Of a stretch of DNA of 35,789 nt, positions 1-35,789 are shown piece by piece (position 1 is the stretch's first letter; each line of letters starts with the position of its first letter). A model generated the notes under the pieces. That model was not told the origin of the DNA. It worked only from the letters and a program-made list of their open reading frames with translations, and made no database searches. The stretch is taken from positions 1 through 35,789 of the forward strand of contig JAMPGZ010000028.1 of assembly GCA_023663655.1 (NCBI GenBank), given 5' to 3'. This DNA is from Lachnospiraceae bacterium (GTDB lineage: Bacteria > Bacteroidota > Bacteroidia > Bacteroidales > Muribaculaceae). A program made the translations under genes and the position numbers.

Positions 1-27
1 AGCAGCCGAGACTTTAGTTTTTGCCAT
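1..27 (-). CDS. 5' end of an outgoing gene (partial; possibly mutS)
   Basis: Reading leftwards from an ATG at 25-27 gives nine codons (MAKTKVSAA) before the window ends. The ATG follows an AT-rich stretch and lies just downstream of the tRNA-Arg terminator, as expected for the start of the next minus-strand gene. Bacteroidales MutS proteins often begin with a short Ala/Lys-rich stretch before a conserved ETPLMKQY motif, so MutS is one possibility. Nothing in the nine residues proves this, and the ATG may not even be a used start. Confidence 0.35.
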
Positions 28-93
28 TATTGAGTTTTATCGGACAGCAATAAATCAAAATAATCATCAATCAAGAAGCATTTACATAAAAAG

Positions 94-110
94 GTAATAA
101 TCCTTATTAC
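94..110. repeat. Small perfect palindrome between the outgoing gene and the tRNA terminator
   Basis: GTAATAA, a TCC spacer, then TTATTAC: a 7-bp perfect inverted repeat with a 3-nt centre. It sits about 70 bp upstream of the outgoing minus-strand ATG and could be an operator or a weak RNA hairpin. The low-complexity arms make chance formation possible. Confidence 0.3.
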
Positions 111-113
111 GCC

Positions 114-151
114 AAAAAACGCAATCGATCACTAACGGTCAATTGCGTTTT
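114..151 (-). terminator. Rho-independent terminator after tRNA-Arg
   Basis: A perfect 10-bp inverted repeat (AAAACGCAAT at 116-125, ATTGCGTTTT at 142-151) lies just 3' of the minus-strand tRNA-Arg. The plus-strand A run at 114-119 gives a U tract on the minus-strand transcript. The stem also has a T run on its other side, so it could work in both directions. Confidence 0.75.
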
Positions 152-158
152 CTGTACG

Positions 159-230
159 TAGCCCGGAGCGGAATCGAACCGCTATCTAAGGTTTAGGAAA
201 CCTCTATTCTATCCGTTGAACTACCAGGCC
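159..230 (-). tRNA. tRNA-Arg (anticodon CCU)
   Basis: The minus strand folds as a full cloverleaf. The acceptor stem is GGCCTGG (224-230) with CCGGGCT (160-166), including two G-U pairs, and A73 is at 159. The anticodon stem GAGGT/ACCTT encloses the loop TTCCTAA with anticodon CCT. The T arm is AGCGG/CCGCT with the TTCGATT loop. CCA is not encoded. It reads AGG codons. A TAAATTTG promoter-like box lies about 16 nt upstream and a strong terminator follows, so it looks like a single-gene unit. Confidence 0.92.
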
Positions 231-246
231 CCATGAATTTACACTG

Positions 247-254
247 CAAATTTA
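247..254 (-). promoter_or_regulatory. Candidate -7 box for tRNA-Arg
   Basis: The minus strand reads TAAATTTG, a full match to the Bacteroidetes -7 consensus TAnnTTTG, 16 nt upstream of the mature tRNA 5' end. No clear TTTG -33 box sits at the usual distance, so only the -7 element is supported. Confidence 0.35.
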
Positions 255-313
255 CACATAAAAAGTGATTTTCCATCCACTTTCAAGCAATAAACATTAC
301 AGCGTGGCTCATT

Positions 314-3300
314 TTATCGCAGATAGGTAGCAGCTACAATGCCGACTACCACATCATTGGAAAGAGTTTCAAGCGTAAGTCCGGAAAGCTCCTTTTCAGG
401 ATCAAGTGGCATACACAGCATCACACCGGCTCCACCATCGATACGGCGTCCATACACTCCCGAAATATTCAGGTCCTTCTCAAGATCATTGCTCACAAGA
501 GCCTCCTTGAATGTGAGTCGATAGGGACGCGGAGTGTCAAGACGGAATGCCTTGCCGTCCACAAAATAATCCTGCTCAATCGGAGCCCAGTTGTAAGGAG
601 TGACAAGCGAGAGTGTCTCGCTGCTGCCGTCGGCATACTTAACGCGGATCACGGCATTGTCCATATAGCACTGCATGTGGTTGGTGCTTCCGGCAAGAAG
701 CAGTTCCAAGCCACGAGCCTTGCCTTGAAGCGGAATAGAGATGCTGTCGGGATAATTGTCAAACAATGATGTGTAGATCACATTCTTTCCCGCAGCCGAT
801 GACTTGTAGGGTATTCCGAGCTTGGTCATCAACACGCCGTCGGAATTCAATGCCGCACGCAATCCCGAGTCATCGATATTAGCCGTTTCCTTAGGATGGC
901 ACCATTCACCTATTCCCTGCACCGGAATCTGAAGAGTTGTGTAGGGTGAACGCGGTGAGAGATATTCATTTCTGAAGATGTCTGACACATTTGAGTTATA
1001 GTATTCACCCAAGTCAATAGTCTCATACTTGTTGCCGTCGGCGAGCATCAAGTCAATAGCATATTCAGGCTTTATCTCCTCTTTCACGGCAGGAACTTCA
1101 ACCCACCAGGTCATATCGCCCTGCTGCAACTGCTTGAAGCCTTGACGCGATGCGGCAGTAGCATGAGCGGCAGTAGCATTTATCGGAGCACCTGCCCATT
1201 CGATCTCCACATCAAGCTCGGGTGCTGCATCGGCAAACACCTTTATCGACGGGCGTCCCACGCTTTCTTCAACCTTCTCCCATTTCGCGGGCTTGCCGTT
1301 GACAGTGATTGACTTAACTTTTTCCGCATAAGTGCCGAGCTGGAATGCCACCTCCTTGATAGGATCCATAGCAAGTGTCAGCTTATAGCTCTCCTTATCA
1401 CCGTCGCGCTTGAACGCCAATGAGAAGTCGGAATGCTTGATCGACGCATGATCCCACTCCGAAGGGAATCCGGGACGCACGGTCAGCTTACCGTTCATCG
1501 CATCGGGAGTGAAGCCGAATAGCCCTTGAACCACAGCACGAGAGATAACGCCCACCGGATCACCGAAATCACGGTAACACTCTCCGCGCGCTGCATCATA
1601 GAAGCTGATCTGACCTATATTCCCGGGGCTGGCACCCATATACATTCCGTCGAGCATAGAACTCTTGAGCAATTTCGCAGCTTCCTCGGCACGTCCTGCT
1701 TCCCAGTAAGCAAGCACGGTGTGCATTACCTCGGCAAAAGCCACATTGTTGATACTCCATGCGTATGGAAGCCAGTCGGTAGTTGCCACAGTCGCATATT
1801 CCCCTTCAGGAGCGCCGTCAACCTCAACCTTTATATGAGGTATGTTATTGTCAATGTATCTTGTTGCGCTGTAAGCCTGGAAAGGATCGGCAACGTCACT
1901 GTCGATAGCGTGATACACAGTCCACAATGCAGGATGGTCATGAAGACGCTTATGCCCCATAAAATCCTTGAACTCAGCCCACACGCCCTTGTCAGCCATC
2001 CACAACGTAGAATTCAATGCTGCAAGAATCTTGTCAGCCTCCTTCTGATAGGGAGTAGGATCCTCGCCTATCTTCTCGGCTATCTGAGCAGCAAGCTTGT
2101 TGGCACGATAATTATAGGCAGTAGAGTGAGTCACCGACCCGCTGTTATAATACAGCGCATCGCTCGCCCATATACAGCAATATGCGTCATAGAGCCCGTC
2201 ATCATTCGGGTCATAATTACGTTTTTCCCAAGCAAGATGAGCCTTGATCACAGGCCACATCTGACGTGCATACTCTACATCTCCTGTCCAGTTGAAATGC
2301 CACAGCAGCTCATCCATGTAGCACAGGTTCATGTCATAGTGGTGCATCTGGTTGTTGCGTTCCGGATTGCGGCATATATAACCGTTGCTGTACATCTGAG
2401 TGCCCCATTTCTTTTCAGCTCGGGCAAGATTCATCGTCGAGTCTTGAGTGGGATGTGCGATAGTCGGTTCCACATCGGTCACCTGCGACTTTGCGTAAGC
2501 ATTAAAGTGAGTGCGCGCGCGGTCATGCCAACCAAGGAAGTCGCCGGTATAGGCAGCTCGCCAGCCGCTCAATGGCATTCTCCAGCCCACAGCGCCATGA
2601 AGCCATGTCTTTCCGTCCCATATTCCATCGGCAGCAGCCATTATCGCCGAACCGAGAGTATTGAAATAAGGATCGGGGGTGTCTATCACAAGATGATCGG
2701 CGATCTCCTTACGCTGAGCCTGTGCCTTGTCATAAGCGGCAGCTATAGCTTTCTGCTTATCGGCAGTCACATCGCGGTCAAAATATTCTATATATGCTGT
2801 AGCACTCTTTCCGCCTATTTTCACCGAAGCCTGACGCAGATTGTCGCGGCTCGCCACAGGAGCGAAAGCGTTTCCGGGATCGGCGCCTATGTCGCCGCTG
2901 CGGTTAAGCTTCACCTTGACCGTCGAGCAAGTATTGGCGGTGAGTTCAGAGCCTTTCGGCATATTCTTAGCCACAACTTTCCAAATGGCGCCTTCGCGGT
3001 CATAGGTAGCCACGACGGTCATCTCTATGCTGCCGTTGCCCCATGCGGGATCCGACAGCTCATAACGCCGCTCTCCGCCCATATAATATGCCTTGCAATC
3101 AGCCACCGAGTCAAGACGCATGGTCTTGTCGCCCACTGTGACGGTGAAATGGATGTTGCGGTTTTCACTCTTGTGATAAGCGGCAAAGATGGGCATATCA
3201 CTCGTCTCTATGCGGAACAACGAGGGTCCGCCGTAAAGAGCCCTGGTGTAAAGATTCTTCCCGTTATGCGACACAAAACTGCCATCCTCAGCAGGAAGAT

Positions 3301-3418
3301 ACTGCATCTCCCGCTTGGCTCCGCGATAATCGGTGTTGAATGTTGACGACTCAATGTAATCCTGCCCCGCCATAGTCAATGGCAGAGCCAACAAAGCTAA
3401 AGCGCCTAATATTTTCAT
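314..3418 (-). CDS. Secreted DUF4450 / six-hairpin glycosidase-like protein
   Basis: 1034 residues with an N-terminal signal peptide (MKILGALALLALPLTMAGQ). The early segment FVSHNGKNLYTRALYGG followed by SLFRIETSDMPIF matches the signature of Bacteroidetes DUF4450 proteins. The middle (about 240-680) is rich in Trp, Tyr and Asp, with WDGKTWLHGAVGWRMP, HHYDMNLCYMDELLW and YDPNDDGLYDAYCCIW, typical of (alpha/alpha)6-barrel six-hairpin glycosidases. The end (about 680-1034) looks like beta-sandwich modules. It is probably a periplasmic or surface enzyme acting on plant or host glycans; linkage specificity cannot be read from the sequence. It has its own promoter at 3446-3477 and lies downstream of an operon that includes a pectate lyase, so a pectic substrate is possible. 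The family is fairly sure; the activity is not known to me. Confidence 0.85.
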   Translation of the reverse strand: MKILGALALLALPLTMAGQDYIESSTFNTDYRGAKREMQYLPAEDGSFVSHNGKNLYTRALYGGPSLFRIETSDMPIFAAYHKSENRNIHFTVTVGDKTMRLDSVADCKAYYMGGERRYELSDPAWGNGSIEMTVVATYDREGAIWKVVAKNMPKGSELTANTCSTVKVKLNRSGDIGADPGNAFAPVASRDNLRQASVKIGGKSATAYIEYFDRDVTADKQKAIAAAYDKAQAQRKEIADHLVIDTPDPYFNTLGSAIMAAADGIWDGKTWLHGAVGWRMPLSGWRAAYTGDFLGWHDRARTHFNAYAKSQVTDVEPTIAHPTQDSTMNLARAEKKWGTQMYSNGYICRNPERNNQMHHYDMNLCYMDELLWHFNWTGDVEYARQMWPVIKAHLAWEKRNYDPNDDGLYDAYCCIWASDALYYNSGSVTHSTAYNYRANKLAAQIAEKIGEDPTPYQKEADKILAALNSTLWMADKGVWAEFKDFMGHKRLHDHPALWTVYHAIDSDVADPFQAYSATRYIDNNIPHIKVEVDGAPEGEYATVATTDWLPYAWSINNVAFAEVMHTVLAYWEAGRAEEAAKLLKSSMLDGMYMGASPGNIGQISFYDAARGECYRDFGDPVGVISRAVVQGLFGFTPDAMNGKLTVRPGFPSEWDHASIKHSDFSLAFKRDGDKESYKLTLAMDPIKEVAFQLGTYAEKVKSITVNGKPAKWEKVEESVGRPSIKVFADAAPELDVEIEWAGAPINATAAHATAASRQGFKQLQQGDMTWWVEVPAVKEEIKPEYAIDLMLADGNKYETIDLGEYYNSNVSDIFRNEYLSPRSPYTTLQIPVQGIGEWCHPKETANIDDSGLRAALNSDGVLMTKLGIPYKSSAAGKNVIYTSLFDNYPDSISIPLQGKARGLELLLAGSTNHMQCYMDNAVIRVKYADGSSETLSLVTPYNWAPIEQDYFVDGKAFRLDTPRPYRLTFKEALVSNDLEKDLNISGVYGRRIDGGAGVMLCMPLDPEKELSGLTLETLSNDVVVGIVAATYLR

Positions 3419-3445
3419 GTAACTTTAATTAAGGTGATTTCTATA

Positions 3446-3477
3446 CAAAGATACGGATAAGTTCAAGCAAAAGCAAA
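3446..3477 (-). promoter_or_regulatory. Bacteroidetes-type promoter of the DUF4450 gene
   Basis: On the minus strand, TTTGC (3473-3477) is followed after 19 nt by TATCTTTG (3446-3453), a full TAnnTTTG match, about 28 nt upstream of the ATG. The stretch CAAAGATACGGATAAGTTCA on the plus strand is closely similar to the start of the 74-bp repeat units at 9738 and 9812, so it is a third, partial member of that promoter-linked family. Confidence 0.65.
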
Positions 3478-3546
3478 TTTAGCCGTCCAAACACCTCCAA
3501 AGTCCACATTCATCACCAATAAACGCCCTCGCCGACGACGAAACGT

Positions 3547-4701
3547 CTATCTTCTGATTTTAATCCTGATAGCTTCCTCAGGCAGATTATCGGTCGAATC
3601 AACCACAAAAACGAGATGTCCGCCACCTCCCGCGCCTGCCATCTTATAGGCGAGACACATCGGCGAATATTTATCGATGCACTCTTTAACACGGTCGTTC
3701 ATCATCGCCGGAAACATCGCTATCTGAGCTTCAAACGAGTCACGGAACGCCGCTGCAAACCGCTCAAGGTCGCACGACATGACAGCATCCCAGCAGCGGT
3801 CGGCAGCCGAGGCAAGAGCCTTCACTTTCTCCTCGTCAATCGACTTACCCTCCACAACCGAATAGCCCTTGGGGCGCGGAAAAGCCGGCACAACACACAG
3901 ATGCTCCTCAAGCCACGACAGCACCGCCTCATCATGGCACGACTCGATCTTGAGAGGCCAGTAGCTGTTGTCATAATAATGACGTGTTAGCCCCGACATA
4001 CATATTCCTATCGCATCCTGTGCTCCTGACACGTGCTCGCCCTTCTCCGGCGGATTCTCAAAGCAGAACAGCAGTCTGGCAAGCATCTCCTCATGATAAT
4101 TTGGCAGCTCGTAAGGCCATATCTTTCGGGCGGCGTTGCGGGTGGAGGTCGACATTCCCCCACGCTCCATAAATTCTACCGTGGGTTCGATGCTTATGGT
4201 AAGCGCCCACCCGGGAGCATATTGCGAAACGTAGGGCTGGTCAATCCATGTGCCGGCGAGATCAATACGATACGGGATGGCACACTTCGCCACCGAACGC
4301 AATGACGTGGTGGAACGGGCATCAAGCCCCTCTTCGGGACGGCGCTGAAGCTCCACATACTCTATACCTCGCTTGCGGCAGAACTCACGCTTGACATCCG
4401 AGCCTCCGTCGCTGTTCACCACAAATATATCAGGCTTCACCATATCGACAATCTCCTCGAAGTCGATTTTGCCCGAACCGGTATTTATATAAGCATCCGT
4501 GACATAGCGTATGGCTTTCACCATGTACAACCGCTCGCGTTCGGAATACACCGGCTTGCGGTTCTTCAACTCCATCACAGTGGCATCGGAGCCTATGCCC
4601 ACATAAAGGTCGCCATACTGCGACGCTTCCTTGAAAAACGCCACATGACCGCTATGAAGCATATCGTAGCACCCCGACACAAAAACTCGTTTATTTGCCA
4701 T
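3547..4701 (-). CDS. Fused cytidylyltransferase / GHMP-family kinase
   Basis: 384 residues from the ATG at 4701. An in-frame ATG at 4770 would overlap the upstream pectate lyase gene by 59 nt and add unconserved residues, so MANKRVFVSGCYD is the likely start. Residues 1-140 are a TagD-like nucleotidyltransferase: GCYDMLHSGH carries the HxGH nucleotide motif (16-19), and RSTTS (129-133) matches the second catalytic motif. Residues about 143-384 resemble a GHMP small-molecule kinase of the HddA type: YRIDLAGTWIDQP (motif 1), GGMSTSTRNAA (a degenerate phosphate loop), SGAQDA, and GAGGGGHLVFV (motif 3). The kinase half is short and its second motif departs from the usual GLGSSSA. A plausible role is phosphorylation and CTP activation of a sugar or polyol; the substrate is unknown. 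Last gene of a four-gene operon, 10 nt after the lyase stop. Confidence 0.8.
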   Translation of the reverse strand: MANKRVFVSGCYDMLHSGHVAFFKEASQYGDLYVGIGSDATVMELKNRKPVYSERERLYMVKAIRYVTDAYINTGSGKIDFEEIVDMVKPDIFVVNSDGGSDVKREFCRKRGIEYVELQRRPEEGLDARSTTSLRSVAKCAIPYRIDLAGTWIDQPYVSQYAPGWALTISIEPTVEFMERGGMSTSTRNAARKIWPYELPNYHEEMLARLLFCFENPPEKGEHVSGAQDAIGICMSGLTRHYYDNSYWPLKIESCHDEAVLSWLEEHLCVVPAFPRPKGYSVVEGKSIDEEKVKALASAADRCWDAVMSCDLERFAAAFRDSFEAQIAMFPAMMNDRVKECIDKYSPMCLAYKMAGAGGGGHLVFVVDSTDNLPEEAIRIKIRR

Positions 4702-4711
4702 AACAATCCAT

Positions 4712-6736
4712 TTATTCTGATAGCAAGACAGCAGTCGGTCCATCGCCGCCACCGATGACAGCAGTCGCATCTGTCGGTGTGACAGTAATATAATCTATTC
4801 GGCATCTCATCTTGCCTCCGGTCAAAAAATCTATACGTATCTCATCTCCCTTGTTCAACTTCACTGGAGAAGGCAACTCATGCGTCGTAAGTTCATATAC
4901 ATCTTCCGTTGCCTCCCAGCGGTCCAACATACGGTCATTCACTGAAACCGCGATTGTAGCCGCTCCCTTCTTTTCATTGTAAAAAGCCACACTGATGTTG
5001 CATTCAGTACCGTCAGGTCCATTCCACACTCCGGTTAATGCGCCGGGACCGTCATCGCCCACGCTCACCCGTCCTTCCGATGCCGAGAACCATGAACCAT
5101 CCTCCGTGAATGCAATACCGGAAAGCACCATATTTTCTGCCTCGTTACGACACGGAACAACAAACGACACAGGCGAAGCAAAGCGCCACACGTCGCCCTT
5201 CACCACGCTGCCGTCACTCTTCTCCGCGTCAACGCGCCATGAATAAGCCTTTCCTGAGGCGAGCCTGCCGATAGCAAATTCAGGCTTAGCCGATGTGCCG
5301 GCAAACTTAAGTTCATCATCACCGGATCCCACATACACCTTATAGGCGACAGCGTCAAACGCCGGCACCCACCTCAACGTCAATGGTCGACAAAAACTAT
5401 CGGCACTCACGCTTTCATATAGCCCCACATTCATGTCGCCGTCGGCAGGAAGCGGTTTGGAGGCACGGGCGGGAGCCGTAGCGAAACGATAGAGCGGAGT
5501 CTCACGGCTGCTTCCGTCATTGAACGTAGTTACCGTTTTCCAATAATAGGTGGTCGAAGGCTCAGTCTGATAGTTTCCGCTGAAGCCTTCCGGCATCCTC
5601 TTCAAGTCATCAGCCGATGTGCCTATGTACACCTGTGTTGATTTCACATCTTCAAGCGGACTCCACTTAAGGTCCACCCCTTGCGTCACATCTATAGCAC
5701 CATTGCCGGGATAAAGAATAGCCTCACGCTCTATCCCTGCAATCGGACCTGCGTGCTCGCGGAGCGACACCGGCAGCTCACCGGCAGCGTCCATCACGAA
5801 CCCATACTCGTAATATGCCTCAGGGACAAAATCCGTTCCCGTAAGCCTATGCTTTCCTTTGTCATCAGGAGCTTTACCAAAATAACTGCCCCTGTCGGCA
5901 AGTTCGGCAAAATATGCGTTGGTAGCGTCATCGGAATACATCTGACTGAACGGACGCTTCACCGCTGCGGTGAAATAATTGTTTTCCGACAGCACTTTCG
6001 CACGGCTATGGGCACCTATGCAATACCCCGATATGCTGTCATAGCAATTGTTGAACACGTGCCCTCGTCCGTAGCCCACACGCGGATTGCGCTGTGTGGT
6101 GCTCTCAAACACGTTATGATGATAAGTGACACGCATCTTTCCATTGTCCTCAAAATGCTGCGTGCCGCTGTTGCATATCGACACCTTGTCGTGGTCATGA
6201 AATCTGTTATAGGAAGCCGTCAGATAGTTGCTGCCTATCGTGAAGTCAAGAAGTCCGTCCCAGTCCTCACGCTCATTGTCATGCTCGCTGCCAAGGTCGC
6301 AGTGATCCACCCACACATGATGCGAATCACGGCAAGCGATCGCATCAGGCGAACCGTCGAATATGGTGAGATTACGTATGATTATATTCGACTTGCCATT
6401 TATGTTGAGCCCTATCCCGTAAAGAGTGGCATCTGCTCCGGCTCCTACGATAGTTTTATTGGAACCCACCTCTATGGCATCCTTCTTGCGGTTCACACCG
6501 GTGCCACTGAGCCGCCCCTCGACAACAACCACACGCGGAATATCATCGCCGACAGCCTTTTCAAACGATTCTCGATCCTTCACCCTGACAATTTCACCGT
6601 CCATACCTCCGGTAACTCCGCCATCACAGTTCACGAAACCCACGGGTCCGGATGATGCCTGACTATTGGCAAACATGGTTCCAGCACACAATATGCAGGA
6701 CACAGCCAGAGCTATTGCTTTTCTTCTCATCAGCAA
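4712..6736 (-). CDS. Secreted pectate lyase (PL1) with Fn3-like modules
   Basis: 674 residues with a signal peptide (about 1-27). Residues 30-320 are a parallel beta-helix pectate lyase of family PL1: VWVDHCDLG (141-149) and DWDGLLDFTIGSNYLTASYN (158-177) supply calcium-binding acids, and RVTYHHNVFE plus QRNPRVGYGRGHVFNN (215-230) supply the catalytic Arg of the RxP motif (R216). Two Fn3-like repeats follow (about 340-525, each ending in a YYWKTV or AYSWRVD strand), then a C-terminal beta-sandwich that could bind carbohydrate. Members cleave polygalacturonate by beta-elimination. It lies 13 nt after the opine-dehydrogenase-like gene and 10 nt before the cytidylyltransferase, inside an operon of cytosolic enzymes, which is unusual. 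It could trim a surface polymer or act on dietary pectin. Confidence 0.88.
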   Translation of the reverse strand: MLMRRKAIALAVSCILCAGTMFANSQASSGPVGFVNCDGGVTGGMDGEIVRVKDRESFEKAVGDDIPRVVVVEGRLSGTGVNRKKDAIEVGSNKTIVGAGADATLYGIGLNINGKSNIIIRNLTIFDGSPDAIACRDSHHVWVDHCDLGSEHDNEREDWDGLLDFTIGSNYLTASYNRFHDHDKVSICNSGTQHFEDNGKMRVTYHHNVFESTTQRNPRVGYGRGHVFNNCYDSISGYCIGAHSRAKVLSENNYFTAAVKRPFSQMYSDDATNAYFAELADRGSYFGKAPDDKGKHRLTGTDFVPEAYYEYGFVMDAAGELPVSLREHAGPIAGIEREAILYPGNGAIDVTQGVDLKWSPLEDVKSTQVYIGTSADDLKRMPEGFSGNYQTEPSTTYYWKTVTTFNDGSSRETPLYRFATAPARASKPLPADGDMNVGLYESVSADSFCRPLTLRWVPAFDAVAYKVYVGSGDDELKFAGTSAKPEFAIGRLASGKAYSWRVDAEKSDGSVVKGDVWRFASPVSFVVPCRNEAENMVLSGIAFTEDGSWFSASEGRVSVGDDGPGALTGVWNGPDGTECNISVAFYNEKKGAATIAVSVNDRMLDRWEATEDVYELTTHELPSPVKLNKGDEIRIDFLTGGKMRCRIDYITVTPTDATAVIGGGDGPTAVLLSE

Positions 6737-6749
6737 AAATCGGTTTATT

Positions 6750-7859
6750 TTATAATGTTGATATCATTTTCTCCAAAATATCCTTATCCAAGGCACCCAC
6801 GCATCTCACGTCATCGGAATCGGCAATGTTGTGTCCGTCAAGATATTGCTTTCCGGCAACCTCCTGATACCACGTGAGCATACGGTCAATTGTGGGCATA
6901 GCCACGCCTTTCAATTCACCCACCAGCTTTATCATCAGCAAGCCGTAGGTGAAGTCCTCGGTGAAGTAACGCGACTCGAAATCAGGGTAAAAGCACCCCT
7001 GAGCACTCTCTTTCATAGGAGCAAGCAAGCCCTTGAACGCTCCTATCGAACGTATCTTGCGGCTCAACGATGCCGCATCATGCGACTCATAATATTCGAT
7101 GAGCGGAGGAATATCGCCGTCATCAAGCCCCAACTCATGCAGCAACGCCTGAAACTCCCCGTCGGCGGCTATGAGAACCTTGCTGCTGCTGTCGGTCCAC
7201 TCTTCGTAGAATTTAGGTATGCACGGCATAGCTCCCTCATCACGGGAAAACATATCATAAAGGCGCGAAGTGTGCAGTATGGGATTGCTGTTGGTGAGTG
7301 TGGCTTGCAGCGGGTGACGCAATGCCTCCACAGGCGTGACATGAATATCCTCAAGTGCTGAAACAAGCACAGCCTCCTTCTCGGCATCCATTCCCCAGAA
7401 TCCTATGCGCATCACTTTCCGGTAGCCCAACAGCGATGCCGACTCTCCATAACGGTTCACGCGGGCAATGAATGGCGGGCGCTGAAAACCAAACAATGCC
7501 GCATCCACACCAAGTTCCCGCAACGCCATCACAAAGAATCCGGTGCAGCAGAACACACTTCCCACCGCCGCTCCTTCATCCAAAAACGGCTTGATGCGCC
7601 GCAACTCCTCAGCCATTGCTGTCGCAGGAAGGCATATCAGCACAATGCTTGAGCCGGGAATCACATCATCAGGAGAGGAGCTTACACGGTTCAATTTGCC
7701 TTGGTAACATTTTCCGTCCGGATCATTCACCGTAATCGTTCGGCGCCAGCGTTCAGGACTGCGGGTAAGCATATTGACCTCATATCCTCGCGAGGCAGCC
7801 ACCCCGGCGATCACTGTTCCCAGATTACCGCCTCCGCATATACATATTTTTCCTTTCAT
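6750..7859 (-). CDS. Octopine/nopaline-dehydrogenase-family oxidoreductase
   Basis: 369 residues from MKGKICICGGGNLGT; the ATG at 7859 is 10 nt after the upstream stop, whereas a longer frame reaching 7958 would run into the fusion gene. CGGGNLGTVIA is a Rossmann NAD(P) loop at the N-terminus. The C-terminal half carries features of the octopine dehydrogenase family: LTNSNPILHTSRLYD with a catalytic-type His, and RYFTEDFTYGLLMIKLVGEL followed by GVAMPTIDRML. Family members reductively join an amine or amino acid to a 2-keto acid, or reduce related substrates. It follows an aminotransferase fusion in the operon, which would fit chemistry on an amine or keto acid intermediate. The actual substrate cannot be inferred. 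Confidence 0.8.
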   Translation of the reverse strand: MKGKICICGGGNLGTVIAGVAASRGYEVNMLTRSPERWRRTITVNDPDGKCYQGKLNRVSSSPDDVIPGSSIVLICLPATAMAEELRRIKPFLDEGAAVGSVFCCTGFFVMALRELGVDAALFGFQRPPFIARVNRYGESASLLGYRKVMRIGFWGMDAEKEAVLVSALEDIHVTPVEALRHPLQATLTNSNPILHTSRLYDMFSRDEGAMPCIPKFYEEWTDSSSKVLIAADGEFQALLHELGLDDGDIPPLIEYYESHDAASLSRKIRSIGAFKGLLAPMKESAQGCFYPDFESRYFTEDFTYGLLMIKLVGELKGVAMPTIDRMLTWYQEVAGKQYLDGHNIADSDDVRCVGALDKDILEKMISTL

Positions 7860-7869
7860 CACCCCGGCT

Positions 7870-9702
7870 TTATTTCTTGAGTTTTTTGTCATACAGGCTC
7901 CGCATCGCCGACACCAGCTTTTCATTGTCCTCCCGGTCTCTAACCGCGATACGCACATATTGCACTCCTTGCGGAAATCCTTTTTTAGAGGAGCAATCCT
8001 TTATATAGATATTGAAATCGGCAAGAAGCGACAGCGTGAGATCATGAGAAGTAATGCCATCGCAAAGCTCACACAAAAAATAGTTTGCCTGCGACGGGAT
8101 GACTCGCAAGAAAGGCACCGTCGAGAGATTGCGGTAAAATTCATCGCGACCGGCTCGGAATTTCTCACAGGCATTACGGTAATCACCTTCATATTTACCG
8201 AAAATCTGCATATAGAACTCAGCAAAAGAATTGATATTCCATATAGCCACATCCCCGCGCAGCTTCTTGACAAGCTCCGTGTCGGCAGAGGCAAGCACGC
8301 CGAGACGCAAGCCCGGCACTCCATAGGACTTTGATATGCTCTTCATCACGCACATCGTGGGATAAGATTCCAATATGCCATCACACAGCAAGGAATTCTC
8401 TTCGGCTCCGGTGCTGAAATCCACAAACGATTCATCGACCACGAGCCTTACACCTTTCGCCTCACATTCACCGGCAAGTTTCAGAACCTCCCCTTTGGGA
8501 ATAAAATTCCCCGATGGATTATCGGGATTCACCAAAAGGAGCGTCGATATATCCTTGTCGCCGAAAAAGTCGATCAGATCATCGGCGGTATAGGCAAAAT
8601 TTCGGTTGTCGGGATAGAACTTAACTATATTTTCATCCTTCAGGCGGTTGGGATACTCTTCAAATGTAGGATATACCACACCTAACTTACCCGTCAGATG
8701 CTCCATCAACGCCTTTATAAGCTCGGCGGCGCCGTTGCCCACACAGGCATATTCCTGCCGTATGCCGAAATATTTTCCTGCGAGCAGAGAATTCACACCC
8801 ATTCCCGACGGATATTCACGCAGCAATACGTCGAAATTAGCTTTCATCTCGTCATTAAGACGCTTGCTCGGGAAATAAGGATTCACCAAATAGCAGAAAT
8901 CAAGCAATCCCGGATAGCGCCAATAACCGCCGTAACTGTGCTGTATCTTTTCAAGACGTTCCGATGGCGAAGCAAACATAGCCTCAGCTATACGCAGATC
9001 CTGCACATCATCGATCTCATACCATTTCATACCCGATACCGGAAGAGCTTTAAGACCGGCACGGTCAATAAGCGTGATCACTCGCAACACCTGTTCATAA
9101 TATTCATTATTGCCGAGCACGCTCAGATATGCGTCAAGAAACGGCAGATAATGATTCACGATGAAGTCACGGCTGAACTTATAGACATTGACCGTCTTGT
9201 AATAGAAGCGCGTATCGGCATAATTGAATGCCTTTTTCGAGATGAAGTTCACGATATTGTTGTCATCGTCGATTGTCACCATCGTGCCGTCATTCCACGA
9301 CTCATATTTCGACACAAGCGCAAGCGTGGGATAATCACTGTCGATCGCAGCGGCAAGAATACCGTCTTCAAATATCAGGTCACTTTCAAGCAACAACGTG
9401 TCCTCCTCTTTCAGGTAGTCACGGGCAAGCCACAGCGAATAAATGTTGTTGGTCTTGTCATACACATGATTCTCCACGAAAAGCACACCAAGCTCCGGAT
9501 AGCGCTCAGCCACATAATCCTTCAGCTTCTTGCCTTCATACCCCACAACCATCACAATCCGCGTGAGATCATGTTGCGACAGTTGCCTTAGCATACGGTC
9601 AATGAGTCTTTCTCCATTGACTTCGACCATGCACTTGGTATTATTGGCGGTAAATTCACCGAGTCTCCGCCCCATTCCGGCGGCAAGAATGACTGCTTGC
9701 AT
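7870..9702 (-). CDS. Fused nucleotidyltransferase / class I-II PLP aminotransferase
   Basis: 610 residues. Residues 1-245 are an NTP-transferase of the LicC/PntC type: MQAVILAAGMGRRLGEFT with the GxGxRL loop, then TKCMVEVNGERLIDRML and ESDLIFED (metal-binding Asp). Residues about 265-608 are a fold-type I aminotransferase resembling HisC and CobD: NPDNPSG (392-398), VVDESF (Asp423), SISKSYG (PLP lysine K458) and GLRLG (Arg466). The same domain pairing is known for PntC-AepZ type proteins that make CMP-2-aminoethylphosphonate, but no phosphonopyruvate mutase or decarboxylase is present in this window, so a phosphonate role is not supported here. It is likely to make a CDP- or CMP-activated compound, perhaps an amine. 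First gene of the operon, 36 nt downstream of a promoter box at 9738. Confidence 0.85.
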   Translation of the reverse strand: MQAVILAAGMGRRLGEFTANNTKCMVEVNGERLIDRMLRQLSQHDLTRIVMVVGYEGKKLKDYVAERYPELGVLFVENHVYDKTNNIYSLWLARDYLKEEDTLLLESDLIFEDGILAAAIDSDYPTLALVSKYESWNDGTMVTIDDDNNIVNFISKKAFNYADTRFYYKTVNVYKFSRDFIVNHYLPFLDAYLSVLGNNEYYEQVLRVITLIDRAGLKALPVSGMKWYEIDDVQDLRIAEAMFASPSERLEKIQHSYGGYWRYPGLLDFCYLVNPYFPSKRLNDEMKANFDVLLREYPSGMGVNSLLAGKYFGIRQEYACVGNGAAELIKALMEHLTGKLGVVYPTFEEYPNRLKDENIVKFYPDNRNFAYTADDLIDFFGDKDISTLLLVNPDNPSGNFIPKGEVLKLAGECEAKGVRLVVDESFVDFSTGAEENSLLCDGILESYPTMCVMKSISKSYGVPGLRLGVLASADTELVKKLRGDVAIWNINSFAEFYMQIFGKYEGDYRNACEKFRAGRDEFYRNLSTVPFLRVIPSQANYFLCELCDGITSHDLTLSLLADFNIYIKDCSSKKGFPQGVQYVRIAVRDREDNEKLVSAMRSLYDKKLKK

Positions 9703-9737
9703 ATCTGTGGTTATCGTTTAGAGGTTGTTTAATCTCA

Positions 9738-9770
9738 CAAAGATACGAATAAGTCAAGAGCAAAGCCAAA
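9738..9770 (-). promoter_or_regulatory. Promoter of the 3.5-9.7 kb operon
   Basis: The minus strand reads TTTG (9767-9770), 21 nt, then TATCTTTG (9738-9745), a full match to TAnnTTTG, 36 nt upstream of the fusion gene start. The -33 region lies inside an arm of the hairpin of the first 74-bp repeat, so structure or protein binding there could affect promoter use. Confidence 0.65.
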
Positions 9771-9885
9771 TTTATTTGGACTTTGCCGAGCGTGAGTATC
9801 TAAGACAAAGTCAAAGATACGAATAAGTCGAGAGCAAACGAAAATTTATTTTCAGTTTGCCGAGCCAAAGCATCTTCGACGAAGT
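9738..9885. repeat. Two tandem 74-bp repeats, each with a covarying hairpin
   Basis: Copies at 9738-9811 and 9812-9885 align end to end with no gaps. Both begin CAAAGATACGAATAAGTC. Each holds a 27-nt inverted repeat (9760-9786 and 9834-9860) of 6 bp, a bulged A, and 5-6 bp around ATTTAT. All six differences between the two hairpins fall in three base pairs and keep pairing: 9765/9781 G-C becomes C-G, 9766/9779 C-G becomes G-C, 9767/9778 C-G becomes A-T. The beginning of the unit contains the reverse of a TATCTTTG promoter box. A partial relative lies at 3446. Confidence 0.85.
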
Positions 9886-10246
9886 GCCGCAAGGCACGGA
9901 GCCGTCTATATCCCCGGCTGCCGCGAAGCAAAGCCGGGGGAGGGGGCAGAGCAGTGACACGAGTCCCGGACGGGACGAGCCTGTTATTGTATGTCGGCGA
10001 TACGGCATTGACTGGAGGACATCCTCTATGCACACGGCTGCACAACCTTACGCTGCAACTCGGCTTCGCCACAAGATGCGGAAGAATCTCCAGAGAATCC
10101 TATGAAATGTCTTTCAGGCATTGCTTACGCGTAACCGTGGTACAGGAAGCCGCAGGCGACCTGTGCCCGGAAGAGTACACCTCACAAATGCACTCTGCAA
10201 AGAGTGCCCCTGAAACTATACAGCTCCATTCTATAATGCCACATAC
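9886..10246. other. Gene-free stretch with several compact hairpins
   Basis: No convincing gene on either strand; the short open frames here lack recognisable domains and overlap palindromes. Perfect hairpins: GTGCC-GCAA-GGCAC (9884-9897), CCCCGGC/GCCGGGG (9912-9918 with 9933-9939), GTCCCG-GA-CGGGAC (9963-9976), GAGGA-CA-TCCTC (10015-10026) and GCACTCT-GCAA-AGAGTGC (10190-10207). Two have GCAA tetraloops, which favour RNA folding. The stretch lies between the inositol-phosphate synthase terminator and the next operon's promoter. It may be a decayed gene or a composite of small repeat elements. Confidence 0.5.
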
Positions 10247-10283
10247 AAAAAAACGGATGCCTCCCTCTACGGGAAGCATCCGC
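10247..10283 (-). terminator. Terminator of the myo-inositol-phosphate synthase gene
   Basis: CGGATGC (10254-10260) pairs with GCATCCG (10276-10282), extended by an inner TCCC/GGGA. The plus-strand A7 at 10247-10253 gives a U tract on the minus-strand transcript, about 24 nt after the synthase stop codon. Confidence 0.8.
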
Positions 10284-10305
10284 TGGATTTATTCAAGGTA
10301 GTTGA

Positions 10306-11613
10306 TTAGTCGATAAGCTGATCAGCCTTGTAACCACCCATTTCACGAACAGCGTTCTTAAGCATTACATACTGCTCGAAGAGGTTGTTTACAGGCACTT
10401 CGTCCTTGGTGTAGTCGTGCATCGGGCTCTTGAGGAAGAAGCTCAAGAAGCGCTGAGTGCCATACCAGCCACAACGTGCTGCCATGTCGATGAGCAAGCA
10501 CAAGTCAAGGCAAAGAGGTGCTGCAAGGATAGAGTCACGGCAGAGGAAGTTGATCTTGATCTGCATCGGGTAGCCCATCCAGCCGAAGATATCGATGTTG
10601 TCCCATCCTTCCTTGTTGTCATTGCGCGGAGGATAGTAGTTGATACGTACTTTGTGGTAGTAGTCGGTATAAAGATCAGGCTGCTTTTCCGGAACGAGGA
10701 TTGACTCAAGTGTAGAAAGCTTGCTCACCTCCTTGGTACGGAAGTTGGCAGGTTCGTCAAGAACGAGACCGTCACGGTTTCCGAGGATGTTGGTAGAGAA
10801 CCATCCTGCAAGACCGAGGTGACGAACACCGATGATAGGAGCGAAGCCTGACTTAACAAGAGTTTGTCCGGTCTTGAAGTCCTTACCTGCGATAGGCATC
10901 TTGGTCTTTTCTGCAAGTTCCCACATTGCCGGGAAGTCAACGGTAGTGTTGGGGGCACCCATGATGAAAGGAGCGCCTTCAACCAATGCTGCGTAAGCGT
11001 AGCACATTGACGGAGCGATGTGTTCGCGGTCGTCAGCCTTCATTGCTGCTTCAAGATCAGCGAGATTGTAGTGTACCTTCTCGTCTACCGGAACATATAC
11101 TTCAGTAGAAGCTGCCCAGAGAACCACAATACGGTCACAGTTGTGAGCTGCCTTAAAGTCGCGGATATCCTTGCGGAGTTCCTCAACCATTTCCCAACGG
11201 GTCTTGCAATCCTTCACGTTGTCACCTTCAAGACGCTTTGCGTAGTTGTGGTCGAAAGCAGCCTTCATAGGCTTGATAGCCTCAAGCTCATCCTTAACGG
11301 GAAGGATATCCTTCTCCTTAAGAACCTCGCAGTTCATTGCAGATTCAAATGCATTCTGGGGATAAACGTCCCAAGAACCGAATTCAATCTGGTCAAGTGA
11401 TGCAAGAGGAATGATTTGATTATAGTGGAGATACTTTTTGTCTGCGCCTTCGCCCACACGGATTACATCATACTGAGTTGAAGAACCGATAGGTTTAGCA
11501 AGTCCTTTGCGTGCCATAAGCACACCGGTGATAAATGTAGTACTTACAGCGCCAAGTCCTACTACGAGAATACCGAGCTTACCCTCGGCTTTCTTAACTT
11601 CACTTTGATTCAT
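10306..11613 (-). CDS. ino1: myo-Inositol-1-phosphate synthase
   Basis: 435 residues, the usual length for bacterial members. It converts glucose-6-phosphate to myo-inositol-3-phosphate (also called 1L-inositol-1-phosphate) with NAD as cofactor. GILVVGLGAVSTTFITGV near the N-terminus is the NAD-binding loop; VLWAASTEVYVPV, the catalytic GKDFKTGQT, GWDNIDIFGWMG and CLDLCLLIDMAARCGW are conserved family blocks. It lies 235 bp after the HAD gene, in the same direction, with its own candidate promoter and a clear terminator, so it may be transcribed both with and apart from the upstream genes. In Bacteroides thetaiotaomicron a synthase of this family supplies inositol for inositol lipids; the neighbouring CDP-alcohol phosphatidyltransferase suggests the same use here. 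Confidence 0.95.
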   Translation of the reverse strand: MNQSEVKKAEGKLGILVVGLGAVSTTFITGVLMARKGLAKPIGSSTQYDVIRVGEGADKKYLHYNQIIPLASLDQIEFGSWDVYPQNAFESAMNCEVLKEKDILPVKDELEAIKPMKAAFDHNYAKRLEGDNVKDCKTRWEMVEELRKDIRDFKAAHNCDRIVVLWAASTEVYVPVDEKVHYNLADLEAAMKADDREHIAPSMCYAYAALVEGAPFIMGAPNTTVDFPAMWELAEKTKMPIAGKDFKTGQTLVKSGFAPIIGVRHLGLAGWFSTNILGNRDGLVLDEPANFRTKEVSKLSTLESILVPEKQPDLYTDYYHKVRINYYPPRNDNKEGWDNIDIFGWMGYPMQIKINFLCRDSILAAPLCLDLCLLIDMAARCGWYGTQRFLSFFLKSPMHDYTKDEVPVNNLFEQYVMLKNAVREMGGYKADQLID

Positions 11614-11707
11614 GATTGTGATGGTTAATTAGTTTTTATTTCCCTTTTTGTTTTTAGTTTCAATGTCTGTTTTGCGATTTTGCCTTAGGTTTAAGGATAA
11701 AATCGTG

Positions 11708-11715
11708 TAAAAGTA
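11708..11715 (-). promoter_or_regulatory. Candidate -7 box for the inositol-phosphate synthase gene
   Basis: The minus strand reads TACTTTTA, one mismatch from TAnnTTTG, about 95 nt upstream of the ATG. No convincing -33 box is seen. It would leave an A-rich leader of roughly 90 nt. Confidence 0.3.
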
Positions 11716-11775
11716 GTGGTTATTTTTGAGATGTAAAAAATTTTTTCAACAAACTTTCCTTATTTAATGTCAAAT

Positions 11776-11810
11776 TTAGCTAAAAATATGCCGTATTAGC
11801 CAAAATATGC
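11776..11810. promoter_or_regulatory. Direct repeat upstream of the synthase gene (possible operator)
   Basis: TTAGCTAAAAATATGC (11776-11791) and TTAGCCAAAATATGC (11796-11810) are near-identical and start 20 bp apart, about two helical turns, placing both on the same face of DNA. They lie about 60 bp upstream of the candidate -7 box. The rest of the 235-bp gap (11614-11848) is AT-rich, and I see no gene in it. Confidence 0.4.
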
Positions 11811-11848
11811 AAAATAAGACCCTATAACCACCTATGTATGTTAACGAA

Positions 11849-12565
11849 TCATAACGCTACCTCAATAAGTTCTGCGAGATTTTTGATGATTGAAGGATGC
11901 ATCACGGCATCTTCCTCATCAGTCCATCCCTTGCCCTTGAGCCAAGCCACCTTACACCCTATGCTCTCGGCTGGAACAATATCCTTTTTATAAGAATCGC
12001 CCACCACAAGCACCTCACCGGGAGCAAGACCGAGAGCCTCAACTCCAAGAGCGAATATCTTGGGATCAGGTTTACGGACACCCACCACGGCGCTCTCTAT
12101 TATCTCTTTGAAGTAGCCGCGCAGATTAAAGTCGGTGAGCACAGCCTCAATGTTGCCATAGAAGTTGCTGACAAGGACCATGGGATAACGTGCCCCAAGT
12201 GCATCAAGCACCGGGCGAGCCTCATCGGCACACGCACGCGCGCAATCATAACAATAGCGTGCTATGGCAGGAGCAAGAGTCTCAACCTCTTCACTCTCCA
12301 CAACACCGAGCTCCACAAGATAACCCAGCTCTATCACCATTTTCTTATACAGCAGGTCATAGAAATTGTCGGTGGGCTGAATGTGAGGGTGACGGGCAAG
12401 TTCACGCTCGGCATACACGTATGCATCGCGAAAAACCTCCTTGCCTATCTTCACTCCTGCATGAATATAACCGTCCCATATTATCTCGCTCCAATGGGTG
12501 CCTCGGCTGTCGATAGTGCCGCCGTAGTCAAATATCACACCCTTTATATCCTTAATAGAGTCCAT
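11849..12565 (-). CDS. HAD-superfamily phosphatase-like hydrolase
   Basis: 238 residues from MDSIKDIKGVIFDYGGTIDS; the ATG at 12565 lies inside the last codons of the upstream gene (14-nt overlap), while a frame extended to 12679 adds an unrelated N-terminus. Motif I is FDYGGT, with the nucleophile Asp but Gly where most phosphatases have the second, acid-base Asp; other HAD lineages also have Gly or Ala there. Motif II is VLVSN, motif III the Lys in GVRKPDPKIF, motif IV VVGDSYKKDI. The helical cap lies between motifs I and II (subfamily IA). In this operon it could dephosphorylate an inositol phosphate, the phosphorylated lipid product or another intermediate. Substrate not determinable. Confidence 0.85.
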   Translation of the reverse strand: MDSIKDIKGVIFDYGGTIDSRGTHWSEIIWDGYIHAGVKIGKEVFRDAYVYAERELARHPHIQPTDNFYDLLYKKMVIELGYLVELGVVESEEVETLAPAIARYCYDCARACADEARPVLDALGARYPMVLVSNFYGNIEAVLTDFNLRGYFKEIIESAVVGVRKPDPKIFALGVEALGLAPGEVLVVGDSYKKDIVPAESIGCKVAWLKGKGWTDEEDAVMHPSIIKNLAELIEVAL

Positions 12566-13493
12566 CCTGCAATTGCTTTGTAAAGTTACGGCAGATACGT
12601 CCATGACGCACCACCATATATATAAGTAGAATGTTAAGCACCGTAAGCTCAAATACGAAATACAACCATGGCATCGCAAGGAACAACGAAGTGAACAATG
12701 CGATAGTGCGCCAGTTGAACGACAGGATATTGGTGTACTTCATAAGCGGTAGGCTCTTCTCGCGGAAAGCGTCACGGAACGATTGCGGAATATTACCGTC
12801 GGGGAAACGCTGTTTAAGTTCGCGGCGGAGCGCTTGCATCCTCGGAGTCCAGTCCTCCTGACTTTCCGTATAGTTGGTGTAAAAGAACAGAGTTATCTTG
12901 CTCCAGAAATTTCCTTTCCAGAGCATTGACGACTGTTTAGCTTTCAACGCCGCTGCCGACTCAAGCTCGCTGCCACCCTCACCTTTCAGGAAATAGAGGT
13001 GGAACTGGCGGTAGTAATCAGCCATTGCCGCCTGCTTGGCATGACACGCTCCGGCACTGACGGCTATAACCCATATTACCCACACATGAGAGGAGAAAAA
13101 CTCGGAAGTGGCATTCTCGCGGAAACAGATGGCGAAATAGATGGTCACAAACCACAAGTCGCCGGCAAGACCGTCGAGTATGCGGCCCAGACGCGAATAC
13201 TGCTTCGTCATGCGGGCAAGCTGACCGTCGGCTGAATCAAAAGAGTTTGCCCACACAAGCAGAAGCATCCCCACCACATTTATCCATAATACAGGATAAT
13301 AGAACAGGATTCCGGCGGCAACGCCAAGGAAAATCGAGGCGATGGTGATGGCATTGGGGGTGACGCCAAGTTTCTTGGCAAGACAAGCCCACATATAACC
13401 TATCTTTCTATAAAACCACAAGTCGATATGCTCCTCGGTGTCCATCGACTTCAATGTGCTCTGCAATGACACATTCTCACTTGACGATGTCAT
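12552..13493 (-). CDS. CDP-alcohol phosphatidyltransferase-family membrane enzyme
   Basis: 313 residues with several membrane segments (about 50-85, 113-130, 137-150, 265-300). The family transfers a phospho-alcohol or phosphatidyl group from a CDP-activated donor. The signature is mostly intact: D86-x2-D89-G-x2-A-R94-x8-G103-x3-D107. The last aspartate, normally three residues after D107, is instead after four (LDGLAGD, D112). A long hydrophilic insert (about 160-255) rich in Lys, Arg and Glu separates the membrane helices. The start overlaps the ATP-grasp stop as ATGA, and the end overlaps the HAD gene by 14 nt, so these genes are translationally coupled. With inositol-phosphate synthase nearby, a phosphatidylinositol-phosphate or CDP-inositol-dependent reaction is likely but unproven. 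Confidence 0.85.
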   Translation of the reverse strand: MTSSSENVSLQSTLKSMDTEEHIDLWFYRKIGYMWACLAKKLGVTPNAITIASIFLGVAAGILFYYPVLWINVVGMLLLVWANSFDSADGQLARMTKQYSRLGRILDGLAGDLWFVTIYFAICFRENATSEFFSSHVWVIWVIAVSAGACHAKQAAMADYYRQFHLYFLKGEGGSELESAAALKAKQSSMLWKGNFWSKITLFFYTNYTESQEDWTPRMQALRRELKQRFPDGNIPQSFRDAFREKSLPLMKYTNILSFNWRTIALFTSLFLAMPWLYFVFELTVLNILLIYMVVRHGRICRNFTKQLQDGLY

Positions 13494-14356
13494 TTCTGAT
13501 GCTCTTTTATAGTGTTAATGATACATTTTGCGATATGAGGCGCCGCTTCCTGACGGCATGGTGCGAAACTCGGCCAGTCATTGAAGTCGATGATGCGAAT
13601 GGAGCCGTCGGCATTCACGATACAGTCACCGCCATACACCTTCACGTCAAGCACCTCGCTCGCAGCCTGACAGATAGCTCTCATGCGCGACTTGTCAAAC
13701 TCGATGCCTTGCGACTTGCCGTTGATAGCCTCATGTCCATACTTGGAGTGACCCGCTTCAAACGGGTAGAACCAGTAGAAGAACGGAGTACCCTGCACAC
13801 CGTAAAACTTGATAAGGTCACCCACAAGGTGACGGTTGATCACAGCTCTCTTTATACCGCGAAGGAAATACTCCTGAAGCACTTCCTGAGCCTCTTCGGG
13901 ATGGCGCACATAGCTCACATCCTCCTTGTGCATGGCATGGAAATCGCCGCGCTTGATCCAGCACTGCGTGTAGCCCGCCTTTTTGAGCTTTCCGGCAACA
14001 GCCTCGTCAGTGTCCACTATCAAGCTCTCGGGGTAAGGAATGTTGCTGCCCACAAGAATGCGCGTCATGCGCTCACGGGTACAGTTCTCGATGCCGTAGC
14101 CAGAGTTTATAACCAACACACCCTCATCCTCCAATTTTTGAAGCAGATGTATCGATTTCATCTCGCGGCACATATTGACAATGATTCTTTCCTTCACCTC
14201 TCCGGCTATGAATTGCTCCTCGCTATAGATGTTCACTATGATTCCGCGCTTGCGGAGCTGGTCGGCGGTCGCATTGAAAATCGCGGCATCGTTGCCGATG
14301 TGGTTGGGAGAATATGCGCCGGCTCTCATTATGCCGGCTATTGTTATTTCTGCCAT
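13490..14356 (-). CDS. ATP-grasp domain enzyme
   Basis: 288 residues from MAEITIAGIMRAG at 14356, 13 nt after the upstream stop; an in-frame ATG at 14434 would overlap that gene. The pattern is that of an ATP-grasp fold: an N-terminal alpha/beta domain; INSGYGIENCTRERMTRIL before the central domain; WIKRGDF with an ATP-binding Lys; RHLVGDLIKFYGV; and IRIIDFNDWPSF with the metal-binding Asp and Asn. Most members are amino acid or peptide ligases (RimK-like), but inositol polyphosphate kinases of the ITPK type share the fold, which is of interest beside an inositol-phosphate synthase. Whether it ligates an amino acid or phosphorylates an inositol compound cannot be told here. Confidence 0.75.
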   Translation of the reverse strand: MAEITIAGIMRAGAYSPNHIGNDAAIFNATADQLRKRGIIVNIYSEEQFIAGEVKERIIVNMCREMKSIHLLQKLEDEGVLVINSGYGIENCTRERMTRILVGSNIPYPESLIVDTDEAVAGKLKKAGYTQCWIKRGDFHAMHKEDVSYVRHPEEAQEVLQEYFLRGIKRAVINRHLVGDLIKFYGVQGTPFFYWFYPFEAGHSKYGHEAINGKSQGIEFDKSRMRAICQAASEVLDVKVYGGDCIVNADGSIRIIDFNDWPSFAPCRQEAAPHIAKCIINTIKEHQK

Positions 14357-14369
14357 TTTTCTATATATG

Positions 14370-15074
14370 TTAATTTTCGCCTGATATGAATTGCTCTGCG
14401 GTAGCAATGTCGCCGGCATGGTCGACATCAACAATCTTGCTGAAAGGGCAAGCCTTGAGATTCAATCCCCCCTCGACAAGCGCCCGTTGATAGTTGCGCA
14501 TACGGCTCACACCTCTCTTCATGCAGTCGTCAAGTATGCCGAGCGCCGGCTGGGTAAGTCCGTAGATGCCACCCGATATATACTTCACCCCTTCGTGCGG
14601 AGTGTCAAGGAATGCGGTGATGCGCATATTATCGTCAACATCGATGTAAAGGGGTTTCTCGTCGTCGATAAAAGAAGTGACAGCCATGCAGCCGTCGGCA
14701 TCGCTCACTTCAAACTCCTCCACATAACGGCGGAAGTCCTCGCGACGGAAAATAGTGTCGACCGTCGTTAGCACAAATTTACCCCGAGCGGGGAAGCTGC
14801 GGCTCACTTCCCAGAACGAGTGCATGGAACTGGGAGTGGACTTGACTACGAGATGAAACGGCACCGGGAGTGTAAGCCCCTCAAGATACTCCCTGACTTC
14901 GGTCATCTGCTCGTTGACAATAATCGACAATGATTCAGGTGAGCATGACATCATTATGTCAATCAAGCGTTTAATCATAGGCACTCCGTTAAGGAGCACC
15001 AGCGGCTTGGGTCTCGCAACGCCCTCCTGTGCAAGGCGCGAACCCTCTCCGGCTGCAATAATGGCGTAATGCAT
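14370..15074 (-). CDS. MobA-like NTP-transferase
   Basis: 234 residues. MHYAIIAAGEGSRL gives the nucleotide-binding GxGxRL loop, RPKPLVLLNGVPMIKR the conserved Lys, and TTVDTIF the metal-binding Asp. The enzyme should attach a nucleotide to a phosphorylated small molecule. In archaeal and thermophile di-myo-inositol-phosphate synthesis a transferase of this class makes CDP-inositol and is fused to a CDP-alcohol phosphatidyltransferase; here both proteins are encoded two genes apart in an operon with an inositol-phosphate synthase, so CTP:inositol-phosphate cytidylyltransferase is a reasonable hypothesis. It lies 16 nt after pdxA. Confidence 0.8.
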   Translation of the reverse strand: MHYAIIAAGEGSRLAQEGVARPKPLVLLNGVPMIKRLIDIMMSCSPESLSIIVNEQMTEVREYLEGLTLPVPFHLVVKSTPSSMHSFWEVSRSFPARGKFVLTTVDTIFRREDFRRYVEEFEVSDADGCMAVTSFIDDEKPLYIDVDDNMRITAFLDTPHEGVKYISGGIYGLTQPALGILDDCMKRGVSRMRNYQRALVEGGLNLKACPFSKIVDVDHAGDIATAEQFISGEN

Positions 15075-15090
15075 TGGTTTTATTTATTAC

Positions 15091-16191
15091 TTAGCTGGCG
15101 CTGTCATCCTTGGTAAGGTCAAGCACCACATTATCTTTTCCTTTTTCAAAATACTGTTTTCTGAGCGGATTGCGGAATGCGTAATCATCATTCCGGCGAT
15201 TGCGGTATATGTCGATGGCAGCATATATAGCCTGACGCATCGACTCGGCAGAAGCCACCCACTTTCCGGCTATGTCGAAGCCGGTGCCATGATCGGGCGA
15301 GGTTCTCACGTAAGGAAGCCCGGCAGTGAAATTAACTCCGTCGTCCATCGACTTAGCCTTGAATGGAGCAAGCCCCTGGTCATGATACATGGCAAGCACT
15401 CCGTCAAACACTTTATATGCCTCCGTGCCGAAAAATCCGTCGGAAGCGTATGGACCGAAAGCAAGGATATTCTTGCTGCGAGCCTTCTCTATTGCCGGAA
15501 CTATCACATCCTTTTCTTCCGAGCCAAGCAATCCGTTTTCTCCCGAGTGAGGATTCAACGACAGCACCGCTATGCGCGGCGAGCTTATGCCGAAATCCCG
15601 GCGCAGCGATGTGCTGAACGCGGTGAGCTTTTCCAGTATTCCATCCATCGTGATGGCTGAGGGAACCTTGGAGATAGGCAGATGAGCTGTGACAAGAGCC
15701 ACTCGCATGGCTGAGCTGCACAGAATCATCAGCGCTTTCTCACCGTCGCCAAGCGAAGCCTCAAGATACTCCGTGTGTCCGGGGAAATGAAATGTCTCGC
15801 TGTGTATGGCATCCTTGTTGATAGGAGCTGTCACAAGAGCGTCAATCTCCCCTGAGCGAAGATCGGCGACCGCACGTTCCAAAGCGACAAACGCCGCTTC
15901 GCCTGAGCTTTTTGAAAGCACTCCCGGCTCTACTTTTGTGTCCTCGGGGACCACATTTATTATGTTCACCTCATTATCTTTCGATTGAGCGGGCGACGCG
16001 ATCTGCGTCATCGGCACTGCCGGCTGGTCAGCGCCTTTCAGATAGTAGGACGCTATTTTAGCCGACCCGTAGATAATCGGGGTGCAGAGTTCGGCGATAC
16101 GGGCATCTTCAACGGCTTTGAGTATCACCTCATATCCGATACCGTTTATATCACCTTGTGTTATACCTATTTTGAGTTTTCTATTATTCAT
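15091..16191 (-). CDS. pdxA: 4-Hydroxythreonine-4-phosphate dehydrogenase
   Basis: 366 residues, slightly longer than the usual 330. PdxA oxidises 4-phosphohydroxy-L-threonine in the DXP-dependent route to pyridoxal phosphate. ITQGDINGIGYEVI at the N-terminus is the family signature; the metal-ligand histidines are visible at H170 (VTAH), H215 (LNPH) and H270 (MYHDQG), and SPDHGTGFDIAGK is the conserved C-terminal block. It is the first gene of a close-packed run (gaps of 16 and 13 nt, then overlaps) leading into the inositol-lipid-type genes, with a promoter-like site at 16213-16244. Its association may be simple co-transcription; the PLP it helps make is also the cofactor of the aminotransferase in the next operon. 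Confidence 0.93.
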   Translation of the reverse strand: MNNRKLKIGITQGDINGIGYEVILKAVEDARIAELCTPIIYGSAKIASYYLKGADQPAVPMTQIASPAQSKDNEVNIINVVPEDTKVEPGVLSKSSGEAAFVALERAVADLRSGEIDALVTAPINKDAIHSETFHFPGHTEYLEASLGDGEKALMILCSSAMRVALVTAHLPISKVPSAITMDGILEKLTAFSTSLRRDFGISSPRIAVLSLNPHSGENGLLGSEEKDVIVPAIEKARSKNILAFGPYASDGFFGTEAYKVFDGVLAMYHDQGLAPFKAKSMDDGVNFTAGLPYVRTSPDHGTGFDIAGKWVASAESMRQAIYAAIDIYRNRRNDDYAFRNPLRKQYFEKGKDNVVLDLTKDDSAS

Positions 16192-16212
16192 TGCAATGAG
16201 TCAAAATTTTTG

Positions 16213-16244
16213 CTAAGTTACGAAAACTCCGCCACATCCCAAAA
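16213..16244 (-). promoter_or_regulatory. Promoter upstream of pdxA
   Basis: The minus strand reads TTTTG (16240-16244), 19 nt, then TAACTTAG (16213-16220), one mismatch from TAnnTTTG, 21 nt upstream of the pdxA ATG. Spacing is ideal and the -7 box slightly weak. Confidence 0.5.
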
Positions 16245-16368
16245 CACACAGCCATTTACTTCGGCATTAATCCACTTTTGTTCCGCTACCCGGGAGTAAT
16301 GACCGGACGATATGAAACATTTTGCGACAACAAGCGGTTATTATGATAACAACACAATCATAGAGAAA

Positions 16369-17346
16369 ATGTCGCTAATTGAATCAGGACACAGATTATT
16401 GCCTATAGGTCTTTGCACATTGCTACAGTGCATCGCGACGGGATGTGTCTATGATTACTCTACCTGCGAAGAGCCTGAGCCTACGGGCACCACCGTGTCG
16501 GTCAGCTTTGATTTCCCGTCATCCCTGCCGGCACCTGAAGGTATGGCGACACTATTTTACCCCATGACGGGCGACTCCGATTATTCACGCTACGACTTCC
16601 GCCCCTCAGGAGGAACCGTAGAGATCAACCCCGGTTCCTACCTCACCGCCGTTTTCAATAACGACACCGAGTCAATACTGTTCCGGGGCTTCTCGTCGCT
16701 GTCATCGCTCGAAGCCTACACACGCCAAGGCAACGTGACCGACGGGCTTGACCGGCTATATTCAGGAGCGATGCCTCCGTTGGGACGCGTAGCCGATCTC
16801 CCCGTGGTGATCCAGCCCGATATGCTTATGTGCGAGGCTCCGGCTGCAGCCATCGATATACAGCCCGATACCAACACCCGCATCCGATTCAAGCCTCAAC
16901 AAGTGGTCGCCACCTATACCATCACCGTCAACGACATCTCCAATCTCAGTTCTATGAGGCAAGGGTGCCTTTCCCTCTCGGGACTATGCGGCAATTATCT
17001 CATAGGACTGTCACGCAAAGGCGACACAGTCGTTACAATTCCGGGAAGTCTGAAAAGAGATACCAACAGCTCAATGACAGGAAAGATGCTCACATTCGGC
17101 TATGCTCCCGCTTCCGCCTCATGCCTGCTGCGCGTGTATCTGTGGTTGCGCGACGGAGAAAAGAAAGTGTATGAATTTGATGTAACGAATCAGATTTTGA
17201 ACGCCACCGATCCACTTAATGTGCCCATCACCGTGGGAGGAATCACCCTCCCGGAAATCGATGACGACTACCCTGATTCTCCCGACGGAAGTCTGGGCGT
17301 GAATGTCGACAATTGGGAGACAATCGACATAGAACTTTCCACCTGA
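16369..17346 (+). CDS. DUF5119-like fimbrial-type lipoprotein
   Basis: 325 residues from the ATG at 16369, which places a lipoprotein signal directly at the N-terminus (LLPIGLCTLLQCIATGC, lipid Cys at residue 26). The in-frame ATG at 16312 would add 19 polar residues and is less likely but not excluded. The region VSVSFDFPSSLPAPEGMATL, then the Tyr-rich and GGTVEINPGSYLTAVFNND segments, resemble DUF5119 proteins, found next to fimbrillins in Bacteroidales fimbrial loci and thought to act as anchors or accessory subunits. Beta-rich, exported, probably outer-membrane bound. Two fimbrillin-like lipoproteins follow in the same direction. Confidence 0.75.
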   Translation: MSLIESGHRLLPIGLCTLLQCIATGCVYDYSTCEEPEPTGTTVSVSFDFPSSLPAPEGMATLFYPMTGDSDYSRYDFRPSGGTVEINPGSYLTAVFNNDTESILFRGFSSLSSLEAYTRQGNVTDGLDRLYSGAMPPLGRVADLPVVIQPDMLMCEAPAAAIDIQPDTNTRIRFKPQQVVATYTITVNDISNLSSMRQGCLSLSGLCGNYLIGLSRKGDTVVTIPGSLKRDTNSSMTGKMLTFGYAPASASCLLRVYLWLRDGEKKVYEFDVTNQILNATDPLNVPITVGGITLPEIDDDYPDSPDGSLGVNVDNWETIDIELST

Positions 17347-17401
17347 CATTCATGTTGTATATAAACATAGAATCAAACAAACTTAACATAAAATACACAC
17401 T

Positions 17402-18424
17402 ATGAAACTTTCGTCAAGTCTATTCATCCTTGCGACAACACTGGCATTCACCGCTTGTTCAGACAACGATGACTCCAACGCGCCGAAAGACACCGCTAAA
17501 ATCAATTTTTCCGTAAGCGTGCCTAAGTCTCCGCGTGCAGTGATCACTACATCATCCATCGATCAGTTCAAGACATGGGGATATGTCAACAACAAAGTAT
17601 ATATGGAGGATGTGGAAGTGAATCGAGTCGACAACGGCTCATGGTCATATCAACCGGCTCAGTACTGGCCTGCCGACGAGCAGAAAGTGAACTTCTACAG
17701 CTATAGCCCAGCAGAACTAAAAACAGCAACACCCAACACGCCCGACAATCCTGATATCCCGGGATTTATAAACTACGGCAAAACCGACCTTCTGTATGGC
17801 GTGAACATCGGCGAGAGCAGCAAATCATCGGTCGTTAAGATCAACTTCCGCCACGCGTTGGCTCAAGTGAAATTCCTTTTCAAACGAATGACACCTCCCG
17901 ACTCTCCGCAACCCATCGACGTGAAAGTGCGCAACGTGACTGTCACAGGAACATACTCGACAGCATCATTCCACTTCCCGACCGAGACAACAGCAGCTGA
18001 GAACCCTATTGTGGGAGAATGGGTTGAACCGACCGACATTAAGGATATGGCGATATTCGACGGGGAGAAATCCTTGACAGATGAAGCCGTAGAGCTCAAC
18101 TCAACCGGTAATATGTTTGCTATCCCACAGGATCTCGCCGAGTCGACCGATGTCACAAAGACCGACAACGGAGCTTATGTCAAAGTCCTCTGCGACATAT
18201 ATGACCAGAAAACAGGCACTAAGCTGTGGCCGTCGCAAAGCGATGAGACCTACGATCCCGCCACCGGAGCCGGATACCTGTATTTCCCGCTCAACAACTC
18301 GGTTATCGAACAGTGGGACGCAGGAAGATCCTACCGATATGTGCTGACAATAGGTGTGCCTAAAGACGCGTCCGGATACATCGACTTCGATATTACGGTC
18401 GACGACTACGAGGATTTTGACTGA
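17402..18424 (+). CDS. Fimbrillin-family lipoprotein (first of a pair)
   Basis: 340 residues. Lipoprotein signal MKLSSSLFILATTLAFTAC, lipid Cys at 19, followed by acidic residues (SDNDDSN) of the kind that direct Bacteroidetes lipoproteins to the cell surface. An Mfa-like/FimA-like beta-sandwich is suggested by INFSVSVPKSPRA, WSYQPAQYWPADEQKVNFYS (the common fimbrillin YWP block), FRHALAQVKFLF and the C-terminal YRYVLTIG plus DFDITVDDY. Likely a fimbrial subunit or tip protein. It begins 55 nt after the DUF5119-like gene and is followed 17 nt later by a paralogue of the same length. Confidence 0.85.
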   Translation: MKLSSSLFILATTLAFTACSDNDDSNAPKDTAKINFSVSVPKSPRAVITTSSIDQFKTWGYVNNKVYMEDVEVNRVDNGSWSYQPAQYWPADEQKVNFYSYSPAELKTATPNTPDNPDIPGFINYGKTDLLYGVNIGESSKSSVVKINFRHALAQVKFLFKRMTPPDSPQPIDVKVRNVTVTGTYSTASFHFPTETTAAENPIVGEWVEPTDIKDMAIFDGEKSLTDEAVELNSTGNMFAIPQDLAESTDVTKTDNGAYVKVLCDIYDQKTGTKLWPSQSDETYDPATGAGYLYFPLNNSVIEQWDAGRSYRYVLTIGVPKDASGYIDFDITVDDYEDFD

Positions 18425-18441
18425 TCAACACACAGAACAGC

Positions 18442-19464
18442 ATGATGAGTTATTTCCGATACACAGTATATGCAGTGCTGGCATTAGCCGGCACTGCTTG
18501 TCATGACAGCACCGATGCTCCGGAATATGAAGGAGACTACATCTCTTTTTCTTCCGAGATAGAGCCAAGAGATGCGACTACCACTGAAAATATCCCGTCA
18601 TTCAAGGTGTCGGCTATGACAGGGCATGACATCATCATGAACGATGTAGTGGTGACACGTACCGGAATAAACTCATGGATCTATTCGCCACACGTGAAAT
18701 GGCCCGAGGGGAAGCCCGTGGACTTCTATGCAGTGAGCCCTCCCGAGGTGAAAATGCAGATCAACACCTCATGGCACCACACCATCAACTATACCTCGAC
18801 CGGCACAGAGGATCTGTTGGTGTCGGTAAAAATGCAGGCACGTCCCACCTCATCACGGCTCAAACTCAACTTCCGCCATGCCCTCGCCATGATAAAGATG
18901 AGGGCACGCACTTCACGCACCGACGTGGAGATAAGATTGCGTTCCATTGCAGTGAGAAATGTTGCAGGGCACGGCGATTTCTTTTTCCCTGATGAGTCCA
19001 CTCTTCCGGGAAAGCCAATAGGCTCGATAACCGACTGCTGGCGCACCTACTACAATGGGGAATACTTCAAACTCTTTGATGCCGACGGATATGTCACACT
19101 CTCCGACACCCCGATCGATGCCGGAAACACAGGAGTGGCATTCTTCATTCCCTGCGTCCTTGACGATGTGAGCCACGATGGCTACATAAAAGGATCAACA
19201 ATCGAAGTATCCTACAAAATTGTCGACAAAGAGACCGGAGCCACGATATGGCCCGACAACAACACCCACAACCAGCTGCTCGACCCGGTAGACAGATCCT
19301 ATGGCATGGCTCACCTGCCCCTTAATTCCGAAGTGCCGGGAAAACGCCTGGAATCAGGGAAATCATACAACTACCTCATCGATGTCGACAATCCGGCATC
19401 GCTTCCGCAATCGCGCACGGCATCGACAGCAGTCAACGCCACGCTTACAGTCACCAATTTTTAG
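18442..19464 (+). CDS. Fimbrillin-family lipoprotein (second of a pair)
   Basis: 340 residues with a lipoprotein signal (MMSYFRYTVYAVLALAGTAC, lipid Cys at 20). It shares blocks in the same order with the preceding gene: ISFSSEIEPRDA, WIYSPHVKWPEGKPVDFYAV, LKLNFRHALAMIKMRARTS, a late YKIVDKETGATIWPDNN matching CDIYDQKTGTKLWPSQS, and SYNYLIDVDN. The pair is therefore an old tandem duplication that has diverged widely. Probably surface fimbrial subunits with different ligands or positions in the fibre. No chaperone-like, usher-like or anchor gene beyond the DUF5119-like one is present in the window. Confidence 0.82.
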   Translation: MMSYFRYTVYAVLALAGTACHDSTDAPEYEGDYISFSSEIEPRDATTTENIPSFKVSAMTGHDIIMNDVVVTRTGINSWIYSPHVKWPEGKPVDFYAVSPPEVKMQINTSWHHTINYTSTGTEDLLVSVKMQARPTSSRLKLNFRHALAMIKMRARTSRTDVEIRLRSIAVRNVAGHGDFFFPDESTLPGKPIGSITDCWRTYYNGEYFKLFDADGYVTLSDTPIDAGNTGVAFFIPCVLDDVSHDGYIKGSTIEVSYKIVDKETGATIWPDNNTHNQLLDPVDRSYGMAHLPLNSEVPGKRLESGKSYNYLIDVDNPASLPQSRTASTAVNATLTVTNF

Positions 19465-19471
19465 AGGGTGT

Positions 19472-19903
19472 TTAATACGCCACATGGATCCAGGCGCCTC
19501 CCCGTTCCCACATCAGCTCCACATGAGGCAGCATCTTTAGAATTTTAAACAATCTCCGGTTCCCTTCCGTGGTTCCGGTGTTAAGGTCGGCGGCACGTCC
19601 CGCAAGATGGTAGGAACGCGGCACCCCGCCCACGGCACGGTTCAACTCCGGGCATCTATATCCGCTGTTCACTATCACAGGCATCCCAAGCATCTCACGT
19701 GCCGGATCAAGCACATCCCTTATAAGCCGCGTCATATTCTCCACGGCATCGGCAGGAGGAGTATTGTCAATCCCCAGCCTTGCGGCTGTCTCGCTACGGG
19801 TCAGCTCACGTATGGTGAAATGGCTCACACTCTCTTTCGCTTTCAGCGGACACGCAATCTCCATCGCGGCAACAACAGCCACAATCATCTCTCGGTTTTT
19901 CAT
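19472..19903 (-). CDS. Small M15-family peptidase (D-Ala-D-Ala carboxypeptidase type)
   Basis: 143 residues from MKNREMIVAVVAA at 19903; a longer in-frame start at 19951 lies upstream of the likely transcription start. A short hydrophobic N-terminus (residues 6-18, with Cys18) suggests export, perhaps as a lipoprotein. The M15_3 signature is complete: HFTIRELTRSETA, VNSGYRCPELN, SYHLAGRAAD with zinc ligands H99 and D106, Glu129 and WIHV with H140. Such enzymes cut peptidoglycan stem peptides and are often phage or mobile-element lysins; no phage genes are next to it. It is convergent with the fimbrillin genes, with only 7 nt between stop codons. Confidence 0.85.
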   Translation of the reverse strand: MKNREMIVAVVAAMEIACPLKAKESVSHFTIRELTRSETAARLGIDNTPPADAVENMTRLIRDVLDPAREMLGMPVIVNSGYRCPELNRAVGGVPRSYHLAGRAADLNTGTTEGNRRLFKILKMLPHVELMWERGGAWIHVAY

Positions 19904-19936
19904 AGATATACAAAATTTACAGGTTAATAACTTCGG

Positions 19937-19944
19937 CAAAGTTA
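19937..19944 (-). promoter_or_regulatory. -7 box of the M15 peptidase gene
   Basis: The minus strand reads TAACTTTG, a full TAnnTTTG match, 33 nt upstream of the chosen ATG. Transcription from it would begin downstream of the alternative start at 19951. The -33 region is not convincing. Confidence 0.45.
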
Positions 19945-20062
19945 CAGTCAAATTCCCCCGATTTTACCCACTAATTGTACCTCCCGGTGATTTTTTCATG
20001 CAATCAGCAAGCTTTTAACATCAAAAAGAGTATTATTTATGCGTAATTTAATGTTTTTTGTT

Positions 20063-20070
20063 TACTTTTG
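20063..20070 (+). promoter_or_regulatory. -7 box of the trpB2 gene
   Basis: TACTTTTG is a full match to TAnnTTTG, 32 nt upstream of the ATG at 20103, within a very AT-rich stretch. This supports starting translation at 20103 rather than at the frame opening at 20058. No clear -33 box is visible. Confidence 0.5.
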
Positions 20071-20102
20071 TAGCTGAAACGAACAAACTGCATAATCTCA
20101 AG

Positions 20103-21464
20103 ATGGAATCCAAGAAATTCATTCTTCAGGAAAAAGATATACCCACAGCATGGTACAACGTGCTTGCCGATATGCCGGTGAAGCCAAAGCCCATATTGCA
20201 CCCTGCTACCAAAAAACCTCTCACTCCTGAAGATTTGTATCCCATATTTTCCCGGGAAGCTTCGCGTCAGGAGCTCAACGACACCGACCGTTGGATCGAA
20301 ATCCCCGACGAAGTGCGCGAGATGTACCGCATCTGGCGTCCCACTCCGTTGGTAAGAGCCCGTGGTCTTGAAAAATTCCTCGACACTCCTGCTCATATAT
20401 ATTTCAAAAACGAAAGCGTGAGCCCCGTGGGTTCCCACAAACTTAATTCGGCAATCCCTCAGGCTTACTATTGCAAGAAAGAGGGAGTGACCAACATCAC
20501 CACTGAAACCGGAGCCGGACAGTGGGGAGCCGCCCTGTCACTTGCCGCAAAGCATTTCGGACTTGAGCTTGCCGTGTACATGGTGAAAGTCTCCTATCAC
20601 CAGAAACCCTACCGCCGTTCAATAATGCAGACCTACGGAGCCGAGGTCATAGCCTCGCCGAGTATGTCGACAAAAGCGGGACGCAAAATAATCACCGATC
20701 ACCCCAACTATCAGGGTTCGCTCGGAACAGCGATATCCGAGGCGGTTGAGCTCGCAATGTCGACCCCCAATTGCAAATACACACTCGGATCAGTGCTCAA
20801 CCACGTGTCGCTTCACCAGTCGGTGATAGGTCTCGAAGCCGAAAAGCAGATGGAGATGGCGGGAGAATATCCCGACATCGTGATCGGATGCTTCGGCGGC
20901 GGCAGCAACTTCTCCGGAATATCATTCCCATTCCTGCGCCACAACTTCAGCGGCGAACGCAACACCCGCTTCATCGCAGCCGAGCCGGAATCATGCCCCA
21001 AGCTCACACGAGGCATATTCCAATACGACTTCGGCGATGAAGCAGGCTACACACCACTCATCCCCATGCTCACACTCGGCCACAACTTCTCGCCCGCCAA
21101 CATCCACGCCGGCGGTCTGCGCTACCACGGTGCAGGATCAGTGGTGAGCCAGCTTAAAATCGACAATATGATCGAGGCAGTCGACATACCTCAGCTTGAG
21201 ACATTCAAGGCGGCAACCATATTCGCCCAGACCGAAGGTCTCATCCCTGCGCCCGAAAGCTCCCACGCCATCGCAACAGCAATCCGCGAGGCGCTCAAGG
21301 CAAAAGAAGAGGGCACAAAGAAAACCATACTCTTCAACCTGTCGGGACACGGACTGATCGACATGGCGGCTTACGACCGCTACTTCTCAGGCGACCTCAA
21401 CAACTACCAAGTGACCGACGAAGAGATCGCCAACAACGTCTCAACCCTCGAAAAACTCATCTAA
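20103..21464 (+). CDS. trpB: Tryptophan synthase beta chain, TrpB2 type
   Basis: 453 residues, longer than classical TrpB (about 400), as expected for the TrpB2 group. TrpB joins indole and serine to make tryptophan, using PLP. WRPTPLVRARGLEK, the PLP lysine in GSHKLN (K113), TETGAGQWG, GCFGGGSNFSG (phosphate-binding glycine loop), GGLRYHG and the late LSGHG block are all visible. No trpA, trpC or other trp gene is adjacent, as is common for trpB2, which usually works alone and may salvage indole. Transcribed from its own promoter at 20063 and ended by a 17-bp hairpin at 21494. Confidence 0.93.
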   Translation: MESKKFILQEKDIPTAWYNVLADMPVKPKPILHPATKKPLTPEDLYPIFSREASRQELNDTDRWIEIPDEVREMYRIWRPTPLVRARGLEKFLDTPAHIYFKNESVSPVGSHKLNSAIPQAYYCKKEGVTNITTETGAGQWGAALSLAAKHFGLELAVYMVKVSYHQKPYRRSIMQTYGAEVIASPSMSTKAGRKIITDHPNYQGSLGTAISEAVELAMSTPNCKYTLGSVLNHVSLHQSVIGLEAEKQMEMAGEYPDIVIGCFGGGSNFSGISFPFLRHNFSGERNTRFIAAEPESCPKLTRGIFQYDFGDEAGYTPLIPMLTLGHNFSPANIHAGGLRYHGAGSVVSQLKIDNMIEAVDIPQLETFKAATIFAQTEGLIPAPESSHAIATAIREALKAKEEGTKKTILFNLSGHGLIDMAAYDRYFSGDLNNYQVTDEEIANNVSTLEKLI

Positions 21465-21493
21465 AAAAGCAACCGGGCTTCTGCAAATCGGTC

Positions 21494-21545
21494 GAGAGTC
21501 CATCGGAGCAACAGTCATCTGCTGCTCCGGTGGACTCTCCAATTT
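21494..21545 (+). terminator. Terminator after trpB2
   Basis: GAGAGTCCA (21494-21502) pairs with TGGACTCTC (21531-21539), then a T-G wobble, then CGGAGCA (21504-21510) with TGCTCCG (21523-21529): a 17-bp stem with a 12-nt loop, followed by a short T run (AATTTT). Confidence 0.75.
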
Positions 21546-21565
21546 TACGGCACCATGATAAAACA

Positions 21566-21626
21566 AGATTCGGTTAACAATCATTATTTACCGAATCTCT
21601 CCTCATTTATACCCTGTATCCGAATA
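21566..21626. promoter_or_regulatory. CCGAAT inverted and direct repeats upstream of susC (possible operator)
   Basis: AGATTCGGT (21566-21574) and ACCGAATCT (21590-21598) form a perfect 9-bp inverted repeat with a 15-nt spacer. A third half-site, ATCCGAAT, follows with its CCGAAT at 21621-21626, 30 bp (three helical turns) after the CCGAAT at 21591. All lie upstream of the susC promoter and could bind a regulator; the first pair could also be a second terminator for trpB2. Confidence 0.45.
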
Positions 21627-21647
21627 GTGGCACATATTTTATAATAT

Positions 21648-21682
21648 TTGGGATAAAATCTACCCCCCCCCTAATAATTTTG
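21648..21682 (+). promoter_or_regulatory. susC promoter with a poly-C tract in the spacer
   Basis: TTTG near 21648-21651 and TAATTTTG at 21675-21682 (full -7 match) are separated by about 23 nt, longer than the usual 19-21. The spacer contains an unbroken run of eight or nine C bases (about 21663-21671) in otherwise AT-rich DNA. Loss of two or three C bases would bring the boxes to the common spacing. The transcript would have a leader of about 50 nt. Confidence 0.6.
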
Positions 21683-21740
21683 CACACATTTGCAAATGTT
21701 CAATTAAGTTTTTTGCAATAATTAATCGTTTTATCAATTC

Positions 21741-24700
21741 ATGAAACACAATGTAAATTCAACACATTTGCGTGTGGCAATTTTCGCAGCTGCATTTTTA
21801 TGGGTATCGACCCTGTGGGCTGCGGATATCCAGATTAAGGGGCGCGTGGTAGATGAATCTGACGAACCCCTCATCGGAGTATCAGTTATTGTATCAGGCA
21901 CATCTAATGGTGTCGCTACCGACATTGACGGTCGTTTCTCACTCACTGCGCCTGAAAAGTCAAAAATCAATTTCTCTTATGTAGGCTATACACCTGTCAC
22001 TTTACCCTCATCGCCAATAATGAATGTGGTGATGAAAGAGGACACCCAGCAACTTGATGAAGTGGTGGTAGTGGGATATGGCACACAAAAGAAAGGGAGC
22101 GTTACCGGTAGCGTAACCAGCATCGATGCAAAAGCGATCTCCGACATTCCCGGCGGTAATCTTGCCACATCACTTGCCGGACGCCTGTCAGGTGTAATGA
22201 TTTCATCAACAACCGGCAAACCTGGATCCGGAAGCACCTTGAGCATCCGCGCCAAAGGCACCACCAATGACTCATCGCCATTATATGTAATCGATGGCGT
22301 GGTCCGCAACCAAGAGGCTTTTGAATCGCTCGACGCAAGTGAAGTAGAAAACATATCGGTGCTAAAGGATGGAGCATCGGCAGCGGTGTATGGCGCGCGT
22401 GCCGCCAACGGTGTGGTTCTCGTGACCACTCGCAAGGGCTCCAATTCAAAGCCGGTAATCAACTACACCGGAACCGTAGGCTGGGATCACCCCACAAACC
22501 AACCTTCTACGATGAGTGCCTACGAACAGGCAATTTTCCTGAATAACAACAAGTATCAATCATGGGTTGCCGACAAGAACATGGATCCTAAGCAAGATCC
22601 GCGAAATCAGAAAACATGGTACACCGATGACGAGCTTGAATACCTCAAACACGTGAATTATAGCTGGCTGGACGAAATGTGGAAAGATCCCCTCACAACA
22701 CGACACACTCTTAATGTGACCGGAGGCAACGACCGTGTACGTTACTTTATCGGAGGATCTTACTATTATGCCGACGGCGCCTTTGACAACCTCAAATACA
22801 ACAAGGCTAATTTCCGAGCAAATATAGATGCAAATATCACCAAAGATATCGTAGTTGGGCTTAACATAGGCACCGACATCAGAAAAGATATCAAACCTCA
22901 CTGGAGAAGCGACGGCGGACGCGACAACATGGACAACCTCTATGCTTCTGTCTTGAAACGCTCTAAGATGAATCCGTTCTACATCGACGGGCTACCTGTA
23001 AAAGCCAATGGACTTGAACAGCACCCGCTGACACAGATAAGTGAAAAAGCAGGACGCGACACAAGGAAATGGAACAACACCAACATCAACGCATTCGCCG
23101 AATACAACGCTCCATTCCTGAAGGGTCTTAAATTCCGTGTCCAATACTCTAAAAACATATACAACAATATCACAAAAGAGGTAGAACTGCCTTATACTTT
23201 ATATACATTTGAAACCAGCGGAACTAACGGACACTACATCGATCCGTCGACCAATCCCCAAGTGACAGGGTCAGATGTAAGAGGCTCCAAAAACTACATC
23301 AAGAAAACCGCACGTCTCATCCAGGACTACCAACTCAACTTCTTTGTGTCATACAACCGCACATTCGGCAAACATGACGTGGGAGCACTATTCGTCTACG
23401 AACAGGCTGAAGGCGAATCAGAATCATTTGATGCTCAGCGTGACGGCGTGATTTCATGGACCATGCCGGAATTCCACGGAGCGAGCAGCGACGCATCACA
23501 ATCAACTGTGGGAGGCGGCTCAGTCAATGAAACAGGGCGCCAGTCCTATGTGGGTCGTCTAAACTATGCCTACGATGACAAGTATCTGCTTGAACTCGCT
23601 TTCCGCTATGACGGATCAACCAAATTCGCACCCAAAAAGCGCTGGGGTTTCTTCCCCTCGGTTTCAGCAGGATGGCGTATGTCGAGCGAACCGTTCTGGA
23701 CCAACAGCAGCATGAACAATTGGTTTGACTACTTCAAGCTGCGCGGCTCCATCGCCTCTCTCGGTAACGACGCTGTGGGCGGATGGGACTGGATGGCTAA
23801 ATACAACATGACCACCGGCGCAGTGTTCGGAATGCAGGGTTACGGCATCCAGCCGGGAACACTCCCCAATCCTGACTTGACATGGGAAAAATCAAAGTCC
23901 TACAATATCGGTTTTGACGGTCGCCTGTTCCGACATCTCAACATGAGCTTTGAATGGTTCTACCGCCACACCTACGACATTCTTGCCACAACCAACGCCG
24001 CCCTCCCCACCTCATTCGGAGCGAGCCTGCCAAAAGAGAATTGCGCGGAAATCGACTCACGCGGTTTTGAGCTTGAACTGTCATGGAACGGAAAAGCCAA
24101 AAATGTGGAATACTGGTTCAGAGGCAATGTGGGCTACGCCAAGAGCTGGTGGGTCGACAAGCCCGAAGCATCCAATCTACGTGAATATAAATCAGAAATA
24201 GGACATTCACTCGATCGCGTGTGGGGATATGACTGCATGGGAATATTACGCACACAAGAGGATGTAGACCGTGTCAACGCCGAAAACCGCGAGAAATTCG
24301 GTAAAGACCTGCTTATCAAAGGCACTAAACTCGTGCCCGGTATGCTCCTATACCGCGACGTAAGAGGCGTGAACAGCGATGAACCCGACGGACAGATCAC
24401 CGAAGAGGACATGATCGTAATCGTCGACAAGCAAACCGCACCTATCACCTACGGATTCGGACTCGGCGCACGCTGGAAAGGATTCACTCTCGACATTTTC
24501 TTTGAAGGTCTTGCAGGACACAAACGTGTGATTGACGAACGCAAACCAGGCGTGAAAGACTGGACCGGAACATTCTCATTCTGGAACGACCACTGGACCG
24601 AAGAAAATCCCAACGCCTCAATGCCATTCACCCTCACAAAAACCAACGGTGAAAAATCGACATTCTGGGTGCGCAACGCCTCTTTCCTACGATGCAAGAA

Positions 24701-24899
24701 TGTGAATCTGTCTTACGACCTGCCGAAAAAATTCGTCAATTCAATACGTTTTGAGCGAATCCGCCTGTTCGTAAACGCCACCAACCTCTTCCTGCTCGAA
24801 GACCACCTCAAAATCGCCGACCCGGAAGTACACAAGGATCACATAAGCTCTTATCCTATCATGCGTAACATTTCATTCGGTTTGAATCTAACACTTTAA
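21741..24899 (+). CDS. susC: SusC/RagA-family TonB-dependent outer-membrane transporter
   Basis: 1052 residues. Signal peptide (about 1-28), then a carboxypeptidase-regulatory-like domain (about 30-100: IKGRVVDESDEPLIGVSVIV, GVATDIDGRFSL, VGYTP), the conserved TonB-box region LDEVVVVGYGTQKKGSVTGS (about 105-124), a plug with LSGVMIS, IRAKGT, PLYVIDGV and VLKDGASAAVYGARAANGV, and a C-terminal 22-strand barrel ending in NISFGLNLTL with terminal hydrophobics. No STN domain is seen, so it is not expected to signal to an anti-sigma factor. It imports oligosaccharides together with the SusD partner 11 nt downstream. The GH27 gene that follows suggests alpha-galactose-containing glycans. No regulator gene is adjacent. 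Confidence 0.95.
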   Translation: MKHNVNSTHLRVAIFAAAFLWVSTLWAADIQIKGRVVDESDEPLIGVSVIVSGTSNGVATDIDGRFSLTAPEKSKINFSYVGYTPVTLPSSPIMNVVMKEDTQQLDEVVVVGYGTQKKGSVTGSVTSIDAKAISDIPGGNLATSLAGRLSGVMISSTTGKPGSGSTLSIRAKGTTNDSSPLYVIDGVVRNQEAFESLDASEVENISVLKDGASAAVYGARAANGVVLVTTRKGSNSKPVINYTGTVGWDHPTNQPSTMSAYEQAIFLNNNKYQSWVADKNMDPKQDPRNQKTWYTDDELEYLKHVNYSWLDEMWKDPLTTRHTLNVTGGNDRVRYFIGGSYYYADGAFDNLKYNKANFRANIDANITKDIVVGLNIGTDIRKDIKPHWRSDGGRDNMDNLYASVLKRSKMNPFYIDGLPVKANGLEQHPLTQISEKAGRDTRKWNNTNINAFAEYNAPFLKGLKFRVQYSKNIYNNITKEVELPYTLYTFETSGTNGHYIDPSTNPQVTGSDVRGSKNYIKKTARLIQDYQLNFFVSYNRTFGKHDVGALFVYEQAEGESESFDAQRDGVISWTMPEFHGASSDASQSTVGGGSVNETGRQSYVGRLNYAYDDKYLLELAFRYDGSTKFAPKKRWGFFPSVSAGWRMSSEPFWTNSSMNNWFDYFKLRGSIASLGNDAVGGWDWMAKYNMTTGAVFGMQGYGIQPGTLPNPDLTWEKSKSYNIGFDGRLFRHLNMSFEWFYRHTYDILATTNAALPTSFGASLPKENCAEIDSRGFELELSWNGKAKNVEYWFRGNVGYAKSWWVDKPEASNLREYKSEIGHSLDRVWGYDCMGILRTQEDVDRVNAENREKFGKDLLIKGTKLVPGMLLYRDVRGVNSDEPDGQITEEDMIVIVDKQTAPITYGFGLGARWKGFTLDIFFEGLAGHKRVIDERKPGVKDWTGTFSFWNDHWTEENPNASMPFTLTKTNGEKSTFWVRNASFLRCKNVNLSYDLPKKFVNSIRFERIRLFVNATNLFLLEDHLKIADPEVHKDHISSYPIMRNISFGLNLTL

Positions 24900-24910
24900 C
24901 ATAACTCTCA

Positions 24911-26713
24911 ATGAAACCTAAGTTTATATATACCTTTTTAATTGTCGGAATGCTGGGACTATCGTCCTGCGATGATGTTCTGGACAAGAAAAACCTGAGC
25001 GCGGTAACCTCAGAAGCGACTTGGAACGACAAAACCCTCGCTACCGCGTTCCTCGATTACTGCTACAAAGTGAATCTTCCCGACTGGGAAAGCGATGTGG
25101 TCAGCGCCAACGGATATTCCGATGACGACCGCTCCGGTGACGATTTCTTCTATGCCGATCAACTGACCACTGAAGGCGGCGGAGGACCGACAGCCGAATA
25201 CTGGCCCTACAGCGGAATATACACCCTCAACGAGCTTCTCGACAACATCAACACCGGATCACTTTCAGCCAACGATAAGGCGACTATCGAGGCACAAGCC
25301 TTGTTCCTTCGTTCCTATCGTTATTTTGAGCTGGTAAAGCGTTATGGCGGCGTGCCGTTGATTCTGTCAGTTCAAGACAGGGAAAACGCCGAGGTGCCGA
25401 GAGCCAAAACCTCGGAATGCATAAAGCAGATTGTCGACGACCTTGACAAAGCAGCATCGGTTTTACCCGGAAAATGGTCGGGGAATGATGCCGGACGCAT
25501 CACACGCGGAGCTGCACTCGCACTGAAAGGAAGGGTGTTGCTATTCTACGCCAGCAAGCAATTCAACAGCAATGATGATAAAGCAAGATGGAAAGATGCT
25601 TACGATGCCAACCTTGCAGCGTTGACACAACTTGACGGCGATGGATATGGGCTCAACACATCATACGACGGCACGTGGGCAGACAACACCGATGCCTGCG
25701 AACTGTCAAAAGAGGTGGTATTCTCATCAAGATATTCCTATCCGGCACGTGCCACCGATATAAATGCCGGTATACGTCCGCTCGACTACTCCAACGGAAA
25801 AACCGGTTGGAGCTGCCCCACTGTGGAACTCGTAATGGCATATCCGATGGCTGACGGCTCAGAACCGGGCATCGACATTGACGGCGATGGAGTTAAAGAA
25901 CCGTTTGATGTCGAGGCTAAAGATGAAAGAGGACTCTTCTGGCTGAACCGTGACCCTCGCTTCTACCGCACCATCGTCACTAATGGAATGCAATATAAAA
26001 TCGCCGACAACAGCTGGCCCGGACAACGCCAATACACCTACAAGGGTGGCGAGGTCGAAACAGCCAACGCCTCAAAAACCGGATTTTATTCATGCAAGTT
26101 CATAAACCTGAATCTGCCAAAGGTTGATGTTAGAAACTACGACCTTGACCTTGTGGAAATAAGATATGCCGAGGTGATGCTGAATCTTGCCGAATGCGCG
26201 GCGGAGATTGGCAATCACGATGCCGAAGCTATAAGCCTGCTTAAAGATATCCGCAAACGTGCCGGAATCACCCCCAACGACGACGGCATGTATGGCTTGA
26301 AGCAGGGGCTAACCGGCGATGCCCTGATTGACGCAATCATGCTCGAACGACGCATCGAGCTCGCATTTGAAGGCAAACGCTTTTGGGATATGCGCCGCCG
26401 CATGATGTTTGACCGCCCCGAATATAGAGGATTCGTCAGACACCGCATCGAGATAAACCTTACCCAGGACAAAAAGGATCTGTCATTGGCTCAATTGGCA
26501 GCAGAATTCAACGAAAACGGCGACAGCAATATGTCATCAACCGACTATTTCAACTATTTCGAGAGCACTCTCGTGGAGATTGACAGCAAATTCACTTGGA
26601 ACGTGTCATCCAACCACTATTTCTTCGCTCTGCCAAGACGTCATCTTGAGCAAAACAAACTACTTGAACAGACTAAAGGCTGGGATAACGGGACTTTCGA
26701 TCCTCTTCTATAG
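24911..26713 (+). CDS. susD: SusD/RagB-family surface glycan-binding lipoprotein
   Basis: 600 residues. Lipoprotein signal MKPKFIYTFLIVGMLGLSSC with the lipid Cys at 20 and acidic residues after it (CDDVLDKK), consistent with surface export. The SusD N-terminal half shows YWPYSGIYTLNELLDNI and EAQALFLRSYRYFELVKRYG with the TPR-like helices; the C-terminal half shows VEIRYAEVMLNLAECAAEIG, LLKDIRKRAGI and ERRIELAFEGKRFWDMRR, the common end block. It forms the lid on the SusC barrel and binds the glycan. A hairpin without a U tract follows the stop. Confidence 0.95.
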   Translation: MKPKFIYTFLIVGMLGLSSCDDVLDKKNLSAVTSEATWNDKTLATAFLDYCYKVNLPDWESDVVSANGYSDDDRSGDDFFYADQLTTEGGGGPTAEYWPYSGIYTLNELLDNINTGSLSANDKATIEAQALFLRSYRYFELVKRYGGVPLILSVQDRENAEVPRAKTSECIKQIVDDLDKAASVLPGKWSGNDAGRITRGAALALKGRVLLFYASKQFNSNDDKARWKDAYDANLAALTQLDGDGYGLNTSYDGTWADNTDACELSKEVVFSSRYSYPARATDINAGIRPLDYSNGKTGWSCPTVELVMAYPMADGSEPGIDIDGDGVKEPFDVEAKDERGLFWLNRDPRFYRTIVTNGMQYKIADNSWPGQRQYTYKGGEVETANASKTGFYSCKFINLNLPKVDVRNYDLDLVEIRYAEVMLNLAECAAEIGNHDAEAISLLKDIRKRAGITPNDDGMYGLKQGLTGDALIDAIMLERRIELAFEGKRFWDMRRRMMFDRPEYRGFVRHRIEINLTQDKKDLSLAQLAAEFNENGDSNMSSTDYFNYFESTLVEIDSKFTWNVSSNHYFFALPRRHLEQNKLLEQTKGWDNGTFDPLL

Positions 26714-26742
26714 GCTTTTATCAGCACTTAAATATCAATAAC

Positions 26743-26779
26743 AGTAAGAGCCGTATCTCCTCCCGACGCGGCTCTTACT
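26743..26779 (+). terminator. Hairpin after susD
   Basis: AGTAAGAGCCG (26743-26753) pairs perfectly with CGGCTCTTACT (26769-26779), 11 bp with a 15-nt loop. There is no T run after it, so it may attenuate or protect the susCD mRNA rather than end transcription fully. Confidence 0.5.
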
Positions 26780-26800
26780 ATATCAATAACTCCGCTGAAA

Positions 26801-26876
26801 AATATTGACCGGATGCAATATTGGAAAATCGAGGGATGATATTAATAGCCGGTTTTAATCAGCCGCGCTATTTTTG
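26801..26876 (+). promoter_or_regulatory. GH27 promoter region with an inverted repeat
   Basis: TATTTTTG (26869-26876) is a full TAnnTTTG match, 25 nt upstream of the GH27 start; the -33 region is weak (TTTTAA). AATATTG (26801-26807) and CAATATT (26816-26822), 8 nt apart, form an inverted repeat about 47 bp upstream of the -7 box, where an activator could bind. A separate promoter implies that GH27 can be expressed apart from susCD. Confidence 0.45.
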
Positions 26877-26901
26877 CATAGGATAATCATATCAATCTGC
26901 A

Positions 26902-28515
26902 ATGAAAACGAAACACTACATTTTAGCGACATTGACAGGAGCCGCCATTTTGTTGGGAGGCGCTTCTGCCTACGCTCAGGACACTGCAATCCCCGACACA
27001 TTGGCGAAATATATTCTCACGCCCAAAGCTCCCGACACGCCACGCATAAACGGAGCAAAGGTATTTGGCGTGCGACCCGGATCACAGTTCCTGTATACGA
27101 TTCCCGCAACCGGAATACGCCCCATGACTTTTGGGGCAAAAAATCTGCCGAAGGGGCTTAAGCTCGATCCGAAAACAGGGCAGATCACCGGCAAAGTTAA
27201 GACACCGGGAGAATACACTGTGACACTGACCGCCACCAACAGCCTCGGAACGGCAAGCCGCGACCTGAGAATTGTGGTAGGCGCCAAAATAGCTCTCACC
27301 CCTCCTATGGGATGGAACAGTTGGAACTGCTGGGGCGATGCCGTAAGCCAGGAAAAAGTGCTGAGCTCGGCGAAAGCGATGGTCGACAAGGGGCTGATAA
27401 ACCACGGATGGCAATACATCAACATCGACGACGGCTGGCAAGGACTGCGCGGCGGAAAGCATAACGCCGTAATGACAAATGCCAAGTTTCCCGACATGAA
27501 AGGACTTGCCGACACCATTCACTCGATGGGGCTCAAGATAGGCATCTACTCAGGTCCTTGGGTGGGAACATACGCCGGTCATGTAGGCTCCTACAGCGAC
27601 AATCCCGACGGAACCTACGACTGGGTGGAGAAATATGCCAACGAGAACTACCGCTTCGTTGATCCCGAAAAGAAAATAAAGCATGGCGTAAACTATCACC
27701 ACGGCAAGTATTCATTTGTGAAAAACGATGTGCAGCAATGGGTAGACTGGGGCATGGACTACCTGAAATATGACTGGAACCCCAACGATGTATATCACGT
27801 GACCGAAATGCACGATGCTCTCCGCTCCCATGACCGCGACATCGTATTCAGTATGTCAAACAGCGGACCCTGGGGCGACGCTCCGCAATGGAAAAAGATG
27901 GTCAACTGCTGGCGCACCACAGGCGATATCAAGGACACATGGGCAAAGGTGTACCGCCAGGGATTCACCCAGACCAAGTGGGCACCATTCGTGGGACCGG
28001 GTCACTGGATCGACCCCGATATGCTCGTGGTGGGCATGGTAGGCTGGGGACCGAAGCTCCACTATACACGCCTCACTGCCGATGAGCAATACACCCACAT
28101 CAGCCTGTGGAGCCTTCTCTCATCGCCGTTGCTCATAGGATGCGACATGGCTCAGCTCGACGACTTCACACTGAGCTTGCTCACCAACGACGAGGTGATC
28201 GAAGTCAATCAGGATCCTCTCGGCGTTCAGGCAATGATAGTGGCACAGGATGGCAATGTGGTTGTATTCGCCAAGCCGCTTGAAGACGGCTCGATGGCAG
28301 TGGGACTCTTCAATATCGGCACCAAGGACACTCAGGGCAGCGTGACATGGAAAAACCTCGGACTGCGCGGCAAGCAGAAAGTGCGCGACCTGTGGCGACA
28401 GAAGGATGTGGCGGAATCGGAAGAGGGCTTCACCACCCCGTTGGCTCCCCACGGAGTACGCTTCATAAAGCTCTACCCCGGCAACAGCCGCGAACAAGCC
28501 ACCTCAGGCAGATAA
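26902..28515 (+). CDS. GH27 alpha-galactosidase, secreted
   Basis: 537 residues with a signal peptide (about 1-25). An N-terminal putative-Ig (He_PIG-like) module at about 50-128 (PGSQFLYTIPATG, LPKGLKLDPKTGQITGK, GEYTVTLTATNSLG) precedes the GH27 barrel. TPPMGWNSWNCWG (133-145), INIDDGWQ (173-180), the nucleophile in YLKYDWN (D291) and the acid/base in RTTGDIKDTW (D342) are all visible, then a C-terminal beta domain. GH27 enzymes release terminal alpha-galactose (some act on alpha-N-acetylgalactosamine). It follows susCD by 188 bp and probably acts in the periplasm on the imported glycan, or on the surface. Ends at a convergent terminator. Confidence 0.94.
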   Translation: MKTKHYILATLTGAAILLGGASAYAQDTAIPDTLAKYILTPKAPDTPRINGAKVFGVRPGSQFLYTIPATGIRPMTFGAKNLPKGLKLDPKTGQITGKVKTPGEYTVTLTATNSLGTASRDLRIVVGAKIALTPPMGWNSWNCWGDAVSQEKVLSSAKAMVDKGLINHGWQYINIDDGWQGLRGGKHNAVMTNAKFPDMKGLADTIHSMGLKIGIYSGPWVGTYAGHVGSYSDNPDGTYDWVEKYANENYRFVDPEKKIKHGVNYHHGKYSFVKNDVQQWVDWGMDYLKYDWNPNDVYHVTEMHDALRSHDRDIVFSMSNSGPWGDAPQWKKMVNCWRTTGDIKDTWAKVYRQGFTQTKWAPFVGPGHWIDPDMLVVGMVGWGPKLHYTRLTADEQYTHISLWSLLSSPLLIGCDMAQLDDFTLSLLTNDEVIEVNQDPLGVQAMIVAQDGNVVVFAKPLEDGSMAVGLFNIGTKDTQGSVTWKNLGLRGKQKVRDLWRQKDVAESEEGFTTPLAPHGVRFIKLYPGNSREQATSGR

Positions 28516-28543
28516 AAAACACTCCCTGCAATATCATTTTACG

Positions 28544-28575
28544 ACAAAGGGCGATGTTAATGCATCGCCCTTTGT
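28544..28575. terminator. Convergent terminator between GH27 and the EEP-family gene
   Basis: ACAAAGGGCGATG (28544-28556) and CATCGCCCTTTGT (28563-28575) form a perfect 13-bp stem with a 6-nt loop. Genes point towards it from both sides. The flanking T runs are short in both directions. Confidence 0.75.
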
Positions 28576-28595
28576 TATTATGTGTTGCCTACTGA

Positions 28596-29669
28596 TTATT
28601 CGGTCACTTCACGCAGAAGGAATATCTGGGTGGGGAAATGGTCGGAATAACCGTTCAGGAAGTTGTTGCGCGAGTAAGTGCGGTGAGGATAATTCTTATA
28701 CTTGCCACTCTTTGTGCGCAGGAACGGAGCATTAAGAACCGTACACTTCCAATACTGGAATTCAGGGTCGGAGTTATCCACAAGGTTGCCCGACACAATT
28801 ATCTGGTCAAAGAGATTCCACTTGCCATTGTAGCACAGCGTGCCCACGCCATTGTCAAGAATATACCAGAAGGGGTTGTAGTAGCCGTCATGCGTCACCT
28901 GCTCACGGTCGCGCACACCGCCATACACCTCGGCACATGACTTATTGAACGGATCGTCGTTCAGGTCGCCCATCATCACCACTCCACGAGCCGGATTGTC
29001 GCGACGCAGCGAGTCGGCGATGTGACGCGACAGCCTTGCGGCAGCCTCACGCTTGGGGCTCGACTCCTTCTCTCCGCCCAGGCGCGAAGGCCAGTGGTTG
29101 ACAATGAATCCCATGGGCTTGTCAAGCAGACTTCCACTCACCACAAGCTGGTCGCGGGTGAGGAAATCGGGATCATCGGGAATTACGAGCCGATGATTAT
29201 TCACATTCTCAAGGCTGAAATATATGGGATTGTAGAGCAACGCCACGTCAATGCCTCGCAGGTCGGGCGAATCATGGTGCACAATCTGCAGATTCCACGG
29301 ATCTTTACCCTCGGCAACCAACGTCTCGTCGATCTTCTTCACAAGGTCCTCAACCACACTGCGGTTCTCCACCTCGCTGATGCCGATTACCGCCGGACCT
29401 ATAGGGGTTTCGGGGGTTGCAAGCGCAGTTATAGCCCTCGACAGATTGCCCAGTTTCTTCCAATATTTCTCGGAATCCCACATTCTCGGACCCTCGGGAG
29501 AAAACTCGTAGTCATACTTCCCGTTGTTGTTGATCGTATCGAAAAGATTCTCCAAATTATAGAAAGCGACACCGGCAATAAGATATTTCTTCTCCTTCGC
29601 CTCATTCTGAGCGGAAAGCTGAATCGCCACAAACATAGCGACTAACGATAGCCATAAACCCTTACGCAT
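28596..29669 (-). CDS. Exported endonuclease/exonuclease/phosphatase-family protein
   Basis: 357 residues from MRKGLWLSLVAMFVAIQLSAQ at 29669, which gives a clean signal peptide; the longer frame to 29837 crosses the divergent promoter region. The EEP fold is marked by FYNLENLFD (N38, E40), GISEVEN (metal-binding Glu99), VNHWPSRLGG (catalytic-type His), MMGDLNDDPF and the C-terminal GYSDHFP. Members cleave phosphodiester or phosphomonoester bonds, with substrates from DNA to inositol phosphates and sphingomyelin. A secreted form in Bacteroidales may degrade extracellular nucleic acid or phospho-compounds. Single gene, divergent from aroQ. Confidence 0.88.
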   Translation of the reverse strand: MRKGLWLSLVAMFVAIQLSAQNEAKEKKYLIAGVAFYNLENLFDTINNNGKYDYEFSPEGPRMWDSEKYWKKLGNLSRAITALATPETPIGPAVIGISEVENRSVVEDLVKKIDETLVAEGKDPWNLQIVHHDSPDLRGIDVALLYNPIYFSLENVNNHRLVIPDDPDFLTRDQLVVSGSLLDKPMGFIVNHWPSRLGGEKESSPKREAAARLSRHIADSLRRDNPARGVVMMGDLNDDPFNKSCAEVYGGVRDREQVTHDGYYNPFWYILDNGVGTLCYNGKWNLFDQIIVSGNLVDNSDPEFQYWKCTVLNAPFLRTKSGKYKNYPHRTYSRNNFLNGYSDHFPTQIFLLREVTE

Positions 29670-29725
29670 AGCAAATAAGTTTTGTGTAATACATGATTTG
29701 TCGGTAAAATTACTGATTTTTTTTG

Positions 29726-29733
29726 TAATTTTG
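29726..29733 (+). promoter_or_regulatory. -7 box of the aroQ-pyk operon
   Basis: TAATTTTG is a full TAnnTTTG match, 36 nt upstream of the chosen aroQ ATG. The nearest TTTG (29697-29700) is 25 nt upstream, longer than usual. It rules out the frame opening at 29698 as a start. Confidence 0.5.
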
Positions 29734-29769
29734 CACATTCTAAAACGCGATATGCATCGTAACGACACT

Positions 29770-30192
29770 ATGGCAAAGAAAATATCAATCATCAACGGAC
29801 CCAATCTCAATCTTCTGGGTGTGCGCGAGCCCGGCATTTACGGCAACAGCAGTTTCGACAAATGCCTGGCGACACTCGCAAGCCGCTACCCCGATGTGGA
29901 AATATCCTACTTCCAGAGCAACAGCGAAGGGGCCATCATCGACGAGCTCCACCGCGTGGGATTTGGCGAAGTTGACGGAATCATCCTCAATGCCGGCGCC
30001 TACACCCACACTTCCCTCGCCATCGCCGACGCCATATCGGCGATAAAGACACCGGTGATCGAAGTGCACATCAGCAATGTGCACGCCCGTGAGGAGATAC
30101 GCCACCGCTCGATGATATCGGGAGTGTGCCGCGGTGTCATTGCCGGATTCGGACTCGACAGCTATCGCCTCGCCCTTGAAGCGTTCATATAA
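29770..30192 (+). CDS. aroQ: 3-Dehydroquinate dehydratase, type II
   Basis: 140 residues from MAKKISIINGPNLNLLG at 29770, the normal length and start for the family; an ATG six codons earlier (29752) is possible. It removes water from 3-dehydroquinate in the shikimate pathway. INGPNLNLLGVREPGIYG carries the catalytic Tyr (Y24) and Arg19, FQSNSEGAIIDEL is the dimer/substrate block, LNAGAYTHTS and VHISN (H100) complete the active site. First gene of an operon with pyruvate kinase 31 nt downstream. Confidence 0.94.
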   Translation: MAKKISIINGPNLNLLGVREPGIYGNSSFDKCLATLASRYPDVEISYFQSNSEGAIIDELHRVGFGEVDGIILNAGAYTHTSLAIADAISAIKTPVIEVHISNVHAREEIRHRSMISGVCRGVIAGFGLDSYRLALEAFI

Positions 30193-30223
30193 TTCAAGAA
30201 CCTGTTATTCGCTTATAAGCATT

Positions 30224-31675
30224 ATGAAAAAATTTACCAAAATTGTAGCAACCATTTCTGACAGAAGATGTGATGTAGGTTTTATACGCGACCTTTACGA
30301 CAACGGTCTCAACGTGGTGAGAATGAACTCAGCCCACCTGTCCTACGAAGGTTTCAAAAAGATTGTTAGCAACGTGCGTGCCGTATCCTCCTCCATCGGA
30401 ATCCTGATGGACACGAAAGGAGCCGAAATACGCACCACAACCAATGTCGACGATTCAACCATCATCTTCAACTCAGGCGACAAAGTTACTTTTGAAGGAA
30501 ATCCTCAGGGTGAAACATCCCACGACCGTATATGCCTGTCATATATCGACATCGCCGAACACGCGGTGCCGGGCGTGCATTTCCTGATCGACGACGGAGA
30601 GATTGATTTCATAATCGACAGCATAGAAGGCAAAACCATCCATGCAACCGCACTCAACGGCGGATCGCTCGGCTCGCGAAAGAGTGTCAACATCCCCGGC
30701 GTAAAGATACCTCTTCCCTCGCTCACCGAACGCGACAAGACCAACATCAACATCGCCATGGAGCTCGGCATCGACTTCATCGCCCACTCTTTCGTGCGCT
30801 CGGCTCGCGACGTGGAGGACATCCAGGAGATACTCGACGCCCACAACAGCCCCATCAAGATAATATCCAAGATTGAAAATCAGGAGGGTATCGACAACTT
30901 CGATGAGATCCTTGACGCTTCCTATGGTATAATGATCGCTCGTGGCGACCTCGGAATCGAGGTTCCCGCTGAACGCATCCCGGTCATCCAAAGCTCGCTC
31001 ATCAACAAGTGTGTGCTGCACCACAAGCCGGTGATCGTGGCAACACAGATGCTCCACTCAATGATCAACAATCCCCGCCCCACACGCGCCGAGGTCAGCG
31101 ACATCGCCAATGCGGTGAACCAGCACACCGACGCACTCATGCTGAGCGGCGAAACCGCCTACGGAAAATATCCCGTAGAGGCAATATCCACAATGACCAA
31201 GGTGGCTGCTGAAGTGGAGAAATCACTCGCCCACACTCGCATCATACCCACCGTGGAGCCGGAAGTCACCTCATTCCTCGCCCGTCAGGCTGTAGCTTCG
31301 TCCAACATCCTCGGCACAAAAGCCATCGTGACCGACAGCTACACCGGCCGCACCGCACGCTACATCTCCTCCTACCGAGGCAACGACCCCGTGCTCGCCA
31401 TCTGCTACCGCCCCCACGTGGTGCGACTGCTCGCCCTCTCCTATGGCGTGCTCCCCATCTACCAGGAGAAGATGGAGACCTCGCGCCGCTACATCAGCAC
31501 AGCCCTCACCTACCTGATGGAAGTGGGACGCCTCACCCGCCACGACCGCATAGCATATCTCGGCGGATCATTTGGCGAAGGACACGGCACCACTTTCCTC
31601 GAAATAAACACCGTGGGCGACATACTCGACAACTACCAGAGCTTCTGCCTGCCCAACCTTGAAGAGGCTAAATGA
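30224..31675 (+). CDS. pyk: Pyruvate kinase
   Basis: 483 residues from MKKFTKIVATISDRR at 30224; earlier in-frame starts overlap aroQ. It transfers phosphate from phosphoenolpyruvate to ADP. The N-terminus matches the Bacteroidetes type (ISDRRCDVGFIRDLYDNGLN, VVRMNSAH). A-domain substrate and metal residues are in ILMDTKGAEIRTT, the B domain runs from about 70 to 165 (DDGEIDF, SRKSVNIPG), ISKIENQEGI holds the catalytic Lys, and MIARGDLGIE the metal ligands. The common DTKGPE motif has Ala in place of Pro. The C-terminal domain is present. Stop and the next start overlap as ATGA. Confidence 0.94.
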   Translation: MKKFTKIVATISDRRCDVGFIRDLYDNGLNVVRMNSAHLSYEGFKKIVSNVRAVSSSIGILMDTKGAEIRTTTNVDDSTIIFNSGDKVTFEGNPQGETSHDRICLSYIDIAEHAVPGVHFLIDDGEIDFIIDSIEGKTIHATALNGGSLGSRKSVNIPGVKIPLPSLTERDKTNINIAMELGIDFIAHSFVRSARDVEDIQEILDAHNSPIKIISKIENQEGIDNFDEILDASYGIMIARGDLGIEVPAERIPVIQSSLINKCVLHHKPVIVATQMLHSMINNPRPTRAEVSDIANAVNQHTDALMLSGETAYGKYPVEAISTMTKVAAEVEKSLAHTRIIPTVEPEVTSFLARQAVASSNILGTKAIVTDSYTGRTARYISSYRGNDPVLAICYRPHVVRLLALSYGVLPIYQEKMETSRRYISTALTYLMEVGRLTRHDRIAYLGGSFGEGHGTTFLEINTVGDILDNYQSFCLPNLEEAK

Positions 31676-32310
31676 TCGACAACAGTCTTGAAGAATATAT
31701 AACGGCTCACATCGATGCCGAGCCGCCTCACCTGAAAAAGCTCAACCGCGACACCCATGTCTCATGCCTGTACGCCAATATGTGTTCAGGACATGAACAG
31801 GGGCGGCTGCTGAAAATGCTCGTGAGGATGATGAAGCCCTGCAACATTCTGGAGCTCGGAACCTTCACCGGCTACTCGGCGCAATGTCTCGCCGAAGGGA
31901 TGCCGGAAGGCGGAATGGTGCACACAATCGAGATCAACGACGAGATGGAGGAGTTCATCAGGCAGCATCTGGAGGAGTCACCCTACGGCGACAAGATCAC
32001 CCTCCATGTGGGCGACGCATCACAGGTGCTCCCCTCGCTCGATATCGAATGGGATCTCGTGTTCATCGATGCCAACAAGCGCCATTACCTCGACTACTAC
32101 AACATGGTTTTTCCCATGGTGCGTCAAGGAGGATTCATCATAGCCGACAATACCCTATGGTATGGCAAGGTAACTGACAGCAACGCACACGACGCCCAGA
32201 CCGAAGGCATACTCCGCTTCAACGACTTCATTCAGAACGACCCGCGTGTGGAAAATGTATTTATCCCGGTGCGCGACGGTCTATCCATAATCTATAAGAA
32301 ACAGGCATAA
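31672..32310 (+). CDS. SAM-dependent O-methyltransferase (family 3, catechol-OMT-like)
   Basis: 212 residues. ILELGTFTGYSAQCLAEGMP is the SAM-binding motif I, VHTIEIND motif II, LHVGDASQVLP and WDLVFIDANKRHYLDYY the metal-binding DxN block, and GGFIIADNTLWYGKV the conserved divalent-metal loop. The family methylates hydroxyl groups of small aromatic compounds or tRNA bases (TrmR-like); the bacterial homologue next to pyk has been little studied. Translationally coupled to pyk by ATGA. A 14-bp terminator follows after 19 nt. Confidence 0.9.
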   Translation: MIDNSLEEYITAHIDAEPPHLKKLNRDTHVSCLYANMCSGHEQGRLLKMLVRMMKPCNILELGTFTGYSAQCLAEGMPEGGMVHTIEINDEMEEFIRQHLEESPYGDKITLHVGDASQVLPSLDIEWDLVFIDANKRHYLDYYNMVFPMVRQGGFIIADNTLWYGKVTDSNAHDAQTEGILRFNDFIQNDPRVENVFIPVRDGLSIIYKKQA

Positions 32311-32329
32311 TAGCCGAAAATAAATGACT

Positions 32330-32372
32330 CGCACCCCTTCGTCGCAATAAACTGACGAAGGGGTGCGATGTC
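32330..32372 (+). terminator. Terminator of the aroQ-pyk-OMT operon
   Basis: CGCACCCCTTCGTC (32330-32343) pairs perfectly with GACGAAGGGGTGCG (32354-32367), a 14-bp stem with a 10-nt loop, followed by an AT-rich stretch (ATGTCATTTTATC) rather than a pure T run. Confidence 0.75.
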
Positions 32373-32451
32373 ATTTTATCATCAATTCGGTATTTTTTAT
32401 ACAATTTTCCAAAAACTCGATAAATTTCTGCAAAAATTTATCATCAAAAAC

Positions 32452-32482
32452 TTGCATATACAAAAACATTGTTATAATTTTG
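32452..32482 (+). promoter_or_regulatory. Promoter with no protein gene behind it
   Basis: TTG (32452-32454), 20 nt, then TAATTTTG (32475-32482): full matches to both Bacteroidetes promoter elements at standard spacing. It points right into about 80 nt without a start codon, then a terminator. Confidence 0.6.
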
Positions 32483-32488
32483 CCGCAT

Positions 32489-32602
32489 AACATTGAAAAT
32501 TGTTACTGCAATAACGACAAAAAAGGAAAAATCACATCCCTGTATACACTTTACAACATTGTAGAAATGCCCTGTCGGGAGACAAGGCATTTTTTATTTT
32601 TT
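32489..32602 (+). ncRNA. Candidate small RNA
   Basis: A complete promoter (32452-32482) and an intrinsic terminator (32565-32602) bracket about 110 nt on the plus strand. The first ATG after the likely start (32567) is inside the terminator stem, so a peptide is unlikely. Small internal pairings are visible, such as TACAA-CA-TTGTA at about 32551-32562. Its 3' end overlaps the stop codon region of the convergent oxidoreductase gene (stop at 32594-32596), so it might also act in cis. I do not recognise a known RNA family; conservation could not be tested. Confidence 0.5.
32565..32602 (+). terminator. Terminator of the candidate small RNA
   Basis: AAATGCC (32565-32571) pairs with GGCATTT (32586-32592) and TGTC (32573-32576) with GACA (32581-32584), with one C-A mismatch, around a GGGA (GNRA) tetraloop; then T5-A-T6. 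A strong plus-strand terminator. On the minus strand its U tract is short, so it may only partly serve the convergent oxidoreductase gene, whose stop codon is in the T run. Confidence 0.8.
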
Positions 32603-33169
32603 AGGCAGGAGCTTCAATACTTTCCTCAGGTCCTTTTCAGTGGGTGCCGGCGACTTCCGCGTCGCTCCTTTCTGATACGTTCCTATGATTTTCACCCCAC
32701 ACTGGCGGAAAATGGATTTCAGCGACTTGACCACGCCCGATGTCTGCCCGAACCAACGGTTGAACGGTGATGGCGTGGCAGAAGCCGTGACAATAATCGC
32801 CATCTTCCCCTTAAGCAGCGGCACAGGCAGCAACTTCCCCGCCTCAGTGTCGACCATGGCATACACCATCCTGTCAAACAGCACCTTCAACGACCCCGGC
32901 ATATTACCCCAATAGCATGGAGCACCAATAACAAAGAGATCATAACCGGAAAGTCTCGAGGCTATGCGGTGAGCGTCATCGCGCCCGAGGCAGCACTCCT
33001 TATCGGCACGACACTTCATGCACCCGACGCAGGGATGCACATCAAGACCGTCGACATATTCAACATCAACCGCCCATCCGCGCTCCATCATCTCCTCCGC
33101 CATACAATCGAGCATGGCTGAAATATTTCCATTGTGCCAGGGACTGGCATAAAACATCAGAACCTTCAT
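32594..33169 (-). CDS. Flavodoxin-fold NAD(P)H-dependent oxidoreductase
   Basis: 191 residues from MKVLMFYASPWHNGNIS at 33169; the frame extends to 33256 but the added part crosses the promoter. The flavodoxin-like FMN-binding pattern is clear: a first strand followed by SPWHNGN (phosphate loop), GAPCYWGNMPGSLKVLFDRM (the common YWGxxP block) and GKMAIIVTASATPSP. A cysteine cluster, CVGCMKCRADKECC, is typical of the multimeric flavodoxin/iron-sulphur flavoprotein group. It probably reduces quinones or other small electrophiles with FMN. Divergent from pepP. Confidence 0.88.
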   Translation of the reverse strand: MKVLMFYASPWHNGNISAMLDCMAEEMMERGWAVDVEYVDGLDVHPCVGCMKCRADKECCLGRDDAHRIASRLSGYDLFVIGAPCYWGNMPGSLKVLFDRMVYAMVDTEAGKLLPVPLLKGKMAIIVTASATPSPFNRWFGQTSGVVKSLKSIFRQCGVKIIGTYQKGATRKSPAPTEKDLRKVLKLLPKK

Positions 33170-33180
33170 AATTTTTCCGC

Positions 33181-33210
33181 CAAAATAAGCATTTTTTTTA
33201 CACGCCGCAA
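33181..33210 (-). promoter_or_regulatory. Promoter of the oxidoreductase gene
   Basis: The minus strand reads TTG (33208-33210), 19 nt, then TTATTTTG (33181-33188), one mismatch from TAnnTTTG. It is only 11 nt upstream of the ATG, so the mRNA would have a very short leader. Confidence 0.5.
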
Positions 33211-33233
33211 GACTATTTATAGAATAAAAGCCG

Positions 33234-33241
33234 TAAATTTG
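33234..33241 (+). promoter_or_regulatory. -7 box of the M24 aminopeptidase gene
   Basis: TAAATTTG, a full TAnnTTTG match, 26 nt upstream of the ATG at 33268. The -33 region is not recognisable. It is divergent from the oxidoreductase promoter about 24 bp away. Confidence 0.5.
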
Positions 33242-33267
33242 AAAATCATAAACCAACCTTAAAAATT

Positions 33268-34641
33268 ATGTTTTCACGCGAAACCTATATTTCCCGCCGC
33301 AACGAGCTAAAAAAGTGCGTAGGCAGCGGACTGATTCTGTTCATCGGCAACGATGAGACCGGCAGCAACTACGAGGACAACACCTATGATTTCCGTCAGG
33401 ATTCATCGTTCCTCTACTATTTCGGATTGCCTTACGCCGGATTGAACGCCATCATCGACATAGACAACGACAAGGAGATAATATTCGGCGACGAGTTGAC
33501 CATCGACTCAATCGTGTGGATGGGAAATCAACCCACGCTGCACGAAAAAGCGGCAATGCACGGCGTAGACACAACACTCCCAGCAAGCGAAATCAAAAAC
33601 TATCTTGAAAAAGCCGCAAAATCAGGACAGAAGATACACTACACTCCCACCTACCGTGCCGAGCACAAGCTGAAACTTCTCGACTGGCTGAACATCAAGC
33701 CGGGAGCCGAGCAGCCATCAGTAGATCTGATACGCGCCATAGTCGATATGCGCAACCACAAGACCGAGGAGGAGATCGAAGAGATAGAACGCGCCTGCAA
33801 CGTCACTGCCGATATGCACATCGCAGCCATGAAGGCACTGCGCCCCGGAATGCACGAATACGAGATCGTAGCCGTGATTGAATCGGTTGCCACGGCAAAC
33901 GGTTGCCGCCTGTCATTCCCCACAATCGCCACCACCCACGGACAGACACTCCACAACCATGCCCACCACCACCTCGTAAAGCCGGGCGATATGCTGCTCA
34001 TCGACGCAGGAGCAGAAACCCCGATGGGCTACGCCGGTGATATGTCATCGACCATTTGTGCTGACAAGACCTATACCCCACGTCAGAAACTCATCTATGA
34101 CCTTCAGGTGGCGATGCACAAGGCTTCGGTTGCCGCATTGAAACCCGGAGTGCCGTTCAAAGACGTGTATGAACTCTCGGCTGAAGTGATGTGCCGCGGA
34201 CTCAAGGACCTCGGCATCATGAAAGGGGATCCCGCCGAAGCGGTTGCCGCAGGTGCCCACGCCATGTTCTATCCCCATGGATTGGGACACATGATGGGGC
34301 TCGACGTGCATGACATGGAAAACCTCGGAGAAGTGTGGGTAGGATATGACGGACAGCCAAAAAGCACTCAATTCGGACGCAAGTCGCTGCGACTCGCCCG
34401 TCCGCTCGAACCGGGATTCGTGCACACCATCGAACCGGGCATATATTTCATCCCCGAACTCATCGATTATTGGGGCTCGGAAAAGCGTTTCGCCGACTTC
34501 ATCGACTATGCCGAACTGGAAAAATGGCGTGACTTCACCGGTGTACGCAACGAAGAAGATTACCTCATCACAACCGACGGAGCCCGCCGCCTCGGCAAAA
34601 AAATACCCCTCACCACCGACGAAGTGGAAGCAATCCGCTGA
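33268..34641 (+). CDS. pepP: Xaa-Pro aminopeptidase (M24B)
   Basis: 457 residues. It removes N-terminal residues that precede proline. An aminopeptidase-P N-terminal domain (1-130: SGLILFIGNDE, NTYDFRQDSSFLYYFGL) is followed by the pita-bread fold with all five metal ligands: D246 (LLIDAGAE), D258 (AGDMSSTI), H341 (PHGLGHMMGLDVHD), E389 (HTIEPGIYF) and E429 (GVRNEEDYLIT). No signal peptide, so cytoplasmic. A tract rich in His (TLHNHAHHH) lies near the substrate pocket, as in related enzymes. Single gene with its own promoter. Confidence 0.94.
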   Translation: MFSRETYISRRNELKKCVGSGLILFIGNDETGSNYEDNTYDFRQDSSFLYYFGLPYAGLNAIIDIDNDKEIIFGDELTIDSIVWMGNQPTLHEKAAMHGVDTTLPASEIKNYLEKAAKSGQKIHYTPTYRAEHKLKLLDWLNIKPGAEQPSVDLIRAIVDMRNHKTEEEIEEIERACNVTADMHIAAMKALRPGMHEYEIVAVIESVATANGCRLSFPTIATTHGQTLHNHAHHHLVKPGDMLLIDAGAETPMGYAGDMSSTICADKTYTPRQKLIYDLQVAMHKASVAALKPGVPFKDVYELSAEVMCRGLKDLGIMKGDPAEAVAAGAHAMFYPHGLGHMMGLDVHDMENLGEVWVGYDGQPKSTQFGRKSLRLARPLEPGFVHTIEPGIYFIPELIDYWGSEKRFADFIDYAELEKWRDFTGVRNEEDYLITTDGARRLGKKIPLTTDEVEAIR

Positions 34642-34655
34642 TCCTCATCCTATGC

Positions 34656-34678
34656 CGCCGCTATGCGTTTTAGCGGCG
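34656..34678 (+). terminator. First hairpin after pepP
   Basis: CGCCGCTA (34656-34663) pairs with TAGCGGCG (34671-34678), 8 bp with a 7-nt loop, 14 nt after the pepP stop. No T run follows; the stronger terminator is 45 bp further on. Confidence 0.45.
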
Positions 34679-34722
34679 ACACACGAAAACAATAACAAAA
34701 ACGACCAACGACACAAACAGGC

Positions 34723-34764
34723 AAAAAAAGAGGAAGCCCATGTAATGAGCTTCCTCCTTTTTTT
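34723..34764. terminator. Bidirectional terminator between pepP and the secreted protein gene
   Basis: GAGGAAGC (34730-34737) pairs with GCTTCCTC (34749-34756). An A7 run before the hairpin and a T7 run after it give U tracts on both strands, fitting the convergent genes on either side. Confidence 0.85.
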
Positions 34765-34793
34765 ATCAACTTAATATTAAATTGCCGCGTATA

Positions 34794-35600
34794 TTAGCGG
34801 TTGATGTACTTTTTGCCGTTTTTGATAACTACACCCTTGTAGTTCTCATCAACCTGAACACCCTGAAGATTGTACATAGGAGCGTTCTCATCTTCTGCTA
34901 CAATGATATCCTCAACGCCACCGGTAGCGCCAACAACTTCAATATAATAGATGTGGCAACCGTTAGTGTTATAGATCTGGATGTCGGTAGAAGCAGCATC
35001 AGCAGGCACTACCCATTCCTGTTCCTGATATTCCTTCGGAGTAGCGACAGCATTGCCATCTTTATCAAGCAATTTTGCACCGGAAGTGCCGGCACCTACG
35101 TAAAGCTCAACACCACGGGCATCAGTGAGTTTGTGAGATTCAACACCCATCTTGATTGTAGATCCTGCAGCAACATTGGGAATGATGAAGTAATTTTTCT
35201 TGCTTGCACCAAGCCAAAGATAAGAAGCTCCATGATAGGGACCGAATCCTGTGCCACCGGCTACTGGATAGTTCACGGCAATAGCAAGTGAACGGTTGTT
35301 AGTATTGGTGTACTTAAGGCCCTCAAGCTCCTTGATAACTACACCATTAGCTGTAAGATAACCGTCAGCATTCACATCAGCAGTAGCATCAATCTGCCAA
35401 AAACAGTTTTCCTTTGAAAGCTCAGTAGGCTCATACGGATCTGCATCAGCTTTTTCAACATCCGACCAATCACTGCCGGCTTTAAGGTTAGCGACTGTTT
35501 CAGCGCTCCAGTTGGTAAAGTCCCATTTCTGAGCATTTGCAGAAGTCATACCTGCGATTGCAAGCACTGTGAGTAAAGAGTAAATTTTTTTCATAAGCAT
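34794..35600 (-). CDS. Secreted protein of unknown function
   Basis: 268 residues with a clear signal peptide (MLMKKIYSLLTVLAIAGMTSANAQ); a start two codons later (35594) is equally good. The mature part is beta-rich, starting KWDFTNWSAETVANL, with NTNNRSLAIAVNYP and ASYLWLGASKKNYFIIPNVA in the middle, suggestive of a jelly-roll or carbohydrate-binding type fold, but I do not recognise a named domain. The C-terminus, APMYNLQGVQVDENYKGVVI followed by KNGKKYINR, matches the YNLQGxxV...GxxIxNGKK tail common on exported Bacteroidales proteins, similar to type IX sorting tails. Own promoter at 35655 and terminator at 34723. Confidence 0.85.
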   Translation of the reverse strand: MLMKKIYSLLTVLAIAGMTSANAQKWDFTNWSAETVANLKAGSDWSDVEKADADPYEPTELSKENCFWQIDATADVNADGYLTANGVVIKELEGLKYTNTNNRSLAIAVNYPVAGGTGFGPYHGASYLWLGASKKNYFIIPNVAAGSTIKMGVESHKLTDARGVELYVGAGTSGAKLLDKDGNAVATPKEYQEQEWVVPADAASTDIQIYNTNGCHIYYIEVVGATGGVEDIIVAEDENAPMYNLQGVQVDENYKGVVIKNGKKYINR

Positions 35601-35654
35601 GGTTTGCTTTAAAGTTAATAAATAAATTTATGGGATTATCATTTTAATCCACAG

Positions 35655-35685
35655 CAAATTTAAGACAATAAAACAAACCAGCCAA
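35655..35685 (-). promoter_or_regulatory. Promoter of the secreted protein gene
   Basis: The minus strand reads TTG (35683-35685), 20 nt, then TAAATTTG (35655-35662), a full -7 match, about 55 nt upstream of the ATG. A small inverted repeat (GGATTA 35633-35638, TAATCC 35645-35650) lies at the start of the leader and could be an operator or a 5' hairpin. Confidence 0.55.
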
Positions 35686-35693
35686 CACATACA

Positions 35694-35726
35694 CAAAAAA
35701 AATCGGACTCATAAGAGACCGATTTT
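35694..35726 (-). terminator. Terminator after tRNA-Gly
   Basis: AATCGG (35701-35706) pairs with CCGATT (35719-35724), extended past one A-A mismatch by CTC/GAG around an ATAA loop. The plus-strand A run at 35695-35702 gives a long U tract for the minus-strand tRNA transcript. Confidence 0.8.
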
Positions 35727-35735
35727 AAAAAATTG

Positions 35736-35789
35736 AGCGGAAGACGAGGCTCAAACTCGCGACCCTCAGCTTGGAAGGCTGATGCTCTA
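35736..35789 (-). tRNA. tRNA-Gly (anticodon UCC), 5' part beyond the window
   Basis: The minus strand ends with the acceptor 3' half CTTCCGC and discriminator T at 35736. The T arm is GCGAG/CTCGT with a TTTGAGC loop. The anticodon stem TCAGC/GCTGA encloses CTTCCAA, anticodon TCC. The D arm and 5' acceptor strand are cut off by the window end. CCA is not encoded. Confidence 0.88.

Follow-up and report, generated by a model that had tools for sequence, protein, structure and literature searches.

A putative CTP-activated inositol-lipid cluster with an ATP-grasp enzyme adjoins a separate, LicC/PntC-related unit in a Muribaculaceae genome

Two compact groups of genes lie side by side in the window, i.e., the whole stretch of 35,789 nucleotides that was analyzed (Table 1). 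Profile and ORF scans located every enzyme type named by the first-pass annotation, and all of them are on one strand, as it had stated, namely the minus strand. Unit A (16191–10306) encodes, in order, PdxA, a nucleotidyltransferase (NTPT), an ATP-grasp enzyme, a CDP-alcohol transferase-like protein (CDPOH), a HAD protein, and myo-inositol-phosphate synthase (MIPS), while unit B (9702–3547) comprises g4, g3, g2, and g1. Three nucleotidyltransferase domains are present, two of them MobA/NTP_transferase-like and one CTP_transf_like. The annotated enzyme list was thus recovered by type, but g1 matched only weakly over its GHMP half and the ATP-grasp protein matched no Pfam family. PdxA and the pectate-lyase-like gene of unit B had not been on that list. 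With gene starts set by eye, intra-unit gaps range from −14 to 19 bp, the exception being 235 bp ahead of MIPS, and 603 bp separate the two units. The pattern TTTG-N17..22-TAnnTTTG, a promoter consensus of the Bacteroidales type, occurs three times in the window compared to 0.37 expected, a number reached in 1 of 100 shuffles. The description "two adjacent operons" therefore holds as geography, given the gap with a hairpin and a promoter match inside it, but not in the sense of one pathway.

Table 1. Position, strand, and supporting matches of the features in the two units
Feature	Position	Strand	Details
PdxA (4-hydroxythreonine-4-phosphate dehydrogenase), first in unit A	15091..16191	-	TIGR00557 373.5 bits, cut-off 290.35
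NTPT, predicted CTP:inositol-phosphate cytidylyltransferase	14370..15074	-	PF12804/PF00483
ATP-grasp enzyme, 288 aa, possible inositol(phosphate) kinase	13490..14356	-	A6 profile, PDB matches
CDPOH, CDP-alcohol phosphotransferase-like, fourth signature Asp displaced	12552..13493	-	PF01066 50.6 bits, cut-off 22
HAD hydrolase-like protein, internal ATG taken as start, motif I DYGGT	11849..12565	-	PF00702, alignment A3
Bacteroidales-type promoter match ahead of MIPS	11771..11804	-	TTTG-N17..22-TAnnTTTG
MIPS	10306..11613	-	PF07994 329.6 bits, PF01658 102.8 bits
Terminator-like hairpin, 3' of MIPS	10252..10284	-	14 pairs, 8 GC, T run
Promoter match of the Bacteroidales type, 35 bp ahead of g4 (unit B start)	9738..9770	-	TTTG-N17..22-TAnnTTTG
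g4, LicC/PntC-like cytidylyltransferase fused to CobD-like PLP enzyme, 610 aa	7870..9702	-	PDB profile matches
g3, octopine-dehydrogenase-like (opine/imine reductase)	6750..7859	-	PF02317 111.9 bits, cut-off 30; PDB 3c7a 1.4e-34
g2, pectate-lyase-like, secretion judged by eye	4712..6730	-	PF00544 132.1 bits
g1, CTP_transf_like + GHMP-kinase-like domains, 384 aa	3547..4701	-	PF01467; PDB 3elb 3.5e-14, fucokinase 9iip 6.3e-5

Family loci show the order PdxA-NTPT-ATPgrasp-CDPOH-HAD-MIPS. In a six-frame count of MIPS loci from 30 of the 127 family genomes with MIPS, PdxA was found in 20, NTPT in 20, ATP-grasp in 22, CDPOH in 21, and HAD in 18, with 8 loci holding none of these genes; the ATP-grasp gene was present in all 21 loci that held CDPOH. 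At the level of the order, the ATP-grasp family was found in just 33 of 247 genomes, and 20 further loci drawn from these matches contained NTPT (20), CDPOH (19), HAD (19), and MIPS (17). By gene content and order, rather than by the B. vulgatus sequences, unit A matches the "alternative inositol lipid cluster" of Bacteroidetes, in which NTP transferase, CDP-alcohol phosphatidyltransferase, HAD hydrolase, and MIPS share one neighborhood and which is presented in the main text of Heaver et al. 2022 as a putative pathway (BVU_RS13095/13105/13115 in B. vulgatus; PMC9246714). These results support unit A as an inositol-lipid-type cluster acting via CTP activation, as the first-pass annotation proposed, although, contrary to what it had suggested, this type of cluster is not new. 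The BT_1522-1526 cluster of B. thetaiotaomicron likewise combines MIPS with a CDP-alcohol transferase; unit A is of a different kind, and no PgpA or PAP2-type gene was detected among the 19 window ORFs scanned. Unlike the description in the main text of PMC9246714, the two published cluster kinds are interleaved in three relatives.

PdxA was set aside as a pathway enzyme: it clears an equivalog cut-off, is missing from 15 of the 20 further loci of the order, and is the single PF04166 match in its own genome. Since no second PdxA match exists there, the gene is probably housekeeping. For NTPT, sugar-1-phosphate nucleotidyltransferases lead the PDB profile matches, and CTP-inositol-1-phosphate cytidylyltransferase 2xme was matched at 2.5e-4.

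The motifs of the transferase and the HAD protein are altered. The pattern D..DG..AR..G...D...D fits none of 40 cluster transferases; at the site of the fourth Asp, 34 have the Asp one residue later and 6 have Asn, and the window protein aligns Gly111 with that position of AF2299 (4o6m). It thus departs from the signature quoted as a search pattern for alternative-cluster transferases in the main text of PMC9246714 (DX2DGX2AR...GX3DX3D). Conversely, the canonical four-Asp signature was present in 3/3 PIP synthases, 3/3 paralogues, and the genome's other transferase (the other CDP-OH_P_transf match, on contig C12). The BT_1523-type PIP synthase model, scored on the window transferase alone, gave 32 bits against a cut-off of 350, and among the nearest curated models archaetidylinositol-phosphate synthase scored best (44.8 bits) and the DIPP-synthase bifunctional protein reached 27.9 bits, both far under cut-off. 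The HAD protein is without the usual general acid in 35 of 37 loci, where motif I reads D[YF]GGT; in L259 it reads DYGAT (the regular expression matched a later stretch), and one row had no match. Since the fourth Asp and the general acid are missing, the standard reactions of neither protein should be assumed, and a simple phosphatase reading of HAD is weakened. The published suggestion that HAD is the PI-dihydroceramide synthase was judged unlikely for a soluble HAD. Substitution of HAD by PgpA, as L205 and L216 might indicate, was not used as an argument; L208 and L217 have neither gene.

What is new in unit A is the ATP-grasp enzyme, which was overlooked in the main text of PMC9246714: figures aside, that text contains none of the terms ATP-grasp, pyridox, ligase, or hydroxythreonine, and kinase occurs solely in a reference title. 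Among the papers listed by literature searches, several of which yielded mainly off-topic papers and one none, there was no report of an ATP-grasp enzyme in an alternative inositol cluster. In NCBIfam, the window protein had partial RimK/MptN/LysX matches alone, all well under cut-off (rimK_fam 32.5 bits vs. 143.4), with the rimK_fam and MptN alignments covering only residues 57–128 and 69–119. Across 22 family members, rimK_fam and MptN each matched all 22 (best 1.1e-11); in Pfam, weak matches were to RimK (6 members) and ATPgrasp_ST (4), and the ITPK domain PF05770 matched 2, not including the window member, with the lowest Pfam E-value (2.1e-5). When the A6 profile was compared with the PDB, the two top rows were inositol-phosphate kinases, ITPK 1z2n (2.7e-8) and ITPK4 7pup (3.2e-5), beside ligase 7drm (3.2e-5) and RimK-type matches at 4e-4 and weaker, but the ligase alignments form the longer continuous stretch and the 1z2n score sums weak pieces. 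The family carries D-x-N-x-x-P-S, as in 1z2n and 7pup, and not the metal motif E-x-N of ligases 7drm and 7qyr, and at the GDxxK position it has Lys where both ligases have Arg; D257, P262, S263, and K183 are kept in 22/22 members and N259 in 21/22. Together, these comparisons place the enzyme slightly nearer to inositol-phosphate kinases than to ligases. With ITPKs it shares the ATP-grasp signature and D-x-N-x-x-P-S[YF], and it is also co-located with MIPS, whose product, Ins3P, is acted on by ITPK1 enzymes according to the text of PMC7618535. Unlike ITPKs, it has a cytidylyltransferase and a CDP-alcohol transferase as cluster or fusion partners, and its E-values against ITPKs are only 1e-8 to 1e-4. 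ATP-grasp is fused to NTPT in L260 and L261, and to both NTPT and CDPOH in L259, a three-domain protein of 820 aa. A single-sequence AlphaFold2 model of the window protein had a mean pLDDT of 38.5 and was discarded.

In unit B, the g4 profile matched the decarboxylase-like protein 6oux (1.2e-37), CobD 1lc5 (2.7e-28), the PntC fusion 6pd1 (2.2e-14), and LicC 1jyk (3e-12); K23, D108, and K458 are kept in 20/20 sequences, and the CobD model TIGR01140 scored 166 bits, under its cut-off of 290.55. Like 6pd1, g4 joins a cytidylyltransferase to a PLP enzyme. Compared with the LicC/LicD phosphocholine and PntC phosphonate pathways as set out in the text of PMC6697681 and PMC10434233, unit B shares the LicC/PntC-type cytidylyltransferase and an association with LicD, but its PLP domain is CobD-like, of class I/II, and not of the class V met in PntC-type fusions, and an opine/imine reductase adjoins. 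Among the papers listed by searches of the literature, several of which gave mainly off-topic results, none reported g4-type fusions in Bacteroidales. In the g3 family, H203, R304, and D309 (numbering of the 376-aa reading), which we take to be the His/Arg/Asp set of the octopine dehydrogenase family, each occur in 95% or more of 50 sequences, and in 37 of 80 named loci a member directly follows g4 in the same orientation. Across these 80 g4 loci, an octopine-dehydrogenase-like gene alone was found in 45, an ornithine-cyclodeaminase-like gene alone in 19, both in 2, and neither in 14 (Fisher p = 9e-8, a value that overstates independence, as do the others here, because the loci come from related genomes). 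This six-frame profile count replaces a stricter ORF-clustering count, which had missed some genes (38, 19, 2, and 21, respectively; p = 2e-5; LicD in 56), and the replacement strengthened the reading of unit B. By the six-frame count, with a profile derived from the LicD genes of the same g4 loci, LicD was found in 59/80 named loci, 13/20 family loci, and 0/50 control loci, and in 21/80 there was no LicD within the stretch examined; by the ORF-clustering count, Wzx was found in 39/80. The window's own genome (2.9 Mb) has two LicD genes, both on contig C22 and neither linked to unit B, and no second g4 was found in it. Because g4 loci usually hold LicD, unit B probably yields a tag for surface glycans, namely, a CDP-activated, N-modified amino-alcohol phosphate.

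The sister metagenome-assembled genome (MAG) locus L082 is without g2 by gene order. The GHMP half of g1 matched the tail of NCBIfam PRK13412 and, in the PDB, fucokinase and heptose kinase; in relatives, g1 is usually away from g4, often in a locus that also encodes an MFS permease or sugar-nucleotide epimerase, and it is probably a sugar salvage or activation enzyme. As a partner of g4 it was rejected: both occur in 11 of 149 genomes and one alone in 21 and 21 (Fisher p = 0.054), and among 100 g4 loci examined (3 duplicates) g1 is present only in L082.

Are the two units parts of one pathway? Of 149 family genomes, 127 have MIPS and 32 have g4; both occur in 30, and the window's genome is the sole one in which they adjoin, although in 27 of the 30 they are on different draft contigs and the distance is not readable. 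No MIPS gene was found near g4 in 20 regions of up to 20 kb from relatives (3 of which coincide with a named locus), and among the 80 named loci only L082 (g4 85% identical) had one. The conserved co-occurrence of the two operons for which the first-pass annotation proposed to search was thus not observed; they are rarely neighbors, an outcome that it had itself named as a refutation, and its placement of unit B in the pathway of unit A falls with this result. A single head-group pathway, in which unit B would furnish the inositol lipid with a second activated substituent, was rejected as a working model on the basis of the synteny, the control loci, and the terminator-like and promoter-like pair, and we regard it as highly improbable. 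In its favor, the units adjoin and share a strand both in the window and in L082, and three genomes of another family (L266, L267, and L269) have a canonical CDP-alcohol transferase ahead of the inositol cluster, accompanied in L266 by genes for a HisC/CobD-like PLP protein and a LicC-like nucleotidyltransferase. However, elsewhere g4 keeps company with LicD and Wzx and g1 with sugar genes, and unit B has no transferase of its own. The two units would instead be independent of each other, juxtaposed recently and in a lineage-specific manner.

Gene content, gene order, fusions, co-occurrence, and motif changes are directly established, and from these we infer all the substrates and all the reactions of both units. 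We favor, at a probability of roughly 55%, a two-unit model in which unit A acts by a Kennedy-type route with the ATP-grasp enzyme as kinase and unit B makes a glycan tag. Unit A would represent the putative alternative route of Bacteroidales to inositol lipids, via CDP-inositol. In it, MIPS would supply inositol 3-phosphate, and three enzymes whose fusions in relatives suggest consecutive action (NTPT, ATP-grasp, and the membrane transferase) would transfer a CTP-activated inositol phosphate to a lipid (diacylglycerol or dihydroceramide); an ITPK-like kinase would complete the Kennedy-type set of kinase, cytidylyltransferase, and transferase. Either a phosphatase, for which HAD is a candidate, would free inositol before the kinase re-phosphorylates it, or the kinase would add a second phosphate that HAD later removes from the lipid. 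In unit B, the g4 PLP domain would decarboxylate a phospho-amino acid (serine- or threonine-phosphate), the cytidylyltransferase domain would form the CDP-amino-alcohol, g3 would use opine chemistry to N-alkylate the amine with a 2-oxo acid, and a LicD enzyme from another locus would move the group onto a glycan. The same scheme in full, i.e., a Kennedy inositol-lipid route with its own ATP-grasp inositol kinase (within the 820-residue protein in one genome) and a transferase with a rebuilt site, next to an opine-type tag from unit B, we put forward more tentatively.

Individual enzymes can be read otherwise. The ATP-grasp protein may be a RimK/LysX-type carboxylate-amine (or carboxylate-hydroxyl) ligase making an aminoacylated inositol lipid, a possibility that we consider serious but short of even odds: the NCBIfam matches of all 22 members favor it, as do RimK-type and 7drm alignments that span most of the domain, whereas the Asp and Lys replacements, the two leading ITPK rows, and a cluster expected to have no carboxylate-bearing intermediate argue against it. 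That the product of unit A is not a lipid but a soluble inositol phosphodiester, or inositol added to the capsule, is improbable. Both nearest transferase models, though far below cut-off, speak for such a product, and according to the main text of PMC9246714 capsule inositol was very low or absent in a B. thetaiotaomicron MIPS mutant, compared to minor amounts in the wild type. Against this, the same text reports phosphoinositol dihydroceramide in two species described as being without BT-type genes, P. veroralis and B. vulgatus, and several clusters encode a protein of ~330 aa (LPG_synthase_TM in the one tested). For g4, an aminotransferase (e.g., converting DHAP to serinol phosphate), giving a different amine tag, seems rather unlikely. 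HisC-type models do match g4 (117.9 bits), and in Campylobacter serinol phosphate is made by related enzymes, but the best matches are CobD and 6oux, in keeping with the decarboxylase that we prefer.

In B. thetaiotaomicron, inositol lipids influence the capsule and peptide resistance as well as fitness in mice, according to PMC9246714. A second, unproven route, common in Prevotella, has been drawn without the ATP-grasp enzyme that all 21 family transferase loci carry, which suggests that the published chemistry of the alternative cluster is described incompletely. If it is a kinase, this ATP-using enzyme changes the route, the lipid's stereochemistry, and the connection with inositol salvage. 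The kinase would determine which inositol hydroxyl bears the lipid (D1 or D3); the three-domain fusion offers a single protein for testing this idea. For unit B, two reductase families swap beside the same cytidylyltransferase, and we therefore predict that N-carboxyalkylated phospho-amino-alcohols may decorate the surface glycans of Bacteroidales.

Unit A, six minus-strand genes ending in myo-inositol-phosphate synthase (MIPS), is the published alternative inositol-lipid cluster plus further genes. Heaver et al. 2022 (PMC9246714) described that cluster in B. vulgatus and many Prevotella as a MIPS neighbourhood with genes for a HAD hydrolase, an NTP transferase and a CDP-alcohol phosphatidyltransferase, and proposed CDP-inositol as the intermediate; a 2023 review treats the route as predicted in silico, with full characterisation pending (PMC10191378). 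Unit A differs from this description in carrying an ATP-grasp gene: the main text of PMC9246714, as distinct from its figures, does not contain "ATP-grasp", "pyridox", "ligase" or "hydroxythreonine", and has "kinase" once, within a reference title. The first-pass annotation had listed the genes correctly, leaving PdxA and a pectate lyase unmentioned, and its assignment of the inositol part was right in kind, although already published as putative.

Features of units A and B and of the intervening DNA
Feature	Position	Strand	Remark
PdxA	16191-15091	minus	first in transcription order
Nucleotidyltransferase (NTPT)	15074-14370	minus	
ATP-grasp protein	14356-13490	minus	start is an internal ATG set by eye
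CDP-alcohol phosphotransferase-like (CDPOH)	13493-12552	minus	
HAD protein	about 12565-11849	minus	start is an internal ATG set by eye
Promoter pattern match	11804-11771	minus	upstream of MIPS
MIPS	11613-10306	minus	
14-pair hairpin and T run	10284-10252	minus	downstream of MIPS
Promoter pattern match	9770-9738	minus	upstream of g4
g4	9702-7870	minus	603 bp past MIPS
g3	7859-6750	minus	start is an internal ATG set by eye
g2, pectate-lyase-like	6730-4712	minus	start is an internal ATG set by eye
g1	4701-3547	minus	start is an internal ATG set by eye
Promoter pattern match	3477-3446	minus	upstream of the gene after unit B

The same annotation had joined unit A to unit B (g4 to g1) in a single head-group pathway, a proposal that the distribution of the two units leaves unsupported, as they are rarely neighbours in related genomes. 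Within the Muribaculaceae, MIPS occurs in 127/149 genomes and g4 in 32/149, 30 of these 32 also having MIPS (G144 is listed without it and G139 is absent from the matching rows). The two genes share a contig in 3/30, namely the window's own genome, G030 (~186 kb apart) and G076 (>700 kb apart), and are adjacent in the window's genome only; in the other 27 they lie on separate contigs, so that adjacency across contig ends is possible in some. MIPS was not found in 20 regions (<=20 kb) around g4 of relatives, 3 of which duplicate a named locus, and among 80 named g4 loci (the best 80 of at least 586 confirmed) it lay beside g4 in one, L082 of a sister MAG (WFMA01000047.1), whose g4 is 85% identical to ours and whose gene order is MIPS-g4-g3-g1. 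Given this rarity, the juxtaposition is recent and lineage-specific. The Bacteroidales promoter consensus, TTTG-N17..22-TAnnTTTG, has 3 matches in the window against 0.37 expected, and 1/100 shuffles gave three. Gaps of 10-19 bp separate g2 from its neighbours, yet it is missing from L082, the result of a recent insertion or loss; its family predicts a polysaccharide-active enzyme.

Unit B is a mosaic. In g4, a LicC/PntC-like cytidylyltransferase domain (PDB 6pd1, 1e-14; 1jyk, 1.2e-13) is fused to a CobD-like PLP domain (6oux, 4.6e-38; 1lc5, 1.1e-28); 6oux, labelled threonine phosphate decarboxylase-like enzyme in the PDB match, we take to be an L-serine-phosphate decarboxylase. Among the best 80 of at least 586 g4 loci, the next same-strand gene downstream is octopine-DH-like, as g3 is, in 37 and of the ornithine cyclodeaminase/mu-crystallin family (PF02423) in 18. 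A six-frame profile search of these loci found the former family alone in 45, the latter alone in 19, both in 2 and neither in 14, an exclusion (Fisher p 9e-8) that is indicative only, the genomes being related; the octopine-DH-like profile matched 1/50 control loci. Since the reaction of both families is the reduction of an imine or a similar 2-oxo acid adduct, N-carboxyalkylation of an amine by the unit B reductase is suggested. N-(1-carboxyethyl)phosphoethanolamine is known from Proteus. Providencia O-antigens contain N-(1-carboxyethyl) amino acids (PMC10609480).

LicD accompanied g4 in 59 of the same 80 loci and in 13/20 family g4 loci, and was not found in 50 control loci (MIPS and g1 loci) by six-frame search with a profile derived from the LicD genes of the g4 loci themselves, mean locus lengths being 18.0, 19.0 and 16.1 kb, respectively; Wzx was present in 39 of the 80. 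The window's own genome has two LicD genes, both on contig C22 in what looks like a capsule locus, and a profile search of the family genomes found no second g4 there. Near these LicD genes, on the opposite strand (L197:5608-8063), lie a 445-aa cytidylyltransferase-like gene and a 363-aa aminotransferase-like neighbour, both so judged by eye. At 20 g1 loci of relatives, an MFS permease family was found in 11 and an NAD-epimerase family, taken for GDP-fucose-synthase-like, in 7, neighbours from which g1 probably serves sugar activation.

The ATP-grasp protein belongs to the inositol pathway. Six-frame counts at 30 MIPS loci, sampled from the 127 MIPS-bearing family genomes with the window excluded, gave ATP-grasp in 22, CDPOH in 21, PdxA in 20, NTPT in 20 and HAD in 18, with none of the five beside MIPS in 8; ATP-grasp was present in 21/21 CDPOH-bearing and 20/20 NTPT-bearing loci. 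Across the Bacteroidales the ATP-grasp family occurs in 33/247 genomes. Twenty regions picked from these 33, favouring divergent and fused ones, contained NTPT (20), CDPOH (19), HAD (19), MIPS (17) and PdxA (5); selected by the ATP-grasp gene, they are uninformative on how often the cluster lacks it. NTPT, ATP-grasp and CDPOH form a single 820-aa reading frame in L259, and NTPT is fused to ATP-grasp in L260 and L261; these fusions, and the usual place of the ATP-grasp gene between those of NTPT and CDPOH, speak for enzymes that act one after another.

Whether this enzyme is a kinase or a ligase was assessed by profile. The window's member had no Pfam match at E <= 1. Run against the PDB, a profile of 22 diverse members matched Entamoeba inositol 1,3,4-trisphosphate 5/6-kinase (1z2n, 2.7e-8), plant ITPK4 (7pup, 3.2e-5) and human ITPK1 (4.4e-4), as well as the ATP-grasp ligase 7drm (3.2e-5) and RimK-type ligases (from 4.3e-4); with a profile built from the family alone, 1z2n scored 1.1e-5 and 7drm 0.0068. 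These matches lean towards an ITPK kinase but stop short of proof, because the 1z2n score adds up several weak pieces and the ligase alignments are longer. Pfam assigned the ITPK ATP-grasp domain to 2/22 members (best 2.1e-5), RimK to 6/22 (best 0.014) and ATPgrasp_ST to 4/22 (best 0.015), and NCBIfam rimK_fam and MptN each matched 22/22. Conserved residues favour a kinase: D257-x-N259-x-x-P262-S263 (D, P and S in 22/22, N in 21/22) is as in 1z2n (DVNVFPSY) and 7pup (DLNYLPSF), whereas the ligases 7drm and 7qyr carry E-x-N, and K183 (22/22) aligns with their Arg, 1z2n having VKVFCIG at this place as judged by eye. Plant ITPK1 phosphorylates Ins3P and Ins1P, the same is stated for human ITPK1 (PMC7618535), and archaeal ITPKs have been reported (PMC8024741).

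The canonical D..DG..AR..G...D...D signature was found in 0/40 cluster CDPOH proteins, the last position showing an Asp one residue later in 34 and an Asn there in 6. It is intact in 3/3 control PIP synthases (L205, L214, L216), 3/3 paralogues (L266, L267, L269) and the own genome's other CDP-alcohol transferase. In a profile alignment with AF2299 (4o6m), Gly111 of CDPOH takes the place of the fourth Asp, which serves characterised CDP-alcohol phosphotransferases as general base. The HAD motif reads D[YF]GGT, not DxDGT, in 35/37 loci, so that the usual acid/base Asp is missing. With catalytic residues altered in both proteins, the published scheme suggests more certainty about their substrates, and even their reaction types, than is warranted.

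Relatives carry further neighbours. In three of them the alternative and the B. thetaiotaomicron kinds of cluster are interleaved. In L266 (833-3505; similar order in L267 and L269), the inositol cluster is preceded by genes for a HisC/CobD-like PLP protein, a nucleotidyltransferase with 31% identity to the g4 domain and a CDP-alcohol transferase of canonical type, possibly an ethanolamine-type head-group module adjoining the inositol one. A 316-338 aa protein lies between transferase and HAD in L259, L260, L261, L266, L267, L269, L270 and L278; the L266 copy, the sole one compared, gave a match to LPG_synthase_TM (PF03706), and the protein is a candidate partner of the lipid product, perhaps its flippase. 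An acyltransferase-like gene lies in or beside the cluster of L214, L217, L227 and L274 (PF19576 in L214, the sole one compared). On contig C3 of the own genome, a TIGR01825-type acyltransferase (379 bits, below the model cut-off of 535) is a candidate serine palmitoyltransferase, which would bear on whether the organism makes sphingolipids.

We infer a working model with two possible orders. MIPS would form Ins3P; HAD would then free inositol, the ATP-grasp kinase would make a new inositol monophosphate, NTPT would convert it to CDP-inositol and CDPOH would move phosphoinositol onto lipid. Alternatively, the kinase would make an inositol bisphosphate, which NTPT and CDPOH would put on lipid before HAD stripped the extra phosphate. 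Either order would give the ATP-grasp enzyme a role and predict the linkage position, and it is this conserved enzyme, together with the altered catalytic residues, that gives the cluster its value for follow-up.
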